Source: Rhizobium oryzihabitans
GTDB taxonomy: Bacteria; Pseudomonadota; Alphaproteobacteria; Rhizobiales; Rhizobiaceae
Assembly (NCBI RefSeq): GCF_010669145.1
Contig: NZ_CP048632.1
Span: 2,934,501-2,998,500 of the forward strand
Reading direction: 5' to 3'
Length of the DNA stretch: 64,000 bases
Shown here: positions 1 through 64,000 of the stretch, piece by piece
How positions within the stretch are numbered: the stretch's first letter is position 1
Layout of the letters: every line of letters begins with the position of its first letter
Position numbers and translations under genes: made by a program
The notes under the pieces: generated by a model
The model's database searches: none
Told to the model about the DNA's origin: nothing
Seen by the model: the letters and a program-made list of their open reading frames with translations, nothing else

Positions 1-318
1 ACCGGCAAAGACCGGTTTCTTCCATTTGAGTTCGCGAAAACCCGGGGAGGGGCCAAGTTTCGGCGGTTCAAGACCCTGTTGTTTCAGTCTTTTGACCTCT
101 TTCGCCCAATGGGAAAGAAAACATTTCATCCAGCCCGCGCCGGTGTGCCAGCCGGAGGCGCATAGCGCGCCGAAAACGCTGTTCTTTGCAGCTTCCGCAT
201 CGAGGTGGAAGGGCTGCGGATCGAAATCGCGGGCGAAACGGATAATGTCTTCGGCGGAAAAATGCAGCGTGTCGAGGGTGACGCGTTCGCCGATGGGGGA
301 GAGTTCTGCCAGTCTCAT
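1..318 (-). CDS. MaoC-like (R)-hydratase/dehydratase, 3' part cut by window edge
   Basis: The N-terminal 106 codons of a hot-dog-fold MaoC-family protein are visible, and the stop lies beyond base 1. This family hydrates or dehydrates acyl-CoA-type thioesters. The frame begins MRLAELSPIG and contains FDPQPFHLD and ASGWHT, which match the same motifs in the upstream neighbour, so the two are tandem paralogues. Its ATG overlaps the neighbour's TGA (ATGA), so translation is probably coupled in one operon. The substrate cannot be read from the sequence. Family assignment is secure; completeness cannot be judged. Confidence 0.85.
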   Translation of the reverse strand, partial: MRLAELSPIGERVTLDTLHFSAEDIIRFARDFDPQPFHLDAEAAKNSVFGALCASGWHTGAGWMKCFLSHWAKEVKRLKQQGLEPPKLGPSPGFRELKWKKPVFAG

Positions 319-788
319 GCTGTAACGCCTCCATCCGCGCGCATGCGGAACATCACGGTGTTTTCGCCGTGTGACACGAGAACGCCGCGCTGGTTATAAA
401 GCTCGTGGCGGAATTTTACGAGGCCGATGCCGGGCCGTGAGCCCGAAGGCCGCTGCTCCAGCACGATGGATTTTCCAGAAAGCGTGTCGCCCGCCAGAAC
501 CGGCTTCTTCCAATCGACATAATCGATACCGGGGCTGCCCTGCGAGGTGGAATCGGTGATGTAGCTGTCTGCCATCATCCGCATCAGCAGGCTGCAGGTG
601 TGCCAGCCGGAAGCCGCCAGTCCGCCGAGAATGCTCTGCCGGCCCGCCTCTTCGGAAAGATGCATGGGCTGGGGGTCGAACTCGCTGGCAAAAGCGATGA
701 TCTGCTCTGCGGAAAGTGATTGCGGTCCAAGCGGAAATTCCCGCCCGGCGGAAAAATCCTCATAGGCATATGTCGCGACCGGCGCCAT
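315..788 (-). CDS. MaoC family dehydratase
   Basis: A 157-residue single-domain MaoC/hot-dog protein, the usual size for this family. Visible motifs are FDPQPMHLS and ASGWHT near residues 40-70 and the YVDWKKPVLAGD segment, typical of the R-specific hydratase core. I chose the ATG at 788 because AGGGAGGAAACC lies directly upstream; an upstream in-frame start at 824 lacks such a site. It overlaps the following MaoC gene by 4 bases. The pair may form a heterodimer or arise from duplication. The physiological substrate is unknown; an acyl-CoA or short-chain enoyl-CoA is the family expectation. Confidence 0.88.
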   Translation of the reverse strand: MAPVATYAYEDFSAGREFPLGPQSLSAEQIIAFASEFDPQPMHLSEEAGRQSILGGLAASGWHTCSLLMRMMADSYITDSTSQGSPGIDYVDWKKPVLAGDTLSGKSIVLEQRPSGSRPGIGLVKFRHELYNQRGVLVSHGENTVMFRMRADGGVTA

Positions 789-936
789 GGTTTCCTCCCT
801 TCGTACAGTCAATATCGCCGGCATCTAAAATGATTTTTCCCTTTACGTAAAGGTCAAATCTAGGGTGAGGATATTCTGATGAGGGCAGATGCCGCGTTGT
901 ATGGGACTGTGTGGCGCAGAGCCTATACCCCTCCGC

Positions 937-1019
937 CGTCATCCTCGCCCTTGAGGCGAGGATCCATGGCATACCCGCTACAAGAGGTATGGATCCTCGG
1001 GTCAAGCCCGAGGAAGACG
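937..1019. repeat. RIME-like intergenic palindrome, copy 1
   Basis: An imperfect long inverted repeat: the left arm starts CGTCATCCTCGCCCTTGAGG and the right arm ends CCGAGGAAGACG. It lies downstream of ychF and belongs to the same family as the element at 37690-37762, whose right arm is nearly identical. Such elements are known in Rhizobiaceae as RIME-type intergenic mosaic repeats. The rest of the 789-1135 gap shows no gene. Confidence 0.75.
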
Positions 1020-1135
1020 CGGGATTTGGGGACAGGTTTTCAAACGCCACTCTCCAGAGGCGATCCAGACTTTCTCCGCTCCGCCGAATGGCAAGATTAA
1101 ATTCGGCGGAGCAAAGCAAATGGTTCCAGAACAGA

Positions 1136-2239
1136 TCAGGTATTGAAGCGGAAATGGATGACGTCGCCGTCCTGAACGACATATTCCTTGCCTTCGTCGC
1201 GCCCCTTGCCGGCTTCCTTGGCGCCGACTTCGCCCTTGTAGGCGATGTAGTCGTCAAAGCCGATGGTGAAGGCGCGGATGAAGCCGCGTTCGAAATCGGT
1301 ATGGATGACGCCGGCGGCGGCGGGAGCCTTGGTGCCGCGGACGATCGTCCAGGCGCGGGTTTCCTTCGGGCCGACGGTGAAATAGGTGATGAGGTCAAGC
1401 AGGTGATAGCCGGCGCGGATCAGCCGGTCGAGACCTGCTTCGGTAAGCCCCAGCGCCGAGAGGAATTCTTCGGCTTCATCGGCAGGAAGCTGCGCGACTT
1501 CGGCCTCGATCGCCGCCGAGATGATCACGCATTCCGCGCCCTGTTCCTTTGCCATCGCCGCGACGGCCTCAGTGTGCTCGTTGCCGGACGATGCGTCGGC
1601 TTCCGAGACGTTGCAGACATAAAGCACCGGGTGCGACGTCAGAAGGTTGAGGCCTTTGAGGATTTCGATCTCCTCGGCCGCCAGCGTCTTCAAAAGCAGG
1701 CGTGCCGGCTTTCCGTCGTTGAGCAGCGCGATGACGGCTTCCATGACAGGCAGCTGGGCGAGGGATTCCTTGTCCTTGCTGCTGGCGCGCTTGCGGGTCT
1801 GCTCGACGCGGCGTTCCAGGCTTTCAAGGTCGGCGAGCATCAGCTCCGTCTCGATCGTGTCGGCATCGCCGACCGGATTGATGCGGCCTTCCACGTGGGT
1901 GATATCGTCGTCTTCGAAGCAGCGCAGCACGTGCACGACAGCATCGACTTCGCGGATATTGGCCAGGAACTTGTTGCCGAGACCTTCACCCTTCGATGCG
2001 CCGCGCACCAGGCCGGCAATGTCCACGAAGGAAATGCGGGTCGGAATGATTTCCTTCGATCCGGCGATGGCTGCAAGCTGCTGCATGCGCGGGTCCGGCA
2101 CGGCCACTTCGCCGGTGTTGGGCTCGATGGTGCAGAAGGGATAGTTGGCGGCCTGTGCGGCCGCCGTTTTCGTCAGCGCGTTGAAGAGGGTGGACTTGCC
2201 GACATTTGGCAATCCAACGATACCGCATTTGAAGCCCAT
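1136..2239 (-). CDS. ychF: Redox-regulated ATPase/GTPase YchF (Obg family)
   Basis: A 367-residue P-loop NTPase, the family's usual length. The G1 Walker A motif GLPNVGKST is near residues 8-16, followed by FCTIEPN and the G3 segment [10 protein letters not shown]. The C-terminal TGS-like domain includes TYFTVGPKE and ends in [10 protein letters not shown], as in YchF/Ola1. YchF binds the ribosome, prefers ATP, and is linked to oxidative-stress control of translation. The ATG at 2239 was chosen because the protein then starts MGFKCGIVG; upstream codons are not conserved in the family. It lies in the pth/rplY neighbourhood, as in other rhizobia. Confidence 0.97.
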
Positions 2240-2489
2240 GGCTTGAAACCTGTCCGTTTGAAAGAATTCGTTGAGGAGCCTTTTGCGGAAAGGGCCGGGC
2301 AAGGTCAAGCCCGCGGGCCGATTTGGGCGGGCAAAGCCCTGCGAATGGTGCGGAATTTCGCGCGGATGCGGCGCCGGGGTTGTCGATGCTGCGGTTGCGG
2401 CGCAATATGTATCGGTCGAGCAACCGATCTTTCGTCATCAACGGGGATTTTCCCCATGGGCTACAATTGAGTGACAATCACGGGCGACA

Positions 2490-2804
2490 ATGATGAGTGA
2501 CAGTCCTGTCGATCTCAAACCGAAACCGAAAGTCAAACCCAAGCTGGAACGGCCGAAACTTTACAAGGTCATCCTGCTGAATGACGATTATACGCCACGC
2601 GAATTCGTGACCGTGGTGCTGAAGGCCGTGTTCCGCATGAGCGAGGACACCGGCCATCGCGTGATGATGACGGCGCATCGTTTCGGCAGCGCGGTCGTCG
2701 TGGTCTGCGAACGCGATATTGCCGAGACCAAGGCCAAGGAGGCGACCGATCTTGGCAAGGAAGCCGGGTTTCCGCTGATGTTCACCACGGAGCCGGAGGA
2801 GTGA
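2490..2804 (+). CDS. clpS: ATP-dependent Clp protease adaptor ClpS
   Basis: A 104-residue N-end-rule adaptor that hands substrates with bulky N-terminal residues to ClpAP. The core LLNDDYTPREFV near residues 29-40 holds the Asn-Asp pair that binds the substrate amino group, and the protein ends in the conserved GFPLMFTTEPEE. A Lys/Pro-rich N-terminal tail (residues 5-22) corresponds to the flexible extension that contacts ClpA. Agrobacterium encodes two ClpS paralogues; from memory this sequence resembles the one called ClpS2, but no search was possible. No clpA follows, so it is monocistronic. ATG at 2490 or 2493 are both possible. Confidence 0.95.
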   Translation: MMSDSPVDLKPKPKVKPKLERPKLYKVILLNDDYTPREFVTVVLKAVFRMSEDTGHRVMMTAHRFGSAVVVVCERDIAETKAKEATDLGKEAGFPLMFTTEPEE

Positions 2805-2865
2805 GCTCTTTTATGGCGCAGCGGCAGGCTGATGTGTTCCCTGTTCACCGCACTCCCGGCCGCTC

Positions 2866-2980
2866 CTCATTCCTGTGCTTGTCACAGGAATCCAGCCAGC
2901 CCAAGTCTTTGGGCTGAAAAGAGTCGCCCCGCCGCACAGACGTGCGTCGACTGGATTCCTGTGACAAGCACAGGAATGAG
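2866..2980. repeat. RIME-like intergenic palindrome, copy 2
   Basis: Near-perfect 30-base arms: 2866-2895 reads CTCATTCCTGTGCTTGTCAC and continues, and is mirrored by 2951-2980. The spacer contains a second small hairpin (AGCCCA..TGGGCT) and GAAAAGA, both shared with the copy at 46694-46816. It separates the convergent clpS and GNAT genes and could act as a bidirectional terminator. Confidence 0.85.
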
Positions 2981-3025
2981 GGAGTGAGGAGCAATTGCAG
3001 GTCAATTAATATGCAGTGCTACGGC

Positions 3026-3478
3026 CTAGTCCCGCCGCACCTGAAAGCCCGTCTTGTTCTGCACAAAGCCGCAGCTTTCGTAAAAGGCCTGAACCTCGGG
3101 ACGCTGGCGGCCAGTCAGCAGCATTACCTTGTAGCAATTTGCGGCAAAGGCCACCTCGATGGCATGGCGTACAACCGCGCGGCCATATCCCCGGCCGCGA
3201 TGGCTCGCCAATGTCACCACATTTTCGATGAGGGCATAGGGGCGGGCGGAGCGCGTCAGGTTTGGAACCACCAGAAGCGTGGCCGTCGCGACGGGTTCTC
3301 CGCCCTCCGTTGCCAGAAACACGGTAAGGCCAGGTTGGCCGAGCATTGCGTTGAAAGCGGTTCTTGCCTCTTGTGCCGTCAGTTGCGGGTCGGATGGATT
3401 GAGCGCCTGGTAAAGTTCAAGCAAGCCGGGCAGATCGGCGGAGTCCGCCTCGCGCAGGGTGATGGTTGCTGAGGACAT
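3026..3478 (-). CDS. GNAT family N-acetyltransferase
   Basis: A 150-residue single GNAT domain. The acetyl-CoA-binding motif A is visible as ENVVTLASHRGRGYGRAVV (about residues 88-106, with the R/Q-x-x-G-x-G/A signature RGRGYG). The C-terminal beta-bulge segment FYESCGFVQNKTGF is also typical. The acceptor substrate is not predictable. It follows pth with only 7 bases between the stop of pth and its start, so it is probably expressed with pth. Confidence 0.9.
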   Translation of the reverse strand: MSSATITLREADSADLPGLLELYQALNPSDPQLTAQEARTAFNAMLGQPGLTVFLATEGGEPVATATLLVVPNLTRSARPYALIENVVTLASHRGRGYGRAVVRHAIEVAFAANCYKVMLLTGRQRPEVQAFYESCGFVQNKTGFQVRRD

Positions 3479-3485
3479 GCGCGAT

Positions 3486-4202
3486 CTAGTCCTTCTTGCC
3501 GAACATCCGCTTCAGCATTTCGGCCATGGGTCCGGTTTCCGGCAGCTTTTTCGGCTGGGCGCTATTGCGTGCCTGATGGATGTGGGATTGCGCGGCGGGC
3601 TTGGCAGCTTTTGCCGGTTTTTCAGCTTCCGGCTTGCTGCCGGTGGCAAGCGCCAGCTTGTTCATTAGCTGCGAATCCTCTGATTTCACCAGCATGGCGG
3701 CATTGTCGGCAATGGCGTCCAGCAGCGGCTCCAGCCAGACCCGGTCGGACTTGGCAAAATCGCCGAGCACATGGCCATGCACGCGCTCCTTGTCGCCGGG
3801 ATGGCCAATGCCGAGACGCAGACGGCGGTATTCCTTGCCGCAATGGGCATCGAGCGACTTCAGGCCGTTATGACCGCCATGGCCGCCGCCCGTCTTGATG
3901 CGCGCGCGGCCGGCGGGGAGATCGAGTTCGTCATGGATGGCGATGATGTCCGCCGGGGCGAGCTTGAAGAAGCGCATGGCTTCGCCGACGGATTCGCCGG
4001 AAAGGTTCATATAGGTGAGCGGCTTCATCAGCAGAACTTTCTCGCCGCCGATCTCGCCTTCGGAAATCTCCGCCTTGAACTTTCTCGCCCAGGGCGAGAA
4101 GGAGGGCAGGCGCTGTAGCGCATCGACGGCCATGAAACCGATGTTGTGGCGGTTTCCCGCATATTGCGAGCCGGGATTACCGAGTCCTGCGATGATCTTC
4201 AT
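3486..4202 (-). CDS. pth: Peptidyl-tRNA hydrolase
   Basis: Cleaves peptidyl-tRNA released by drop-off, recycling tRNA. At 238 residues it has the Pth core plus an Ala/Lys/Pro-rich C-terminal tail (from about residue 190) common in alphaproteobacteria. The start [11 protein letters not shown], the catalytic His in [19 protein letters not shown] and HDELDLPAG are all present. I chose the ATG at 4202 because it places GLGNPG at residues 6-11; the longer frame to 4244 adds a non-conserved leader. The rplY-pth-ychF cluster is conserved in rhizobia, but here a binding-protein gene and a GGDEF-EAL gene lie between rplY and pth. Confidence 0.97.
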
Positions 4203-4301
4203 GGAGCATGTCCGCGTTTTGCCTGACGATGCTGTTGTCACCACCCCGAAATCCGTCGGCTGTCAATCATTTTATGAGTTTATGGAGACACTGAAAGGTG
4301 T

Positions 4302-5018
4302 TCAGGGGCTGACGAGTTTGTAGCGGTCGAATATGCGCTGTTGTGTTCCATCGGCGATCAGCCTGTCCAGCCGGGCCTGCAATTTCGCAATGACCGCGTC
4401 GGGCACGCTTTTGTTGCAGGCAAGACCCAGCTGTTGCCGCGTGAAGGTTATCACTTCCTTGAATGTGTCGGCGGGCAGGCTTTTGAAGGTGCTCTCCGAC
4501 ATGGGCATCAGGTCGATTCTTCCTGCTCTCAGCTTGTGAAGCGTGATCTGGAAGTCCGCACCGACATCCACCTGCGGGAAACCGAGCCTTTCCAGAAGGG
4601 CTTCGGTATAGTCGCCGCGCTGGGTGCCGACCCGGTATTTCTTGGCGTCCTCAAGGCTTGAAACATCGATATTCGCCTCGCGACGCGCCACAAGAATGTT
4701 GCGGTCGCTGTGGATCGGCGAGACCCATTTGAAGAGCTTTTCGCGTTCGGCGGTTCTTGCCGTGGCGAAGACGCAATGCATGGGCTGCATCGTCGCCATG
4801 GCGATTGCCCGCGCCCAGGGCATGACGGTGACCTCGTAATCGGTGCCGGTTTCCTCAAGCACGATCTTGAGCTGTTCTATATAGACGCCACGTACGCTGC
4901 CATCGCTCGCCTGCAGATTGTAGGGCGGGTAGACCTCGGTCGTCAGGAAAAGCTTGGCCGCACAGGCCGGATTGGCGAAAGCAAGAAAGACCAGACAAAA
5001 GCGGATCAATCCCATCAT
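4302..5018 (-). CDS. Periplasmic solute-binding protein (SBP_bac_3 type), coupled to a GGDEF-EAL gene
   Basis: A 238-residue secreted protein. A signal peptide (residues 1-20, ending PACAA) precedes a type-II periplasmic binding fold with TTEVYPPYN at the N-terminus and the ligand-contact Arg region TAEREKLF. No ABC permease or ATPase gene is adjacent. Instead its start lies 13 bases after the stop of a membrane GGDEF-EAL protein, so the pair is likely co-translated. I chose the ATG at 5018 because GTGGGAGCG precedes it; a GTG at 5027 is the alternative. My inference is that it senses a ligand and signals to the partner, as NspS does with MbaA, rather than feeding a transporter. The ligand (amino acid, polyamine or other) is unknown. 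Confidence 0.85.
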   Translation of the reverse strand: MMGLIRFCLVFLAFANPACAAKLFLTTEVYPPYNLQASDGSVRGVYIEQLKIVLEETGTDYEVTVMPWARAIAMATMQPMHCVFATARTAEREKLFKWVSPIHSDRNILVARREANIDVSSLEDAKKYRVGTQRGDYTEALLERLGFPQVDVGADFQITLHKLRAGRIDLMPMSESTFKSLPADTFKEVITFTRQQLGLACNKSVPDAVIAKLQARLDRLIADGTQQRIFDRYKLVSP

Positions 5019-5031
5019 CGCTCCCACCGGC

Positions 5032-7419
5032 TCACGCTTGCCGCGCTACGGGGCGGCTTGCTTCCGAAGCCGCGTCCAATGCGTCCATCACTCTTTCGAT
5101 GGGTTGCGGGCGTGCAAAGAGATAGCCCTGTCCGTAATCCGCACCGATCTCCGTCAGAAGTTCCTTCTGCTCTGCCGTCTCGACGCCCTCGGCAATGACT
5201 GCGCAGTTCATCTTGTGGGAAATGGCGGCAATGCCCTCGACCAGCATGCGGTTGCGCTGCCTTATCTCAATCGCGTCGTCGCAGATGGAGCGGGTGAAGG
5301 ACTGGTCGATCTTGACTATATCGACCGGAAAACGGCTGAGATAGCTGAGCGAGGAATAACCCGTGCCGAAATCGTCCAGCGCGATGCGGCAGCCTAGCTG
5401 ATGAATGGCGTTGAGGATCGCCCGGATTTGCGGGTCGTCCTTCATGATGACGGCTTCGGTTATCTCGATGACCAGCCGTTTGGGAAGAATGCCGTGTCGA
5501 TGCAGCACGCCGGCGATCCGCGTCGGCAATCCCGGTTCGAACTGCAGCGGCGAAAAATTCACCGCCACATAGGTGTGCTCCATGCCGGGCAGGAGCGACA
5601 ACCTGGCAAGATTGGCAATCGACTGATCGAGGATGACATTGCCGATGCGATTGATGGTGCCGTTTTCTTCCGCAAGGCTGATGATGGCGGCGGGGGAGAG
5701 CAGACCTTTTTCCGGGTGGTTGAGACGCAAAAGCGCCTCGAAGCCGGCCGTCCTGCCGCTTGCAAGATCCTGAATAGGCTGGAAATACGCCTCGAACCAG
5801 TTTTCGGAAAGCGCCTGCGCGATATCCCGTTCCAGCTCCGCATGTTCGCGCGCCCGGTCCATGATCGAACTGTCGAAAATCTGTGAGCCGTTCCTGCCCG
5901 TTCTTTTGCGGCTATACATGGCCATGTCGGCATTCTGCAGCAGTTCGGAGGCACTGGAGGCGTGCAGAGGGTAAATCGCCATGCCGATGCTGGCGCTGAG
6001 ACGGATGCTGTTGTTTTCGATCTCGAAGGGCGTGTCCAGCATGGTGCAGATGCGCTCGCAGAATTGCAGGGCGCGCTCTTCCACCTTGTCGCCGGCAAGC
6101 AGAATGGCGAATTCATCGCCGCCCAGACGTGACGCGCTGTCCAGCGGCGTCAGCAGGGGTTCGAGTTTCATCGTGAATTCGCGGAGTACCGCATCGCCCG
6201 CCGCATGACCGAGATTGTCGTTGATCGCCTTGAACCGGTCGAGGTCGATGAACAGGCACGCCAGTTCGCTGCCGTTTTTGTCCGCGTCGCGGATCTGCAG
6301 GTCGAGAATTGCCTCGAAGCCCTGGCGATTGAAAAGACCGGTCAGATGATCGGAAATGGCCTGCTGACGGTTACGTTTCTCCGACTGGCGCAGTTCGGTC
6401 ACATCCGTCATGACGCAGAGGCAGGTGCTCTGCTGCGTGGCATCGCCGGAATCGAGGGCTTTTTCGAGGATGAGGGCGTCCATGGCATCGCCATCCATGC
6501 AATGGAAGCGAACAGTGATGCCCGTATGCGGCGCGTCCGGCGACTGCTGGGCTGCCTTGCGCCTCTGGAACAGGGGGCGATCATCCGGGTGGATGAGATC
6601 GACGAAATTCAGGCCGAGTATTTTCGCCCGGTCGTAACCGGTCGCCTGCACCCAGTAGTCGCTGACGGCGGCAATCCGGTCGTGCCTGTCGAGCGAGAAC
6701 AGCATGGCGGGCGTGCGGTTGTAGATTTCGGTTTTCCGCTCATGGGCGTTCTTGATCTCCAGCTCTTCCTTTTCGAGCTGGGTCTGCATCTCGTTGAAGC
6801 TTTTGGCCAGCCGACCGATCTCGTCCTTGGACCGCCAGTCGACATGGTGGCGCGAGCCTAGACGTCGTGTCGCCTCTATGGCGGCCGTGAGTCGCATCAG
6901 CGGGCGGATGACCATGAAACGGTTGCCGGCGATGGCCGCAAGAACCATGGTGACAATGGCGAGGATGAAAATCGTGATGAAGGACAATTCGGTGCGGCTG
7001 AGAGAGGTCAGCAGGCTGACGTCGTCATAATAGATCGTCAGTTGCCCGACCGTAACGGACCCCTTCGTGGTCTTGTAGGTCACTTCGCGTATCGTCGAAG
7101 AGGCATCCTGAATGATGTCGCTGCCGGCTGTCTGGACGATATCGAGCTGGCCGGAGGTATCCTTGACCTCGACCATCTTGATCATGGGGTCGGAAACGAG
7201 GGTTCCGGTGATCTGGTTTATCGTGTCGTCGTCGAGATCCCATAGGGGACGGGCAAGCGCCTGAGAATTTGTCGACAGCAGGATTTCAAGATGATTACGC
7301 TGGCTGCGAACGGCCTCATGATAGGAGAGCGTGAGCAAAAGCGTGAATAGCGGAGCGACCACTGTAAGAAGTGCGCCGGAAACAATCGCGATGAAGCGGC
7401 TTTCGACGGAATGAGCCAT
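5032..7419 (-). CDS. Membrane GGDEF-EAL protein with periplasmic sensor, HAMP and PAS
   Basis: A 795-residue cyclic-di-GMP enzyme. The order is TM1 (about 10-33), a periplasmic domain of about 105 residues, TM2 (about 143-167), HAMP, PAS (about 230-345, containing NFVDLIHPDD), GGDEF (RLGGDEF near 434) and EAL (FEALLRLN near 560; DDFGTGYSS and AEGVET present). Both catalytic motifs look intact, so it could make or degrade c-di-GMP. The RxxD inhibitory site is absent (TPLD stands there). A terminator after rplY gives it its own transcription unit, followed by the coupled binding-protein gene. The periplasmic loop is the likely docking surface for that protein. Confidence 0.93.
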   Translation of the reverse strand: MAHSVESRFIAIVSGALLTVVAPLFTLLLTLSYHEAVRSQRNHLEILLSTNSQALARPLWDLDDDTINQITGTLVSDPMIKMVEVKDTSGQLDIVQTAGSDIIQDASSTIREVTYKTTKGSVTVGQLTIYYDDVSLLTSLSRTELSFITIFILAIVTMVLAAIAGNRFMVIRPLMRLTAAIEATRRLGSRHHVDWRSKDEIGRLAKSFNEMQTQLEKEELEIKNAHERKTEIYNRTPAMLFSLDRHDRIAAVSDYWVQATGYDRAKILGLNFVDLIHPDDRPLFQRRKAAQQSPDAPHTGITVRFHCMDGDAMDALILEKALDSGDATQQSTCLCVMTDVTELRQSEKRNRQQAISDHLTGLFNRQGFEAILDLQIRDADKNGSELACLFIDLDRFKAINDNLGHAAGDAVLREFTMKLEPLLTPLDSASRLGGDEFAILLAGDKVEERALQFCERICTMLDTPFEIENNSIRLSASIGMAIYPLHASSASELLQNADMAMYSRKRTGRNGSQIFDSSIMDRAREHAELERDIAQALSENWFEAYFQPIQDLASGRTAGFEALLRLNHPEKGLLSPAAIISLAEENGTINRIGNVILDQSIANLARLSLLPGMEHTYVAVNFSPLQFEPGLPTRIAGVLHRHGILPKRLVIEITEAVIMKDDPQIRAILNAIHQLGCRIALDDFGTGYSSLSYLSRFPVDIVKIDQSFTRSICDDAIEIRQRNRMLVEGIAAISHKMNCAVIAEGVETAEQKELLTEIGADYGQGYLFARPQPIERVMDALDAASEASRPVARQA

Positions 7420-7597
7420 GTTCGACTGCAGTTACCCTTTGCCCCTGAATTACTGCGTCCCGTTTTTCCACCCGTCCGGTGGTTTTACGAAAACGCAGGG
7501 TCATCGTTTCATGGAATTGTTAATCGACGCTGAAACAGGCCCGGCATCATGTGCGGGGCAGAAGGGTTTCTGTCTTTAAAGTTCATAAAAACTAAAA

Positions 7598-7623
7598 AGC
7601 CCGTTCCGAAAACGGAACGGGCT
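7598..7623 (-). terminator. Rho-independent terminator of rplY
   Basis: A perfect 11-bp stem AGCCCGTTCCG / CGGAACGGGCT with an AAAA loop. Read on the minus strand it is followed by TTTTTAGTTTTT, 37 bases after the rplY stop. It isolates rplY from the downstream GGDEF-EAL gene. Confidence 0.9.
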
Positions 7624-7659
7624 TCAATATTCAAAGCTGTCGGGCCTTGCGGCCGCCGA

Positions 7660-8268
7660 TTATTCCTCGGAAGCTTCTTCGGTCGTTTCTTCTGCAACGC
7701 CGCCAGCCGGAGCGACGATCGTTGCGATCGTGAAGTCACGGTCAGCGATGACAGGCGTGATGTTCTTCGGCAGCTTCACATTCGAAATGTGAACGTTGTC
7801 GCCGATCTTCAGACCAGCGAGATCAACCGTGATGAACTCCGGAATGTCGTTGGCCGGGCAGTGGAATTCCACCGTGTGGCGAACGATGTTCAGAACGCCG
7901 CCGATCTTGATGTCCGACTTTTCTTCGTTGACGAAGTGAACCGGAACTTCAACGTTGACGAGCGTGTTGCCCGAAACGCGCAGGAAGTCGACATGCATGG
8001 TGAAGTCGCGGACCGGATCAAGCTGGTAGTCCTTCGGGAGAACCTTGATCTTCTTGCCGTCGACGTCAATGATCGCAACCGTCGTCATGAAACCGCCGGC
8101 GTGGATACGCTTGGTGACTTCGTTGGTCGACAGGGCGATGGAAATGGGGGCCTGCTTGTCACCATAGATGACAGCGGGAATCAAACCGTTGCGGCGAAGT
8201 TCACGAGAGGACCCCTTACCAACTCGTTCGCGCGCCTCGGCCTTGAGCTCATACGATTCTTTGCTCAT
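7660..8268 (-). CDS. rplY: 50S ribosomal protein L25/general stress protein Ctc
   Basis: A 202-residue long-form L25 (Ctc/TL5 type) that binds 5S rRNA. The N-terminal domain shows [19 protein letters not shown] and GLIPAVIYG (residues 8-36). The C-terminal TL5 domain shows [13 protein letters not shown] [15 protein letters not shown], and the protein ends in an acidic tail [10 protein letters not shown]. The start [14 protein letters not shown] at 8268 matches family starts, and GAAAGGAATTGCC lies upstream. It normally sits next to pth and ychF; here it is followed by a strong terminator instead. Confidence 0.97.
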
Positions 8269-8438
8269 GGCAATTCCTTTCGAGGTTATATGGAGAGTTC
8301 ACGCCAAACAGAGCGGCCTGAACTGGAGAGGCTTTGAAGCCATCCCGCCCGCGTTGCCTCCAAGGGTGTCTACACGGGTGCGGGCGCTATAATACAAACG
8401 GGACATAAAGACAAGGGCCGCGTCTTCACCGGAATATC

Positions 8439-8475
8439 ATGCTTTGATTTAATTAGATTATTCTAATTCAAGCAT
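8439..8475. promoter_or_regulatory. Bulged AT-rich inverted repeat upstream of MHYT gene
   Basis: ATGCTT and AATTAGA on the left mirror TCTAATT and AAGCAT on the right around a TTAT loop, with a 5-6 base bulge in the left arm. It lies about 95 bases before the MHYT-GGDEF-EAL start in the rplY/MHYT divergent region. It is a candidate operator or transcript hairpin; the function is inferred only from symmetry and position. The rest of 8269-8567 holds promoters that I cannot place firmly. Confidence 0.4.
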
Positions 8476-8567
8476 ATGGTGAAAGTTTTAATCTATGCTT
8501 ATCCATGCATATAAACCGGCTGCAAACTTGGCAAATGATAAAGCGTTCCGGAATTCCAATTGTGTAG

Positions 8568-10655
8568 ATGACAATGCTCAAAGTTCTGCAATGCCTCGCC
8601 GTCGATCACGACTATCGATATACCGCCGCAGCGGTCTTCGTCTGCATGCTCGGAAGCTTCGTTACAATGCGTCTTTTTTCGAGGGCGCGTCTGGCAACGG
8701 GGGTACAGAAGATCAACTGGCTGTTTCTAGCGGGTGTGAATGGCGGCGCGGCGATATGGACGACCCATTTCGTGGCGATGCTGGGTTATGTCGCTGCCGG
8801 TGACGTGGGTTACGACCCCTATCTGACGGGGCTGTCGCTGCTCATCGCCATTGTGACCACGACCGCCGGTTTCGGCATTTCCGCCTATGGCGGACGTAGC
8901 GTGCTGGTGGAAGCGGGCGGGATGATACTCGGCCTCGGCATTGCCGCCATGCATTATACCGGCATGGCTGCCTACAATGTTCAGGGCATGATTTTCTGGA
9001 GCCAGGCCTATGTCATCGCCTCGCTGGTGCTGGGTGCGGTGCTGGGCGCTGTCGCGATCAATCGGGTCGCACGCCCGGTCAACTGGTTCTGCCAGTACAG
9101 CGCGGTCACCTTCCTCATCCTCGCCATCGCCTCGATGCATTATACCGGCATGGCCTCGATGTCGTTCGCGTTTGATCCGCGCATCGTCATTTCGGAAAAT
9201 CTTCTGCCGCCGGCGGTCATGGGTGGGGGGGCCATTGCAGTCACGCTGCTGTTGCTGGCGCTCGGACTTTCCACCTATGTCATCGATGCCCAGTCCACCC
9301 AGCAGGCTGTTGCTCGCTATCGCCACCTTTCGCTGCATGATCCGCTGACGGGCATTCCCAACCGGGCGGCCTTTATCGAGCATCTCAATCGCCGCACGCG
9401 TCATGTTTCCATGGGTGCGCATACCGCACTTCTGTCGATCGATCTCGACCGTTTCAAGGAGATCAACGACGTGCATGGTCATGCGGCGGGTGATGCCGTG
9501 CTGCGCGCCATTGCCGACCGGGCGAGTTCCGTACTGAAAGCCGGAGAATTTCTGGCGCGCATGGGCGGCGACGAGTTCGTGGCGATGACCCATTCCTATT
9601 ATACCCGCGCCGACGGTGCGGAATTTGCCCAACGTCTGATCGAGCAGATCAGCAGGCCGGTCGAATGGAGCGGGCAGACATTCTGCGTGGGTGCGAGCGT
9701 TGGCATATCGGTGCGCAACACCAGCGCCATTGACGCCGATACGCTGATGGCGCAGGCCGACGTCGCCATGTACCGCGCAAAAAGCGGGACGTCGGATACG
9801 ATCTGCTTTTACGACAAATCCATGGATGAGGCCGCCCGCGAGCGCAACGTCCTTGCGATCGCCATGCGCAGCGGCCTCGCCAATAACGAATTCGAGCTTT
9901 ATTATCAGCAGCAGAACGACACCAGAAGCGGCAGCATTGTCGGTTTCGAGGCGCTTTTGCGCTGGAACCGACCGGAGCGCGGCATGGTATCACCTGCCGA
10001 ATTCATTCCGATCGCCGAACAGACCGGATTCATCGTTGACTTGGGCGAATGGGTTCTGCGGGAAGCCTGCGCGCAGGCGGCTCTCTGGAAGAAATCGCTT
10101 TCCATCGCCGTCAATGTCGCGCCGCAGCAGCTTGCGGACAATGATTTCCCCGAAAAGGTCGAGAGAATTCTCGCTGATACGGGGCTTGCGCCGGAAAGGC
10201 TCGAACTGGAAATCACGGAAGGCAGCATTATCGCCGACCATCGCCACGCGCTCGTCACCATCCGCAAACTCAAGGCGCTCGGCGTCAAGATCGCCATGGA
10301 TGACTACGGCACAGGCTATTCTTCCCTGTCCACCCTGCAAAGCTTCCCTTTCGACAAGATCAAGATCGACCGTGCCTTCATCGATGGCCTGTCGACCAAC
10401 CTACAGTCGGAGGCAATTGTCCGCTCGACGCTCATTCTCGCGCACAGCCTCAATATCCCGGTGCTGGCGGAAGGGGTGGAGACCAAGGCCCATATCGAAT
10501 TCCTGCGTCGCGAAGGTTGCCTGCAAGTGCAGGGCTTCTTCTTTGGCCGGCCGGGGCCTTTGACCTCTATCGCCAATCTCGTTGACGACACCTTCCTGAC
10601 GGTGGATGACGAGCCGGAAATCGCAGCCGGCCGGCGTTACTTCAAGGCTGTCTGA
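8568..10655 (+). CDS. MHYT sensor - GGDEF - EAL cyclic-di-GMP protein
   Basis: A 695-residue integral-membrane regulator. The N-terminal 250 residues carry seven likely TM helices with the MHYT motif repeated (THFVAML near 62, MHYTGMAAY near 130, MHYTGMASM near 190), a domain proposed to bind copper and sense diatomic gases. GGDEF follows (MGGDEF near 333, no RxxD I-site) and then EAL (FEALLRWN near 462, MDDYGTGYSS, AEGVET), both apparently complete. It is monocistronic and divergent from rplY. The start is either of two in-frame ATGs (8568, 8574); no strong ribosome site decides between them. Confidence 0.93.
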   Translation: MTMLKVLQCLAVDHDYRYTAAAVFVCMLGSFVTMRLFSRARLATGVQKINWLFLAGVNGGAAIWTTHFVAMLGYVAAGDVGYDPYLTGLSLLIAIVTTTAGFGISAYGGRSVLVEAGGMILGLGIAAMHYTGMAAYNVQGMIFWSQAYVIASLVLGAVLGAVAINRVARPVNWFCQYSAVTFLILAIASMHYTGMASMSFAFDPRIVISENLLPPAVMGGGAIAVTLLLLALGLSTYVIDAQSTQQAVARYRHLSLHDPLTGIPNRAAFIEHLNRRTRHVSMGAHTALLSIDLDRFKEINDVHGHAAGDAVLRAIADRASSVLKAGEFLARMGGDEFVAMTHSYYTRADGAEFAQRLIEQISRPVEWSGQTFCVGASVGISVRNTSAIDADTLMAQADVAMYRAKSGTSDTICFYDKSMDEAARERNVLAIAMRSGLANNEFELYYQQQNDTRSGSIVGFEALLRWNRPERGMVSPAEFIPIAEQTGFIVDLGEWVLREACAQAALWKKSLSIAVNVAPQQLADNDFPEKVERILADTGLAPERLELEITEGSIIADHRHALVTIRKLKALGVKIAMDDYGTGYSSLSTLQSFPFDKIKIDRAFIDGLSTNLQSEAIVRSTLILAHSLNIPVLAEGVETKAHIEFLRREGCLQVQGFFFGRPGPLTSIANLVDDTFLTVDDEPEIAAGRRYFKAV

Positions 10656-10763
10656 TCGTCCGGCGCAGCCCGCGGTTGCGCCGGGGAGTAACGGTCGCGA
10701 AGTTTTTAGTTGAAACGTGAACGCTTCCAGCGCACCATCGCCGAAAAGCTTTGGGAGGAGCGA

Positions 10764-11723
10764 ATGCCGACAGACATCGCCCATGCAGAACGCGTGTATG
10801 AGACCGCGCGACAGCGTTCCGCAGCCGCAAGTTCACCGATTATCGCTTCATGGCGCCGTTGCATGGTCAAGCATCGTCTTGCGCCCGAAGAAAATCGCAA
10901 GCCCATCTTCTTGAGCGAGTTCGAATTTCGCCGCGCCCGCGAAAGTGCAGCCGGCCTGATTGCCGAAAGCACTGATGAACTCGACCGTATTTTTCACAGC
11001 GTCGGCAAGTCCGGCTGCTGCCTGCTTTTGACCGATGCGCAGGGCGTTGCGCTGGAACGCCGGGGTGCCGCCGGCGACGACCGTGATTTTCGCGCGCTCG
11101 GACTCTGGTCCGGCGCTGTCTGGAGCGAGGCGAGCGTCGGCACCAACGGTATCGGCACGGCGCTCGTCGACGAGCGTTCGGTGGTGGTCTATCGCGATCA
11201 GCACTTCTTCACATCGAATACCGAGCTTTGCTGCACCACCGCGCCGATCCGCGACCATACCGGCAGAGTGACGGGCGCGCTCGATATTTCCACCTGCCGT
11301 GACGACATCAACGAGATGACCTTCTCCTTCGTCACCCAGGCGGTGAGGGATGCGGCACAACGCATTGAGGGCAATCTTTTCCGCCGAGCCTTTCCCGGTG
11401 CGCGCATCGTCGTGGTGCCGACGAGCTTTGGTGCTGCCCTTTCGCTGCTTGCCGTGGATCAGGACGATCTCGTTCTGGGGGCAACACGTGCGGCACGTCT
11501 TGCGCTGAAGCTCGATGACCATGTCATCGCGCAGGGGGTACCTGCCGCCGATATTTTGCAGGAACAGCGCCACGACGGCGGTTCCGACCTTGCGGAAGCG
11601 GAGCGTTCGGCGTTGCGCCGCGTTCTTTCGCGCACGAATGGCAATGTCACGCAGGCCGCATCCCTGCTCGGCATCAGCCGGGCCACACTTCACCGCAAGA
11701 TGAAGAAGCTTGCCGTGCATTGA
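10764..11723 (+). CDS. AcoR-like GAF/Fis-type regulator lacking the AAA+ domain
   Basis: A 319-residue protein. It has an AcoR-type N-terminus (PIIASWRRC), a GAF domain (about 60-215, with WSEASVGTNGIGTAL and DISTCRDD) and a C-terminal Fis-type HTH (NVTQAASLLGISRATLHRKMKKL). The central sigma-54-activating AAA+ domain (GAFTGA, Walker motifs) is missing, so it cannot remodel sigma-54 holoenzyme and must act by simple DNA binding. I chose the ATG at 10764 because GGGAGGAG lies just upstream. It sits immediately before an aldehyde dehydrogenase gene, its probable target. Such short AcoR relatives recur in Rhizobiaceae. Confidence 0.85.
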   Translation: MPTDIAHAERVYETARQRSAAASSPIIASWRRCMVKHRLAPEENRKPIFLSEFEFRRARESAAGLIAESTDELDRIFHSVGKSGCCLLLTDAQGVALERRGAAGDDRDFRALGLWSGAVWSEASVGTNGIGTALVDERSVVVYRDQHFFTSNTELCCTTAPIRDHTGRVTGALDISTCRDDINEMTFSFVTQAVRDAAQRIEGNLFRRAFPGARIVVVPTSFGAALSLLAVDQDDLVLGATRAARLALKLDDHVIAQGVPAADILQEQRHDGGSDLAEAERSALRRVLSRTNGNVTQAASLLGISRATLHRKMKKLAVH

Positions 11724-11727
11724 GAGC

Positions 11728-11751
11728 AGAACCCTTGAAATAGAGGGTTCT
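11728..11751 (+). terminator. Hairpin after the AcoR-like gene
   Basis: An 8-bp stem AGAACCCT/AGGGTTCT starts 5 bases after the stop codon. No clear T-run follows, so termination efficiency is uncertain. Confidence 0.5.
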
Positions 11752-11822
11752 GGCTGAATTCGAGCATCATTTCAGGCGAAAAACGGCTCGATTGGCTGCC
11801 AGACCGATCTGTCGCGCGGGTT

Positions 11823-11840
11823 TGTCGCAGATGTGAGACA
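11823..11840. promoter_or_regulatory. Candidate operator upstream of aldehyde dehydrogenase
   Basis: TGTCGCA-GATG-TGAGACA is a 7+4+7 inverted repeat with six of seven matches, 107 bases before the dehydrogenase ATG. A further TGTCGCG half-site lies at 11811. The spacing suits a dimeric Fis-type HTH protein such as the neighbouring AcoR-like regulator; this link is inferred. Confidence 0.45.
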
Positions 11841-11947
11841 ATGTGCGATGCGGAACCACGCCGCCCCACTACCCGCCGTTGCCATCTAGGCCCACCTTCC
11901 TCCCATGCGGTCCGTCGCGGACCGTTTTCATCAGGGAGGATGAAATC

Positions 11948-13465
11948 ATGAATATTCAGGTTCAGCAGAAAGCCGGCGAAGCGCCCTTCAAGCTGAAATA
12001 CGGCAACTACATCGGCGGCAAGTGGGTGGAACCGAAATCCGGCCGCTACATGGACAATCTTTCACCGGTGACGGGTCACAAGATCTGCGAGGTTCCGCGT
12101 TCCGATGCGGCCGATATCGAGCTGGCACTGGATGCGGCCCACAAGGCACGCGAAAAATGGGGCAAGACGAGTGTAACGGAACGCTCCAACATCCTGCTCA
12201 GGATCGCCCAGCGCATCGAGGATAATCTCGACCTCATCGCGCGGGCCGAAACCTGGGATAACGGCAAGCCGCTGCGTGAAACCACCAATGCGGATATTCC
12301 GCTGACGATCGACCATTTCCGTTATTTCGCGGGCTGCATCCGCGCACAGGAAGGCACGATCGGCGAAATCGACAACGACACGGTTGCCTATCATTTCCAT
12401 GAACCGCTCGGCGTTGTCGGCCAGATCATACCGTGGAACTTCCCGATCCTGATGGCCGCCTGGAAACTCGCGCCCGCTCTTGCCGCCGGCAATTGCGTCG
12501 TGCTGAAGCCGGCCGAACAGACGCCTGCCTCCATTCTGGTTGTCATGGAGCTTATCGAAGATCTCCTGCCGCCCGGCGTTCTCAACATCGTCAATGGTAC
12601 CGGTCTTGAAGCCGGCAAGCCGCTGGCGCAGAGCAGTCGCATCGCCAAGATCGCCTTCACCGGCTCTACCTCGGTCGGCAAGGAAATCATGCGTTATGCG
12701 GCTGACAACGTCACCAACATCACGCTGGAGCTGGGCGGCAAGTCGCCAAACATCTTCTTTGCCGATGTGATGAACGAAGACGACGCCTTCCTCGACAAGG
12801 CGCTCGAAGGTTTTGCCTTCTTCGCGCTCAACCAGGGTGAGGTCTGTACATGCCCGTCACGTGCGCTGGTGCATGAATCGATCTACGACCGCTTCATGGA
12901 AAAGGCCATCAAGCGCGTTCAGGCCATCAGCCAGGACGACCCGCTCAATCCGTCGACCATGCTTGGCGCACAGGCTTCGCAGGAACAGTTCGACAAGATC
13001 ATGAGCTATCTCGATATCGGCAAGAAGGAAGGTGCCAAGGTTCTGACCGGCGGCGACCGTAAGACGCTCACGGGCGACCTGAAGGATGGCTATTACATCC
13101 AGCCGACGGTGTTCGAAGGCAACAACAAGATGCGGATTTTCCAGGAGGAAATCTTCGGCCCGGTTGTTTCCGTCACCACCTTCAAGACGGTGGAGGAAGC
13201 GCTCGAAATCGCCAATGACACGGTTTACGGTCTGGGTGCAGGCGTGTGGAGCCGCGACACCAATGTCGCCTATCGGGCGGGCAGGGGCATCGAAGCGGGC
13301 CGTGTGTGGACGAACTGCTACCATGTCTATCCGGCGGGTGCCGCTTTCGGCGGTTACAAGCAGTCGGGCATTGGTCGTGAGACGCACAAGATGATGCTCG
13401 ATCACTACCAGCAGACCAAGAACCTGCTCGTATCCTACAGCCCGAACAAGGTCGGCTTCTTCTGA
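11948..13465 (+). CDS. NAD-dependent aldehyde dehydrogenase (ExaC/AldB-like)
   Basis: A 505-residue ALDH superfamily enzyme oxidising an aldehyde, probably acetaldehyde or another short-chain aldehyde, to its acid. Visible motifs are PWNFPILMA (cofactor pocket), [20 protein letters not shown] with the general-base Glu, and [13 protein letters not shown] with the catalytic Cys, which aligns with ExaC/AcoD-type enzymes. I chose the ATG at 11948 after AGGGAGGATGAAATC; the frame open further upstream is non-conserved. The adjacent AcoR-like regulator and palindrome suggest aldehyde- or alcohol-responsive induction. Confidence 0.93.
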
Positions 13466-13515
13466 GTTCCTCCCCGGAAGCCGGCGACGGATCGTCACGA
13501 TCAAGCCGGCGTGTT

Positions 13516-13597
13516 CCCAGGGGCTCTGGCCCCTGGGAGCCCGGATCGGGTTTTCAGGCAAAATAAAAGGCCGGAGGTTCTGCCTCCGGCCTTTTTG
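13516..13597 (+). terminator. Double hairpin terminator after aldehyde dehydrogenase
   Basis: The first hairpin is CCCAGGGGC/GCCCCTGGG (13516-13537). The second is a 10-bp stem AGGCCGGAGG/CCTCCGGCCT (13569-13593) followed by TTTT. The second is a good Rho-independent terminator on the plus strand. Its A-rich left flank could also serve the convergent chemoreceptor gene. Confidence 0.8.
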
Positions 13598-13650
13598 ATG
13601 ACGGGGAGCGGAAAACTTCTCCTCCGTCATCCTCGCTCTTTTTGTGCCGA

Positions 13651-15912
13651 TCAGGCCGCGTAGCGCTGGTCCCGCTGTCGGGCTTCACCCACCGAGAATT
13701 GTCCCACCTGCTCGGTCAGGCCATCCGCCTCGTTCGCCAGCGAGAAGGCCGCAGCCGTCGTTTCCTCCACCATCGCCGCGTTCTGCTGGGTGACATGGTC
13801 GAGTTCGTTGACCGAGGCATTGATTTCGCTGAGGCGGCCCGACTGTTCGCGCGACGCGGTGGCGATTTCGCCGATCTGGTCGTTGACCGACTGGATGCGT
13901 TTCTGGATCTGCTCGAGGCTTTCGCCGGTCTTCAGCACCAGTGCCACGCCGCTTTCCACATCGCCTGCGGACGTGGCGATCAGCGTCGTGATGTCACGGG
14001 CGGCGGCCGCCGATTTCTGGGCGAGTTCCCGCACCTCCTGCGCCACGACCGCAAAGCCCTTGCCGGCCTCGCCGGCGCGGGCGGCTTCCACACCGGCATT
14101 CAGCGCCAGCAGATTGGTCTGGAAGGCGATCTGGTCGATGACGTCGATGATCTGGCGGATCTTGGCCGATGAGGTCTCGATGCGTTCCATGGCGACGATT
14201 GCTTCCTTCACGACGGCCGTGGATTTATGGGCGTCCTGCATCGTGCCCGCCGTTGCCTCGACGGCGACGTTGCAGCGTGAGAGGGAGACATTGACGGCCT
14301 GCGTCATGTCTCCGAGTGCGGCAGCCGCTTCCTCGAGTGCCGCAGCCTGGCGTTCCGTGCGCCGCGACAGATCTTCCGATGCGCTTTTCAGCTCACCGGA
14401 GCCGGAGCGGATGGCATTGGCGCTCTCGCCGATGCTGGAGATCGTTGCATCCAGCCCCGCGATGGAGTTGTTGAAGTCGATGCGCAGATGGTCGAGCGAC
14501 GGCACGAAGGACTTTTCGATGCGCAGATCGAGCCTGCCGGCCGCAAGATTGGCAAGACCGGTTGCAAGGGCGTCGACGGCCTCTTCCAGCTCCTGAGCGC
14601 TTCTGGCCTTTTCCATTTCACGCTGGGCGCGTTCTTCGTCCAGTTCCTCGCTCTTGCGATGGGACTCGGCTTCCATGTGCTGCTTGTCGAGAATGCCCTG
14701 GCGGAAGGATTCCAGCGCGCGGGCCATGGTGCCGATCTCGTCGCCGCGGGAAACCGCCTTGATCTCGATATCGTTTTCACCGCCGTTCAGACGTTCCATC
14801 AGCCCGGCAAGGCCGGTCAGCGGCTTGGTCAGGCTGGCGGAAACGAAAATACCGATGAGCGTCATGATGGCAAGGACCGCCAGTGTCGCAAGCGTTGCCC
14901 AGAAGGCCAGATCGTTGGCGGCGGCGAGAACCTTGCTCTCCTGCTGGCCGATCGCGAGAAGATGCTTCTGTCCGAAGACGGAGACCGGGCGATAGGCGTA
15001 AAAGATGTTGCCGGCAGGCGTCTGCGCCATAACCGTTCCTGCTTCGCTGGTGTTCGAAAGGGCCACGAGGCTTTCGGAAACGGCGGCATCCGCCCCGCCC
15101 GAGAGCACGCCCGCCCTGAGTTTGCCCTCGGCGCTCAGAAGAACGGCGTCGTCGATGGACTTGCCTGTCTCCTCGGGCGTCACCACCGCGCCGATGCGGT
15201 CGGGCGAAATGCGCATGATGACAGCGCCCTTGCGCTGCAGCTGGCCCCAGTTCGAGACCGCGAGCGGCATGCCGATCATGGCCGAATCATTGCCACTGCT
15301 GAACCCGGTGGTGCTGACGACGCCGTCCTTGCCGGTTTCGATGCGATCGAACAATTCCTTGATCGCGCTGTTTTGCGGTTCCGTCACATTGGTCAGGAAG
15401 TTTTTGCCCTTGGTCACGGAATAGATAATGAGACCGGTCTTGTCGATCACATAGATGTCGCTGACCCGGGTGTTGCGCCAGACGCTGGCAATGGCCGCGT
15501 TGATCGTCGCGTGGCGGATGGCGTAGAGCAACCGCAATCCTTCGCCATTGAAGGAGGCGCGCTCTTCCTCGGATACGCCTTCGCGGCGGAAAGCCTGGAT
15601 GATCGCATCCTTTTCCGTCGGCACGACGTTGGTCATGGTTTCCAGCGCCTGTGCGATCGCGGCATTTTGCGACAGTTCTGAAATGCTTTGTTCTACGCGC
15701 AGCGTATAGGCATCAAGCTGCTTGGACTGGTTTCCCGCAACCGTTTCGAGCCTGATTTCGCTTGCGTCGATCAGGCCAGACTTGCCCATCTCATAGGACA
15801 ACAGCCCCACGGCCAGACATGAAACCAGCGTTGCGCCCGTGACGAGCGCTGCAAATTTGGCCTTGATTGACAATGATTTAGCTTTGACAGCAGTCGGATT
15901 TACACCCGGCAT
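13651..15912 (-). CDS. Methyl-accepting chemotaxis protein with large periplasmic sensor
   Basis: A 753-residue chemoreceptor. TM1 is about 20-40, the periplasmic ligand domain about 41-335 (double-Cache size; VSDIYVIDKTGLIIY is Cache-like), TM2 about 337-360, then HAMP, a second HAMP-like segment, and the signalling domain about 510-740. The hairpin tip IDQIAFQTNLLALNAGVEAA and GKGFAVVAQEVRELAQ are conserved. There is no C-terminal CheR-binding pentapeptide (it ends RDQRYAA). The ligand is unknown. I chose the ATG at 15912 because GGGGAGGAAACAGG precedes it. It is monocistronic and points away from the glycosyltransferase operon. Confidence 0.93.
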   Translation of the reverse strand: MPGVNPTAVKAKSLSIKAKFAALVTGATLVSCLAVGLLSYEMGKSGLIDASEIRLETVAGNQSKQLDAYTLRVEQSISELSQNAAIAQALETMTNVVPTEKDAIIQAFRREGVSEEERASFNGEGLRLLYAIRHATINAAIASVWRNTRVSDIYVIDKTGLIIYSVTKGKNFLTNVTEPQNSAIKELFDRIETGKDGVVSTTGFSSGNDSAMIGMPLAVSNWGQLQRKGAVIMRISPDRIGAVVTPEETGKSIDDAVLLSAEGKLRAGVLSGGADAAVSESLVALSNTSEAGTVMAQTPAGNIFYAYRPVSVFGQKHLLAIGQQESKVLAAANDLAFWATLATLAVLAIMTLIGIFVSASLTKPLTGLAGLMERLNGGENDIEIKAVSRGDEIGTMARALESFRQGILDKQHMEAESHRKSEELDEERAQREMEKARSAQELEEAVDALATGLANLAAGRLDLRIEKSFVPSLDHLRIDFNNSIAGLDATISSIGESANAIRSGSGELKSASEDLSRRTERQAAALEEAAAALGDMTQAVNVSLSRCNVAVEATAGTMQDAHKSTAVVKEAIVAMERIETSSAKIRQIIDVIDQIAFQTNLLALNAGVEAARAGEAGKGFAVVAQEVRELAQKSAAAARDITTLIATSAGDVESGVALVLKTGESLEQIQKRIQSVNDQIGEIATASREQSGRLSEINASVNELDHVTQQNAAMVEETTAAAFSLANEADGLTEQVGQFSVGEARQRDQRYAA

Positions 15913-16189
15913 CCTGTTTCCTCCCCCCAAAAAAACGTGGCCGCAGGGTCGCAACAATTGTTTACGGTCGCGTTAAAGCGCTTGAGAATTGTATGATTAT
16001 TTCCCGCATACCGCGAGAAAATCGCCCCTCGCTGCCGCACAGTAAACCGTAATAAAACTGCAATAGAACGGGCGCATACCGTGCGAAGTTCAACGGCTGT
16101 TCATATTCATGCAAGCTTTTCGCGCTCCTTCTCCTGCCACTATCGACGATGTTTGCGGCACACGCGCAGACGGATATGACGGAGCCCCT

Positions 16190-16942
16190 GTGAGATCGAC
16201 CCCGGATTTCGCCGTTGTCGTGCCCATGCACAATGAAGAAGCGAGCGTCGAAACGCTTGTCGCGGAGATCGTTGCGGCCTGTCAGCCCGTTGGCCGGTTT
16301 GAGATCATCGTGGTGGACGACGCCTCCTCCGACCGTACGGCGGATGTCGCACTTTCACTTGGCGGGCGTTATCCCATGCTGCGGCTGGTGCGGCACGACC
16401 GTCAGGGCGGGCAATCGGCGGCAATCCATAGCGGTGTGCAGGCGGCGCGTGCACCGATCATCTGCATGCTTGATGGAGACGGTCAGAACCCGCCGGACAA
16501 TCTGCCGGCACTTCTCGCACCCCTTCTTACCGCCATTGCCCCGAGCCGGCTCGGGCTGGTGGCCGGCCAGCGCGTCGGCCGGCGCGATACGCTTGGAAAG
16601 CGCCTTTCCTCCCGCTTCGCCAACGGCTTGAGGGCGCGGATATTGAAGGACGGCACGCGGGACACCGGCTGCGGCCTCAAGGCCTTCCGCCGCGACGCCT
16701 ATCTCGCCTTGCCCTATTTCGATCATCACCACCGCTATTTTCCGGCGCTGTTCAACCGCGACGGCTGGCAGGTCGCCCATGTCGACGTCACGCATCGGGC
16801 GCGCCTGCATGGCAATTCCCATTACACCAATATCGGCCGCGCGCTTGTCGGCATCCACGATCTGATCGGCGTTGCCTGGCTGTTGCGCCGGCGCAAGCGG
16901 GCAAGCTGGGCTGAAACCTTCAAAACGGAGACATCGCCGTGA
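16190..16942 (+). CDS. Family 2 glycosyltransferase, polyprenyl-phosphate sugar synthase type
   Basis: A 250-residue GT2 enzyme of the DPM1 type, expected to move a sugar from a nucleotide donor onto a polyprenyl phosphate. PMHNEE opens the fold, VVDDASSDRT holds the nucleotide-binding Asp residues, and LDGDGQNPPD matches the DPM metal site. It has no membrane helix of its own. I prefer GTG 16190 because ACGGAGCCCCT precedes it; ATG 16109 adds 27 residues and has no visible ribosome site. Its stop overlaps the next gene by 4 bases. In Rhizobium, RgtE makes dodecaprenyl-phosphate-galacturonate; a similar role is possible but unproven here. Confidence 0.85.
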   Translation: MRSTPDFAVVVPMHNEEASVETLVAEIVAACQPVGRFEIIVVDDASSDRTADVALSLGGRYPMLRLVRHDRQGGQSAAIHSGVQAARAPIICMLDGDGQNPPDNLPALLAPLLTAIAPSRLGLVAGQRVGRRDTLGKRLSSRFANGLRARILKDGTRDTGCGLKAFRRDAYLALPYFDHHHRYFPALFNRDGWQVAHVDVTHRARLHGNSHYTNIGRALVGIHDLIGVAWLLRRRKRASWAETFKTETSP

Positions 16943-17250
16943 ATACACCGGCCTTATGGTCCATGCTGCATGTCGACAGCTGGAAGGAATTTCTCTGGGT
17001 CTGCATCGGCTTCATGGGCCAGATGCTGTTCACCATGCGTTTTCTGGTTCAATGGATTTCGTCGGAACGGGCGAACCGTTCGGTCATACCGGTGGCCTTC
17101 TGGTATTTCTCTGTTCTCGGCGGGCTGGTACTCCTGTCCTATGCCATCTGGCGCCGAGACCCGGTTTTCGTCATGGGGCAGGCGTCCGGCCTCTTCATCT
17201 ATGCCCGTAATCTCTGGTTGATCCATGCAGAACGCCGCCAGCATGCATGA
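16939..17250 (+). CDS. LAB_N-domain small membrane protein
   Basis: A 103-residue protein matching the lipid-A-disaccharide-synthase N-terminal domain (LAB_N), present here without the LpxB catalytic part. Three hydrophobic helices are visible (about 18-38, 52-68, 78-96), with FMGQMLFTMRFLVQWISSE and the end YARNLWLIHAERR typical of the family. It starts at GTG 16939 inside the preceding gene (GTGA overlap), and the next gene starts inside it. A plausible job is anchoring or assisting the soluble GT2, as small DPM subunits do in eukaryotes; this is inference. Confidence 0.85.
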   Translation: MNTPALWSMLHVDSWKEFLWVCIGFMGQMLFTMRFLVQWISSERANRSVIPVAFWYFSVLGGLVLLSYAIWRRDPVFVMGQASGLFIYARNLWLIHAERRQHA

Positions 17251-18733
17251 TGCGGCGGCGTTGCCCCATGTGCAGGCAAGCGAGCAGCGCCAGTGGATGA
17301 CACTTGCGCTTGCGGCAATCGTGCTTGTGACGCTGCTGCGCATCCTTGGGCTTGCCTTCAACCGAACCGATCTTTTCGTCGATGAGGCGCAATATTGGCT
17401 ATGGGGCCGGGAGATGGCCTTCGGCGCCTATTCCAAACCGCCGCTGATCGGCTGGCTCATTCGCGCCGCCAGCATTCTGGGCGGCGGCGAGGGCACCTTT
17501 CAGGTGCGGCTGGCAGCACCCGTGGTGCATGGCGCAGCAGCGGTGGCGATCCTTGCTCTCGGGCGCATGATCTATGATAGCAGGCTCGCCGCACTGGCCG
17601 CCGTCATCTATCTGACGTTGCCGGCCGTGTCGCTTGGGAGCCTGCTGATCTCCACCGATACGCCGATGATGATGTTCATCGCGCTCTCGATGATCTCAGT
17701 GCGCAAGCTGGCGCTTGCACGCGCCGAAGGCAAGGCGGCGGTGCTATGGAGCGTTGCGCTCGGTCTCTGTTTCGGCCTCGGGCTGATGTCGAAATATGCG
17801 ATGATCTATTTTCTGCCCTGCTTCATCGCCGCCGGCTGGCTTTGCGTCGGCTGGCGCATCCGCCTGCATGACGCCGCGATCGCCCTCGTGGTCTGTGCCG
17901 CCGTCATTGCTCCCAATCTGTGGTGGAACGCGGCGCATGATTTCATGACGGCCCGGCACACGGCCGATAATGCGAATTGGCATGGTGTCCAGCTGAAAAT
18001 CGGTCCGGCGCTCGAGTTTTTCTTCTCGCAGGCGGGCGTTGTCGGGCCTTTCGTTTTTGTCGCCATGATCATCGCGACGTTCCGTGCGAAAACCGCCGAA
18101 GCCCGGGCTCTGGTCGCGCTGTCGGTACCGATCGTGCTGCTGATCACGGCGCAGGGGCTGATGTCGCGGGCACTCGCCAATTGGGCGGTGGGAGCCTATG
18201 CGGCGGGCGTGCTTCTGGCGGTGCCGGTGCTGGCATCCCGGCGCTGGCTCACCGTTTCCACCCTTGTGCTCGGCGGCATCGTTGCCATCGCCCTGCCCAT
18301 GATGACGATTGCCGGAACGGAACTGCGTCTGCCGAGCGGCGAGTTGGCGATGAAGCGTTATCTTGGCCGCTCGGAGCTGGTGTCGACAGGCTTTGCGCGG
18401 GCGCAGGAAGCCGGTGCAGATGCCATCGTCGCTTCCGATCGTTCCATTCTGGCCGAGCTTTTTTATCAGCTGCGCGACGAGAAGCAGGTCTTGCTTCGGG
18501 CGCTGCCGGAAACCGGTGTTCCTTCCAGCCACTATGCGCTTCTTTATCCGCTCAAATCAGGCGAGGCGAAAAACCCGGTGTATCTGGCAATTGCGGATGC
18601 CCTGCCGTCCTGCCTTGCCGGCGAAACGCCGCTTTCCCGCTGGGTCGCCGGGCCGGGCTTTCTGGAGGGCAGGGAAATCGGGATCTGGCGCCTGCCGCCG
18701 CAATGCATTCCGGGGGTCGCCAATGGACAATGA
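17225..18733 (+). CDS. ArnT-like family 39/83 glycosyltransferase, integral membrane
   Basis: A 502-residue protein with about 10-11 TM helices in the N-terminal two thirds. VDEAQYWLWGRE (near residue 50) contains the Asp-Glu pair of PMT/ArnT transferases, and YSKPPLIGWLI is typical of ArnT-like enzymes. These use a polyprenyl-phosphate sugar to glycosylate lipid A, LPS core or protein on the periplasmic side. It overlaps the LAB_N gene by 26 bases, supporting a donor-synthesis plus transfer unit. By analogy with RgtA-D it could add galacturonic acid to LPS, but the sugar and acceptor cannot be read from the sequence. Confidence 0.87.
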   Translation: MQNAASMHDAAALPHVQASEQRQWMTLALAAIVLVTLLRILGLAFNRTDLFVDEAQYWLWGREMAFGAYSKPPLIGWLIRAASILGGGEGTFQVRLAAPVVHGAAAVAILALGRMIYDSRLAALAAVIYLTLPAVSLGSLLISTDTPMMMFIALSMISVRKLALARAEGKAAVLWSVALGLCFGLGLMSKYAMIYFLPCFIAAGWLCVGWRIRLHDAAIALVVCAAVIAPNLWWNAAHDFMTARHTADNANWHGVQLKIGPALEFFFSQAGVVGPFVFVAMIIATFRAKTAEARALVALSVPIVLLITAQGLMSRALANWAVGAYAAGVLLAVPVLASRRWLTVSTLVLGGIVAIALPMMTIAGTELRLPSGELAMKRYLGRSELVSTGFARAQEAGADAIVASDRSILAELFYQLRDEKQVLLRALPETGVPSSHYALLYPLKSGEAKNPVYLAIADALPSCLAGETPLSRWVAGPGFLEGREIGIWRLPPQCIPGVANGQ

Positions 18734-19571
18734 TCTTGCGCATATGCGGATCACGATCTGGGTGACATTCGCCACATTGGCGCTCGTCATCCTGTTTGCG
18801 ACCTTCCCCTCCGTCGATCTCTGGGTTTCCTCGCTGTTCTTTTCCCCCGAGGGGCGTTTGTGGTCGGGCCGGGAGCCGCTTCCCGAATGGCTGCGCGACA
18901 CATTGCGCGAGTTGACGGAACTGGCCACTCTGCTTGCCTTCATCGTCTTTATCGGCAACATCTGGCTGGGCTCCTTGCAGCGCACGGGCTGGCGCGTCTG
19001 GGCGTTCCTCTGCGGGCCTGTGGTTCTCTGCGCCGGACTGCTGGTGAACGGGGTGTTGAAAGCCAATATCGGCCGCGCGAGGCCATTCAGCGTCAGCGAT
19101 TTCGGCGGGCAGCAGCTTTTCACGCCGCCTTTCCAGTTCAGCACGCAGTGTTATTCGAACTGTTCGTTTTCTTCAGGCGAAACCGCGCTCATCGCGAGTT
19201 TTTTCCTGCCGCTCTGCGTGCTTCTCTGGCACCGCCTGCAATGGCGCGGGCGTGTCGTCATGGGCGGTAGCGCTGCTGGCGCCATCATCCTCATGTCCGG
19301 CTTGCGTATCGCGGCCGGCGGGCATTTCCTCAGCGATGTGGTAATGTCGGTTCTGTTTTCCGCCCTGACGACGCTGTTTCTTTACAAGGCGCTGGCGATC
19401 TCCCGTCACCGCCAGGTGTTTACCGGCGATGCGGTCACGGCCGATGCGATCAGCCTGTGGCGCAATGGCAGCCATGCCGTGCGTGCCCGCGCCCGGCGCT
19501 GGTGGCCGAAAATCAAGGCTGCCGCCACACGCCTGCAACGGCCACCGGATGCGGGTACGGCATCGTCCTGA
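18723..19571 (+). CDS. PAP2-family phosphatase (LpxE/LpxF-like), variant motif 2
   Basis: A 282-residue membrane phosphatase with about six TM helices. PAP2 motif 1 is intact as KANIGRARP and motif 3 as RIAAGGHFLSD. Motif 2 reads SFSSGET in place of the usual PSGH, so the His is replaced by Glu, a form I associate with rhizobial LpxF-like lipid A phosphatases. It starts at ATG 18723, 11 bases before the upstream stop. In this operon it may dephosphorylate lipid A or recycle the polyprenyl phosphate carrier. A charged C-terminal tail (about 230-282) is unusual. Confidence 0.85.
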   Translation: MDNDLAHMRITIWVTFATLALVILFATFPSVDLWVSSLFFSPEGRLWSGREPLPEWLRDTLRELTELATLLAFIVFIGNIWLGSLQRTGWRVWAFLCGPVVLCAGLLVNGVLKANIGRARPFSVSDFGGQQLFTPPFQFSTQCYSNCSFSSGETALIASFFLPLCVLLWHRLQWRGRVVMGGSAAGAIILMSGLRIAAGGHFLSDVVMSVLFSALTTLFLYKALAISRHRQVFTGDAVTADAISLWRNGSHAVRARARRWWPKIKAAATRLQRPPDAGTASS

Positions 19572-19642
19572 GCGGTGCGTAATGAATTGTGCGATCTCTG
19601 CGGGGGCCGAGATTGCTGGTAAAGTTGGTAGGCTCTCTTCTC

Positions 19643-19757
19643 GTCACGCCGGTCTTGAACCGGCATTTAGCCATGGCGTGTCTGAGCCGCGAGAAACCAG
19701 TCTTTTGCGATCAAGGACTTGATCGCGCTGAACCCCGGATTAAATCCGGGGTGACGG
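19643..19757. repeat. RIME-like intergenic palindrome, copy 3
   Basis: Starts CGTCACGCCGGTCTTGAACC and ends CCGGGGTGACG, with imperfect arms. The internal segment AGTCTTTTGCGATCAAGGAC is identical to one in the 59971-60080 copy, so these two form a subfamily distinct from copies 2 and 5. It separates the PAP2 and prs genes, which converge. Confidence 0.8.
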
Positions 19758-19800
19758 TGCGGATGCAGTGATTTTGCAGATGCGCGAGAGAAACGCTGCT

Positions 19801-20733
19801 TCAGTCGAACAGGCCGGAAACGGACTGTTCCTGCGCGGTACGGTTGATCGCTTCGCCGAGCAGACCTGCGGTGCTGACCACGCGGATATTATGCGCGGAC
19901 TGGACGGCAGTGGTGGGCTGGATGCTGTCGGTGATGACGAGTTCGCGCAGCTTCGAGGAGGCCACGCGGGCAACTGCGCCGCCGGAAAGCACGCCGTGGG
20001 TGATGTAGGCGGTGACGCTGGTGGCGCCCTTCTTGAGAAGTGCTTCCGCCGCATTGCAGAGCGTACCGCCGGAATCGACGATGTCGTCGATGAGAATGCA
20101 ATCCTTGCCGGAAACGTCGCCGATGACGTTCATGACTTCGGATTCGCCCGGACGGTCACGGCGCTTGTCGACGATGGCCAGCAGACAGTCGAGGCGCTTG
20201 GCCAGCGCACGGGCGCGGACAACGCCGCCGACATCGGGTGAAACGACCATGACGTTGTTGGTGTCGTAGTGGTCCTTCACATCGCGGGCCAGGATGGGCG
20301 CTGCGAAGAGGTTGTCGGTGGGGATATCGAAGAAACCCTGAATCTGGCCGGCATGGAGATCAAGGGTGAGAACGCGGTCGGCACCGGCTTCGGTAATCAG
20401 ATTGGCAACGAGTTTGGCGGAAATCGGTGTGCGGGGGCCGGCCTTGCGGTCCTGGCGGGCGTATCCGAAATAGGGAAGCACCGCCGTGATGCGCTTTGCC
20501 GAGGAGCGGCGCATGGCATCGATCATGATGAGCAGTTCCATCAGATGATCGTTTGCCGGAAACGATGTGGACTGGACGAGAAAAACGTCCTCGCCGCGCA
20601 CGTTTTCACTGATTTCTACGAAAATTTCCTGGTCAGCAAACCGCTTTACGGTGGCATTTCCCAAGGGAACGTTGAGATACTTGCAGATCGCTTCGGCAAG
20701 GTGCCGGTTCGAATTGCCTGCGAAAACCTTCAT
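19801..20733 (-). CDS. prs: Ribose-phosphate pyrophosphokinase
   Basis: Makes PRPP from ribose 5-phosphate and ATP for nucleotide, His and Trp synthesis. At 310 residues it is full length. It shows [12 protein letters not shown] at the start, [21 protein letters not shown], the [11 protein letters not shown] loop and the PRPP-binding loop [11 protein letters not shown] chose the ATG at 20733 because the family begins MKVFAGN; the in-frame codons to 20793 are not conserved. It has about 220 bases of promoter space upstream. Confidence 0.97.
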
Positions 20734-20953
20734 TGCGGCCGCCTGTTTCCATGCCATCGCCTTGCGCCACGGAAAAGTGTTTGCCGTAACCAAGCGTCGT
20801 TCAAGGGGAGGAACATCCGGCCGAAAAGCCTTTGCCGGATACGCCTTGTTGCCATGCGCGCCTTAATAGCGCTGTTGCTTCCGATTGCAAGAGGACTCCG
20901 CGCTTTCGCAATGATTTTCGTGAAATCTCTGTGACTTCTCCCGTCGTTTCACC

Positions 20954-21703
20954 TCATCCGCGTTGAGACTGCTTCCATGACGTATAGTCGTTGAGTGTTT
21001 TTGCCGCGATATCCTGCATGACCCTGTCGGTCACGGCGGCCCATGGATCGCTGCCTTTGGCTGCTACCGTTTCCTGCCCCTGCAGGCGGTGAAGCCTGAC
21101 ACCATTGGCATCCAGCACATCCCAGACATAGATGACATTGACCTTGCTGCCATCGGCGAAGGCGGAGAAATATCCCTTCAGAATGTTTTCAGCCGAATTG
21201 TCGTTTGAAGCGCGGATGGTCAGCCCCTTTGCCCGTGCCTCGGCGCCCAGCTGGCGCGAAAGCGGCGTGACGGCCTGAACGGGCGCGCCGATGATCGGCA
21301 GGAAGCGGATGGTGTTGCCGGAAGTGGCGGGGGCAAGAGCCGCCGTCTGCTGTGCCGGCTGTGGCTGGCTGGCAGGCAGGGATTGGGCGGGTGGCTGGCC
21401 TTGGCCGAGAGGCTCGCCATATTGGTTGCCGTTGGAAAGCGCCTGTGCCTGCGCCTGCAGGGAGTTCTGCGGCGCATAAGCAGGCACGGACGAGGCTGTT
21501 GCCGGAGCGCCCACAGGCGCGCGGTCGGCGGCGGCGGCCATCTGGTCGAGATCGCCCTGCGTCACCGGGCTCGATTGTGAGCCATTGTGGCCGACATCCA
21601 CCTGCGGCGTCAGCGCTTCAGTCGTGTTACAGGCCGACAGGGCCAGCACCAGCGCCGGAACGACGAGGGCTGGAAAAAAGGGGGTGAGCCCTGTCCGGCT
21701 CAT
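20954..21703 (-). CDS. Putative lipoprotein with Pro/Gln/Ala-rich linker
   Basis: A 249-residue exported protein. The lipobox LSAC places the lipidated Cys at residue 25 after a hydrophobic signal helix. A low-complexity Pro/Gln/Ala linker (about 45-125) leads to a globular C-terminal half (about 128-245) with VNVIYVWDVLDANGVRLHRL. I do not recognise a characterised family, but similar conserved rhizobial lipoproteins exist. GAGGGAACGTCGC precedes the ATG. It stands alone between prs and the M24 operon. Confidence 0.75.
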   Translation of the reverse strand: MSRTGLTPFFPALVVPALVLALSACNTTEALTPQVDVGHNGSQSSPVTQGDLDQMAAAADRAPVGAPATASSVPAYAPQNSLQAQAQALSNGNQYGEPLGQGQPPAQSLPASQPQPAQQTAALAPATSGNTIRFLPIIGAPVQAVTPLSRQLGAEARAKGLTIRASNDNSAENILKGYFSAFADGSKVNVIYVWDVLDANGVRLHRLQGQETVAAKGSDPWAAVTDRVMQDIAAKTLNDYTSWKQSQRG

Positions 21704-21793
21704 GCGACGTTCCCTCTCATGTTCCGCTCCTTCTTGCCCAAGGTGGCGGCAATGTAGGGCCGGTTTTCCCGCTCTGTCAAACCCGGTGGCAAT

Positions 21794-22945
21794 TTAAGCT
21801 GTGAGAAGATCGAGGCTATGACGCGAGAGCGGCTCCGGAGCGCCGTCCGTTGTCAGATAGGTCTGGCCGAGCGTCATGGCGGTGCCTGAATCGGAATCCA
21901 TCACGATCATGTGCACGAACAGCGTCATGTCGCTGGTTATCTCCTGCGGATTACCGGCGTGGAACATCTGGTGCTCCATCCAGGACGGGGAAAAACGTGC
22001 GCCAAGCGAATAACCGCAGGAATTCAGCCGGTGGCGGGTCAGCCCGCGTTCATCCATGACACGGGCATGCACGTCGAAGACGTCGCCGAAGGTCTTGCCC
22101 GGCTGCAATACGTCCTCGATGGCGGTGAGGTTTTGCAGGCAGGCGCTGTAAAGCTCCTTCTGCCGGAAATCCTGTTCGCCGATCACCACGGTGCGCATCA
22201 TGGCGGCATGGTAATGGGCGCTTACACCCGCCCATTCCAGCGTCAGCTGATCCTTGTCGTCGAGCCTGCGTCGTCCGGCCTTGTAACGGCACAGCAGCGC
22301 GTCGGCCCCGGAGCCGATGATGAATTCATTGGCGGGATAATCGCCGCCGCCCGCCAGAACCGCGCCCTGCATCGCTGCAAGGATAGCGGCCTCATCCGCA
22401 CCCGGCTTGATGAGTTCCAGCGCCGCATCCAGTGCCTCATCGGCCAATTGGCCGGCTCTCCTGGCATGGGCGATCTCGGCGGGGCTTTTAACCAGCCGAA
22501 GCGTGCTGACCAGATAGGAGGCGTCGATCATCTGGCAGAAGCTGGCAAGCTGGTTGTCCAGCAGGCGGGCGACGCGCCCGGTCATGCCGTGGGTGTCGTA
22601 TTCCACGCCGATCTTGGCACCTAGCAGGTCAAGATCGCTCAGGAGGTTTTTGAGATCGAGCGTGGGATCGGCATTGGGCCGGTCGACCCAGACGAGAATA
22701 TTTTCGATGGTAGATGTATTGCGCGCCTGGCGCAGATCCGCCGAACGGGTCAGAAGCGTCATCGAACCGTCCGACTTGACCACCAGCGTCTGGAAGAAGC
22801 AGTAGCCGAAAGTGTCGTAACCGGTCAGCCAGTACATGCTTTCCTGTGCGAAAAGCAGCACGGCGTCCAGCTTCTCCTCCGCCATCTTCGCAATCAGCCG
22901 TTCGCGGCGGGCATCGAATTCCGAGAGCTCGAAGTGCAGGGCCAT
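21794..22945 (-). CDS. M24 (Xaa-Pro aminopeptidase/creatinase) family protein without standard metal ligands
   Basis: A 383-residue pita-bread-fold protein with a creatinase-type N-domain (about 10-145) and a C-domain (about 160-380). The segment aligned with the metal-binding VDxG...SDxTRT of aminopeptidases reads LEWAGVSAHYHAAMMRT. The first Asp is Glu and the second is Ala, so a dinuclear metal site is unlikely. It may be a metal-independent hydrolase like creatinase or ectoine hydrolase, or inactive as a peptidase. It abuts pgeF directly (stop next to start), the last gene of the lgt-methyltransferase-pgeF-M24 run. Confidence 0.85.
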   Translation of the reverse strand: MALHFELSEFDARRERLIAKMAEEKLDAVLLFAQESMYWLTGYDTFGYCFFQTLVVKSDGSMTLLTRSADLRQARNTSTIENILVWVDRPNADPTLDLKNLLSDLDLLGAKIGVEYDTHGMTGRVARLLDNQLASFCQMIDASYLVSTLRLVKSPAEIAHARRAGQLADEALDAALELIKPGADEAAILAAMQGAVLAGGGDYPANEFIIGSGADALLCRYKAGRRRLDDKDQLTLEWAGVSAHYHAAMMRTVVIGEQDFRQKELYSACLQNLTAIEDVLQPGKTFGDVFDVHARVMDERGLTRHRLNSCGYSLGARFSPSWMEHQMFHAGNPQEITSDMTLFVHMIVMDSDSGTAMTLGQTYLTTDGAPEPLSRHSLDLLTA

Positions 22946-23740
22946 TTAGTCCTCCAGAATTGCGATTGCGGAAATCTGCCGCCCGTAATCGGGCTCGGCC
23001 CGGTGGGTCGTGCGGCGGTAGGAATAGAAACGGTCTTCATCTGGATAAGTGCAGAGGCCGAGATTTTCCGCCCGCACACCCGTCTTGACCAGACGGTCAA
23101 TTGTAAACTGCTTGAGGTCGAACAGTGCGTGGCCGTCTTTTTCCGAGGCGGTGAAGTAGGCAGCATAGGCGGGATCGAAATCGGTGAAGCGGGCCATATA
23201 TTCCGGTCCGACCTCGTAATTGGCTTGGCTGATGGAAGGACCCAGCGATGCGGCGATGCGGTCGCGGTTGGCGCCCAGTTTTACCATGGTCTCGATGGTG
23301 TTTTCGAGCACGCCGAAGAGGGCGCCCTTCCAGCCGGCATGGGCGGCGCCCACGACGCCGGCTTCCGCATCGGCAAAGAGGATCGGGCCACAATCGGCGC
23401 TCAGCACGCCGAGTACGAAGCCCGGCGTCGACGTCACCATCGCATCGGCCTGCGGGCGGCTGCCGTCATAGCTTTCATCGACCACCAGGACATCCGGGGA
23501 ATGGACCTGATGCACGGTCGCGAGACGTTCCGGGGACAGGCCGAACCATTGCGTGACGCGCCGGCGGTTTTCCTGCACCAGCTCCGGCTCGTCATGGGAG
23601 CCGAGGCCGACATTGAGACCCTGATAGAGACCTTCCGAGACGCCGCCCTGCCGGGTGAAAAAACCGTGACGGACGCGGTTTTCGCTGAAGGCGGCGAGCA
23701 GGGGGCTCTGGATCGGGAGCGGCAAGGTGTCGTTCTGCAT
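22946..23740 (-). CDS. pgeF: Peptidoglycan editing factor PgeF (DUF152, multicopper polyphenol oxidase fold)
   Basis: A 264-residue YfiH/PgeF-family protein that prevents mis-incorporation of Ser in place of Ala in the peptidoglycan stem. The HGFFTRQGGVSEGLY start region, HQVHSPDV, and the zinc/catalytic residues in LSADCGPIL and GAAHAGWKG are visible, as is the terminal RFYSYRRT. I chose the ATG at 23740 (MQNDTLP); in-frame codons to 23791 overlap the preceding gene's tail. It lies in a conserved rhizobial order behind the methyltransferase gene. Confidence 0.93.
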   Translation of the reverse strand: MQNDTLPLPIQSPLLAAFSENRVRHGFFTRQGGVSEGLYQGLNVGLGSHDEPELVQENRRRVTQWFGLSPERLATVHQVHSPDVLVVDESYDGSRPQADAMVTSTPGFVLGVLSADCGPILFADAEAGVVGAAHAGWKGALFGVLENTIETMVKLGANRDRIAASLGPSISQANYEVGPEYMARFTDFDPAYAAYFTASEKDGHALFDLKQFTIDRLVKTGVRAENLGLCTYPDEDRFYSYRRTTHRAEPDYGRQISAIAILED

Positions 23741-23787
23741 GATGCGGGAGTTCCTTGGAGAATATCGCCGTTGGCCAGTGGGATGGG

Positions 23788-24990
23788 TCAAGCGAGATGT
23801 TTCCTGTTGCCGCTTCGTTGCGCGGCGCGTGTGATGCAGTGTGCCTGCTTCGTGTGTCGCGGCGATGTTGGCCCAGAGGTTATTGCGCTGTCAATCCACC
23901 GCGCGAAACGGCAGGAGATGGAGCGCGGGACTTGAAACGGCGATGACCTTGAAAAGTTCCCCATCTTGCCGGCGCCTTCTCCGGCGAGACGGTTTACGGC
24001 TTCAGCGATTTCAAGAGTCTGGTCGGGCGTCGCCTTTGCGGCAAGCGCCGCTGCCCGCTCCTTGAGGCCGAGTCCATAAAGAAAGTCGCCCTGTCTCAAG
24101 GTGCCATTGACATGCACACCGGTTGCCTCGGCAGTTCTGACGAGGCTTTCGAAATCGACATGGCTGGTGAGATCCGCTTGCCCCGGATGGGCAAGTGGCG
24201 GATCAAAGGCATGGTCGCGCATGGCCTGCAATGTGTTACCAAATCCGGCGACCAGATGGCCGTAATCGATGGCGAGCGCCGTGCCGCCATGGATCGACAG
24301 GCGCTGGCAGATCGCCGTCATGACGGCTTCGCGGGCGGGAGAGATTTCGAATATGGTACCGACCGGCTGCCGTTCGGGCAGAGGCGGCAGCAGCGTCGGA
24401 TCGATGCCGGCGAGGCCTGTCGAGAAGACGAGTTCGTCATTAACATCGAGGCTGACGATGCGTTCGCGAAAACCCTGCGGCGTCCTGACGAATTGCCGGA
24501 TGGGTATGGCGTCGAAAAGCTCGTTGGCGACAACGAGCAGGAAGCCTTCCGGCACATCGTCGAAGCTTTCATACCATGTCAGCCGGTCGGCGTGGGCGGT
24601 AAGCGTTTCCTTCTGGATGGCGGAAAGGCGAGGGCTGGTCTCCACCAGATGCACCTGCATCGTCTCGTAAAGCGGCGGTGCTATGCGGCGGATGACGCGC
24701 AGCATGTCGGACATCATCGTGCCGCGACCGGGGCCGATTTCCACCAGTTGGGCCTCTGCGGGCGCACCATGCCGCTGCCAGGCATGAACCACGAAAACGC
24801 CGAGCATCTCGCCAAAAAGCTGGCTGACCTCCGGCGCGGTGATGAAATCACCTGAGCGCCCGAAGGGTTCGCGGCTCTTGTAATAACCGTGTTCGGGATC
24901 AGCGAGGCAAAGCGAGAAGTAATCGGTGACGCTGAGCGGACCGTTGAGCCGGATAAGGGATTTGATACGTTGCGCAAGCGGTGTCGTCAT
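23788..24990 (-). CDS. NDUFAF7/MidA-type SAM-dependent methyltransferase with C-terminal frameshift
   Basis: A class I methyltransferase of the COG1565/NDUFAF7 family, whose mitochondrial member methylates a complex I subunit. VEIGPGRGTMMSDMLR is the SAM-binding loop, and ANELFDAIPIRQF and TSHVDFESL are family motifs. The frame reads normally to about residue 342 (GKMG) and then leaves the family sequence. Restoring one G at the C4 run 23959-23962 (plus strand) gives GELFKVIAVSSPALHLLPF and a stop at 23891, a 366-residue protein. As printed, 400 residues end at 23788 with an alien tail. This looks like a base-call deletion. It follows lgt by 15 bases. Confidence 0.88.
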   Translation of the reverse strand: MTTPLAQRIKSLIRLNGPLSVTDYFSLCLADPEHGYYKSREPFGRSGDFITAPEVSQLFGEMLGVFVVHAWQRHGAPAEAQLVEIGPGRGTMMSDMLRVIRRIAPPLYETMQVHLVETSPRLSAIQKETLTAHADRLTWYESFDDVPEGFLLVVANELFDAIPIRQFVRTPQGFRERIVSLDVNDELVFSTGLAGIDPTLLPPLPERQPVGTIFEISPAREAVMTAICQRLSIHGGTALAIDYGHLVAGFGNTLQAMRDHAFDPPLAHPGQADLTSHVDFESLVRTAEATGVHVNGTLRQGDFLYGLGLKERAAALAAKATPDQTLEIAEAVNRLAGEGAGKMGNFSRSSPFQVPRSISCRFARWIDSAITSGPTSPRHTKQAHCITRAAQRSGNRKHLA

Positions 24991-25005
24991 GGCAGGCCAT
25001 ACCGC

Positions 25006-25848
25006 TTAGGCGCTTTTTGTCGCGCGGCGCGCACGCAGGACTGCCCAGAGGCCCAGAAGGAACATCGGCGTGGAAAGCACCATGCCCATGGTCAGCCAGT
25101 TGCCGGCCAGATAACCGATCTGGGCATCCGGCTCGCGGAAGAATTCCACGAAGATGCGCGACAGCGCGTAACCGCAGACGAAGATGCCGGTGACGATGCC
25201 GGGTGTCTTCAGCGCCCTGAAGGCGTAGATGGCGATTGCCAGAATGACGACAAGCACGAGGCCTTCGAGGGCGGCTTCGTAAAGCTGGCTCGGGTGCCGG
25301 GCAAACGGGCCACCGGTCGGGAATACGACCGCCCACGGAACGTCGGCGATGCGGCCCCACAATTCGCCATTGATGAAATTCGCGATGCGGCCGAACAGCA
25401 GGCCGATGGGCGCGACGGCGGCGATGACGTCGAACATGCTCCAGACCGGGATGCCGTTCCTGCGGGCAAAGAGGATCATGGCGATGGTCGTGCCGATGAG
25501 GCCGCCATGGAACGACATGCCGCCGTTCCATATCTCCAGCGCCCTTATGGGATTGGCGGCGACGGCGCCAAGATCGTAAAACAGGATATAGCCGATGCGC
25601 CCGCCGAGCACGATGCCGCCGGCTGCCCACAGGATGAAGTCGTCAAGATGCTGCGCGGAGATGGGCGAGGTATCATTTGGCCAGAGGCGATCCGTACGGG
25701 CAAGGCGGCGGGCATAAAACCAGCCGAGCATGATGCCGGCGACATAGGCAATGCCATACCAATGGATCGCCAGAGGCCCGATGGAGAGGGCGACCGGGTC
25801 GATATTGGGAAATGGCATGATGGCAAGTTGGGTGGGAGCGGCTATCAA
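25006..25848 (-). CDS. lgt: Prolipoprotein diacylglyceryl transferase
   Basis: Transfers diacylglycerol to the lipobox Cys, the first step of lipoprotein maturation, in the inner membrane. Seven TM segments are predicted. The [14 protein letters not shown] signature and the HGGLIG and RYPSQLYEA-like RHPSQLYEA motifs are present. At 280 residues from TTG 25848 it matches the length of rhizobial Lgt proteins, which have about ten residues before [11 protein letters not shown] 25818 would give a shorter 270-residue form. CGGAATATACGGA precedes the TTG. It is the first gene of the lgt-methyltransferase-pgeF-M24 operon and is divergent from ubiK. Confidence 0.95.
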
Positions 25849-26127
25849 TCCGTATATTCCGTCATCGTTGCTGGGCGGACAACAGAATGATCCATTGCCT
25901 CAAGGGGCCGGGCGATGATGCTCACCGGTCTCCCTGACGCCAAGGAAAATGGCGATTGCCGAGGCGGTGGTCAAGGCTAATCTTCGTGAGCGGATTGCAA
26001 TGCCCGAGCCCCTGCCGAAAGGCCGTCATTTTTCGATTTCGCTTGCAAGGCGGCTGTCGAGTGCCTACCTGAAAGGCATCAACAGCGGGGAGCGGAATGC
26101 TCCCTGAACCGACGAAGGAACAGCGCC

Positions 26128-26391
26128 ATGAGCACGACAGGCACCAATCGTTTTCTGGATGAATTCGCAAAGCTGATGACCGATGCGGCAGGCGCGGCGC
26201 AGGGCGTGCGCAAGGAAGCGGAGGCCGCCTTCCATGCGCAGGCAGACCGCTGGCTGAACAGTCTGGATGTGGTGCGGCGCGAGGAATTCGACGCGGTGCG
26301 CGAAATGGCCATCAAGGCGCGTGACGAAAACGACGCGCTGCGTGCGCGCATCGAGGCTCTGGAAGCAAAGCTTTCTGCCACTAACGACTGA
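26128..26391 (+). CDS. ubiK: UbiK-family accessory factor (BMFP)
   Basis: An 87-residue coiled-coil protein of the YqiC/UbiK (BMFP) family, an assembly factor for aerobic ubiquinone synthesis that also promotes membrane fusion in vitro. The N-terminal amphipathic part FLDEFAKLMTDAAGAAQGVRKE and the heptad-rich C-terminus ENDALRARIEALEAKL are typical. It is divergent from lgt, monocistronic, and followed by a terminator. Confidence 0.85.
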   Translation: MSTTGTNRFLDEFAKLMTDAAGAAQGVRKEAEAAFHAQADRWLNSLDVVRREEFDAVREMAIKARDENDALRARIEALEAKLSATND

Positions 26392-26416
26392 TTTTTTAAG
26401 CGCGTTTTCCTGATGG

Positions 26417-26449
26417 GTCCCGGATCGCCTGCGATTCCGGGACTTTTTG
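26417..26449 (+). terminator. Terminator of ubiK
   Basis: Stem GTCCCGG/CCGGGAC with an inner ATCGC/GCGAT extension, then TTTTT. The following stretch 26450-26824 has no gene that I can support. It must hold the promoter of the ybjN-proC-csaA unit. Confidence 0.85.
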
Positions 26450-26824
26450 TTTGTGGAGTGATGCAACCCGGAATGGTTCCCGGTTGTCCAAATATGCCTG
26501 CGCCCGCGAATTTTTTGAGGCCTGTGGACACTTCCAAAAAACGCAATTGCCAGAGTCGCTTATGTATCTCGCCTGAGGTGATGGGGGAGAAGATATCCAC
26601 TGCTCAAAAAGCAAAAATGGCGACCGAGGGGTGGCAGCAGGACTCGGCCATTATACACTGATTTTAAATGATGATTCGAAACGAACCTGGTAAGCTCCAG
26701 ACAGGGTGAATGTGTAACTCTTATGGTGTCGGGCAATCGTCTCAAGTGTTGAATCCGGTTTGTGTGTGCGTTTTGTGCCCGGCGTTCAAAACAGAACATT
26801 CAGTACTGGCTGAGAAGGTGCCGC

Positions 26825-27325
26825 ATGAGCCTGATGGAATTTGAAATTGAGCGTCAGTCCAATCCCGTGGACATGATCGAGATTGTCGCCGCCTCGAACG
26901 ACTGGTCGTTCGAGCGTTCCGGCGAAGACGAGATCGCCATGACGGTGGCTGGTCACTGGGCCGATTACCACGTTTCCTTCTCCTGGATGGAGGAATTCGA
27001 GGCGCTGCATCTTGCCTGCGCCTTCGACATCAAGGTACCCGATCAGCGCGTCAACGAAGTCATTCGCCTGCTGTCGCAGGTCAATGGTCAGGTTTTGATG
27101 GGTCATTTCGATCTGTGGCGGCAGGAAGACGTCGTGATCTTCCGCCAGTCCCTGCTTCTGGCAGGCGGCGCTGAACCGAACAATCAGCAGGTTGAAGTGT
27201 TGCTTTCCAGCGCGCTGGAGGCTTGCGAACAATATTACCAGGCATTCCAGTTCGTCGTCTGGTCGGGGCTGGATGCGAAAAGTGCAATCGAAGCGGTCAT
27301 GTTCGAGACCGTCGGAGAAGCTTGA
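26825..27325 (+). CDS. YbjN domain-containing protein
   Basis: A 166-residue protein of the YbjN/CesT-like fold often found next to proC in alphaproteobacteria. The sequence shows NPVDMIEIVAASNDWSFER at the N-terminus and HFDLWRQEDVVIFRQSLLL in the middle, typical of rhizobial YbjN proteins. The molecular role is unknown; E. coli YbjN affects motility and stress. I chose the ATG at 26825 because GAGAAGGTGCCGC precedes it. Its stop lies two bases before the proC ATG, so the two are co-expressed. Confidence 0.88.
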   Translation: MSLMEFEIERQSNPVDMIEIVAASNDWSFERSGEDEIAMTVAGHWADYHVSFSWMEEFEALHLACAFDIKVPDQRVNEVIRLLSQVNGQVLMGHFDLWRQEDVVIFRQSLLLAGGAEPNNQQVEVLLSSALEACEQYYQAFQFVVWSGLDAKSAIEAVMFETVGEA

Positions 27326-27327
27326 AG

Positions 27328-28146
27328 ATGGTGTACAAGGCTTCCGGTCCGCTTGTCCTCGTCGGCGCGGGCAATATGGGCGGCGCTCTGCTTTCGGGCT
27401 GGCTGAAAAAGGGTGTGCCAGGGTCCCAGGTCATCGTCATCGATCCGCGCCCTTCCGACGCCATGCGGACGACGATTGCTGAAGCCGGTGCCACCCATAA
27501 GGAAAGCGTGCCTGAGGGCGTCAAGGCCGGCATTCTGTTCGTGGCCGTAAAGCCGCAGATGATGGACGCCGTGCTGCCGTCTCTGAAACCTCTGTTGGGG
27601 CCGGATACGGTCGTCGTGTCGATCGCAGCCGGTACCACAATCGGTACTTTCGTCGCGCATTTCGGCCCGGTTGCCGCCGTGCGGGCCATGCCCAACACGC
27701 CGGCCATGGTCGGTCGCGGTGTGACCGGGGCCTATGCGAACGAACTGGTGACGCCGGAGCTTAAAATCGTGGTGGATGGATTGCTGAAGGTCAGCGGTCC
27801 GGTCGAATGGGTGGAAACCGAAGGCGATATCGACGCGGTGACGGCCGTTTCAGGAAGCGGCCCTGCCTATGTATTCTATCTGGTGGAATGCATGGCGGAA
27901 GCCGGTCGCAAGGCTGGTCTGCCGGCGGATGTGGCCATGCGTCTGGCGCGCGAAACCGTGGCCGGTGCGGGCGAACTGCTGCACCAGTCTTCCGATGAGG
28001 CCGCGCGGCTGCGCCAGAACGTGACGTCACCGGGCGGCACCACGGCGGCGGCGCTTTCCGTGCTGATGGCCGAAGACGGCATGCAGCCCTTGTTCGACAA
28101 GGCTGTTGCTGCCGCAAAAACACGCGCTGAAGAACTGGCGGGTTGA
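27328..28146 (+). CDS. proC: Pyrroline-5-carboxylate reductase
   Basis: Catalyses the last step of proline synthesis, reducing P5C with NAD(P)H. The 272-residue protein has the N-terminal Rossmann motif [32 protein letters not shown], and the C-terminal signature GSGPAYVF plus [12 protein letters not shown]. Start MVYKASGP at 27328. It lies between ybjN and csaA with very short spacers, forming a three-gene operon. Confidence 0.96.
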
Positions 28147-28156
28147 AGGGCAGGGC

Positions 28157-28498
28157 ATGAGCGGTGAAATTTCCTATGCCGATTTCGAGAAGGTCGATAT
28201 TCGTGTCGGCACAATCGTCGAGGCAGAGCCTTTTCCCGAAGCGCGCAAGCCGGCGATCAAGGTGAAGATCGATTTCGGGCCGGAAATCGGCATCAAGAAA
28301 TCTTCCGCGCAGATCACGGTGCATTATACGCCGGAAAGCCTGATTGGCCGGCAGGTGCTGGGCGTGGTGAATTTTCCGCCACGCCAGATCGGCCCGTTCC
28401 GCTCAGAGGTTTTGACGCTGGGTTTTGCCGATGGCAATGGCGACATCGTTCTTGCCGCCGTCGAGCAGCCGGTGCCGAACGGCGAGAAAATGTGCTGA
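28157..28498 (+). CDS. csaA: tRNA-binding/CsaA-like protein
   Basis: A 113-residue stand-alone tRNA-binding OB-fold domain of the CsaA type, reported as a secretion-related chaperone and tRNA binder. [23 protein letters not shown] at residues 9-31 and [17 protein letters not shown] are family hallmarks, as is the terminal VPNGEKMC. I chose the ATG at 28157 after GAAGGGCAGGGC. It follows proC by 10 bases. Confidence 0.92.
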
Positions 28499-28625
28499 GA
28501 CAGCACAATAGCACGCAACACAGATATTACGCGGAAGGGATGTTTTCTTCGGCCATTCCGGCCTTGAACCGGAGTGACGAAAATGGGCAAAGAGGTAAAC
28601 CGCGTGAGCGTTTTGCTTCGCTTCT

Positions 28626-30005
28626 CTACGCCGGGATTTTGACGATTACCCGCAATCCGCCCATCGGGCTTTCATCCAGCGACACGTCGCCGCCATGGCC
28701 GCGGGCGATGTCGCGCACGATGGAGAGGCCAAGTCCCGTTCCCGAGGCATTGAGGTTGCGTGCTTCATCCAGCCGGAAGAACGGCTTGAACACATCCTCC
28801 CGTGACGCTTCCGGAATGCCCGGCCCATCATCATCGAAGGTCATGATGATCGAGCGCGGCGCCCTGCGTATGTCGATATGGAGATTGCTGGCGTAACGCC
28901 GTGCATTCTCCGCCAGATTGGCGACAAGGCGGGAGAGAGCATTCGGCCGCGCGATGATGTTTTCGACGTTGTAAAGCTCGTAGCTGAATTTCTTGCCGTG
29001 AAGCTCGAAATCATGGCCGATCTTTTCCAGAAGCGCCGGAAGTTCGAGCGTGCCGACATCCTCCTCGACATCTGTACGGGCAAAGGTGAGATAGGCCTCC
29101 AGCATCGACTGCATGTCCTCGACATCCTTGTCGAGGCCCTCGAGGTCGGGATTATCGCCTGCCAAAGCCAGTTGCAGCTTGAAACGGGTGAGGATGGTGC
29201 GCAGGTCATGGCTGACGCCGTTCAGCATCGCCGTTCGCTGTTCCATCTGCCGCTCGATGCGTTCACGCATCAATATGAAGGCAAGGCCCGCCCGCCGGAC
29301 CTCGTCTGCGCCGCGCGGTGAATAGGCGCTGACCTTCTGGCCCCTGCCGAAATTCTCGGCCGCTTTGGCCAGCGCTTCGATGGGCTTGATCTGCCCGCGC
29401 AGGAACAGGATGGAAATGGCAATCAGGACCAGCGATGCGCCGACCATCCAGACGAGGAAGATATGGGTGTTGGAGGCATAGGCAGCACTGCGGCTGGTAA
29501 AGACGCGCAGGGTCTTGTCTTCCAGCTGGACGCGGATCTCGACCAGCGAACCGTTGCCATAGGTATCGATCCAGAACGGTCTGCCGATCTGCTGGGTCAG
29601 TTGATTGGCGAGGATCGTGTCCAGGATGGAAAACAGCGGCTCGGGTCTCGGAGCCGGCAGATCCGCCTTCGGCTCGATATAGACGCTGAGATCCAGTCTT
29701 TCGCGGGCGATGCGGATGACGCGCTGATAATCGTCTTCTTCCGGATCGGTTTGCAGAAGCTCGATGATCGCGGCGATATCGCGCGTCACCGCGGCGGAGA
29801 GACGTTCCGTCACAAGCTGCCAGTGACGCTCCATGAAGACGGCGGCGACCACGGCCTGAAGCAGGATCATTGGCAGGATGATGATCAGCAGCGAACGCGT
29901 GTAAAGCCCGGTCGGCAGCCAATGACGCAGCCATCTGCCGGACAGGCGCCACGCTTTCGCTATGCCGCTTTTCCTGACCGTGCTGAGAAAATCGAGGCTC
30001 GCCAT
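28626..30005 (-). CDS. Sensor histidine kinase, partner of the PetR-type regulator
   Basis: A 459-residue EnvZ-like kinase. TM1 is about 36-59, the periplasmic domain about 60-178, TM2 about 180-203, then HAMP, and HisKA with the phospho-acceptor in VSHDLRT near residue 265. The ATPase domain shows NLAENARRYAS, DDDGPGIP and GTGLGLSIV. The signal is unknown. It is the third gene of a MarR - OmpR-type regulator - kinase operon, 30 bases after the regulator gene. The set resembles the conserved alphaproteobacterial petP-petR-kinase arrangement. Confidence 0.93.
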   Translation of the reverse strand: MASLDFLSTVRKSGIAKAWRLSGRWLRHWLPTGLYTRSLLIIILPMILLQAVVAAVFMERHWQLVTERLSAAVTRDIAAIIELLQTDPEEDDYQRVIRIARERLDLSVYIEPKADLPAPRPEPLFSILDTILANQLTQQIGRPFWIDTYGNGSLVEIRVQLEDKTLRVFTSRSAAYASNTHIFLVWMVGASLVLIAISILFLRGQIKPIEALAKAAENFGRGQKVSAYSPRGADEVRRAGLAFILMRERIERQMEQRTAMLNGVSHDLRTILTRFKLQLALAGDNPDLEGLDKDVEDMQSMLEAYLTFARTDVEEDVGTLELPALLEKIGHDFELHGKKFSYELYNVENIIARPNALSRLVANLAENARRYASNLHIDIRRAPRSIIMTFDDDGPGIPEASREDVFKPFFRLDEARNLNASGTGLGLSIVRDIARGHGGDVSLDESPMGGLRVIVKIPA

Positions 30006-30035
30006 GCCGTCAGCCCGCCTTTCGTTTGGTGCTCG

Positions 30036-30749
30036 TCAGTCCACGCTCAGGCGGTAGCCGATGCCGCGCACAGTTTGCAGATAGACCGGGTTTGCAGGGT
30101 CGTCCTCGATCTTGCGGCGAAGACGGTTGATCTGCACGTCGATGGTTCTTTCACCCACTTCCGACTCCGCCTCGACCAGTTCGTGCCGTGGAATGGTGTC
30201 ACCGGCGCGGAGCGCAAAAAGCAGCATGATCTCCTGTTCGCGGTCCGTCAGGCGGATGGTTTCCGGGCCACGCCGCAATTCCTTTTTGGGAATGGAGAAG
30301 CTGTAGGGGCCGAACATGATCTGTTCGATCTTGGGCGTATCGGGCGAAGTGTTGCGCCGCAGGATGTTGTTGATGCGCAGGACCAGTTCACGGGGATCGA
30401 AGGGCTTGGCGAGATAATCATCCGCGCCTGCCTCCAATCCCGCGATGCGGGAATCCGCTTCCGAGCGGGCTGTCAGAAGAATGACGGGCACGGATTTGTT
30501 TTCGTTCAGCGAGCGGGTGAGTGACAGCCCGTTTTCCCCCGGCATCATCACATCGAGGATGAGGAGGTCGAAACGGATGCCCATCATCTTGCGCCGGGCT
30601 TCGGCCGCATCCGCGGCCACGGAGATGCGGTATCCCTTGTCGCCGAGAAAGCGCTGCAGGAGATCGCGGATGCGGGCGTCGTCATCGACGATCAGGAGGT
30701 GAGCGGCGTCGTCATCAGCCGGCGGGCGTTTTGTCTGTGCTGTCGCCAT
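30036..30749 (-). CDS. petR: OmpR-family response regulator (PetR-like)
   Basis: A 237-residue two-domain regulator. The receiver (about 20-135) has the acidic pair DDDAR, the phospho-Asp in LLILDVMMPG and the Lys in YLAKPFDP. The winged-helix output domain (about 145-235) ends VYLQTVRGIGYRLSVD. I chose the ATG at 30749 (GGGGAAGGCGATTGAC upstream), two bases after the MarR stop; a TTG at 30755 is the alternative. Length and context fit PetR of Rhodobacter capsulatus. The symbol is by family and context, not tested. Confidence 0.9.
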   Translation of the reverse strand: MATAQTKRPPADDDAAHLLIVDDDARIRDLLQRFLGDKGYRISVAADAAEARRKMMGIRFDLLILDVMMPGENGLSLTRSLNENKSVPVILLTARSEADSRIAGLEAGADDYLAKPFDPRELVLRINNILRRNTSPDTPKIEQIMFGPYSFSIPKKELRRGPETIRLTDREQEIMLLFALRAGDTIPRHELVEAESEVGERTIDVQINRLRRKIEDDPANPVYLQTVRGIGYRLSVD

Positions 30750-30751
30750 TG

Positions 30752-31279
30752 TCAATCGCCTTCCCCTGGTACCGGGCTTCGCATCTGCGCCAGGAACTTG
30801 CGCACGCAGGCGCGGGCCTCGGGTCCAAGCCCTTCCAGCGCCCGGTCGATGCGGCGCGATTGCGGCTCGCTCAGCGCCAGAGCCAGTTCGCGGCCCGTCA
30901 GCGTCGGATAGAGCCTGCGCTGGCGACGGTCTTCCGGGCCTGCCATCTGGCGGATGTAACCGTCGTCGATCAGTTGTTTCAGCACGCGGGCAAGGCTTTG
31001 CTTGGTGATCTGCAGTGTGTCGAGCAAATCCGCCACCGTCATGCCGGGCTGTCTGCTGACGAAATAGACCACCCGGTGATGCGCCCGGCCATATTCCAGT
31101 TTCGACAGAATGACGTCGGGATCGGAGACGAAATCGCGATAGGCGAAGAACAGCGCCTCGATCGTGTCGAAGTCAATCTTGCCGTCGTCAACCTTCGGGA
31201 GTGCCGGTGTCTGCCTAGTGGCTGCGGTTTTGAGCGATTGCGGTGGCACTGCGGTTCCTTCATATTCTGCGGCTGACAT
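30752..31279 (-). CDS. petP: MarR-family regulator (PetP-like)
   Basis: A 175-residue winged-helix protein. The MarR core is visible as YGRAHHRVVYFV (about 80-91), TVADLLDTLQITKQSLARVLKQLIDDGYI (recognition helix) and the wing EDRRQRRLYPT. I chose the ATG at 31279 (MSAAEYEG); codons to 31348 are non-conserved. It is the first gene of the MarR-OmpR-kinase operon, matching the petP-petR order known in other alphaproteobacteria. The effector is unknown. Confidence 0.88.
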   Translation of the reverse strand: MSAAEYEGTAVPPQSLKTAATRQTPALPKVDDGKIDFDTIEALFFAYRDFVSDPDVILSKLEYGRAHHRVVYFVSRQPGMTVADLLDTLQITKQSLARVLKQLIDDGYIRQMAGPEDRRQRRLYPTLTGRELALALSEPQSRRIDRALEGLGPEARACVRKFLAQMRSPVPGEGD

Positions 31280-31421
31280 GCGTCGATGCGCCAATATTCT
31301 GTAAACATAGCCGAAAATGCGTCCGCTCGGGAGAATGCCGCCGATCATTTTCTGTTGCGGTGGATAATATGCTGCGGGTGCAGGTGCAACTGGAATCCTG
31401 AGCGGCCTACCGGAAATAGAA

Positions 31422-31446
31422 AAGAGCGCGGAAAGCCCGCGCTCTT
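31422..31446 (-). terminator. Terminator of SH3/DUF1236 gene
   Basis: A 10-bp stem AAGAGCGCGG/CCGCGCTCTT. On the minus strand it is followed by TTCTATTTCC. It lies 47 bases after the stop of the SH3-domain gene. Confidence 0.8.
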
Positions 31447-31492
31447 CATTGGTTGGATACCATCTATCCGGCTTCGTGAATGCCGGCCGGTT

Positions 31493-32098
31493 CTACTGAT
31501 AGACGTAGACGATCCGGTGCGTCGATGGTTCGACCAGAACCGGCACGTCGTTCACCCGGACATAACGATACTGGTAGTCGGGGACTTCGACCAGGCGGGT
31601 GTCGGAGGGCAGGGTCGTGCCGACGACGACGTCGCCATCGAAGGTGACGGTGTCCGCAGGGTGCTCGTCCATATAGGTGATGACGGCTTCGGGCGGGGTA
31701 ATGTCCACATCGCCAACACGGCCGAGGTTCGGGTCGCCGGGATTAGGTTCCGCCTGCACGCTCGAGGTTTTCTCATATGTCACGACCGGCACGCTGAGTT
31801 CCGAGCGGCGCTGTTCGAGAACGACGGGCGAGCCCTCATACATGACATTCAGATAATCGGCATGGGCCCAGCCGCGCAGGCCGTTGACTTCGATGCGGCA
31901 CCAGCTGCTGCCTTCCATGCAGCCGTCCAGAACCGCATTGCTGCCACGGGTGGCAAGGCCGAGTTCGGGATAGTCTTCACCCGGGCCTGAGCGAACGGAA
32001 ATATCCGATGCGGTGGTGGCGACCATGGCGGCGTTTGCATAACCGGCCATGAGGGCGAAAGCGCCGCCAGCCATGAGCATTTTAAGCGTCTTGTCCAT
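31493..32098 (-). CDS. Exported SH3 / DUF1236-like protein
   Basis: A 201-residue periplasmic protein. Residues 1-24 form a signal peptide (MAGYANAA end). A bacterial SH3 domain follows (about 27-85: ISVRSGPGEDYPELG, CRIEVNGLRGWAHADYL). A proline/acid-rich linker leads to a C-terminal DUF1236-like segment with YRYVRVNDVPVLVEPSTHRIV. It probably contacts the cell wall or outer membrane; the function is unknown. The ATG at 32098 gives a clean signal peptide, and codons up to 32155 do not fit one. Confidence 0.85.
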   Translation of the reverse strand: MDKTLKMLMAGGAFALMAGYANAAMVATTASDISVRSGPGEDYPELGLATRGSNAVLDGCMEGSSWCRIEVNGLRGWAHADYLNVMYEGSPVVLEQRRSELSVPVVTYEKTSSVQAEPNPGDPNLGRVGDVDITPPEAVITYMDEHPADTVTFDGDVVVGTTLPSDTRLVEVPDYQYRYVRVNDVPVLVEPSTHRIVYVYQ

Positions 32099-32198
32099 GT
32101 GTCTCACTCCTTTTAAGACTGGAGCTACAACGTCGAAGCCACTCGCGCGTTCCACATTTTTCGTCGGAAACTCATCAAAGCATCCTGGGAATTTCCGG

Positions 32199-32217
32199 TA
32201 TATAATTGAATTATATA
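32199..32217. promoter_or_regulatory. Perfect AT palindrome in the SH3/MBL divergent region
   Basis: TATATAATTGAATTATATA is a perfect 9+1+9 palindrome between the divergent SH3 gene and the MBL hydrolase gene, 115 bases before the MBL start. It may be a repressor operator of MarR/ArsR/TetR size that overlaps a -10-like sequence. The function is inferred. Confidence 0.45.
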
Positions 32218-32331
32218 GATATTTTCAGAGAGATAAAGGCTGCTGGAAAGCAATGGGTTTCCGTCGCCATTGTGCCGAAACCAGCCGCAGGCTATAGGAA
32301 GCAGGATTTGTCAGACAAGGAGATGCGAGAA

Positions 32332-32976
32332 ATGGGAAAGTTGCAGGCGGGCATTATTCCGGTCACCCCGTTCGAACAGAACTGCACCATTCTCTTCGAT
32401 CAGGATACCAAGGAAGGGGTCGTGGTTGATCCCGGCGGGGACGTGGACGTCATCCTTCAGGTGGTCTCCGAAAACGGCATCACCCTCAAGGAAATCTGGC
32501 TGACGCACGGGCATCTCGACCATGCCGGCGGCGCCGATGAATTGCGCGAAAAGCTCTCCTTGCCGGTAATCGGTCCGCATGAGGACGATCGGCCGCTGCT
32601 GGAGAGGGTCGAGGCGCAGGCCGAAAAATACGGCATCAGCGGCCTTCGCAATGTTTTGCCGGACCAATGGCTGAAAGAGGGTGACAAGGTTTCCTTCGGC
32701 GATCATGTGTTCGAGGTCTATCATTGCCCGGGTCACGCTCCGGGCCACGTCATCTATTACAATCGCGACCAGCAATTTGCCCATGTCGGTGACGTGCTGT
32801 TTGCAGGATCGGTCGGCCGCACGGATCTGCCGGGTGGAAACCATGAGCAATTGATGGCATCCATTCGCGACAAGCTGCTGCCGCTCGGCGATGATGTCGG
32901 TTTTATCTGCGGCCATGGGCCGGGCGGGCGGCTGGGTGAGGAGAGGCGCGCCAATCCCTATCTCAAGGGTATCTGA
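32332..32976 (+). CDS. MBL-fold hydrolase (glyoxalase II-like)
   Basis: A 214-residue metallo-beta-lactamase-fold hydrolase. The zinc motif THGHLDHAGG (about 62-71), the second ligand set CPGHAPGH, the bridging Asp in HVGDVLFAGSVGRTD, and the final His in FICGHGPG are all present. This matches the YcbL/glyoxalase II-like single-domain group acting on thioesters. I chose the ATG at 32332 with AAGGAGATGCGAGAA upstream; the open frame back to 32206 is AT-rich and non-conserved. The substrate is unknown. Confidence 0.92.
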   Translation: MGKLQAGIIPVTPFEQNCTILFDQDTKEGVVVDPGGDVDVILQVVSENGITLKEIWLTHGHLDHAGGADELREKLSLPVIGPHEDDRPLLERVEAQAEKYGISGLRNVLPDQWLKEGDKVSFGDHVFEVYHCPGHAPGHVIYYNRDQQFAHVGDVLFAGSVGRTDLPGGNHEQLMASIRDKLLPLGDDVGFICGHGPGGRLGEERRANPYLKGI

Positions 32977-33009
32977 GTTACGGCATCTTGGTGCCTGTCG
33001 GCTGCGCGC

Positions 33010-33036
33010 AAAAAAACCCGGCATTCCTGCCGGGCT
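33010..33036 (-). terminator. Terminator of the cold-shock gene
   Basis: Stem CCCGGCA/TGCCGGG with a TTCC loop. On the minus strand it is followed by TTTTTT. It lies 30 bases beyond the csp stop and converges with the MBL gene, so it may serve both. Confidence 0.88.
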
Positions 33037-33064
33037 TCAACTAGAAAAGAAAGCCGTTTTAGGG

Positions 33065-33280
33065 TCAGCCAGCAATCTGCAGATTGACTGCCTTCGGGCC
33101 CTTGCCGCGACGATCCGGTTCCGTGTCGAAGCTCACTTTCTGATTTTCTGAAAGTCCGGACAGGCCGGAAGCCTGTACAGCAGAGATGTGAACAAAGATA
33201 TCAGCGCCACCATTGTCTGGCTTGATGAAGCCGAAGCCTTTGTCTGTATTGAAGAATTTTACGGTGCCAGTTTCGGCCAT
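33065..33280 (-). CDS. Cold-shock domain protein (CspA family)
   Basis: A 71-residue single OB-fold RNA/ssDNA chaperone. RNP1 is visible as KGFGFIKP (residues 14-21) and RNP2 as DIFVHIS (28-34). The end GPKAVNLQIAG is common in rhizobial Csps. AGGACCTGATGC precedes the ATG at 33280. A gene-free stretch of over 400 bases lies upstream, which fits the long leaders typical of csp mRNAs. Confidence 0.95.
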   Translation of the reverse strand: MAETGTVKFFNTDKGFGFIKPDNGGADIFVHISAVQASGLSGLSENQKVSFDTEPDRRGKGPKAVNLQIAG

Positions 33281-33442
33281 GCATCAGGTCCTTTTCGCTC
33301 TGCCCGCGTTCAGCTACAGGCAGCATTACAGTTTTGCCCCGCGAGGGCGTTGGCAGGCAGTTCTTGACTATTGAGAAAAAGGACCTTCACAGCGGGAAGT
33401 AATGGCGTTCTCATCCAACGTTTTTCGTCCCACCGCCCGAGG

Positions 33443-33473
33443 TTTATAGCGTCCCCAGTGCGCAAATTTATAG
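33443..33473 (-). promoter_or_regulatory. Tandem CTATAAA -10-like boxes in csp leader region
   Basis: On the minus strand CTATAAA occurs twice, about 24 bases apart, within a short imperfect repeat (TTGCGnn...CTATAAA). It lies 160-190 bases before the csp start. It could be two alternate promoters giving a long 5' leader. The remaining gap 33281-33724 shows no convincing gene. Confidence 0.35.
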
Positions 33474-33724
33474 GCCTTCCCATGCTCGCAAATTGCCCGA
33501 ACCGCGGTAGAGTGATGCGTTTATTTAAAATTGGCAAGCAAAAGTTTTCACGGGCTTTTTGTCAGATAAAAAACCTGCGGTAGAATTACTGCGTGGAATC
33601 GCATATTTTTTTCGCATAATCGATTGTTGATGAAATAATTGCCGTTCACCTTTGGTTTTCCCGGCAAAATTTGAATATCGAACCTCGATTTTTCAGCGAA
33701 TGAGAAAAATACGTTCTTTTGGCG

Positions 33725-34627
33725 TCAGGCCGTTCCAGCCATGGATTTTTGCCGCTTTCGCGTCAGCTCCGGCACCAGTTCGACGATCAATATGGCGACG
33801 AAAATGATCAGGCAGCCGACATAACCTGCGTTGGAAATGGTTTCCTTCAGGAAAACCGAGGCCAGCAAAGCGCCGAAAAGCGCCTCTGAGGACAGGAATA
33901 TCGCCGCCTGCGGCGCCGTCGTGTAACGCTGGCCGATGACCTGCAGCACAAAGGCGAGGCCGGAGGAAACGAGGCCGACATAGAGAATTTCCGCCAGCGA
34001 TGCCTCGATGGACGCCATGCTGATGGGTTCGAAGACCACCCCGATCATGCAACTCAAAAGGGAGCAAACCGCAAACTGGGTGCAGGAAAGCGCCAGAGGC
34101 CGCTCGCTTTCGGAGACGAAACGGCCCGCGAGCGTGATCTGGATCGCCCAGAAGAAGGCGCAGATGATGCTGAGAATATCGCCGCGCGTCAGCGTTTCGA
34201 ACGCGCCGCCGGAGAGCAGGAAAATGCCACCCAGCATCATCAGGGCGCAGGGCCAGACGATCCAGTGGGGGTGGCGCCGGTAAAGGACGACGGCGATGAC
34301 CGGAACGAAGATGACGTAGAGCCCGGTCAGGAAGCTGGAATTAGTGACGGTCGTGGTCAAAAGCCCGACCTGCTGGGTGGTGGCGCCGCCAAACAGGGCG
34401 AGGCCCACGAGAATGAAGCTGCCAATCTCCCTGCGGCGCGGCGGCGATTTTTTCGAACGGGTTTCCATCATCGCAAATGGCAAAACGGCGATGGCGGCAA
34501 TGGCGAAACGCAGGCCGACGAACCAGAACGGGCCGATCGAGGCCATGGCGGAGGATTGGGCGACAAAGCCACCTCCCCAGATCGCTGCGGCGAGCAGAAG
34601 CAGCATATTGGCCTGAATACGCGTCAT
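33725..34627 (-). CDS. EamA/DMT-family transporter
   Basis: A 300-residue drug/metabolite exporter with ten TM helices in two EamA repeats (about 5-135 and 150-285). AAAIWGGGFVAQ at the start and LLSSEALFGALLASVFLKE in the second repeat are family marks. The substrate is unknown; relatives export amino acids or nucleotides. I chose the ATG at 34627; a GTG at 34642 is an alternative, and no strong ribosome site decides. It is monocistronic. Confidence 0.9.
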   Translation of the reverse strand: MTRIQANMLLLLAAAIWGGGFVAQSSAMASIGPFWFVGLRFAIAAIAVLPFAMMETRSKKSPPRRREIGSFILVGLALFGGATTQQVGLLTTTVTNSSFLTGLYVIFVPVIAVVLYRRHPHWIVWPCALMMLGGIFLLSGGAFETLTRGDILSIICAFFWAIQITLAGRFVSESERPLALSCTQFAVCSLLSCMIGVVFEPISMASIEASLAEILYVGLVSSGLAFVLQVIGQRYTTAPQAAIFLSSEALFGALLASVFLKETISNAGYVGCLIIFVAILIVELVPELTRKRQKSMAGTA

Positions 34628-34810
34628 GATTGGCACCAGCACAGCAGGGGCCGGAAGATCATTCAGTCACGGCCTTGGAAATTCGGGGATTTTTTGAAAT
34701 GTCGATCCGACGGTTTCGCTGGTGCTTTAGCAGCAAGCTGCCGATGCCGCAAGTCAGGGGAGATGGCCACAGCGGGTGCGGGAGCCGATGCCACCCTTTA
34801 TGGTGGCGGC

Positions 34811-35122
34811 CTATTTGAAGCGGCGGGCTTCATCCTTCAGGCTTCGCCGGGTGAGTGTGAGGCCGCCTATGCCGAGGCCGATGAAGGCTGCGGCCGACAG
34901 AATGATAAGCAGCATGTGAGGACCCGCCTGCGATGTTGTCGCCACCTGCGGGATAGCGGATGTGTGCAGGGTATCGACCGCCTGAGACGCTGCATTTGCC
35001 GAGGTTGCAATGCCGGCTGCCATGGTGACAATGACAAGAAACGCCGCGACCGCCATCCAGAGCGAGAACAGCGTTCTCTGCGCCCTTAACCTTTCAACGG
35101 AAGTCCGATCGTTGGTAAACAT
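34811..35122 (-). CDS. Small two-TM membrane protein, unknown
   Basis: A 103-residue protein that I do not recognise. It has a charged N-terminus (TNDRTSVERLRAQRT), TM1 (about 19-42), an Ala/Thr/Ser-rich periplasmic loop, TM2 (about 68-88) and a basic tail (TRRSLKDEARRFK). AAGAGGCAATCGCC precedes the ATG at 35122, and it has GC-rich coding like its neighbours. It stands alone between the EamA and EAL genes. No function is inferred. Confidence 0.6.
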   Translation of the reverse strand: MFTNDRTSVERLRAQRTLFSLWMAVAAFLVIVTMAAGIATSANAASQAVDTLHTSAIPQVATTSQAGPHMLLIILSAAAFIGLGIGGLTLTRRSLKDEARRFK

Positions 35123-35268
35123 GGCGATTGCCTCTTGTCCCTGTTCCTGAAGGATAAAAGAGGCTTCGAAATGGACGGCTTGGAGACCGAATTCTGGCGT
35201 TCCAGAGTATTTATTGTGGCGATATTGCGGCAAGGCCGCTTATGGGGCCGTTGCCGCCGCCAATGGCG

Positions 35269-36198
35269 TCAGAGGCCACGTTTTCCGAAGGTCCGGGTCT
35301 GGCGCAGCGGATGCGCTTCAGGCGTGCGTTCGTCCCGGGAAAATGCCGGTGCGGCCGCGTTCCTGTCCGCCCTCGGCGAAGGGGAAAAATACTCGCTGCC
35401 GAGTTCGGGAAAACGTGCGTCGAATGTTGTCGGCGCGAGCTCGGGTTTCGCCAGAACGTAACCCTGCATCAGCAGGACGCCCAGTTCCTCGCACAGCTCG
35501 ACCTGCCAGCTGGTTTCCAGCCCTTCGAAGACTGGCTCTATTCCATCGTTGCGAAACTGGCTGACGATGACGCGCAGAAGGGCGGCACCCGCCGAATTCT
35601 GCATGAAATCACGCACCCAGCCCGCTTCGAATTTCACATAGTCCGGCTTGATGAGTTTTACCCGGTCAATGTCGGAATCGCCGGCGCCATAGTCGTCCAG
35701 CGCCACGCGAAAGCCGATGTCATGCATGTGGTAGGCGAAGTCCGCGACCATCTGGGTGTCGGACGCCTTTTTCTCGGAGATTTCGCAGACGATGCGGTCT
35801 GCGGTCATGCCGGCTTCGTGGGCGGCCAGCCGCATGCGTTCAACCTCCTGCCGCATCTTGGTCGGGGTCTGGAACAGGCCGGGATGGAAATTGACGAAGA
35901 TGCGGGCGCGGGAGCGATTGAGCCTGCCGGTATTGAGGATGTGGATGGTGCGCAGGATGCTGTCGATATTTTCGATATCTTCAGGCGCCACCAGCGAGAA
36001 GAATTCACCCGGCGTCACCGGTTCGCCGTTGCGGTGGGGTCGTACCAGACCTTCGAAGGAATCGATGTCGAGCGCACCGCTCATCGTTCGGCGGAAAATG
36101 GGCTGCAAGGCCGATTTCAGGTTGAAGGGGCTATAGGCCGTGGACCATGTGCCATCGACCTCGCGGACAAGACTGGAAAAGATGCTTTTGGGCGCCAT
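35269..36198 (-). CDS. Stand-alone EAL-domain protein
   Basis: A 309-residue cytosolic protein with one EAL domain (about 25-250) and a disordered, Arg-rich C-terminal tail (about 268-309). The signature is EGL (SFEGLVRP). NFHPG, CEISEKK, LDDYGAGDSD, the Lys in YVKFEAG and QGYVLAKPE are present, but the loop AEGVET is altered to FEGLET. It may be an active phosphodiesterase or a degenerate c-di-GMP/protein-binding regulator. No GGDEF partner is fused. It is divergent from aspartate aminotransferase. Confidence 0.85.
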   Translation of the reverse strand: MAPKSIFSSLVREVDGTWSTAYSPFNLKSALQPIFRRTMSGALDIDSFEGLVRPHRNGEPVTPGEFFSLVAPEDIENIDSILRTIHILNTGRLNRSRARIFVNFHPGLFQTPTKMRQEVERMRLAAHEAGMTADRIVCEISEKKASDTQMVADFAYHMHDIGFRVALDDYGAGDSDIDRVKLIKPDYVKFEAGWVRDFMQNSAGAALLRVIVSQFRNDGIEPVFEGLETSWQVELCEELGVLLMQGYVLAKPELAPTTFDARFPELGSEYFSPSPRADRNAAAPAFSRDERTPEAHPLRQTRTFGKRGL

Positions 36199-36270
36199 TT
36201 TTCAACCAGCTATAGAGACACGATCCCTAGGCTCGCTAATGTAGCGGATCAAGCGTTACTTCCGGGTTAA

Positions 36271-37611
<1,341 letters not shown>

Positions 37612-37634
37612 TCGGTTGTTGTGATCTTGAAAGA

Positions 37635-37662
37635 AGCCCGGCAGCGATGCCGGGCTTTTTTT
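37635..37662 (+). terminator. Terminator of aatA
   Basis: Perfect 9-bp stem AGCCCGGCA/TGCCGGGCT with a GCGA loop, followed by a T7 run, 23 bases after the stop. Confidence 0.93.
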
Positions 37663-37689
37663 GTTCGGTGGGGCCCTTCGCACACTCCA

Positions 37690-37762
37690 CGTCATCCTCG
37701 GGCTTGACCCGAGGATCCACAACCCGGGGCGATGGATCCTCGGGTCAAGCCCGAGGATGACG
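37690..37762. repeat. RIME-like intergenic palindrome, copy 4 (perfect 30-bp arms)
   Basis: 37690-37719 (CGTCATCCTCGGGCTTGACC and on) is the exact reverse complement of 37733-37762, with a 13-base loop. It is the shortest and most perfect copy in the window and matches copy 1 and the partial copy at the right edge. It sits between the convergent aatA and chaA-like genes. Confidence 0.9.
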
Positions 37763-37821
37763 GAGGAGAGGTTTCGGTGACGCCTTGTCGGATGCTGGAA
37801 GTCCAGGCGCGACGCTCGTTT

Positions 37822-38928
37822 TTAAAGCCCGAGAAACAGCAGCATGATGAACGTGGCGAAAAGGATGAAATGCGTCATTCCCTCAATCGCGTTGGTTTCA
37901 CCGTCATTGAGATTGATGGCGGCGGCGATGAGGGTGATGAAGACCATGACGGTCTGAACCGGCGTCATCGCCATGATGAAGGGTTGGCCGGTGTAAAGCG
38001 CGATGCCTTCCATGACCGGGACGGTGAGGATGACTGTCGACAGTGATGCGCCCATGGCAATATTGACGACGGCCTGCATGCGGTTGCGCAATGCGGACCG
38101 GAGGGCGGTCAGGATTTCAGGTGAGGCGGAGATCGTCGCTACCACGACCGCCATCAGTGCCGGTGGCGCGCTCGTGCCTTCGAGGCTCTCACTCAGGAAG
38201 GCCGCCATGAATTCCGCCAGCACGCCGATCAGCACCACACCGGCGATGATGAGGCCGATGGAGAGGGAGACGCTGCCTTCCTCCTCCTCTTCTGCGTGGC
38301 TGTCGGAAGGTTGACCGGCCGGATGCGCCTTGCGGGGATAGGCGTAGCTGAAGAAATAGCTGTGCGGGCCGACCTGCATTTTCAGGAACAATGCATAAAG
38401 CGCGATCATTGCGACGATGGTGAAGGCGGAATAGACATGCCAGCTTTCATCGGGAATGAATTCCGGCACGATCATCGAGATACCCATGGCAGTCAGGATC
38501 ATGACGCCATAGGTCTTGCCTGAATCGTCATTATAGGGCTGTTCGCCGTGGCGCAGGCCGCCGAGCAGGGCGGCCAGACCTAGAATGCCGTTGATGTCGA
38601 TCATCACGGCGGAATAGATCGTGTCGCGCACCAGGGTTGGCGAGCTGGATTCGCTCATGATGATGGCAAGGATCAGCACCTCTACCGCCACTGCCGACAG
38701 TGTCAGGATCATGGTGCCATAGGGATCGCCGACCTTGGCGGCAAGGATTTCGGCGTGATGGGCAACCCGCATGGACACCAGAATGATCATGCCGATGAGT
38801 GCGATGGCGGCTATGAGAGACGCCGTTTTGCCCGCCTCGAATATTGTATGTTCGGCCATATAGGCGACGATTGTCGCCGGTATTGCCAGGAGCAGCATGC
38901 GCTCCTGCTTCAGAATAGAACCCGCCAT
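37822..38928 (-). CDS. Calcium/proton antiporter, ChaA-like (CaCA family)
   Basis: A 368-residue exchanger with about 11 TM helices in two inverted repeats split by a hydrophilic acidic loop (about 200-225, HAEEEEEGS). The first alpha-repeat reads AAKVGDPYGTMILTLSAVAVEV and the second ATISASPEILTALRSA. ChaA exports Ca2+, Na+ or K+ in exchange for protons at high pH or salt. It is monocistronic, starting at 38928 with a likely promoter in the 195-base gap upstream. Confidence 0.92.
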   Translation of the reverse strand: MAGSILKQERMLLLAIPATIVAYMAEHTIFEAGKTASLIAAIALIGMIILVSMRVAHHAEILAAKVGDPYGTMILTLSAVAVEVLILAIIMSESSSPTLVRDTIYSAVMIDINGILGLAALLGGLRHGEQPYNDDSGKTYGVMILTAMGISMIVPEFIPDESWHVYSAFTIVAMIALYALFLKMQVGPHSYFFSYAYPRKAHPAGQPSDSHAEEEEEGSVSLSIGLIIAGVVLIGVLAEFMAAFLSESLEGTSAPPALMAVVVATISASPEILTALRSALRNRMQAVVNIAMGASLSTVILTVPVMEGIALYTGQPFIMAMTPVQTVMVFITLIAAAINLNDGETNAIEGMTHFILFATFIMLLFLGL

Positions 38929-39123
38929 CGATTTCCCTTCCCCGTGCCAGTCCCAGGCTGTGACGTATCGTCCATCAGATCAAGCAGGATTTGCGCTTGA
39001 GTGCTTTTGGTAGGATAGTGGTGTTGCAGGACATGCTGCTCATGCCGTGGTGTTCCCGTCGGATGCAATGCTTGAAACGCGGTTGTGGTTGCCATGTCGC
39101 CTACTGAAACAGGAGGAACATGC

Positions 39124-39390
39124 ATGACCAAAGTGGTCTATGAAATCGTCGAGCATGACGGAGGCTTCGCCTACCGCATGAACGGCGCTTATTCAGAAAC
39201 CTTCCCTTCCTATGCCGATGCGGTTGAGGCTGCACGCATCGTTGCTGCCGAGCAGCAGGTGGAGGGTGATGACGAGGAAATCAGCTATCAGGACGAGCGC
39301 GGCCAATGGCACGAGGAATATAGCCAGGGCGGTGATCGGCCGGAAGCCGAGGTGGTCGACAAGACTTCATCTCCGGCCAGACCTTTTTGA
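39124..39390 (+). CDS. Small hypothetical protein, DUF2188-like
   Basis: An 88-residue protein. VVYEIVEHDGGFAYRMNGAYSETFPSYADAVEAA resembles the short two-strand plus helix DUF2188 fold, with an acidic C-terminus. The function is unknown. ACAGGAGGAACATGC before the ATG at 39124 is a strong ribosome site. It stands alone between the antiporter (divergent) and the LysR gene (convergent). Confidence 0.7.
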   Translation: MTKVVYEIVEHDGGFAYRMNGAYSETFPSYADAVEAARIVAAEQQVEGDDEEISYQDERGQWHEEYSQGGDRPEAEVVDKTSSPARPF

Positions 39391-39409
39391 AAAACAGACG
39401 TGAACAGTC

Positions 39410-40354
39410 CTAGCGCCGTTGCGGCGGAGCGTTCGGATCGGTTTCCTTGAGATGGAGCTTGAGGCCTTCGACAAGGGCGCTGAACACGGCACGGCATCGC
39501 GGCGAGGTCTTGAGATTTTCGTGCATCGCGACCCAGGTGTGCAGTGGAATGTCGATTTTCGGAAGGACCTGGACGAGACGTGGGTCCTTGCGTGCCAGAC
39601 CGATCTGACAGACGCCAATGCCTGCGCTGGCGCGGATCATGGCAAGCTGGGCGAGATTGCTGTCGGCGCGGATTTCGAAGGAAATCTCTTCAATATCAGG
39701 TATTTCCGGATCGAGCGAACGCATCCGCTGAATAGCCGCCCGGATAAAGGGCGTCTTGCGGTCGAAACCGACCATGCGGTGGTGGTTGAGGTCCTCCATG
39801 CTTTCCGGGGCGCCGGCTTTTGCCAGATAATCGCGCGTCGCATGAAATCCCAGGCGAAAATTGCCGATGTAGCGCATGACGATCGCATCCTGCTGCGGTT
39901 CGGTCATACGAATGGCTATATCGGCCTCACGCCGTAAAAGGTCTTCCAGCGTATCGGAGAGCGAAAGCTCGATTTCAAGACGCGGATGAACTTCCTGCAT
40001 GGCTGCGATGATCGGCGGCAGCATTTCCACACCGATAATATCCGATGCGCTGATACGCACGGTGCCTTCGATCTTGCCCACCTCGCCCGAGGCCGCGCGC
40101 ATGAGGGCTGCGGTCGTCGCTGCCAGATTTTCCGCATAGGGCCGCAGTGCCAGCGCTGCTTCCGTCGGCATCAGGCCGTGCGGCGAGCGGATGAAGAGCG
40201 GAAAGCCGACAGCCTCTTCCAGCGCGCCGATATGGCGTCCCGCCGTCGGCTGGGTGATGCCGAGTTCGCGGGCGGCGGCGGAAAGCGAACCGTCGCTTAG
40301 CACGCTGAGGAAGGTGCGATAGAAATCCCAGCTGATGTCACGGCTTCTGGTCAT
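39410..40354 (-). CDS. LysR-family regulator
   Basis: A 314-residue LTTR. The winged HTH is at residues 8-66 (DFYRTFLSVLSDGSLSAAARELGITQPTAGRHI), followed by the LysR substrate-binding domain (about 92-295). I chose the ATG at 40354 (MTRSRDISWD); the long open frame upstream runs through the divergent promoter and is not conserved. It is transcribed divergently from an NAD(P)-binding oxidoreductase with 89 bases between starts, so it very likely controls that gene and itself. Confidence 0.92.
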   Translation of the reverse strand: MTRSRDISWDFYRTFLSVLSDGSLSAAARELGITQPTAGRHIGALEEAVGFPLFIRSPHGLMPTEAALALRPYAENLAATTAALMRAASGEVGKIEGTVRISASDIIGVEMLPPIIAAMQEVHPRLEIELSLSDTLEDLLRREADIAIRMTEPQQDAIVMRYIGNFRLGFHATRDYLAKAGAPESMEDLNHHRMVGFDRKTPFIRAAIQRMRSLDPEIPDIEEISFEIRADSNLAQLAMIRASAGIGVCQIGLARKDPRLVQVLPKIDIPLHTWVAMHENLKTSPRCRAVFSALVEGLKLHLKETDPNAPPQRR

Positions 40355-40443
40355 AATATTTTGTATAGCTGCTCCACTGATTTCGATAATTTCGTATACC
40401 ACGGAACGGGACGATACTCCAGCCCATAACAAGGAGTACGGCG

Positions 40444-41481
40444 ATGATATATGAAAACCAGGCAAATGCGGCTGAGAATGCCACGCCACTGGCCCTGATC
40501 GTCGGGGCGAATGGCGGTGTCGGCAGCCAGATTTCGAAGATGCTGCTGCAGCGCGGCTGGCGGGTGAGGGCGATGACACGTCAGCCGGCACAGACTGCTG
40601 CGGCGGACGGTGTGGAGCGCGTGACTGGCGATGCCATGAACAGGCAGGACGTGGTGGGGGCCGCAAAGGACGCGAAGCTTATCGTCCATGCGGTCAATCC
40701 TCCCGGATATCGCAACTGGGACAGGCAGGTGCTGCCAATGCTCGACAATACCATTGCCGCCGCCGAGGCCAGCGGTGCGAGGATCGTATTTCCGGGCAGC
40801 GTCTATAATTTCGGTCCGGACGCCTTTCCGCTTCTGACGGAAGACAGCCCGCAAAAGCCGTTTACCCGCAAGGGCACCTTACGTGTCGAAATGGAGCGGC
40901 GGCTGAAAATGGCGTCAATGCGCGGCATTCCCGTTCTGATCGTCCGCGCGGGTGATTTTTTCGGCCCGGACGCGAAAAACAACTGGTTTTCGCAGATGCT
41001 GGTGCGGCCGGGCAAGCCGGTTCGCAGCGTCCAGAATCCCGCAGCGCCCCATGCCGGGCATCAATGGGCCTATCTGCCTGACGTAGCCGAGACGATCGGA
41101 CGGCTGCTTGACCGCGCCGAGGAGCTTTCGACCTTTGCGGTCTATCACATGGAGGGTTTCTGGGATTTCGACGGGATGCAATTGACCGGTGCGATCGAAC
41201 GGGCCGTCGGCCATCCGGTCAAGCGGCGGCGGCTATCCTGGTTGGGCATTAAGCTGGCGGCGCCCTTCGTTCCCCTGTTCCGGGAGGTGCTGGAAATGCA
41301 ATATCTCTGGCAGATGCCGATCCGGATGAGCAACCGCAAGCTCACGGATTTTCTCGGAGCGGAACCGAAAACACCCATCGATGTGGCGGTATCCGCGACA
41401 TTGGCAAGCCTGGGTTGCCTTGAAGAGGTGCCGAAAGCGGCGGGCCTTCACCATCCGGCCGATGCCGGGGGCAGGGTGTGA
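40444..41481 (+). CDS. NAD(P)-binding epimerase/reductase (NmrA/SDR-like)
   Basis: A 345-residue extended-SDR Rossmann protein. LIVGANGGVGSQISKML (residues 18-34) is the dinucleotide loop. PGSVYNFGPD stands where the YxxxK region of epimerases begins, and the downstream Lys is not obvious. The substrate is unknown. AAGGAGTACGGCG precedes the ATG. It is followed by a small membrane protein with TGATG overlap, and the two form an operon under the divergent LysR regulator. Confidence 0.87.
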   Translation: MIYENQANAAENATPLALIVGANGGVGSQISKMLLQRGWRVRAMTRQPAQTAAADGVERVTGDAMNRQDVVGAAKDAKLIVHAVNPPGYRNWDRQVLPMLDNTIAAAEASGARIVFPGSVYNFGPDAFPLLTEDSPQKPFTRKGTLRVEMERRLKMASMRGIPVLIVRAGDFFGPDAKNNWFSQMLVRPGKPVRSVQNPAAPHAGHQWAYLPDVAETIGRLLDRAEELSTFAVYHMEGFWDFDGMQLTGAIERAVGHPVKRRRLSWLGIKLAAPFVPLFREVLEMQYLWQMPIRMSNRKLTDFLGAEPKTPIDVAVSATLASLGCLEEVPKAAGLHHPADAGGRV

Positions 41482-41870
41482 TGGCGACCGCAGTGAACGG
41501 GATGTCCGCTCGGCGCCGACTATTCGCCGTGATTTCGACGATCGTGCCGGTGCTGATTTTTGCGCAGGTGCTGCTGGCCGGACTGTCGATCTATTATGAC
41601 GGATCGCTGATTTCGCTGCACAAGGGGCTTGGCATGTTGATCGCCATTCCCATCGTGTCGCTGGTGGTCCTTGCCCTGCGTTACGACGAGGTGCGGCCGA
41701 ACCTTGCCCGTGCGGTCGCGCTGCTGGCTCTCTACTGCCTCCAGGTGGCACTGATGAGCATCGGGCGGGAAACCGGAAATGGCCTGCTGCAGGCGCTGCA
41801 TGTGGCCAACGCCTTCGTCATGGGTGCGTTTTCTGATTTTGCGGCGCGGCAGGCGCGCAGCCTGTCCTGA
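41481..41870 (+). CDS. Four-TM small membrane protein (DUF6220-like)
   Basis: A 129-residue protein with four hydrophobic helices (about 15-37, 45-64, 74-94, 99-117) and little else. It resembles small DUF6220-type membrane proteins. Its ATG at 41481 overlaps the upstream stop (TGATG), so it is translationally coupled to the oxidoreductase. A helper role in the same pathway, for example quinone or electron handling, is conceivable but not shown. Confidence 0.75.
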   Translation: MATAVNGMSARRRLFAVISTIVPVLIFAQVLLAGLSIYYDGSLISLHKGLGMLIAIPIVSLVVLALRYDEVRPNLARAVALLALYCLQVALMSIGRETGNGLLQALHVANAFVMGAFSDFAARQARSLS

Positions 41871-41876
41871 AACGGC

Positions 41877-41911
41877 AAACGCCGCACTGCTTTGAAGCAG
41901 TGCGGCGTTTT
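41877..41911. terminator. Bidirectional terminator between membrane protein and nerA
   Basis: A perfect 16-bp stem AAACGCCGCACTGCTT / AAGCAGTGCGGCGTTT with a 2-base loop and TTTT on the right. It lies 7 bases after one stop and 18 bases from the convergent nerA stop. Confidence 0.92.
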
Positions 41912-41928
41912 GGATTTGTCGATGATTA

Positions 41929-43041
41929 TCAGCCAAGAGCCGGATAGTCGGTATAGCCTTCAGCCCCGCCACCATAGAAGGTCGGCTGATTGGGCTCGTT
42001 CAGCGGCGCGTCGTCCTTCAGGCGGCGCACCAGATCCGGATTGGCAATAAAGGCCTTGCCGAAGGCCACGGCATCCACCCTGCCGCTTTCCACCGCCTCG
42101 ATGGCGCTCTGGCGGTCGTAGCCGTTGTTGGCGATCCAGAGGCCCTTGCCGCCGGCATTGCGATAGGCACCCTTGAAGGCGGCGTAATCGAAGGGTTTGT
42201 CGCCTTGCTTGAAGTCGCGTGGACCACCGGTTGCACCTTCAACGACATGGATGAAGGCGAGGCCCCGCTTGCCGAGTTCTTCCGCAACATAGTTATAAAG
42301 CGGCTGCGGGTCGGCCTCGAAAATATCGTTCGCCGGCGTGACGGGGGAAAGGCGGATGCCGGTGCGGCCCGCGCCGATCTCTTCCGCAACCGCGTCAACG
42401 ACTTCGAGCAGGAAACGGGCGCGGTTTTCGATCGAACCGCCATATTCGTCGGTGCGCTGGTTGGTGCTGGATTTCAGGAACTGCTCGATCAGATAACCGT
42501 TGGCGGCATGGATTTCGACGCCGTCAAAACCGGCCTCAAGTGCTGCGCGCGCGCCGGTGCGGTAATCTTCAAGGATAAGGCCGATATCGTCGATGGTCAG
42601 TGCACGCGGCTCGGAGGTTTCCGCAAAGGCGCCGGTGCCGTCATCATTGATGATATAGGTCTTCGATTTGGCGGGGATGGCCGAAGGGGCGACAGGCTGG
42701 CCGCCATGCGGCTGGAGCGACGTGTGGGAAATGCGCCCTACGTGCCAGATCTGCGCGACAATCTTGCCGCCTGCCGAATGCACGCCGTCGGTGATCTTTT
42801 TCCAGCCTTCGACCGCTTCCTGCTTGTAGAGGCCCGGAACATCCGCATAGCCCTGACCCTGCTGGGAAATCGGCGTGCCTTCCGTAACGATCAGCCCGGC
42901 CGTTGCACGCTGCTCGTAATAGGTGGCGTTGAGGTTGTTGGGAATTGCCCCCGGCGAACGGTTGCGGGTAAGGGGGGCCATGACGATACGGTTGGCGAGT
43001 GCGATATCGCCGGCCTGTGCCGGTTCGAAAAGACTTGTCAT
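41929..43041 (-). CDS. nerA: Old-yellow-enzyme reductase, NerA/NemA type (nitrate ester reductase)
   Basis: A 370-residue FMN-dependent ene/nitrate-ester reductase. The start LFEPAQAGDIALANRIVMAPLTRNRSP, the HAANGYLIEQFLKS segment (His-Asn ligand pair), and the end FYGGGAEGYTDYPALG match what I recall of Agrobacterium radiobacter NerA, which denitrates glycerol trinitrate and reduces electrophilic alkenes. It is full length. It lies 129 bases downstream of an ArsR-type repressor gene on the same strand, so induction by electrophiles via that repressor is likely. Confidence 0.93.
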   Translation of the reverse strand: MTSLFEPAQAGDIALANRIVMAPLTRNRSPGAIPNNLNATYYEQRATAGLIVTEGTPISQQGQGYADVPGLYKQEAVEGWKKITDGVHSAGGKIVAQIWHVGRISHTSLQPHGGQPVAPSAIPAKSKTYIINDDGTGAFAETSEPRALTIDDIGLILEDYRTGARAALEAGFDGVEIHAANGYLIEQFLKSSTNQRTDEYGGSIENRARFLLEVVDAVAEEIGAGRTGIRLSPVTPANDIFEADPQPLYNYVAEELGKRGLAFIHVVEGATGGPRDFKQGDKPFDYAAFKGAYRNAGGKGLWIANNGYDRQSAIEAVESGRVDAVAFGKAFIANPDLVRRLKDDAPLNEPNQPTFYGGGAEGYTDYPALG

Positions 43042-43101
43042 GCGACTTCACTTTCTTGTCGGTTGGCGAATTGCGCGGGGGACGCGCTCTCTGTTTGTTT
43101 C

Positions 43102-43149
43102 GGGCATCGAACCCTTGAAAACCGGATTACCGTCTTCGGTTCGATGCCC
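43102..43149 (-). promoter_or_regulatory. Long hairpin in the arsR-nerA spacer
   Basis: Perfect 12-bp arms GGGCATCGAACC and GGTTCGATGCCC enclose a 24-base loop with a short inner ACCG/CGGT pairing. In the arsR-nerA transcript this would be a stable stem about 60 bases before the nerA start. It has no T-run, so it may be a processing or stability element rather than a terminator. Confidence 0.55.
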
Positions 43150-43170
43150 TGGTCTTGAAGCTTGGGAGGC

Positions 43171-43461
43171 TCAAAGATTGGCTTGCAGATAATTGCGGAA
43201 GGCGTCGATGGTTTCCTCGTTGCGTTCGAAAAACACCCATTGCCCAACTTTCTTCGACCTTATCAGGCCAGCCGCCTGCAGAACCGCCAGATGCGACGAC
43301 ACGGTCGATTGCGACAGGCCGCTGATCTGAAACTGGTTGGCGCATACACCCATGCTGAGCGGATGATCCTGGCAGAAGTGATTTTCCGGGCACTTCAGCC
43401 ATTCAAGGAACTTCAGCCTTGCAGGGTGGGAAAGGGCTTTGAGGATTTCCTCCGGGTTCAT
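43171..43461 (-). CDS. ArsR-family repressor upstream of nerA
   Basis: A 96-residue winged-helix repressor. The recognition region SGLSQSTVSSHLAVLQAAGLIRSKKVGQWVFFER (about 48-80) is ArsR-like. Cysteines in LKCPENHFCQDHPLSMGVC (residues 23, 29 and 39) could sense electrophiles, metals or thiol stress. It sits upstream of nerA on the same strand and next to a perfect operator-like palindrome, so it probably represses itself and nerA. Start ATG 43461 with GAGAAGCGTAG upstream. Confidence 0.9.
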   Translation of the reverse strand: MNPEEILKALSHPARLKFLEWLKCPENHFCQDHPLSMGVCANQFQISGLSQSTVSSHLAVLQAAGLIRSKKVGQWVFFERNEETIDAFRNYLQANL

Positions 43462-43486
43462 CTACGCTTCTCTAATATCTGGTGTG

Positions 43487-43504
43487 ATCGATATGTATAT
43501 CGAT
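43487..43504. promoter_or_regulatory. Candidate ArsR operator
   Basis: ATCGATATGTATATCGAT is a perfect 8+2+8 palindrome 26 bases upstream of the arsR start, with another TCGATATA half-site at 43510-43517. Size and position suit ArsR autorepression. Confidence 0.7.
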
Positions 43505-43565
43505 GTTTTTCGATATACAATTCACGTATCCGTGAAGGCCGGTCTGTCGCCGCCTTGTGGCTTCC

Positions 43566-43665
43566 AAAAAAGAAGGCCGCTGGATTTCTCCGCGGCCTGA
43601 CAAGTTTGAAGGTCAAAACCTCCAGAGGGGAACAGCTGTCGCGTGCATAGGCAAGCGTGACAGCT
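43566..43665 (-). ncRNA. abcR: AbcR-type (alpha-r15) sRNA, copy distal to vtlR
   Basis: About 100 nt. The 5' hairpin CAGCTGTCACGC..GCGACAGCTG is followed by the conserved single-stranded stretch TTCCCCTCTGGAGGTTTTGACC and a Rho-independent terminator (AGGCCGC/GCGGCCT, then TTTTTT ending near 43566). The promoter on the minus strand is TTGTTT (43695-43700), 17 bases, then CATATT (43672-43677). A TTGCATCATGCGA LysR-type box lies directly upstream. AbcR RNAs are Hfq-dependent repressors of ABC-transporter mRNAs in Rhizobiales. I cannot say whether this copy corresponds to AbcR1 or AbcR2. Confidence 0.88.
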
Positions 43666-43702
43666 GATTGAAATATGGGAGTAGCAATAATGCAAAACAA
43701 GG

Positions 43703-43715
43703 TTGCATCATGCGA
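43703..43715 (-). promoter_or_regulatory. LysR-type T-N11-A box upstream of the distal abcR
   Basis: TTGCATCATGCGA fits T-N11-A with the inner dyad GCAT-C-ATGC and abuts the -35 element, the expected place for a LysR-type activator. The neighbouring VtlR/LsrB protein is the obvious candidate; in Brucella VtlR activates an abcR gene. The proximal copy lacks this box. Confidence 0.6.
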
Positions 43716-43749
43716 TATTTCGCCAAATTGGGGAAAATTCTTGCGGGTA

Positions 43750-43865
43750 AAAAAAGAGGGCCGCCGGATAGATCCAGGGCCCTTTAAGTGTGAAGGTCAA
43801 AAACCTCCAGAGGGGAACAGCTGATGCGGTGGAACTGGGAGGAAAAGCCACCGTGTGCATCAGCT
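43750..43865 (-). ncRNA. abcR: AbcR-type (alpha-r15) sRNA, copy proximal to vtlR
   Basis: About 116 nt. The extended 5' hairpin pairs CAGCTGATGC with GCATCAGCTG and CGGTGG with CCACCG, presenting TTTTCCTCCCAGTT (an anti-Shine-Dalgarno seed) in its loop. TTCCCCTCTGGAGGTTTTTGACC and a terminator follow (GGGCC..GGCCC, then TTTTTTT at about 43749-43755). The promoter is TTGTTT (43895-43900), 17 bases, CATATC (43872-43877), the same architecture as the other copy. The tandem pair between nerA/arsR and vtlR matches the known abcR1-abcR2 locus beside lsrB/vtlR. Confidence 0.9.
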
Positions 43866-44062
43866 GAGTGCGATATGGTGCTTTTTTGTGCACGAAACAA
43901 CTCTTTTTTGTGCAGGTCAGGCATGCGCACCGCGCAGGTCTGCATATTTCCGGTATATTTTCTGTGCAAAGCTGGCGTGGAGCGCGCCCGGCGCATGGCT
44001 GCGCCAGACAGGCCAACTCCATGAATTAGTATGATGTTTTGTGGCGTTGGCCTATTTAAACG

Positions 44063-44965
44063 TCAGAAATTCCAGTTTCGTGCTTTTGCCACGACGAAGT
44101 CTCTGAAGGCTTTCAGTTTCGCTGCGTTTTTCATCTCGTCCGGGTAACAGAAGTAGGTATCGAACGAGGGAATATCTGCGGCGAGGGACAACTGAATCAA
44201 TCCCGGATCGCGCCCGACGATGTAATCCGGCAAACAGGCGATACCGATTCCCAGCAGGCAGGCGCGTTTGATTGACGTCTGGCTGTTGATCTGCAGATGC
44301 GGCGTGCGCGTATTGTCGGAGGAACGTCCGGCATTTTCCAGCCAGTTGACATCCAGCAGATAGTTGGGCGCGGGTTCGCCGAAGGAGATGATGCGGTGGT
44401 TGTCCAGATCCTCGATCGACTGCGGCTCGCCATGGCGGTTGATGTAGGACGGTGCGGCATAGACGTGCATGTGGACCGTGAACAGCTTGCGCTGGATGAG
44501 GTCCGATTGCTGCGGCTGACGCAGGCGGATGGCACAATCGGCGTGCCGCATGTTCACATCCAGCTCCTCGTTGTCGAGGATGAGCTGGATCGACATTTCC
44601 GGATAGAGTTGCAGGAATTCCTGCACCTTGTCCGTGAGCCAGCCCTGGCCGAGACCAACGGTCGTCGTCACGCGCAGCTTGCCGCTCGGCTTCTCCGTCG
44701 TCTCCGTCAGTTGCATCTTGACGGTTTCGAGCTTCAGCAGCACGTCATGGGCGGTGCGATACAGCAGTTCGCCCTGCTCGGTGAGGATGAGACCTCTGGC
44801 GTGGCGGTGAAACAGCTTCACACCGACATCCTGTTCCAGCGCGCTGACCTGGCGGCTGATGGCCGACTGGGACAAATGCAGCTTGTCGGCAGCGTGGGTA
44901 AAAGACCCCGCTTCGGCTGCGGCATGAAAAATGCGCAGTTTATCCCAGTCCAATGGCATTGCCAT
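44063..44965 (-). CDS. lsrB: LysR-family regulator VtlR/LsrB
   Basis: A 300-residue LTTR matching LsrB of Sinorhizobium and VtlR of Brucella. The HTH is DKLRIFHAAAEAGSFTHAADKLHLSQSAISRQV (residues 8-40), and the effector domain is about 90-295. Homologues control redox balance, LPS, symbiosis/virulence and abcR transcription. Its position next to tandem abcR genes and trxB repeats the known rhizobial order. It starts at ATG 44965, with AGGATAGGC upstream, 18 bases after the trxB stop, so it may be read from trxB. Confidence 0.93.
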   Translation of the reverse strand: MAMPLDWDKLRIFHAAAEAGSFTHAADKLHLSQSAISRQVSALEQDVGVKLFHRHARGLILTEQGELLYRTAHDVLLKLETVKMQLTETTEKPSGKLRVTTTVGLGQGWLTDKVQEFLQLYPEMSIQLILDNEELDVNMRHADCAIRLRQPQQSDLIQRKLFTVHMHVYAAPSYINRHGEPQSIEDLDNHRIISFGEPAPNYLLDVNWLENAGRSSDNTRTPHLQINSQTSIKRACLLGIGIACLPDYIVGRDPGLIQLSLAADIPSFDTYFCYPDEMKNAAKLKAFRDFVVAKARNWNF

Positions 44966-44983
44966 GCCTATCCTGCCTTTCGG

Positions 44984-45958
44984 TTATTCCGCTGCGACCG
45001 CGAGCGGTTGTTGCGCGGTGAGATAACGTTCGGCCTCCAGGGCGGCCATGCAGCCCATGCCGGCGGCGGTGATCGCCTGACGGTAAATGTCGTCGGTGAC
45101 GTCGCCGGCCGCGAAAATACCTTCCACATCCGTTGCCGTGGAATCGGGCGCGGTCCACATGTAACCGTTGTCTTTCAGCTTCACCTTGCCCTTGAACAAT
45201 TCGACAGCCGGAGCATGGCCGATGGCGACAAAGACGCCGTCGATGGGCGTATCGCTGATCACACCGGTGTTGGTGTCACGCAGCCGCACACCCGAGACGG
45301 AGGGCGGCATCGGCGGCTTGGCGGGAGCGCCGGTGATTTCGGCGATTTCCGTGTTCCAGAGGATCTTGACGTTTTCCTTGGCGAAAAGCCGTTCCTGGAG
45401 GATCTTCTCCGAGCGGAAGCTGTCGCGGCGGTGCACGACGGTCACGGACTTGGCGATATGGGCCAGATAGAGCGCTTCCTCCACGGCGGAGTTTCCACCG
45501 CCGACCACGATCACATCCTTGTTGCGATAGAAGAAACCGTCGCAGGTAGCGCAGGCCGAAACGCCGAAGCCCTGGAAATGTTGTTCGCTCTCGATGCCGA
45601 GCCATTTCGCCTTGGCGCCAGTGGCGATGATCAGTGTGTCGGCAGTCCAGACCTCACCGGAATCGGTCTTGACCACGAAAGGCCGTACATCGGTCTCAAC
45701 TTCGGTGACGAGGTCACTGACGATTTCCGCGCCCACATGGGTCGCCTGCTTCAGCATCTGGTCCATCAGCCACGGACCCTGGATGGGATCGGCGAAACCG
45801 GGGTAATTTTCGACATCGGTGGTGATCATCAGCTGGCCGCCCTGTTCCATGCCGGCGATCAGCACGGGTTTCAGCATTGCGCGGGCCGCGTAGATCGCCG
45901 CGGTATAACCGGCGGGACCAGAGCCTATGATCAATACCTTCGTATGGCGGGCAGACAT
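44984..45958 (-). CDS. trxB: Thioredoxin reductase
   Basis: A 324-residue FAD/NADPH flavoprotein that reduces thioredoxin. The FAD loop GSGPAGYTAAIYAARA, redox-active CATC in SACATCDGFF (near residue 145), NADPH loop VVGGGNSAVEEALYLA and the terminal FAD motif GIFAAGDV are present. I chose the ATG at 45958 (MSARHTKVLIIG); codons to 46045 are not conserved. It is upstream of lsrB on the same strand and divergent from lrp. Confidence 0.96.
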   Translation of the reverse strand: MSARHTKVLIIGSGPAGYTAAIYAARAMLKPVLIAGMEQGGQLMITTDVENYPGFADPIQGPWLMDQMLKQATHVGAEIVSDLVTEVETDVRPFVVKTDSGEVWTADTLIIATGAKAKWLGIESEQHFQGFGVSACATCDGFFYRNKDVIVVGGGNSAVEEALYLAHIAKSVTVVHRRDSFRSEKILQERLFAKENVKILWNTEIAEITGAPAKPPMPPSVSGVRLRDTNTGVISDTPIDGVFVAIGHAPAVELFKGKVKLKDNGYMWTAPDSTATDVEGIFAAGDVTDDIYRQAITAAGMGCMAALEAERYLTAQQPLAVAAE

Positions 45959-46224
45959 GGAAACATTCCTTTCAACAGCGGGGACTTTACGTAGCGGTGC
46001 CTTTCGGCACCAGGCCTTCCAGCCGCAAGACGGCGGACAGGCCACAACCCCTTCATTGCCCGGTATTTAAGGTTGTCTAGTGTCTTTATTCAAGGGCAGC
46101 CTTGCGTTACCAACAAGGCAGTTGTGGATGCGCGCGCAATTTTGTGACCGGCCGGCGGCATATTGTTGCGAATCCTGCGCCGAATAGTACAAGGAAGTTC
46201 CCCAGCTTAACGAGGAACGTCTCC

Positions 46225-46692
46225 GTGACCAGCGTCGAACTCGATGCCATCGATCTGAAAATCCTGCGCGAATTGCAGCGCGACGGGCGCATGACCAATG
46301 TGGAGCTGGCCGAAAGGGTCGGAATTTCGGCTCCGCCGTGCCTCAGGCGCGTCCGCAAGCTGGAAGAAGCCGGCGTGATCGAGGGTTATCACGCCATGTT
46401 GAACGCGCCGAAGCTCGGTTTCGATCTCGTGGCCTTCTGCATGGTCGGCCTCAAGCGCCAGTCGGACAGCAATCTGAAGGCGTTTGCGGCGGCGACAGCC
46501 GGGTGGTCGCTGGTGCGTCAGGCCTGGATGGTATCAGGCGAAAGCGATTTCCTGCTGCATTGCGTTGCCAGAAACCTGACCGAGTTCCAGGATTTCGTGA
46601 TCGAGGTTCTGACGGCCGACGAGAATGTCGATACGGTGCGCACCATGCTTACCATCCGCCAGGTCAAGCGCGTCGGCCTCGTGGAAATCTGA
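46225..46692 (+). CDS. lrp: Lrp/AsnC-family regulator
   Basis: A 155-residue feast/famine regulator. The HTH is LDAIDLKILRELQRDGRMTNVELAERVGIS..CLRRVRKLEEAGVI (residues 5-50), with a RAM ligand domain at about 65-145. I chose GTG 46225 because CGAGGAACGTCTCC precedes it and the family begins MTSxELDAID. Divergent from trxB, as in Sinorhizobium (trxB-lrp). It probably responds to amino acids and controls their metabolism. Confidence 0.92.
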   Translation: MTSVELDAIDLKILRELQRDGRMTNVELAERVGISAPPCLRRVRKLEEAGVIEGYHAMLNAPKLGFDLVAFCMVGLKRQSDSNLKAFAAATAGWSLVRQAWMVSGESDFLLHCVARNLTEFQDFVIEVLTADENVDTVRTMLTIRQVKRVGLVEI

Positions 46693-46693
46693 C

Positions 46694-46816
46694 CCTTCCG
46701 TCATTCCGGCGTTGAGCCGGAATCCAGCCAGCCCAAGTCCTTGGGCTGAAAAGACTCTCTCCGCCGCGCAGACGCGCATCGGCTGGATTCCGGCTCAGGG
46801 CCGGAATGACGGAAGG
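46694..46816. repeat. RIME-like intergenic palindrome, copy 5
   Basis: CCTTCCGTCATTCCGGC at the left is mirrored by GCCGGAATGACGGAAGG at the right. The middle (CCAGCCAGCCCAAGTCCTTG.., GGGCTGAAAAGA) matches copy 2 at 2866-2980. It starts one base after the lrp stop and may end that transcript. It lies where Sinorhizobium has further lps genes between lrp and lpsB. Confidence 0.88.
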
Positions 46817-46879
46817 AGGGAGATGCCTGCATATGGAATTTTGTTGGGTATCGTGGCGCTCAAAAGCGCGCACGGCGTT

Positions 46880-47935
46880 TTATCCGCGCCGCAGCGCTTC
46901 ATAGACTTCGCCGAGGCTTGTCGCCTCTTTTTCCAGGGGAAAAGTGCTGCGCACATGCACAAGTCCGGCATTTGCGTGGCTTTTGGCCAGAGCCGGATTG
47001 GCAAGGTAGGTCTTTATCGCATCCCGCAGGGACGCGTAGTCACCGGCTTCGACGACCGCGCCGGTCTCGCCCTGAACGATCATTTCCTCGTATGCGCCGG
47101 CATTGCTGGCAACGACGGCGGTTTCGGACGCCATGGCTTCAAGCGGCGTCAATCCGAAACCCTCGTTGCGCGACGGTGCCACATAAAGCGTCAACCGCCG
47201 GTACCAGGGCTTGATGTCGTCGACTTCGCCCTGAAACACGATCCGGTCCGAAAGGCCGGCCGCCGCAACATCGGCGATGAGCTTGTCGGCGAAAGCCTTG
47301 TGCTCCGCTGTCACGCGGCCCGAAACGACTGCTGTCCATTCGGGATAGTCAGGCAGAAGCTCGATCATGGCGCGCACGAAGAGGTCAGTGCCCTTCTGGT
47401 GGCGCACTCGGCCGAAGCAGCCGATCAGATATTGCCCCGGCAGCCCGGTCGAAGCGATCGTATCCTCGGGGCCGGTTGCCGGATGAAACAGGTCGGTGTC
47501 GACGCCATGCATGACGACGCGATGGGGAACCTGCAGAAACGAGCCGGAGCGGCCGTTTGTCGCGACAACCGCATCCATCTTCGAAATCAGAAAGCGGGTA
47601 TAGGCGGAATGCCGCCTCTGTGCTGCCGAAGTAAACAGCAGCTTGACCTTCATGCGCAGCACGTCACGCATGAGAATGCCGGGCAACATTTCAAGATTGC
47701 GACGGGCGTGCCAGATGCGGGGGGTGCCCAGAGGGCCGTTTTGCCAGAGCTGCCACAGATCACGGAAGCGCACATGCGGCAGGTGCTGCGGCAGGCCGGG
47801 CCCGATGACCGCCACCTTCTGGCCCAGCCGGTTCTGCACCGGAATAAGCTGCACGATGGTGGAGGTGACGCCGGAAAGCCTGCGCTTGAAGTTCGGCGCA
47901 AGCACCTGCACATCTTTCAGACTGGCATGGGGCAA
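46880..47935 (-). CDS. lpsB: GT4 lipopolysaccharide core mannosyltransferase LpsB/LpcC
   Basis: A 351-residue family 4 glycosyltransferase. VQVLAPNFKRRLSGVTSTIVQL at the N-terminus is the LpsB/LpcC hallmark. The nucleotide-sugar fold shows GCFGRVRHQKGTDLF and ExxxE in PSRNEGFGLTPLEAMA. LpsB adds a mannose to the Kdo of the LPS inner core. The start is TTG 47935 (GGAAGCCCATC upstream): no in-frame ATG or GTG exists between an upstream stop and the conserved start. The lrp-lpsB-greA order matches Sinorhizobium minus lpsCDE. Confidence 0.92.
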   Translation of the reverse strand: MPHASLKDVQVLAPNFKRRLSGVTSTIVQLIPVQNRLGQKVAVIGPGLPQHLPHVRFRDLWQLWQNGPLGTPRIWHARRNLEMLPGILMRDVLRMKVKLLFTSAAQRRHSAYTRFLISKMDAVVATNGRSGSFLQVPHRVVMHGVDTDLFHPATGPEDTIASTGLPGQYLIGCFGRVRHQKGTDLFVRAMIELLPDYPEWTAVVSGRVTAEHKAFADKLIADVAAAGLSDRIVFQGEVDDIKPWYRRLTLYVAPSRNEGFGLTPLEAMASETAVVASNAGAYEEMIVQGETGAVVEAGDYASLRDAIKTYLANPALAKSHANAGLVHVRSTFPLEKEATSLGEVYEALRRG

Positions 47936-48029
47936 GATGGGCTTCCGTCTTTACGGCTGGAGCGTGATTTGGAAATTCAACACGTCAGAAAGCAATGCGC
48001 CCGCAAGGGCGCACCGCATGTCAGGGCAA

Positions 48030-48506
48030 TCAGCCCCACTGTACCGCGAGAATTTCATAGCCCTTTGCGCCGCCCGGCGCGTTGACTTCGATACTGTCGC
48101 CAACTTCCTTGCCGATGAGGGCACGGGCGATGGGTGAGGAAATGGAAATGCGGCCTGCCTTCACATCGGCCTCCTGGTCGCCGACGATCTGGTAGGTCTT
48201 TTCCTCGTCGCTATCCTCGTCGATCAGCTTTACCGTGGCACCGAACTTGATCTTGGAACCGGACATCTTGGAAAGGTCGATGACTTCCGCGCGCGCGGTC
48301 AGGTCTTCGAGCTCGGTGATGCGGCCTTCATTATGGCTCTGAGCTTCCTTGGCAGCGTGGTATTCGGCGTTTTCCGAAAGGTCGCCATGGGCGCGCGCTT
48401 CGGCAATCGCCTCGATGATACGGGGACGTTCCTCCTGCTGGCGAAAGCGCAGCTCCTCCTGCAGCTTGACGAATCCACCCTGAGTCATCGGTACTTTTTC
48501 TACCAT
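48030..48506 (-). CDS. greA: Transcription elongation factor GreA
   Basis: A 158-residue factor that stimulates transcript cleavage by backtracked RNA polymerase. The coiled-coil arm (residues 8-75) has the acidic tip [15 protein letters not shown], and the FKBP-like C-domain contains [14 protein letters not shown] and [15 protein letters not shown]. Start ATG 48506 ([11 protein letters not shown]). A strong hairpin plus T-rich tract lies in its leader. It is upstream of lpsB on the same strand. Confidence 0.96.
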
Positions 48507-48544
48507 TTTTTTATCCTTCGCATTCCGGTCGCTTTACTTGCAGA

Positions 48545-48583
48545 CACAAAAAGAAACAGGTTCCGGAGAGGAACTCCGGAACC
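48545..48583 (-). promoter_or_regulatory. Terminator-like hairpin in the greA leader
   Basis: A perfect 10-bp stem GGTTCCGGAG/CTCCGGAACC (48559-48583). On the minus strand it is followed by TGTTTCTTTTTGTG, about 40-50 bases before the greA start. A -10-like GATATAG lies just upstream (about 48607), so the hairpin would sit inside the greA leader. It could attenuate greA, as the GraL leader does in E. coli; this is inference. Confidence 0.6.
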
Positions 48584-48706
48584 ATGCCAAAATCAGAACT
48601 GAGCCGACTATATCAGAAGACGACAGCGAAATGCCAGCAAATTTGAGACGGGCATATTTCTCCATTCATTCAGGGCCTTAACTGATAAGATTGACATTTT
48701 TCAATA

Positions 48707-48721
48707 GAACATATAGTGAAC
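48707..48721 (+). promoter_or_regulatory. LexA (SOS) box at the rSAM-UdgX operon start
   Basis: GAACATATAGTGAAC is an exact GAAC-N7-GAAC direct repeat, the alphaproteobacterial LexA operator (GTTC-N7-GTTC read on the other strand). It ends directly at the ATG of the radical SAM gene and overlaps a TATAGT -10-like box with TTGACA at 48691-48696 (15-base spacer). Repressor binding here would block the promoter, so the operon is predicted to be DNA-damage inducible. Confidence 0.8.
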
Positions 48722-49960
48722 ATGGCCATGAAGAAGTCAATCAGGCAACGGCTGGCCATTCTCTCCGATGCGGCCAAATACGATGCGTCCTGTGCCTCCA
48801 GCGGCACGACGAAACGCAGCTCTGCAGCTTCCGGCGGACTTGGGTCCACAGAGGGGTCCGGCATCTGCCATGCCTATGCACCGGATGGGCGCTGCATTTC
48901 GCTCCTGAAGATCCTGCTCACCAATTTCTGCATCTATGATTGCGCCTATTGCATCAACCGTTCCTCCAGCAATGTGGAGCGGGCGCGGTTTACCGCCGAG
49001 GAGGTGGTGTGGCTGACGCTGGAGTTCTACCGGCGCAATTATATCGAAGGGCTATTTCTCTCCTCCGGCATCATCCGCTCGTCTGATCACACAATGGAAG
49101 AGATGGTGCGGGTGGCGCGGGAACTGCGTGTCACGCATGGTTTTCGCGGCTATATACATCTGAAATCCATTCCGGAAGCATCGCCAAAGCTGATTGAGGA
49201 AGCGGGGCTTTACGCCGACCGGCTGTCGATCAATATCGAATTGCCGACCGATAGCGGCGTCAGCCTTTTTGCGCCGGAAAAGCAACCCGCCAATATTCGC
49301 CGCTCGATGGCCGATATCCGCTTGAAGATTGAGGAGGCGGGGGAACCAACCGTCAGAACGCGAAAGACCAAACGCTTTGCGCCTGCCGGACAGAGTACGC
49401 AGATGATCGTGGGGGCGGATGGGGCTGATGACAGCACCATTCTTTCCACCAGCGCCCGGCTTTATGGCAGCTATGGTTTGCGGCGTGTCTATTATTCGGC
49501 GTTCAGCCCCATTCCGGATTCCTCCAAAAACCTGCCGCTTATCAAGCCGCCCTTGATGCGCGAGCACAGGCTTTATCAGGCGGACTGGCTCTATCGTTTT
49601 TACGGCTTCGACATTGGTGAAATAACCGCGATCGGCGGAGACGGCATGCTCGATCTCGATATCGACCCGAAGCTTGCCTGGGCGCTCAAAAATCGCGACC
49701 GTTTTCCGGTGGACGTCAATGCCGGGGATCGAGAAATGTTGCTGCGCGTACCCGGCTTCGGCACCAAGACGGTCTCTTCAGTCCTGTCATCGCGCCGGTT
49801 TCGGCGGTTGCGGCTGGAGGATATCGCCCGCTTCGGCGTTTCGCTGAAAAAGGTGAAGGCCTTCATTGTTGCCGAAGGCTGGACGCCGGGCAAACTGACC
49901 GAGCGCCCGGATCTGCGGGCGATGTTTGCCCCGCAGCCCGAACAATTATCGCTACTGTGA
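48722..49960 (+). CDS. Putative DNA modification/repair radical SAM protein
   Basis: A 412-residue radical SAM enzyme of the family always paired with DUF4130/UdgX proteins (TIGR03916 type). The [4Fe-4S] cysteines are in NFCIYDCAYC (CxxxCxxC, about 71-78), AKYDASCASSG is near the N-terminus, and a helix-hairpin-helix DNA-binding motif (LRVPGFGTKTVSSVLSSRR) is near residue 340. This suggests action on a DNA base lesion, possibly like spore photoproduct lyase; no reaction is known to me. ATG 48722 follows the LexA box with no leader room for a ribosome site, so the mRNA may be nearly leaderless. Its stop overlaps the next start (TGATG). Confidence 0.88.
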   Translation: MAMKKSIRQRLAILSDAAKYDASCASSGTTKRSSAASGGLGSTEGSGICHAYAPDGRCISLLKILLTNFCIYDCAYCINRSSSNVERARFTAEEVVWLTLEFYRRNYIEGLFLSSGIIRSSDHTMEEMVRVARELRVTHGFRGYIHLKSIPEASPKLIEEAGLYADRLSINIELPTDSGVSLFAPEKQPANIRRSMADIRLKIEEAGEPTVRTRKTKRFAPAGQSTQMIVGADGADDSTILSTSARLYGSYGLRRVYYSAFSPIPDSSKNLPLIKPPLMREHRLYQADWLYRFYGFDIGEITAIGGDGMLDLDIDPKLAWALKNRDRFPVDVNAGDREMLLRVPGFGTKTVSSVLSSRRFRRLRLEDIARFGVSLKKVKAFIVAEGWTPGKLTERPDLRAMFAPQPEQLSLL

Positions 49961-51407
49961 TGTATGGCCCGGTTCTGGAAGGGCGGGGTGATTTCGGCGA
50001 GTGGCGTGATGCGGCACGTGCCGCGCTCGCCGCGGATGTGCCGCCGGAAGCGATTGACTGGCGGCTGCGGGATGAGGGGGCCGGGTTTCTCGATTTTGCC
50101 GGAGAGCCGTTGCCCGTGTCCGGTGCAGGGGGCGCGCAGGTGTCCGTTCCGGCCTCTTTCGTGGCTTTGGCGCAAGCCATTATCTGTCACAGTGATCCAG
50201 GCCGTTTCGCACTGCTTTACCGGCTGCTGTGGCGGCTGAAGCGGGATCGCGCGCTCTTGCAATTCAAGTCCGATGCGGATGTTTCCGAAGCCCGGCGGCT
50301 TGAAAAATCCGTTCGCCGCGATTGTCACAAGATGACGGCCTTCGTTCGCTTCAAGGAAATACCCTTGCCGCAGGGGCAGGGCGGGCGGCGGCGCTTCGTC
50401 GCATGGTTCGAGCCGGATCACTTCATCGTCGAGCGCACAGCGCCGTTTTTCCAGCGGCGGTTTACCGATATGGACTGGCTGATCGCCACGCCGAACGGCT
50501 CCGCGCAGTGGGACGGACACGTGCTGAAGACATCGCGGCAGGCGGCGCCGAAGCCTGAACTGACGGATGAGACGGACGAGCTCTGGCGGACCTATTATGC
50601 CAACATATTCAATCCGGCGCGTCTGAAGATAAAGGCGATGACGGCGGAGATGCCGAAGAAATACTGGAAGAACCTGCCCGAAGCCGACCTTATTCCCGGT
50701 CTCGTTCTGGGGCCGAGGCGCGGGTGCTGGAAATGGCGGCAAAGGCGGCAAGCCAGCCGCAACCGTTTCACCATCGCCTGCAGGCTGCAGCCTCGGCGCG
50801 GGAAGAGCCGCAACCGGTGCCGGACGGCACGTTCGCCTCGCTGGCGCGGGAGGCTGGCCAATGCACGCGGTGCGCCTTGCATTGCAAGGCAACGCAGACG
50901 GTCTTCGGTCAGGGGCCGGAGAATGCGAAGGTCATGATCGTCGGCGAACAGCCGGGTGATCACGAGGATTTGGCCGGACAACCTTTCGTCGGTCCCGCCG
51001 GCCAGCTGTTCAACCGGACGCTGGCTGAAACCGGCATTGACCGCAAAAAGCTTTATGTCACCAATGCCGTCAAACACTTCAAATATGAGGCCCGCGGCAA
51101 ACGGCGCATTCACCAGCGGCCGGATGCGGGCGAAGTGCAGCAATGTCGCTGGTGGCTTAACCAGGAAATTGCGCTGGTGCGACCGAAGCTCATCGTTGCC
51201 ATGGGCGCCACGGCGCTTTACGCGCTGACCGGCGGCAAGGAAAAGGTCTCTGATGTCCGAGGCCGCCCGATACCGATGCAGGAGGAGCGGACGCTCTTTG
51301 TCACGGTGCACCCATCCTATCTTCTTCGCCTTCCCGATTCGCAGCAAAAGGATGCGGAAATGCAGAATTTCAGGAATGAAATTGAGTTTATAAGGTTATT
51401 TGAATAG
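49960..51407 (+). pseudogene. udgX: DUF4130 - UdgX uracil-DNA-binding fusion protein, frameshifted
   Basis: Two pieces of one 482-residue protein. The N-terminal DUF4130 part (49960 to about 50709) runs through FALLYRLLWRLKRD and ends its family sequence at PKKYWKNLPEADLIPGL. The UDG-superfamily part continues in the +1 frame: CTRCALHC (Fe-S), GEQPGDHEDLAGQPFVGPAG (active-site loop), KRRIHQRP (UdgX R-loop with the His that bonds covalently to DNA after uracil removal) and HPSYLLR. Restoring one G in the G4 run 50709-50712 fuses them exactly. A sequencing deletion is likelier than decay. It is co-translated with the radical SAM gene and under the same SOS box. Confidence 0.85.
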
Positions 51408-51541
51408 ATTATTTTGTATGTTTGTATATTATTATAGATGAGCATTTTAATTTGCGTAAATGTAATTTACTTTTTGTTTATTGGTTATTTTTGTTGAAAT
51501 TTTATACTTAATACTATAATTGCATCCGTTCTATTTATTTA
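51408..51541. other. Very AT-rich intergenic stretch
   Basis: Between udgX and the diguanylate cyclase lie about 130 bases dominated by A/T runs (e.g. TTTGTATATTATTATAGATG), far from the window's GC-rich norm. No gene or clear hairpin is visible. It must hold the promoter of the cyclase gene and looks like a xenogeneic-silencer or UP-element type region. Confidence 0.6.
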
Positions 51542-51553
51542 TTGTGTGGGCGT

Positions 51554-52696
51554 ATGATGCTTGGCGAACTGGATCTTGCAACAGTGATACTGATGCAAAA
51601 GTGTTCTTACATTGTTGGGATGCTGAGTTTTATATATCTGAAGCTCACAAACCGCGGTTTGCGCGGTCCGACGGCTCTTGCTGCGGGTTTTGCAGCCATG
51701 GCGATCGGCTCCACGCTCGCCGGTTACGGTGAGTGGGGCATCATGTCGCCGGCCCTGTGGCAACTCGGCAGCATCATCTTCGGTATTTTGGGTTATGCAC
51801 TGATCTGGCTTGGCCTTAAAATCCTGAGTAACGGACGCTCTGCCGGCAGGAGGACCATATTTGTCGTCGGCCTCATTGCCCTGCTGGCGATTGTCCTTGC
51901 GCAGCAGGTGGCTGACAACAACACATATCGTGCGGCCTTGTTCAACGGTTGTGCCGCTCTGGCCTATCTTGCCGGGGCGGGCGGGCTTTTCGCAAGGTGG
52001 CGCAAGGAGCCGCTCCTGTCCCGTCTGGCGCTTGGTGCGATCACCGGTGTTTCGGGCCTGATTTCGCTGTCGGTGGTGAAGAGCGTGCTTTTCCCCGACT
52101 ACGCCACCATCAATCTGGTCGATGCGTTTTTCTTCATCATCATGTTGAACTTCGCGATCGCCCTGTTCGTGATGATGCTGGTGGCTGAGCGGTCCGAGCG
52201 GAAATTGCTGGTTCTCGCCAACACCGATCCGCTGACGGGCGTGAAGAACCGCCGCTTCTTCTTCCAGGCCATGCCGGCGGTGCCCGATCCCACCGATGCG
52301 GCCATGTTGCTCGACGTCGATCACTTCAAGTCGATCAATGACCGCTTCGGACACGCCGTCGGCGACAGCGTTCTTCAGGAAGTGGCAAAGCGCATTGGCG
52401 GCAGCATTCGCGGCGGCGATGTGCTGGCGCGTTATGGCGGCGAGGAATTCATCATCTTCCTGCCCGGTGCGGGCGTCCAGAAGGCCTGCATGATCGGCGA
52501 ACGCATTCGCGATGCGGTGTCTGTAACCGAGGTCGATTGCGGTGGTTTGCGTGTGGGCGTGACCATCAGCATCGGCGTCGCAACCACCGGCGAAATGCGC
52601 TGCGATCTCCAGACATTGGCGGAGATGGCGGATCGCGCGCTTTATCGGGCAAAGACCGAGGGGCGCAATTGCGTTCGCGAGGCGCTCGCGGCCTAG
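51554..52696 (+). CDS. Membrane diguanylate cyclase (GGEEF) with I-site
   Basis: A 380-residue protein. The first 215 residues form about six TM helices with no recognised sensor name. The GGDEF domain follows, with NTDPLTGVKNRR, VDHFKSINDRFGHAVGD, and the active site RYGGEEF near residue 294. RGGD stands exactly five residues before GGEEF and is the inhibitory I-site, so this looks like an active, feedback-controlled cyclic-di-GMP synthase. ATG 51554 or 51557 (or TTG 51542) are possible; no clear ribosome site decides. It is monocistronic. Confidence 0.9.
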   Translation: MMLGELDLATVILMQKCSYIVGMLSFIYLKLTNRGLRGPTALAAGFAAMAIGSTLAGYGEWGIMSPALWQLGSIIFGILGYALIWLGLKILSNGRSAGRRTIFVVGLIALLAIVLAQQVADNNTYRAALFNGCAALAYLAGAGGLFARWRKEPLLSRLALGAITGVSGLISLSVVKSVLFPDYATINLVDAFFFIIMLNFAIALFVMMLVAERSERKLLVLANTDPLTGVKNRRFFFQAMPAVPDPTDAAMLLDVDHFKSINDRFGHAVGDSVLQEVAKRIGGSIRGGDVLARYGGEEFIIFLPGAGVQKACMIGERIRDAVSVTEVDCGGLRVGVTISIGVATTGEMRCDLQTLAEMADRALYRAKTEGRNCVREALAA

Positions 52697-52735
52697 CACA
52701 AGCTGCAGCGGTGCATCGCATACACCGGCGTCTCC

Positions 52736-52947
52736 TCAGCCGCTGGCAGCTCCGTCAGGTCGGGTTGGCGTATCGTTCTCTTCATTCGCCGTGGCGCGCT
52801 GGCAGAGGGCTTCTTTCAGCAGAATCTCGATCAGCGCGTTGATACTGCGCAATTCATCGCTCGCCGCGTGCCTGATCCTGTTCAATAGAGCGGGTTCGAT
52901 CCGCAGCGGAAAGGCCACCCGCTCCGGTCCCGGGGACGCCCTGCCAT
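52736..52947 (-). pseudogene. Arc-like ribbon-helix-helix protein, frameshifted near its start
   Basis: A 70-residue Arc/MetJ-type RHH DNA-binding protein. The strand-helix-helix RVAFPLRIEPALLNRIRHAAS..SINALIEILLKEAL is clear. GCGGAGTTGAGCG before ATG 52947 is a good ribosome site, but the frame from it (MAGRPR..) is one base short of the RHH frame. Adding one G or C within CCCGGGG at 52929-52935 gives MAGRPRGPERVAFPLRI. The alternative is a GTG start downstream without a ribosome site. The function (transcription factor or antitoxin) is unknown; no toxin gene is adjacent. Confidence 0.65.
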
Positions 52948-52950
52948 CGC

Positions 52951-53130
52951 TCAACTCCGCAAAACGATGTTGACCACCGACGGAGCGTTCCCGTCGCCCG
53001 TTGGCATGATCAGCAGGTCCGAGATCACGGCGGTGTCTGGCCGCGGCAGGACGGCGCCGGTGATTTCGCACGCAGCGCCATGGCTGCCAATGGCTGAAGG
53101 CGGTTTGTCGGCAATGGATAAGGACATCAT
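52951..53130 (-). CDS. Small putative protein upstream of the RHH gene
   Basis: A 59-codon frame (MMSLSIADKPPSAIGSHGAA at the start, SVVNIVLRS at the end) that stops 3 bases before the RHH ATG (TGAGCGATG), suggesting translational coupling. I recognise no family. Supporting points are position and coding-like composition; against it, the ribosome site is weak. It could be a leader peptide or a real small protein. Confidence 0.4.
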   Translation of the reverse strand: MMSLSIADKPPSAIGSHGAACEITGAVLPRPDTAVISDLLIMPTGDGNAPSVVNIVLRS

Positions 53131-53197
53131 GGGTCTCGCTGAAGGATGATGTCTTTTTGCTAACGGACCGGGATTGCAGCCCGATTACGCAAAACCA

Positions 53198-53232
53198 AAA
53201 CGCCGCAGGCATTTTAATGACCTGCGGCGTTT
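53198..53232 (-). terminator. Terminator of carB
   Basis: A 12-bp stem AAACGCCGCAGG/CCTGCGGCGTTT. On the minus strand it is followed by TGGTTTTGCG, 23 bases after the carB stop. Confidence 0.85.
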
Positions 53233-53254
53233 GTTTTGTTCTCTTGCGATCAGC

Positions 53255-56200
53255 TTACTGGAAGTAGCTCTGCAGCGGCTTCACTTCCAGATTGCCGGCC
53301 TTCAGGGCCTTGATGGCAAGGGCTGCAGCTTCCGCACCGGCCATCGTGGTGTAATAGGGCACCTTCTGCATCAGCGTTGCGCGGCGAAGCGACTTTGAGT
53401 CGGAAATCGCCTTGTTGCTGTCGGTGGTGTTGATGACGAGCTGGACCTGACGGTTGCGGATGGCGTCCTCAATATGCGGACGGCCTTCCTGCACCTTGTT
53501 GATCTTTTCGGCGTTAATGCCCTTTTCAGCGAGGAAACGCTGGGTGCCGCCGGTTGCCAGCACCTTGAAGCCGCTTTCCACCAGAATGCGGATGGCCGGC
53601 AGAACGCCTTCCTTGTCGTCGTCACGCACGGAGACGAAGACCGTGCCGGAGCGCGGCAGGTCGACGCCGGCGCCAAGCTGGCTCTTGGCAAAGGCCAGCG
53701 CGAAATCCGTGTCGAGGCCGATGACTTCGCCGGTCGAGCGCATTTCCGGTCCGAGCAAAATGTCGACGCCGGGGAAGCGGGCGAAGGGGAAGACCGCTTC
53801 CTTGACGGCGATGTGCTTCAGGTTGCGCGGATCGGGCTTCTGGCCATAGGCGGCAATCGCCGGCTCAAGCTTCTCGCCGGCCATGACGCGCGCGGCGATC
53901 TTGGCAATCGGCGCGCCGATGGTCTTGGCGACGAAAGGCACGGTACGCGAGGCGCGCGGATTGACTTCGAGAACGTAGATGGTGCCGTCCTTGATGGCGT
54001 ATTGAACGTTCATCAGGCCGCCGACATTAAGCGCTTTTGCAAGCGCCGTCGTCTGGCGCTCCAGCTCGTCGAGGGTTTCCTTGCTGAGCGACCGCGACGG
54101 CAGCGAGCAGGCCGAGTCGCCCGAATGGATGCCGGCCTCTTCGATATGTTCCATGATGCCGGAGACGAAGACGTTTTCGCCATCGCACAGCGCATCGACA
54201 TCCACTTCGACGGCGTTGGTCAGGTAGCTGTCGAACAGCAGCGGGTTCTTGCCGAGCAGGGTGTTGATCTGGCCGGTCTTGTCGTTCGGGTAACGCTGCT
54301 TGATGTCCTCGGGCACCAGGCCCGGAACCGTGTCGAGCAGGTAGGTCTGGAGCTGGCCTTCCGAATGGATGATCTGCATGGCGCGGCCACCCAGAACGTA
54401 GGAAGGACGCACGACCAGCGGGAAGCCGATTTCGGAGGCGACGAGGCGCGCCTGCTCGACCGAATAGGCGATGCCGTTGTTCGGCTGGGCGAGATCGAGC
54501 TTCATCAGGAGCTTCTGGAAGCGGTCGCGGTCTTCGGCAAGGTCGATCATGTCAGGCGCAGTACCGAGGATCGGGATACCGTTCTTTTCCAGCGCTTCGG
54601 CGAGCTTCAGCGGGGTCTGGCCGCCGAACTGCACGATGACGCCGACCAATTCACCCTTTTCCTGCTCTGCGCGCATGATCTCGATCACGTCTTCGGCCGT
54701 CAGAGGTTCGAAATAGAGGCGGTCGGAGGTGTCGTAGTCGGTGGAGACGGTTTCCGGGTTGCAGTTGATCATGATCGCTTCGAAGCCGGCATCCTTCAGC
54801 GCGAAAGCGGCGTGGCAGCAGCAATAATCGAACTCGATGCCCTGGCCGATGCGGTTTGGACCGCCGCCGAGGATGACGACCTTCTTGCGATCCGAAACCT
54901 GCGCTTCAGAGCGGGCAGCACCGACGAAGGGAATTTCGTAGGTCGAATACATGTAGGCGGTCGGCGAAGCGAATTCGGCTGCGCAGGTGTCGATGCGCTT
55001 GAAGACCGGACGGACGTTCAGGCTGTTGCGCAGTTCCGCCACTTCCTTCGGGCGCTTGCCGGTGAGGCTTGCGAGGCGGGCGTCCGAGAAGCCCATGGCT
55101 TTCAGCATACGCAGGTTTTCGGCATCCTTCGGCAGGCCATGTTCGCGGATGCGGGCTTCCGTATCCACGATGGCCTTGAACTGGTCAATGAACCAGGGGT
55201 CGATCTTGCTGTTTTCGTGAACTTCTTCCGCCGTCATGCCCATGCGCAGAGCCTGTGCGACCATGCGCAGGCGATCCGGGGTCGGCGTGCCGATGGCGGC
55301 GCGGATGGCGTTCTTGGAGCCTTCGCCCTCTTCAAAGCCGGGAATCTCGATTTCATCGAGACCGGTGAGGCCGGTTTCCATGCCGCGCAGGGCCTTCTGC
55401 AGCGATTCCGCGAAGGTGCGGCCGATGGCCATGACTTCACCGACCGACTTCATGGCGGTGGTGAGGATCGGCGAGGCGCCGGGGAATTTCTCGAAGGCAA
55501 AACGCGGGATCTTGGTGACGACGTAGTCGATCGACGGTTCGAACGAGGCAGGGGTCGCGCCGCCGGTAATGTCGTTTTCCAGCTCGTCGAGCGTATAGCC
55601 GATGGCGAGCTTGGCGGCGATCTTGGCGATCGGGAAGCCGGTCGCCTTGGAGGCGAGAGCGGACGAGCGCGAGACGCGCGGGTTCATTTCGATGACGACG
55701 AGACGGCCGTCCTTCGGGTTGACGGCGAACTGCACGTTCGAGCCGCCGGTTTCCACGCCGATCTCGCGCAGCACCGCAATCGAGGCGTTGCGCATGATCT
55801 GGTATTCTTTATCCGTCAGCGTCAGCGCCGGCGCAACCGTGATCGAGTCGCCGGTGTGGACGCCCATTGGATCGATGTTTTCGATGGAGCAGATGATGAT
55901 GCAATTGTCCGCCTTGTCGCGGACGACTTCCATCTCATATTCCTTCCAGCCGAGAACCGATTCTTCGACCAGCACTTCCGTCGTCGGCGAGGCGTCGAGG
56001 CCGCCCGACACGATGTCGAAGAATTCAGAGCGGTTATAGGCAATGCCGCCGCCGGTGCCGCCAAGCGTAAACGACGGGCGAATGATGGCGGGCAGACCGA
56101 CATGATCGATGGCCTGTGCAGCAATCGCCATGGCATGGGCCATGTAACGCTGCTTGCGGTCGGTTTCGCCGAGGTTCCACTGGTTTTCGAGGTCGTCCAG

Positions 56201-56742
56201 CGCCTTGTCGAGATCGGGCCGGAAAGCTTGCCCTTCAGCTCGGTGCGGGCGGCTTCGTGTTTCTTGCGGTCGGCGTCCTTGATCTCGGTGGCGTTGGCCA
56301 GCATCGATTTCGGCGTTTCGAGGCCGATGCGCGCCATTGCTTCGCGGAAGAGCGCGCGGTCTTCGGCCATGTCGATGGCTTCGGGCTTTGCGCCGATCAT
56401 TTCGACGTTGTAGCGGTCGAGAACGCCCATGCGCTTGAGAGAAAGCGCGGTGTTGAGCGCGGTCTGGCCGCCCATGGTCGGCAGAAGCGCGTCCGGACGC
56501 TCCTTGGCGATGATCTTGGCGACGACTTCAGGCGTGATCGGCTCGACGTAAGTTGCGTCGGCAAGGCCCGGATCGGTCATGATGGTCGCCGGGTTGGAGT
56601 TGACCAGGATGACCCGGTAACCCTCTTCCTTCAGCGCCTTGCAGGCCTGCGTGCCGGAATAGTCGAATTCACATGCCTGACCGATGACGATCGGTCCCGC
56701 GCCGATGATGAGGATGGACTTGATATCTTGGCGCTTCGGCAT
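53255..56742 (-). pseudogene. carB: Carbamoyl-phosphate synthase large subunit, one-base frameshift
   Basis: Makes carbamoyl phosphate for arginine and pyrimidines. Restored, it is 1162 residues, the rhizobial length. The start is [21 protein letters not shown] (56742), followed by two ATP-grasp halves (ADQ-like [13 protein letters not shown], then [13 protein letters not shown]) and the allosteric MGS domain at the end. The reading breaks after KLSGP: adding one C at plus-strand 56215 gives [20 protein letters not shown] and joins the pieces in frame. As printed it is split into 53255..about 56143 and about 56215..56742. Because carB is normally single-copy and important, a sequencing deletion is the likely explanation. 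Confidence 0.93.
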
Positions 56743-56899
56743 GGCTCTCTCGTTCCGCGTTTTGGTTGCGCAAAACACCAGCCAGGGTGGAAGATCACCG
56801 GCCGGGGCGCGCAATTCAAATGTTTTCAGGCTAGAAGCGGCTTATAGGCAAATGTTTTTGAGAACGGAACCCCATAAATTCCGGAATCGACAGAAACTC

Positions 56900-57721
56900 T
56901 TAACCGGCAGGGGCATGCGCGGCGAAACGGGCCTGCACCGCCGCATTATGGGAGCGGCTGACGGGGATTTCCGTGCCGTCTTGGGTCATCACATGCAGGC
57001 GACCAGCCTGCTTGCGCAGTGAGACGACGTCGGCATCGGCAATCCAGTGCGACCGATGCACCTGCAAGCCCTGCGTCTGGCCAATTTCGTTCATCGCATC
57101 GGCAAAACGTAACAGAACCAGCTGACGTCCCCGCGTCGTCACCACTTCGGTATAATGATCCTGCACGGAAAGACGCAGCAAGGTTCCGCGCCGTTCCGGC
57201 CCTAGGCGATCAAGAATGGCGGGACGCTCCTTTTCGGACGGCGGTGGCGCGGTTTCCGCTTCCACCTCTCTTGTCGCACCGGCCGTGTTTGCGGCGCCGG
57301 CTGTCAGGCAACTGAGGAAACAGAATATAAGGCAAAGCGGCAGAGCAGCCTGCGCATCTTCCCCAACCGAGGCGATATCGAAGGATTGTCCGAGGAATAG
57401 ATGGTTGGCGAGAGTTATCATGGCGCCGATCGGCAGGGCGGCGACGATCGCCCCCACCATTGCCCGCGCAAGCGAGCTTGAAAATGTCCGTGTCAGCGCG
57501 GCATTGGCGAAGGCAGAAAAACTGGTTGTGATGATCCAGCCCGTGCCAAGCAGTAGCGTCCAATAGGCAGCCCTTGGCCAGAAGGTCATTTTCTGGCCGG
57601 TGCCGTAGGGGCCGGTCACGATGAACAGAACGACGATGGCGACGAACATGCTCCACAGCGAGCGGGAGCGCCCCAAGGCTTGCAATTGGCGACGCGTGGA
57701 TTGCACGACAGTGCCGTTCAC
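56900..57721 (-). CDS. Membrane-anchored LytTR-type transcription regulator
   Basis: A 273-residue protein. Four TM helices (about 20-165) are followed by a linker and a LytTR DNA-binding domain (about 175-265: LLRLSVQDHYTEVVTTRGRQLVLLRFADAM, QVHRSHWIA). Such membrane LytTR proteins control neighbouring membrane-protein genes in many bacteria. I chose GTG 57721 because CGGGAGAATTTC precedes it; TTG 57793 is possible. It is divergent from a DUF2306 membrane protein, its likely target or partner. Confidence 0.87.
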   Translation of the reverse strand: MNGTVVQSTRRQLQALGRSRSLWSMFVAIVVLFIVTGPYGTGQKMTFWPRAAYWTLLLGTGWIITTSFSAFANAALTRTFSSSLARAMVGAIVAALPIGAMITLANHLFLGQSFDIASVGEDAQAALPLCLIFCFLSCLTAGAANTAGATREVEAETAPPPSEKERPAILDRLGPERRGTLLRLSVQDHYTEVVTTRGRQLVLLRFADAMNEIGQTQGLQVHRSHWIADADVVSLRKQAGRLHVMTQDGTEIPVSRSHNAAVQARFAAHAPAG

Positions 57722-57806
57722 GAAATTCTCCCGCTGTTTGCGCCATTCCGGTTGAGCCGCGTCATGTTTCGCTGAAATTGCCGCCAAATTCAACCGGGTG
57801 AGAAAA

Positions 57807-58295
57807 ATGTCCCTTCAACCTCTTCTTGATGCGCCCTTCGCCGTTCAGCTGCATGTGGCGACAGTCATTCCCGCCGCCATCATCGGCGCGGTGGTTTTGT
57901 TTTTTCCGAAAGGCACGCCTCTACACCGGCTGCTCGGCAAGATCTGGGTGGTGCTGATGGTTGTCACGTCGTTCTCGACATTCTTCATACATGAGCTGAA
58001 TGTTTTCTACGGCTTCAGCCCGATCCACCTCATGTCGCTTTTCACCATATATGGCTGTCTGCAATCCGTGTATTTCGCACGCCGGGGTGACATCAAGCGC
58101 CATATGCGGATCATGCAGGGTGTCTATCTTGGTGGCATCGTCATTGCCGGCGGCTTCACCTTCCTTCCCGGGCGCATCATGAATGGCGTTGTTTTCGGCA
58201 ATGGCGGGCAGGATTTTCTGACGCTGTCAGTCGGGGGGCTGCTGTTTGTTTTCCTGTTCGTTGTGGTTTTCAGGCAAAGGCGGCGCGCCGCCTGA
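57807..58295 (+). CDS. DUF2306 membrane protein
   Basis: A 162-residue protein with four to five TM helices. HVATVIPAAIIGAVVLFFPKGTPLHRLLGKIWVVLM and RHMRIMQGVYLGG are typical of DUF2306. The conserved His residues suggest heme or metal binding, but the function is unknown. I chose the ATG at 57807; a GTG at 57798 is in frame. It is divergent from the LytTR regulator. Confidence 0.85.
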   Translation: MSLQPLLDAPFAVQLHVATVIPAAIIGAVVLFFPKGTPLHRLLGKIWVVLMVVTSFSTFFIHELNVFYGFSPIHLMSLFTIYGCLQSVYFARRGDIKRHMRIMQGVYLGGIVIAGGFTFLPGRIMNGVVFGNGGQDFLTLSVGGLLFVFLFVVVFRQRRRAA

Positions 58296-58382
58296 GACAG
58301 GCCAAGCTTTCTTCCGGAACAAGATGTATTATAGTGCCGTTATAAGGCAGCTTGTTGAGGCGACGTTCGCCGGGAGAAAAGC

Positions 58383-59315
58383 ATGGAATGGAGAGGGCGT
58401 CGCCAGTCGGACAATATCGAGGACCGGCGCGGCATGTCAGCGGGATCGGGCTCATCGGGTAACGATCCTTTTTCCCGTGGCGGGATGCGTGTGCCGATCG
58501 GGCGTCGCGGTGGCGGCATTGGCATCGGCGGTATTCTGGTCATTCTGGTGATCAGCTGGGTGCTTGGCATCAATCCGCTGACGCTGCTTTCCGGCGGCGA
58601 TATTTCACTGGATGGCGGCGGCACGACGCAGCAATCCGGCACCCAGCAATCCGGTACGCGCCCGCAGGGTCAATCGACCGATGAGACGACGGCTTTCGTG
58701 CGGACCGTGCTGGCTGAGACCGAAGATACGTGGAGCGGCATTTTCCAGTCCGCCGGCGAGACCTATCAGAAACCGACGCTGGTGCTGTTTTCGGGCCAGG
58801 TATCTTCCGCCTGCGGTTATGCTTCGGCCGCCAGCGGACCGTTCTATTGCCCGGGTGACCGTAAGGTCTATCTCGACACCAGCTTCTTCAAGGAATTGGA
58901 CCAGCGTTTCGGCGCGGCCGGCGATTTTGCGCAGGCTTACGTGATTGCGCATGAGGTGGGCCACCACATCCAGAACCTGACCGGCGTCCTGCCGGAGTTC
59001 AACCGCCGCCGCCAGTCGATGAGCCAGGTGGATGCCAACAAGATGTCGGTGCGTGTGGAGCTTCAGGCGGATTGTTATGCCGGCATCTGGGGCAAGTTCA
59101 CCGAACAGAAGGGTATTCTGGAAACCGGCGACCTCGAGGAAGCGCTCAATGCCGCCCACCAGATCGGCGACGACACCCTGCAGAAGCAGACCCAAGGATA
59201 TGTGGTGCCTGACAGTTTCAACCACGGTACCTCGGCGCAGCGCATGGAATGGTTCAAGCGTGGCTTCCAGAACGGACGTGTCGAGGATTGCGACACCTTC
59301 TCGGCGAATATCTGA
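58383..59315 (+). CDS. Neutral zinc metallopeptidase (YpfJ family)
   Basis: A 310-residue protein. A Gly/Arg-rich N-terminus (MEWRGRRQSDNIEDRRG) precedes one TM helix (about 45-63). The periplasmic catalytic domain (about 100-305) has the zincin motif IAHEVGHHIQ (near residue 192) and ELQADCYAGIW with the third ligand. This is the YpfJ/KPN_02809 family; the substrate is unknown. Full length, with GGGAGAAAAGC before the ATG. Confidence 0.92.
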   Translation: MEWRGRRQSDNIEDRRGMSAGSGSSGNDPFSRGGMRVPIGRRGGGIGIGGILVILVISWVLGINPLTLLSGGDISLDGGGTTQQSGTQQSGTRPQGQSTDETTAFVRTVLAETEDTWSGIFQSAGETYQKPTLVLFSGQVSSACGYASAASGPFYCPGDRKVYLDTSFFKELDQRFGAAGDFAQAYVIAHEVGHHIQNLTGVLPEFNRRRQSMSQVDANKMSVRVELQADCYAGIWGKFTEQKGILETGDLEEALNAAHQIGDDTLQKQTQGYVVPDSFNHGTSAQRMEWFKRGFQNGRVEDCDTFSANI

Positions 59316-59324
59316 GCATACGAA

Positions 59325-59345
59325 AAGGGGGCTTTCAGCCCCCTT
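59325..59345. terminator. Bidirectional terminator
   Basis: Stem AAGGGGGCT/AGCCCCCTT with a TTC loop, flanked by AAAA on the left and TTATTTG on the right, between the convergent metallopeptidase and DUF2938 genes. Confidence 0.85.
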
Positions 59346-59351
59346 ATTTGT

Positions 59352-59831
59352 TCAGCGCATCAGCAACGCCACGGCATACATGCCGAGTGCGAAGATCGTG
59401 TGTGCAACGAGGTTGAGAACACGAACCTTGGTGGGATTGGGCGTTTTCGACGCTGCCCAGCCGATGCCGAGACCCGGCTGCAGCAGGAACCAGCCCGCGC
59501 CGACCGTCACGATGCCGACGATCCATGGCTGAATGAAGGATGGTTCGGCAAACCATGCGGCCGGCACTATCAGTGCCAGAAGGATGCCGTAGAGAATGCC
59601 GACGGCATAATGCGAAATCCAGCCGAGCGCCAGTTCATGCTCGTAGGGTGCGGCCGTGGCGATGCTGTCGTGAAATATCCTGCCCTTCGGCACGTGCCAG
59701 AACCAGCGACCGACCGGCGCCCAGTTGGGCGCGGACTGGCCGAAAAAGCGGTGCAGCACGATTGCCCATATATCCATAAACACGGTGCCGCCAATGCCCA
59801 TGGCAATGCCGCGCCAAATCAGTTCCAGCAT
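59352..59831 (-). CDS. DUF2938 membrane protein
   Basis: A 159-residue protein with four TM helices. IWRGIAMGIGGTVFMDIWAIVLHRFFG and RIFHDSIATAAPYEHELALGWISHYAVGILYG match DUF2938. Conserved His residues (HDS, HELA, HYAVG) could bind metal or heme. The function is unknown. It starts at ATG 59831, monocistronic. Confidence 0.85.
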   Translation of the reverse strand: MLELIWRGIAMGIGGTVFMDIWAIVLHRFFGQSAPNWAPVGRWFWHVPKGRIFHDSIATAAPYEHELALGWISHYAVGILYGILLALIVPAAWFAEPSFIQPWIVGIVTVGAGWFLLQPGLGIGWAASKTPNPTKVRVLNLVAHTIFALGMYAVALLMR

Positions 59832-59917
59832 AGATCCCTCCGAAAATCATGATCGATCAAGCTCTATCGGATCGAGCCGGTGGAGAGAACCGCGTATTGT
59901 TCGCGCGGTAAATAAAA

Positions 59918-59939
59918 ATGGCCGGATCGCTCCGGCCAT
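59918..59939 (-). terminator. Terminator-like hairpin on the minus strand
   Basis: A 9-bp stem ATGGCCGGA/TCCGGCCAT with TTTTATTT following on the minus strand. It probably ends transcripts from the chemoreceptor gene that read through the adjoining repeat. Confidence 0.7.
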
Positions 59940-59970
59940 CATATTGCGCAAAAGCGCGAAACCTCTCCTT

Positions 59971-60080
59971 CGTCATGCCGGACTTGATCCGGCATCCAGC
60001 CACGGCGCGTCCGCGCCGTGAGGAGAGTCTTTTGCGATCAAGGACTTGATCGTGGACCCCGGATCAAGTCCGGGGTGACG
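59971..60080. repeat. RIME-like intergenic palindrome, copy 6
   Basis: CGTCATGCCGGACTTGATCC at the left is mirrored by GGATCAAGTCCGGGGTGACG at the right. An inner hairpin is CACGGCGCG/CGCGCCGTG. The segment AGTCTTTTGCGATCAAGGAC is identical to copy 3. It lies between the DUF2938 and chemoreceptor genes. Confidence 0.88.
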
Positions 60081-60115
60081 GAGTCTGTGGGTCTCGCCTG
60101 TGAGCTATTCTCACC

Positions 60116-62206
60116 TTAAGCAGCACGCCCATATTCCGCCTGCCGGCGCGTTGCCGTGGCGAGCTGGAATTGCGCAAGCAGATCATTAAGCGCCGCCGCT
60201 TCCGAGGCGAGGCCATGGCTTGCCGCCGTCTGTTCCTCGACCATGGCGGCATTCTGCTGCGTGCCCTGATCGATGGTGTTGATGGCGGTGTTGATTTCCT
60301 GAAGGCCGGTCGACTGTTCGCGCGACGATGTCACAATGGCGTCGATGTGGCGGTTGATCTCCTGAACTTCGCGAACGATGGTTTCCAGCGCCTTGCCGGC
60401 ATTGCCGACGAGATCGACGCCGGATTGAACCTGCGATGTCGAGGCGTTGATCAGCGTCTTGATTTCCTTCGCCGCATTGGCGGAGCGCTGGGCGAGTTCG
60501 CGCACTTCCTGTGCGACGACGGCAAAACCCTTGCCCGCTTCACCGGCGCGCGCGGCTTCCACACCGGCGTTCAGCGCCAGAAGGTTGGTCTGGAAAGCGA
60601 TTTCATCGATGACGCCGATGATGTTGCTGATTTCGGACGATGATTTTTCGATACCTTCCATCGCGCGGACGGCGTCTCCAACGATGACGCCCGACTGTTC
60701 CGCATTGTTTCGCGTGCGGTCAACGAGACGGCCGACTTCCTCGGCCCGGCGGGCGGAGTCCTTCACCGTCGTGGTGATTTCCTCAAGTGCCGCCGCAGTC
60801 TCTTCGACGGAGGCTGCCTGCTGCTCGGTGCGTCGAGCGAGATCATCGGCGGACTGGCGGATTTCTCCAGCGCCGGCATCGATTGCCCGCGCATTCTGGC
60901 CGACGGTGCTCAAGGCCGCATTCAGCTTGGCGACGGAATTGTTGAAATCGTCGCGCAGCCGGTCGATGCGGGCCACGAAAGGTGTGTCGATGCGGTAATT
61001 CAGATCGCCATTCGAAAGATGTGTCAGTCCCTTGGCGAGCGAATCCACCGCGAACTGGATGTCTGCCGCATCTTTCGCAGCCAGTCTTTCGCGGTCGTTG
61101 CGCTCCTGTTCGGAAAGCGTGCGGTTCTGTTCGGCGTCCCCTTCGAGGCGCAGGCGTTCCACGGCGTTCGACCTGAAAACCGCAACTGCCGCCGCCATCG
61201 AGCCGATCTGATCGCTGCGTTCCTGGCCCGGAATGGCAACATTGAGATTGCCGGCAGCCAGACCTTCCATGGCGGCGGTCATCTGCGTGACGGGGCGAAC
61301 GATGAAACGGCTGAGAACGGTCGCGAGCAGGCCGATCATGATCGCAGCGGCGAGAATCGTGGCGATGGTTGCTGCAAGGCGAAATTGGCCGATTGCGCTA
61401 TAGGCAATATCGGAATCGACGACGAAACCGAGATACCAGTCGACCGAAGGCAGGCCGGCGACGGGGATGAAGCTGGTGATCTTGCCCTTGCCGTCGATCT
61501 CGGTTTGCGAAATCGCGGAGGAAATCGCCGGCGTGTTGACCTTGAAGAGATCGGTGAGCGGCTTGTCGACAAATTTCGGATCGGGATGAATGAGGATCTT
61601 GCCGTCCTTGCTGACGAGGAAGGCGTATCCGTCCGTGCCGGCATCCACGGCCTTGATCATGGTTACCAGCGAATCCAGCGAAAAGTCGCTCCCCGTCACG
61701 CCGGCCAGCTTGCCGTCGACGGAAACGGGAATGGCGGCGGTGATGATGAGGCCGCCGGTCGAGGCGTCGCTATAGGGCTCGGTCAGCACCGGCTTTCCGG
61801 CCTTGACGGCATCCAGATACCAGGGGCGCTTGCGCGGATCATAACCTTCCGGCAACGGCAATTTCGGGAAGGTCGTAAAGCTGCCGCTTTCGGCATTGCC
61901 GAAATAGGTGGACATGAATTGCGCCGTCAGAACATCGTTCTGCAGGAACTGCACCTTGGCATCGTCGTCGGAAAGCTTGGCAAATGTCTTCGCCACCGTG
62001 TCTGTCAGCATGATACGGCCGTTCAGCCAGTTGGCGATGCTCTGCGCCGCCTGCTTGCCGGACGAATCGATGTTTTCCGCCACGGCTTCCGTCGTTACCC
62101 GGTGCTGAAGACTGTCGATGTAGAAGGAAAAACCTGCAAAGGCGGCGACGACGAGCGATGACGCCGCAAACAGGATGCGCGTCATGAGATTGGTTTTTTT
62201 GGGCAA
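60116..62206 (-). CDS. Methyl-accepting chemotaxis protein, dCache amino-acid type
   Basis: A 696-residue chemoreceptor. TM1 is about 10-30, the periplasmic double-Cache domain about 35-280, TM2 about 284-306, then HAMP, a second HAMP-like region and the signalling domain (about 450-680, VIDEIAFQTNLLALNAGVEAA). The Cache domain carries YDPRKRPWY, EPYSD and GSDFSL, which fit the dCache_1AA amino-acid-binding pattern (R-x-W-Y, Y-x-D, later Asp) known from PctA-like receptors, so an amino-acid ligand is predicted. There is no CheR pentapeptide. Monocistronic. Confidence 0.93.
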   Translation of the reverse strand: MPKKTNLMTRILFAASSLVVAAFAGFSFYIDSLQHRVTTEAVAENIDSSGKQAAQSIANWLNGRIMLTDTVAKTFAKLSDDDAKVQFLQNDVLTAQFMSTYFGNAESGSFTTFPKLPLPEGYDPRKRPWYLDAVKAGKPVLTEPYSDASTGGLIITAAIPVSVDGKLAGVTGSDFSLDSLVTMIKAVDAGTDGYAFLVSKDGKILIHPDPKFVDKPLTDLFKVNTPAISSAISQTEIDGKGKITSFIPVAGLPSVDWYLGFVVDSDIAYSAIGQFRLAATIATILAAAIMIGLLATVLSRFIVRPVTQMTAAMEGLAAGNLNVAIPGQERSDQIGSMAAAVAVFRSNAVERLRLEGDAEQNRTLSEQERNDRERLAAKDAADIQFAVDSLAKGLTHLSNGDLNYRIDTPFVARIDRLRDDFNNSVAKLNAALSTVGQNARAIDAGAGEIRQSADDLARRTEQQAASVEETAAALEEITTTVKDSARRAEEVGRLVDRTRNNAEQSGVIVGDAVRAMEGIEKSSSEISNIIGVIDEIAFQTNLLALNAGVEAARAGEAGKGFAVVAQEVRELAQRSANAAKEIKTLINASTSQVQSGVDLVGNAGKALETIVREVQEINRHIDAIVTSSREQSTGLQEINTAINTIDQGTQQNAAMVEEQTAASHGLASEAAALNDLLAQFQLATATRRQAEYGRAA

Positions 62207-62547
62207 GCTACACGTCCTTGGGGCCAGATGCGCCCATTCGGCTCATCTTGGAAAATGGTGGGAAAGACATGCCTCAATGGCGGGAATATTCTGCGTCATG
62301 CAGCTTATGGTTTGAAAGAACTTCGCGATATTCTAATGGGTAAAGTGAAATGGTAAAATTCGGCTAAATTTGTTTTATGTCATGTCATTTCAGCTGATCT
62401 TGAGCCGATGGCGGGCTCAAGGTTCCGGTTTGCGTAAATTTTGATCATTGATCCGCAAAGGTTGCGTGCAGGAAGGGAATATTTTATTCATCAGCCTGCT
62501 GCCGTTGCGCAATTCGCGGGCAACGGCCAAAATTCAGGTGAATTACA

Positions 62548-63947
62548 ATGTCTTCGTCGGTTGTTGCAGAAACCGTTCCCTCCGGATCGGGGTCGTGGCT
62601 TTCGCATTTCAAGGCTACGCTTGCTCTTGGAATTCCGCTTATCGGTGCGCAGCTCGCGCAGCTTGGTATCCATACCACTGACATGGTCATCGTCGGCCAG
62701 CTGGGGCGGAAAAACTGGCGGCCATGGTGCTGGCCGGGCAGTTCTTCTTCGTCGTTTTCATTTTCGGCTCGGGCTTTTCCGTGGCCGTCGTGCCGATGGT
62801 GGCGCAGGCTTACGGGCAGGGGGATGCGACGGCGGCCCGCCGTTCGCTGCGCATGGGCATGTGGGTGGCAATCGCCTACTGGGTCCTTGCTCTGCCGATA
62901 TTCTTCAATGCCGAGCGCATTCTGATCTATCTAGGGCAGAACCCCAATGTCGCGGCGCTGACCGGCCACTATCTCGCCATCGCCAAATTCGGCCTGCTGC
63001 CGGCGCTGCTCTTTTACGTGCTGCGCGGCCTTGTCAGCGCCATCGGGCGTGCCGGCATCATTCTTTATGTCACCATCATCATGCTGGTGATGAACGGCAT
63101 CTTGGCCTATGCGCTGGTGTTCGGCCATTTCGGATTGCCGGCGATGGGCATGAATGGTGCGGCCGTCGTTGCCGTCATCGTCAATGCTTTCAGCTTCATC
63201 TTCATTGTCGCTTATGTGCAGACGCGTGAGGAAACGAAGAAATACGAGTTGTTCGTGCGCTTCTGGCGGCCGGACTGGCATGCGCTTTTCGAAGTGCTGC
63301 GCCTTGGCCTGCCTATCGGCATCACGATCCTCGCTGAAGTGACGCTGTTTGCCGCCGCCTCCATCCTGATGGGGCAGATCGGCACCGTGCAGCTGGCGGC
63401 ACACGGTATCGCGCTCCAGCTTGCGTCCATTGCCTTCATGATCCCGCTTGGTCTCGCCCAGGCGGCAACCGTTCGCGTGGGCATAGCGCGCGGTCAGGGG
63501 GATTTCAAAAACCTCATTCGCGCCTCCATCATGATTTACGCGATTGCCTGCGGCATCGCGATCTGCGGCGGCATCCTGTTTGCGGCCATTCCGGAATTTC
63601 TGGCGAGCTGGTTTCTGGATGCGAAATTGCCGGAAGCGGCGGAAGTGCTCGCCTATGCCAGCAGCCTCGTTGTCATTGCCGGCATATTCCAGCTGGTTGA
63701 CGGCATTCAGGCCGTGACGGCAGGCTTGCTCCGCGGATTGAAGGATGCGCGCATTCCCGCGATGCTGGCGCTGATTTCCTATTGGCCGATCGGGCTGGCG
63801 CTTGCCTGGACCATGGCCTTTCCGCTCGGCTTTGGCGGGCGCGGCGTCTGGTTCGGTTTCGTGATCGGCCTTTCGACGGCGGCGGTTCTGTTGACCGTGC
63901 GCTTCGTCATTCTGGTGAAGCGTGAAATGAAGACGGCCCGCTTTTAG
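62548..63947 (+). pseudogene. MATE-family multidrug exporter, one-base frameshift
   Basis: Restored, a 466-residue NorM-like MATE exporter with 12 TM helices (Na+ or H+ coupled drug/cation efflux). The N-terminal piece reads ALGIPLIGAQLAQLGIHTTDMVIVGQLG. The rest continues in another frame as MVLAGQFFFVVFIFGSGF to the end. Adding one G to the G4 run at 62703-62706 gives GQLGAEKLAAMVLAGQ and fuses both. As printed, the first frame ends at 62925 and the second is open from 62724. The same type of defect appears in four other genes here, so a sequencing error is likely. Confidence 0.88.
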
Positions 63948-63955
63948 CGGGCCGT
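63933..63955 (+). terminator. Hairpin overlapping the MATE stop codon
   Basis: Stem ACGGCCCGC/GCGGGCCGT with the TAG stop in its loop. No T-run follows, so it may be a 3'-end stabiliser rather than a full terminator. Confidence 0.5.
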
Positions 63956-63977
63956 GATCGTTCTGCATGTAACTCTG

Positions 63978-64000
63978 TGTCATCATCCTTGCCCTTGAGC
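63978..64000. repeat. RIME-like palindrome, copy 7, left arm only (window edge)
   Basis: TGTCATCATCCTTGCCCTTG resembles the left arm of copy 1 (CGTCATCCTCGCCCTTGAGG). The remainder lies outside the window. Confidence 0.5.

Follow-up and report, generated by a model that had tools for sequence, protein, structure and literature searches.

We report a known module that is soundly observed and biochemically unsolved. It is an operon in which a radical SAM gene is followed by DUF4130 and UdgX, found in the window (the whole stretch of 64,000 nucleotides that was analysed, from a host genome of 5.86 Mb). The operon is predicted, with strong support, to be repressed by LexA and induced by DNA damage. 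We give about even chances to the reading that it would be a module for processing base lesions, with a two-protein radical SAM enzyme as its core; the radical SAM protein and DUF4130 would together make up this one enzyme. The module itself is already in the databases and, according to the accessible part of PMC8565304, SOS control has already been reported for this type of operon and is therefore not new. What the present analysis adds is not the locus but the constancy of the pair, the extra cysteines of the radical SAM protein and the linkage to a translesion cassette.

Gene layout and the break between DUF4130 and UdgX

The three genes lie on the + strand in the order radical SAM, DUF4130, UdgX, and all three products exceed the curated NCBIfam cut-offs. 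The radical SAM gene (TIGR03916, 410 aa) extends from 48728 to 49960, its start being set by relatives (another ATG is at 48722). Its protein scores 563.3 bits for a cut-off of 343.5 and shares 97–98 % identity with its top named matches, which are from Agrobacterium. The gene overlaps that of DUF4130 by the expected TGATG (49958–49962). The DUF4130 frame (TIGR03915) runs from 49960 to 50937, with the domain at 49984–50685 and the remainder past a frame break; it reaches 217.9 bits against TIGR03915 (cut-off 112.25) and 135.8 bits against PF13566 (cut-off 27). The UdgX domain (TIGR03914) occupies 50724–51407 in a different frame, which is open between about 50571 and 51407, and scores 330.5 bits for a cut-off of 189.95. 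The GEQPG, KRRIH and HPS motifs of UdgX are all present (GEQPGD at 50943, the KRRIH loop at 51099–51113, HPSYLLR at 51309), and the closest PDB relatives are UdgX structures. Thus the initial annotation was correct for the LexA box, the TIGR03916 gene, the TGATG overlap, DUF4130 and the UdgX loop, but not for the single DUF4130-UdgX protein that it had described, since the DUF4130 frame ends at 50937 and UdgX is read in the other one.

This break is particular to the genome studied. In the genus sample a match was found in 35 of 38 other genomes, and the DUF4130 and UdgX motifs share one open frame at all 29 other same-genus loci fetched, the present genome being the sole exception. The in-frame fusion to DUF4130 that is usual in relatives is thus lacking in this copy of UdgX and, provided that the assembly is correct, this strain does not produce UdgX fused to DUF4130. 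A programmed frameshift between DUF4130 and UdgX was rejected because the break is limited to this genome. The dN/dS ratios, obtained against three of five relatives, are 0.13–0.16 for the UdgX piece and 0.08–0.11 for DUF4130. Because the former is close to the latter, the break would either have arisen recently or reflect a mistake in sequencing or assembly. For this copy only, one may propose that the operon is decaying and that UdgX has been lost by a real frameshift rather than by an error in sequencing or assembly. The difference of frames here, and at none of the 29 other loci, speaks for such a decay, but the dN/dS of UdgX, so near that of DUF4130, counts against it, as it indicates a break that is either recent or an error; we place this proposal a little short of even.

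In an alignment of 71 rows, the residues H77, D105, H123, R130, E151, R167 and D203 of DUF4130 are invariant, among others. Against six distant neighbours, assigned to DUF4130 by position, only R130, F131, P152, F164, R167, I175, R221 and P232 hold. No convincing relative of DUF4130 was found in the PDB.

DUF4130 is the constant partner and UdgX an optional one

Co-occurrence was scored with the curated family cut-offs in 398 Pseudomonadota genomes, the counts being uncorrected for kinship. The radical SAM protein exceeds its cut-off in 84 genomes, DUF4130 in 87 and UdgX in 78. DUF4130 accompanies the radical SAM protein in every one of these 84 genomes, and is present without it in three others. 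Of the 84, 63 also have UdgX above its cut-off, as do 15 genomes that have no radical SAM protein. Caulobacter vibrioides, one of the control genomes, gave hits to all three families, those for the radical SAM protein and UdgX being counted irrespective of the cut-offs. UdgX is below the cut-off or missing in the other 21 radical SAM genomes, of which 20 carry no UDG domain in the fetched stretch and one (genome G576, locus L199) carries a fused UDG-like domain.

The neighbours were inspected at 165 loci, in stretches of varied length, some of which stop at a contig end. DUF4130 and UDG are in one frame at 132 loci and in separate frames at two (the window's and L157); DUF4130 is alone at 22, and at nine (seven from Rhizobiaceae and two others) neither was seen in the fetched stretch. 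In one record each from Bacteroides and Spirosoma, and in an Acinetobacter record filed as a phage, the neighbour is annotated as TIGR03915 or as “probable DNA metabolism protein”, and no adjacent gene carries a UdgX annotation.

Since the radical SAM protein and DUF4130 are constant and UdgX is optional, the core is the pair, UdgX being accessory. As a general core UdgX was rejected on account of the 21 radical SAM genomes in which it does not reach its cut-off, and in the window it is out of frame with DUF4130. One could still hold that capture of uracil or abasic sites is the purpose of the operon and that the pair serves UdgX, either by preparing the site or by undoing the protein-DNA crosslink. 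The fusion at 132 of the 165 loci and the conservation of all UdgX motifs point in this direction; the 21 genomes just mentioned, 20 of them devoid of a UDG domain in the fetched stretch, and the 15 in which UdgX is found without the pair point away from it. We consider this arrangement unlikely.

Six invariant cysteines in the radical SAM protein

The radical SAM protein belongs to TIGR03916, which we take to be the same family as COG4277. Its CxxxCxxC motif, noticed in the initial annotation, is formed by C68, C72 and C75 (48929–48952, + strand) and is recovered from both the sequence and the alignments. The whole protein has six cysteines, the three others being C22, C47 and C56 (codons within 48791–48895, + strand). 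None of the six varies in either of two alignments, one of 15 and one of 62 rows. They are also kept in ten more rows (nine genomes) that include Bacteroidota and Fusobacteriota and, separately, in one Bacillota relative. Equivalents of C22, C47 and C56 are lacking in a Gemmatimonadota protein that is 36 % identical (one sequence). A scan of viral contigs gave two loci, one of which (L304) is a row of alignment A2 and an entry in the box count of the named-genome survey described below.

The helix-hairpin-helix that had been attributed to this protein is only partly retained. A stretch near the C-terminus (49739–49822, + strand) resembles a helix-hairpin-helix, as judged from weak PDB hits on ComEA and RuvA that fall within residues 256–370, but the Pfam model PF14520 does not hit the window's protein; it hits five of the 120 relatives listed. 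By profile, the nearest solved sequences are ThiH/HydE-like radical SAM cores (best E 0.0041) and helix-hairpin-helix proteins, all weak. None of the three proteins matched a PADLOC model of anti-phage defence, and in PHROGs the hits were limited to a weak one to a radical SAM domain and to UDG-like ones; a phage or defence role was rejected on these grounds. Ten phage records had radical SAM matches. Two were opened: one was bacterial in content (glyS, glyQ, aidB) and the second carried no annotation.

The initial annotation had considered the reaction of the radical SAM partner and of DUF4130 as undescribed, and indeed the literature searched (most subscription papers being outside its scope) assigns none to either. 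Direct reversal of a UV lesion, of the kind carried out by the spore photoproduct lyase SplB, would agree with a radical SAM protein under DNA-damage control, and a separate splB is predicted to be SOS-regulated in alpha- and betaproteobacteria (PMC3323433, accessible part). Nevertheless no photoproduct-lyase family or chain was matched in NCBIfam at E 0.01 or among PDB sequences at E 1, so that a photoproduct lyase finds no support by sequence. Moreover DUF4130 is always present, and a one-protein lyase would not need it. We regard such an activity as improbable.

The three extra cysteines could alternatively hold an open-site cluster donating sulfur or carbon to a base, in which case the operon would tag DNA and not repair it. 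Methylthiotransferases are also marked by three N-terminal cysteines before CxxxCxxC, and C22, C47 and C56 have this arrangement. Against DNA modification, LexA control and the linkage to imu genes (both below) favour damage processing, and no methylthiotransferase family was matched in NCBIfam. Its probability is in our opinion low.

A predicted LexA box upstream of the operon is conserved at alphaproteobacterial loci

The sequence GAACATATAGTGAAC at 48707–48721 (+ strand) is an exact GAAC-N7-GAAC, as initially annotated. It directly abuts an ATG at 48722, as was also claimed, but the start indicated by relatives is the ATG at 48728. A putative and tentative promoter overlaps the box (48691–48717, + strand): TTGACA at 48691–48696 and TATAGT at 48712–48717, the latter falling within the box. 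Their spacing is 15, and a promoter scan requiring a spacing of 16–18 did not report this pair. The exact box pattern was found twice in the window for 2.13 occurrences expected, which is not significant on the pattern alone, and genome-wide 206 times versus 98 for the reversed control. Thus the weight to be given to the predicted box rests on its position and conservation, not on the pattern by itself.

The radical SAM family is above its cut-off in 91 of 199 sampled Rhizobiaceae genomes, and the corresponding 91 loci, that of the window among them, were all inspected. The box is upstream in every one of them (90 GAAC-N7-GAAC and one GTTC-N7-GTTC). As controls, other spacings of GAAC gave 0–3 of the 91 loci, and shuffles a mean of 0.375 with a maximum of 2 of 91. 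In the draw from the phylum, the box is present at 47/47 loci of other alphaproteobacterial families and in two further Rhizobiaceae genomes, which brings the exact box to 140/140 alphaproteobacterial loci. The 135 proteins longer than 300 aa from the first 136 loci form 101 clusters at 90 % identity, 35 at 80 % and 15 at 75 %, and no cluster at any of these levels has a member without the box. The 60 bases preceding the box have a mean identity of 27 % (123 loci with a close forward box).

The survey of named genomes, whose counts cannot be added to the previous ones because the set partly overlaps the genomes of the family and phylum draws, examined 81 anchored loci, 80 from genome contigs and one from a viral contig, and found the box at 77; a further viral locus had no anchor. 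Two of the four exceptions are alphaproteobacterial and, by eye, have the box with one letter changed. The other two are from Xanthomonas and Acidovorax; at the Acidovorax locus the E. coli-type box is present, again by eye, with a single letter changed. At the 29 loci of non-alphaproteobacterial Pseudomonadota in the phylum draw, the E. coli-type box CTGT-N8-ACAG is exact in 19 and has one mismatch in five; the alpha-type box was seen at 0/29, and neither type at five (L142, L190 and L191–L193). None of the five box types tried matched at the seven loci L336–L342, which come from plasmid and phage collections and include Bacteroidota, Fusobacteriota and Bacillota.

In the same genome as the window, the alpha motif also precedes a LexA gene and sits between ssb and uvrA (the lexA and uvrA scores come from pieces and are below the whole-protein cut-offs), while recA has a one-letter variant of it. 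The SOS control put forward in the initial annotation is strongly supported by these sequences, the box being exact at 140/140 alphaproteobacterial loci and of E. coli type, exact or with one mismatch, at 24/29 of the others; the check for a box missing from orthologous operons, which could have refuted this control, did not do so. That the box would be a random occurrence, which its expected frequency of about two per window and the 206 genomic copies versus 98 in the control might suggest, was rejected given these 140 loci, the low spacing and shuffle controls and the diverged 60-base flank, and we grant it almost no probability.

In some lineages the operon adjoins the imuA-imuB-dnaE2 cassette

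DnaE2 (NF004225) is at most 3 kb from the radical SAM gene in at least 12 of the 84 genomes. In seven of these 12, all from one family, it is on the opposite strand with 2.4–2.6 kb between; in five, from another family, it is on the same strand with 1.5–1.6 kb between. Among the named loci, ImuA, ImuB or DnaE2 is in the flank of 12/80, and in seven of these 12 (Sphingomonadales or Erythrobacteraceae by title) ImuB comes before the operon and DnaE2 after. Locus L221 has an ImuB-like gene 5' of the operon and the start of DnaE2 directly 3', and at locus L169 the genes divergent from the operon are one that matches ImuA with 38.7 bits, which is below the cut-off, and an ImuB-like one. Thus in some lineages the operon is inside the imuA-imuB-dnaE2 cassette or divergent from it.

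None of the 91 Rhizobiaceae stretches, among them that of the window, shows imu genes adjoining the operon, many of these stretches having flanks shorter than 1.5 kb. In the same 398 genomes NF004225 is above its cut-off in 170; a DnaE2 match printed with E = 0 was counted by hand, among the matches listed, in 72 of the 84 radical SAM genomes, the 12 others having none. From the 0/91 in Rhizobiaceae and these 12 genomes we conclude that the translesion linkage is not general.

Proposed working of the operon

We propose the following working for the lesion-processing module. DNA damage would relieve LexA repression and switch the operon on. The helix-hairpin-helix-like end of the radical SAM protein, with DUF4130, would hold the damaged DNA, and the CxxxCxxC cluster would make a 5'-deoxyadenosyl radical by which a base lesion met in SOS replication may be converted or reversed. 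C22, C47 and C56 might bind another Fe-S cluster or else provide a hydrogen donor. UdgX would act as an accessory that covalently captures uracil or abasic sites where this replication is stalled or error-prone. In its boldest form, which we find possible with the balance tilting against it, the pair would represent a new class of two-protein DNA-lesion enzyme with two Fe-S clusters, working beside ImuA-ImuB-DnaE2 on a lesion not reversed by any enzyme known so far, with UdgX as a covalent guard.

About one in five of the sampled Pseudomonadota genomes (84/398) has the radical SAM family concerned. The constant predicted SOS control of this family, its fixed partner and the translesion link narrow the question to a few knock-out and lesion assays; that this partner is DUF4130, rather than UdgX, changes which proteins should be purified together.

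Comparison with known systems

The closest known system is the NCBIfam module TIGR03916/TIGR03915/TIGR03914, which has the same gene order and is annotated as a putative DNA modification/repair radical SAM protein, a putative DNA repair protein (TIGR03915) and UdgX. All three cut-offs are passed here, but in this genome DUF4130 and UdgX are in different frames. The accessible part of PMC8565304 describes a two-gene COG1573-COG4277 base excision repair operon in the SOS networks of Bacteroidetes, and states that SOS regulation of such a system had been reported for Verrucomicrobia and Alphaproteobacteria. It likewise associates a UDG and a partner gene under LexA control; that description mainly concerns Bacteroidetes motifs, and DUF4130 is not mentioned in this part of the source. 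A radical SAM protein, of unstated family, is also part of the Streptomyces LexA regulon (PMC9380542, accessible part).

UdgX removes uracil and then becomes covalently attached to the abasic DNA so formed, the KRRIH loop being named in this context (PMC10359453, accessible part). The Mycobacterium UdgX (PDB 6ail and others) shares GEQPGD, the KRRIH loop and the HPS motif with that of the window. Its solved chains are about 205–229 aa, whereas the relatives of the window's UdgX are fused to DUF4130. The spore photoproduct lyase SplB is also a radical SAM protein tied to DNA damage and to the SOS response (accessible parts of PMC3323433 and PMC8565304), but the operon proteins gave no sequence match to it at the thresholds used above. 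The SOS mutasome cassette imuA-imuB-dnaE2 is reported as LexA-controlled in the accessible parts of the same two sources; it is joined to the operon in some lineages, but is not beside it in the Rhizobiaceae stretches, the window's among the 91. Finally, the alphaproteobacterial LexA motif is described in the accessible part of PMC3323433, and that of Caulobacter in those of PMC9578287 and PMC12700426. As in the alphaproteobacterial LexA regulon, the operon has a GAAC-N7-GAAC near its start that is conserved at the orthologues.

Composition of the operon at the compared loci

In the present genome the reading frame is broken between the DUF4130 and UdgX domains (50686-50724), a break absent from all 29 other same-genus loci fetched (29/29). 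Within the stretches fetched, no DUF4130 was found near the radical SAM gene at five Rhizobiaceae loci (L044, L070, L104, L109 and L116), nor beside it at L171 and L172; in the corresponding genomes of these last two, G422 and G434 respectively, DUF4130 is present about 3 kb beyond. A simple motif scan recognised no adjoining DUF4130 at L340, from a distant Gemmatirosa relative (36 % identity) whose radical SAM protein is missing the three extra cysteines, i.e. those equivalent to C22, C47 and C56.

Among the loci from the plasmid and phage collections, L341 (CAKLQH020000003.1) is titled Acinetobacter phage and is probably a wrongly filed chromosome contig, because bacterial housekeeping genes adjoin the operon. 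The records of L338 and L339 (Fusobacterium vincentii and Acetoanaerobium noterae), which are filed as plasmids, are of chromosome size, 2.1 and 2.6 Mb.

The LexA box and the imu genes

The window contains a second exact match to GAAC-N7-GAAC, on the minus strand (16088-16102). The gene directly after it, at 16109, reads by eye like a glycosyltransferase.

Genes of the imuA-imuB-dnaE2 translesion cassette surround the operon at eight loci (L221, L266, L281, L282, L286, L288, L291 and L292), with imuB on one side and dnaE2 on the other. At L169 imuA-imuB are divergent from the operon, an arrangement also found at L158-L161, L165 and L166. In all seven of these divergent loci the predicted LexA box lies in the GTTC orientation (GTTC-N7-GTTC), about 136 bases upstream of the anchor. 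A single operator is perhaps common there to both operons, i.e. the radical SAM operon and ImuA/ImuB.
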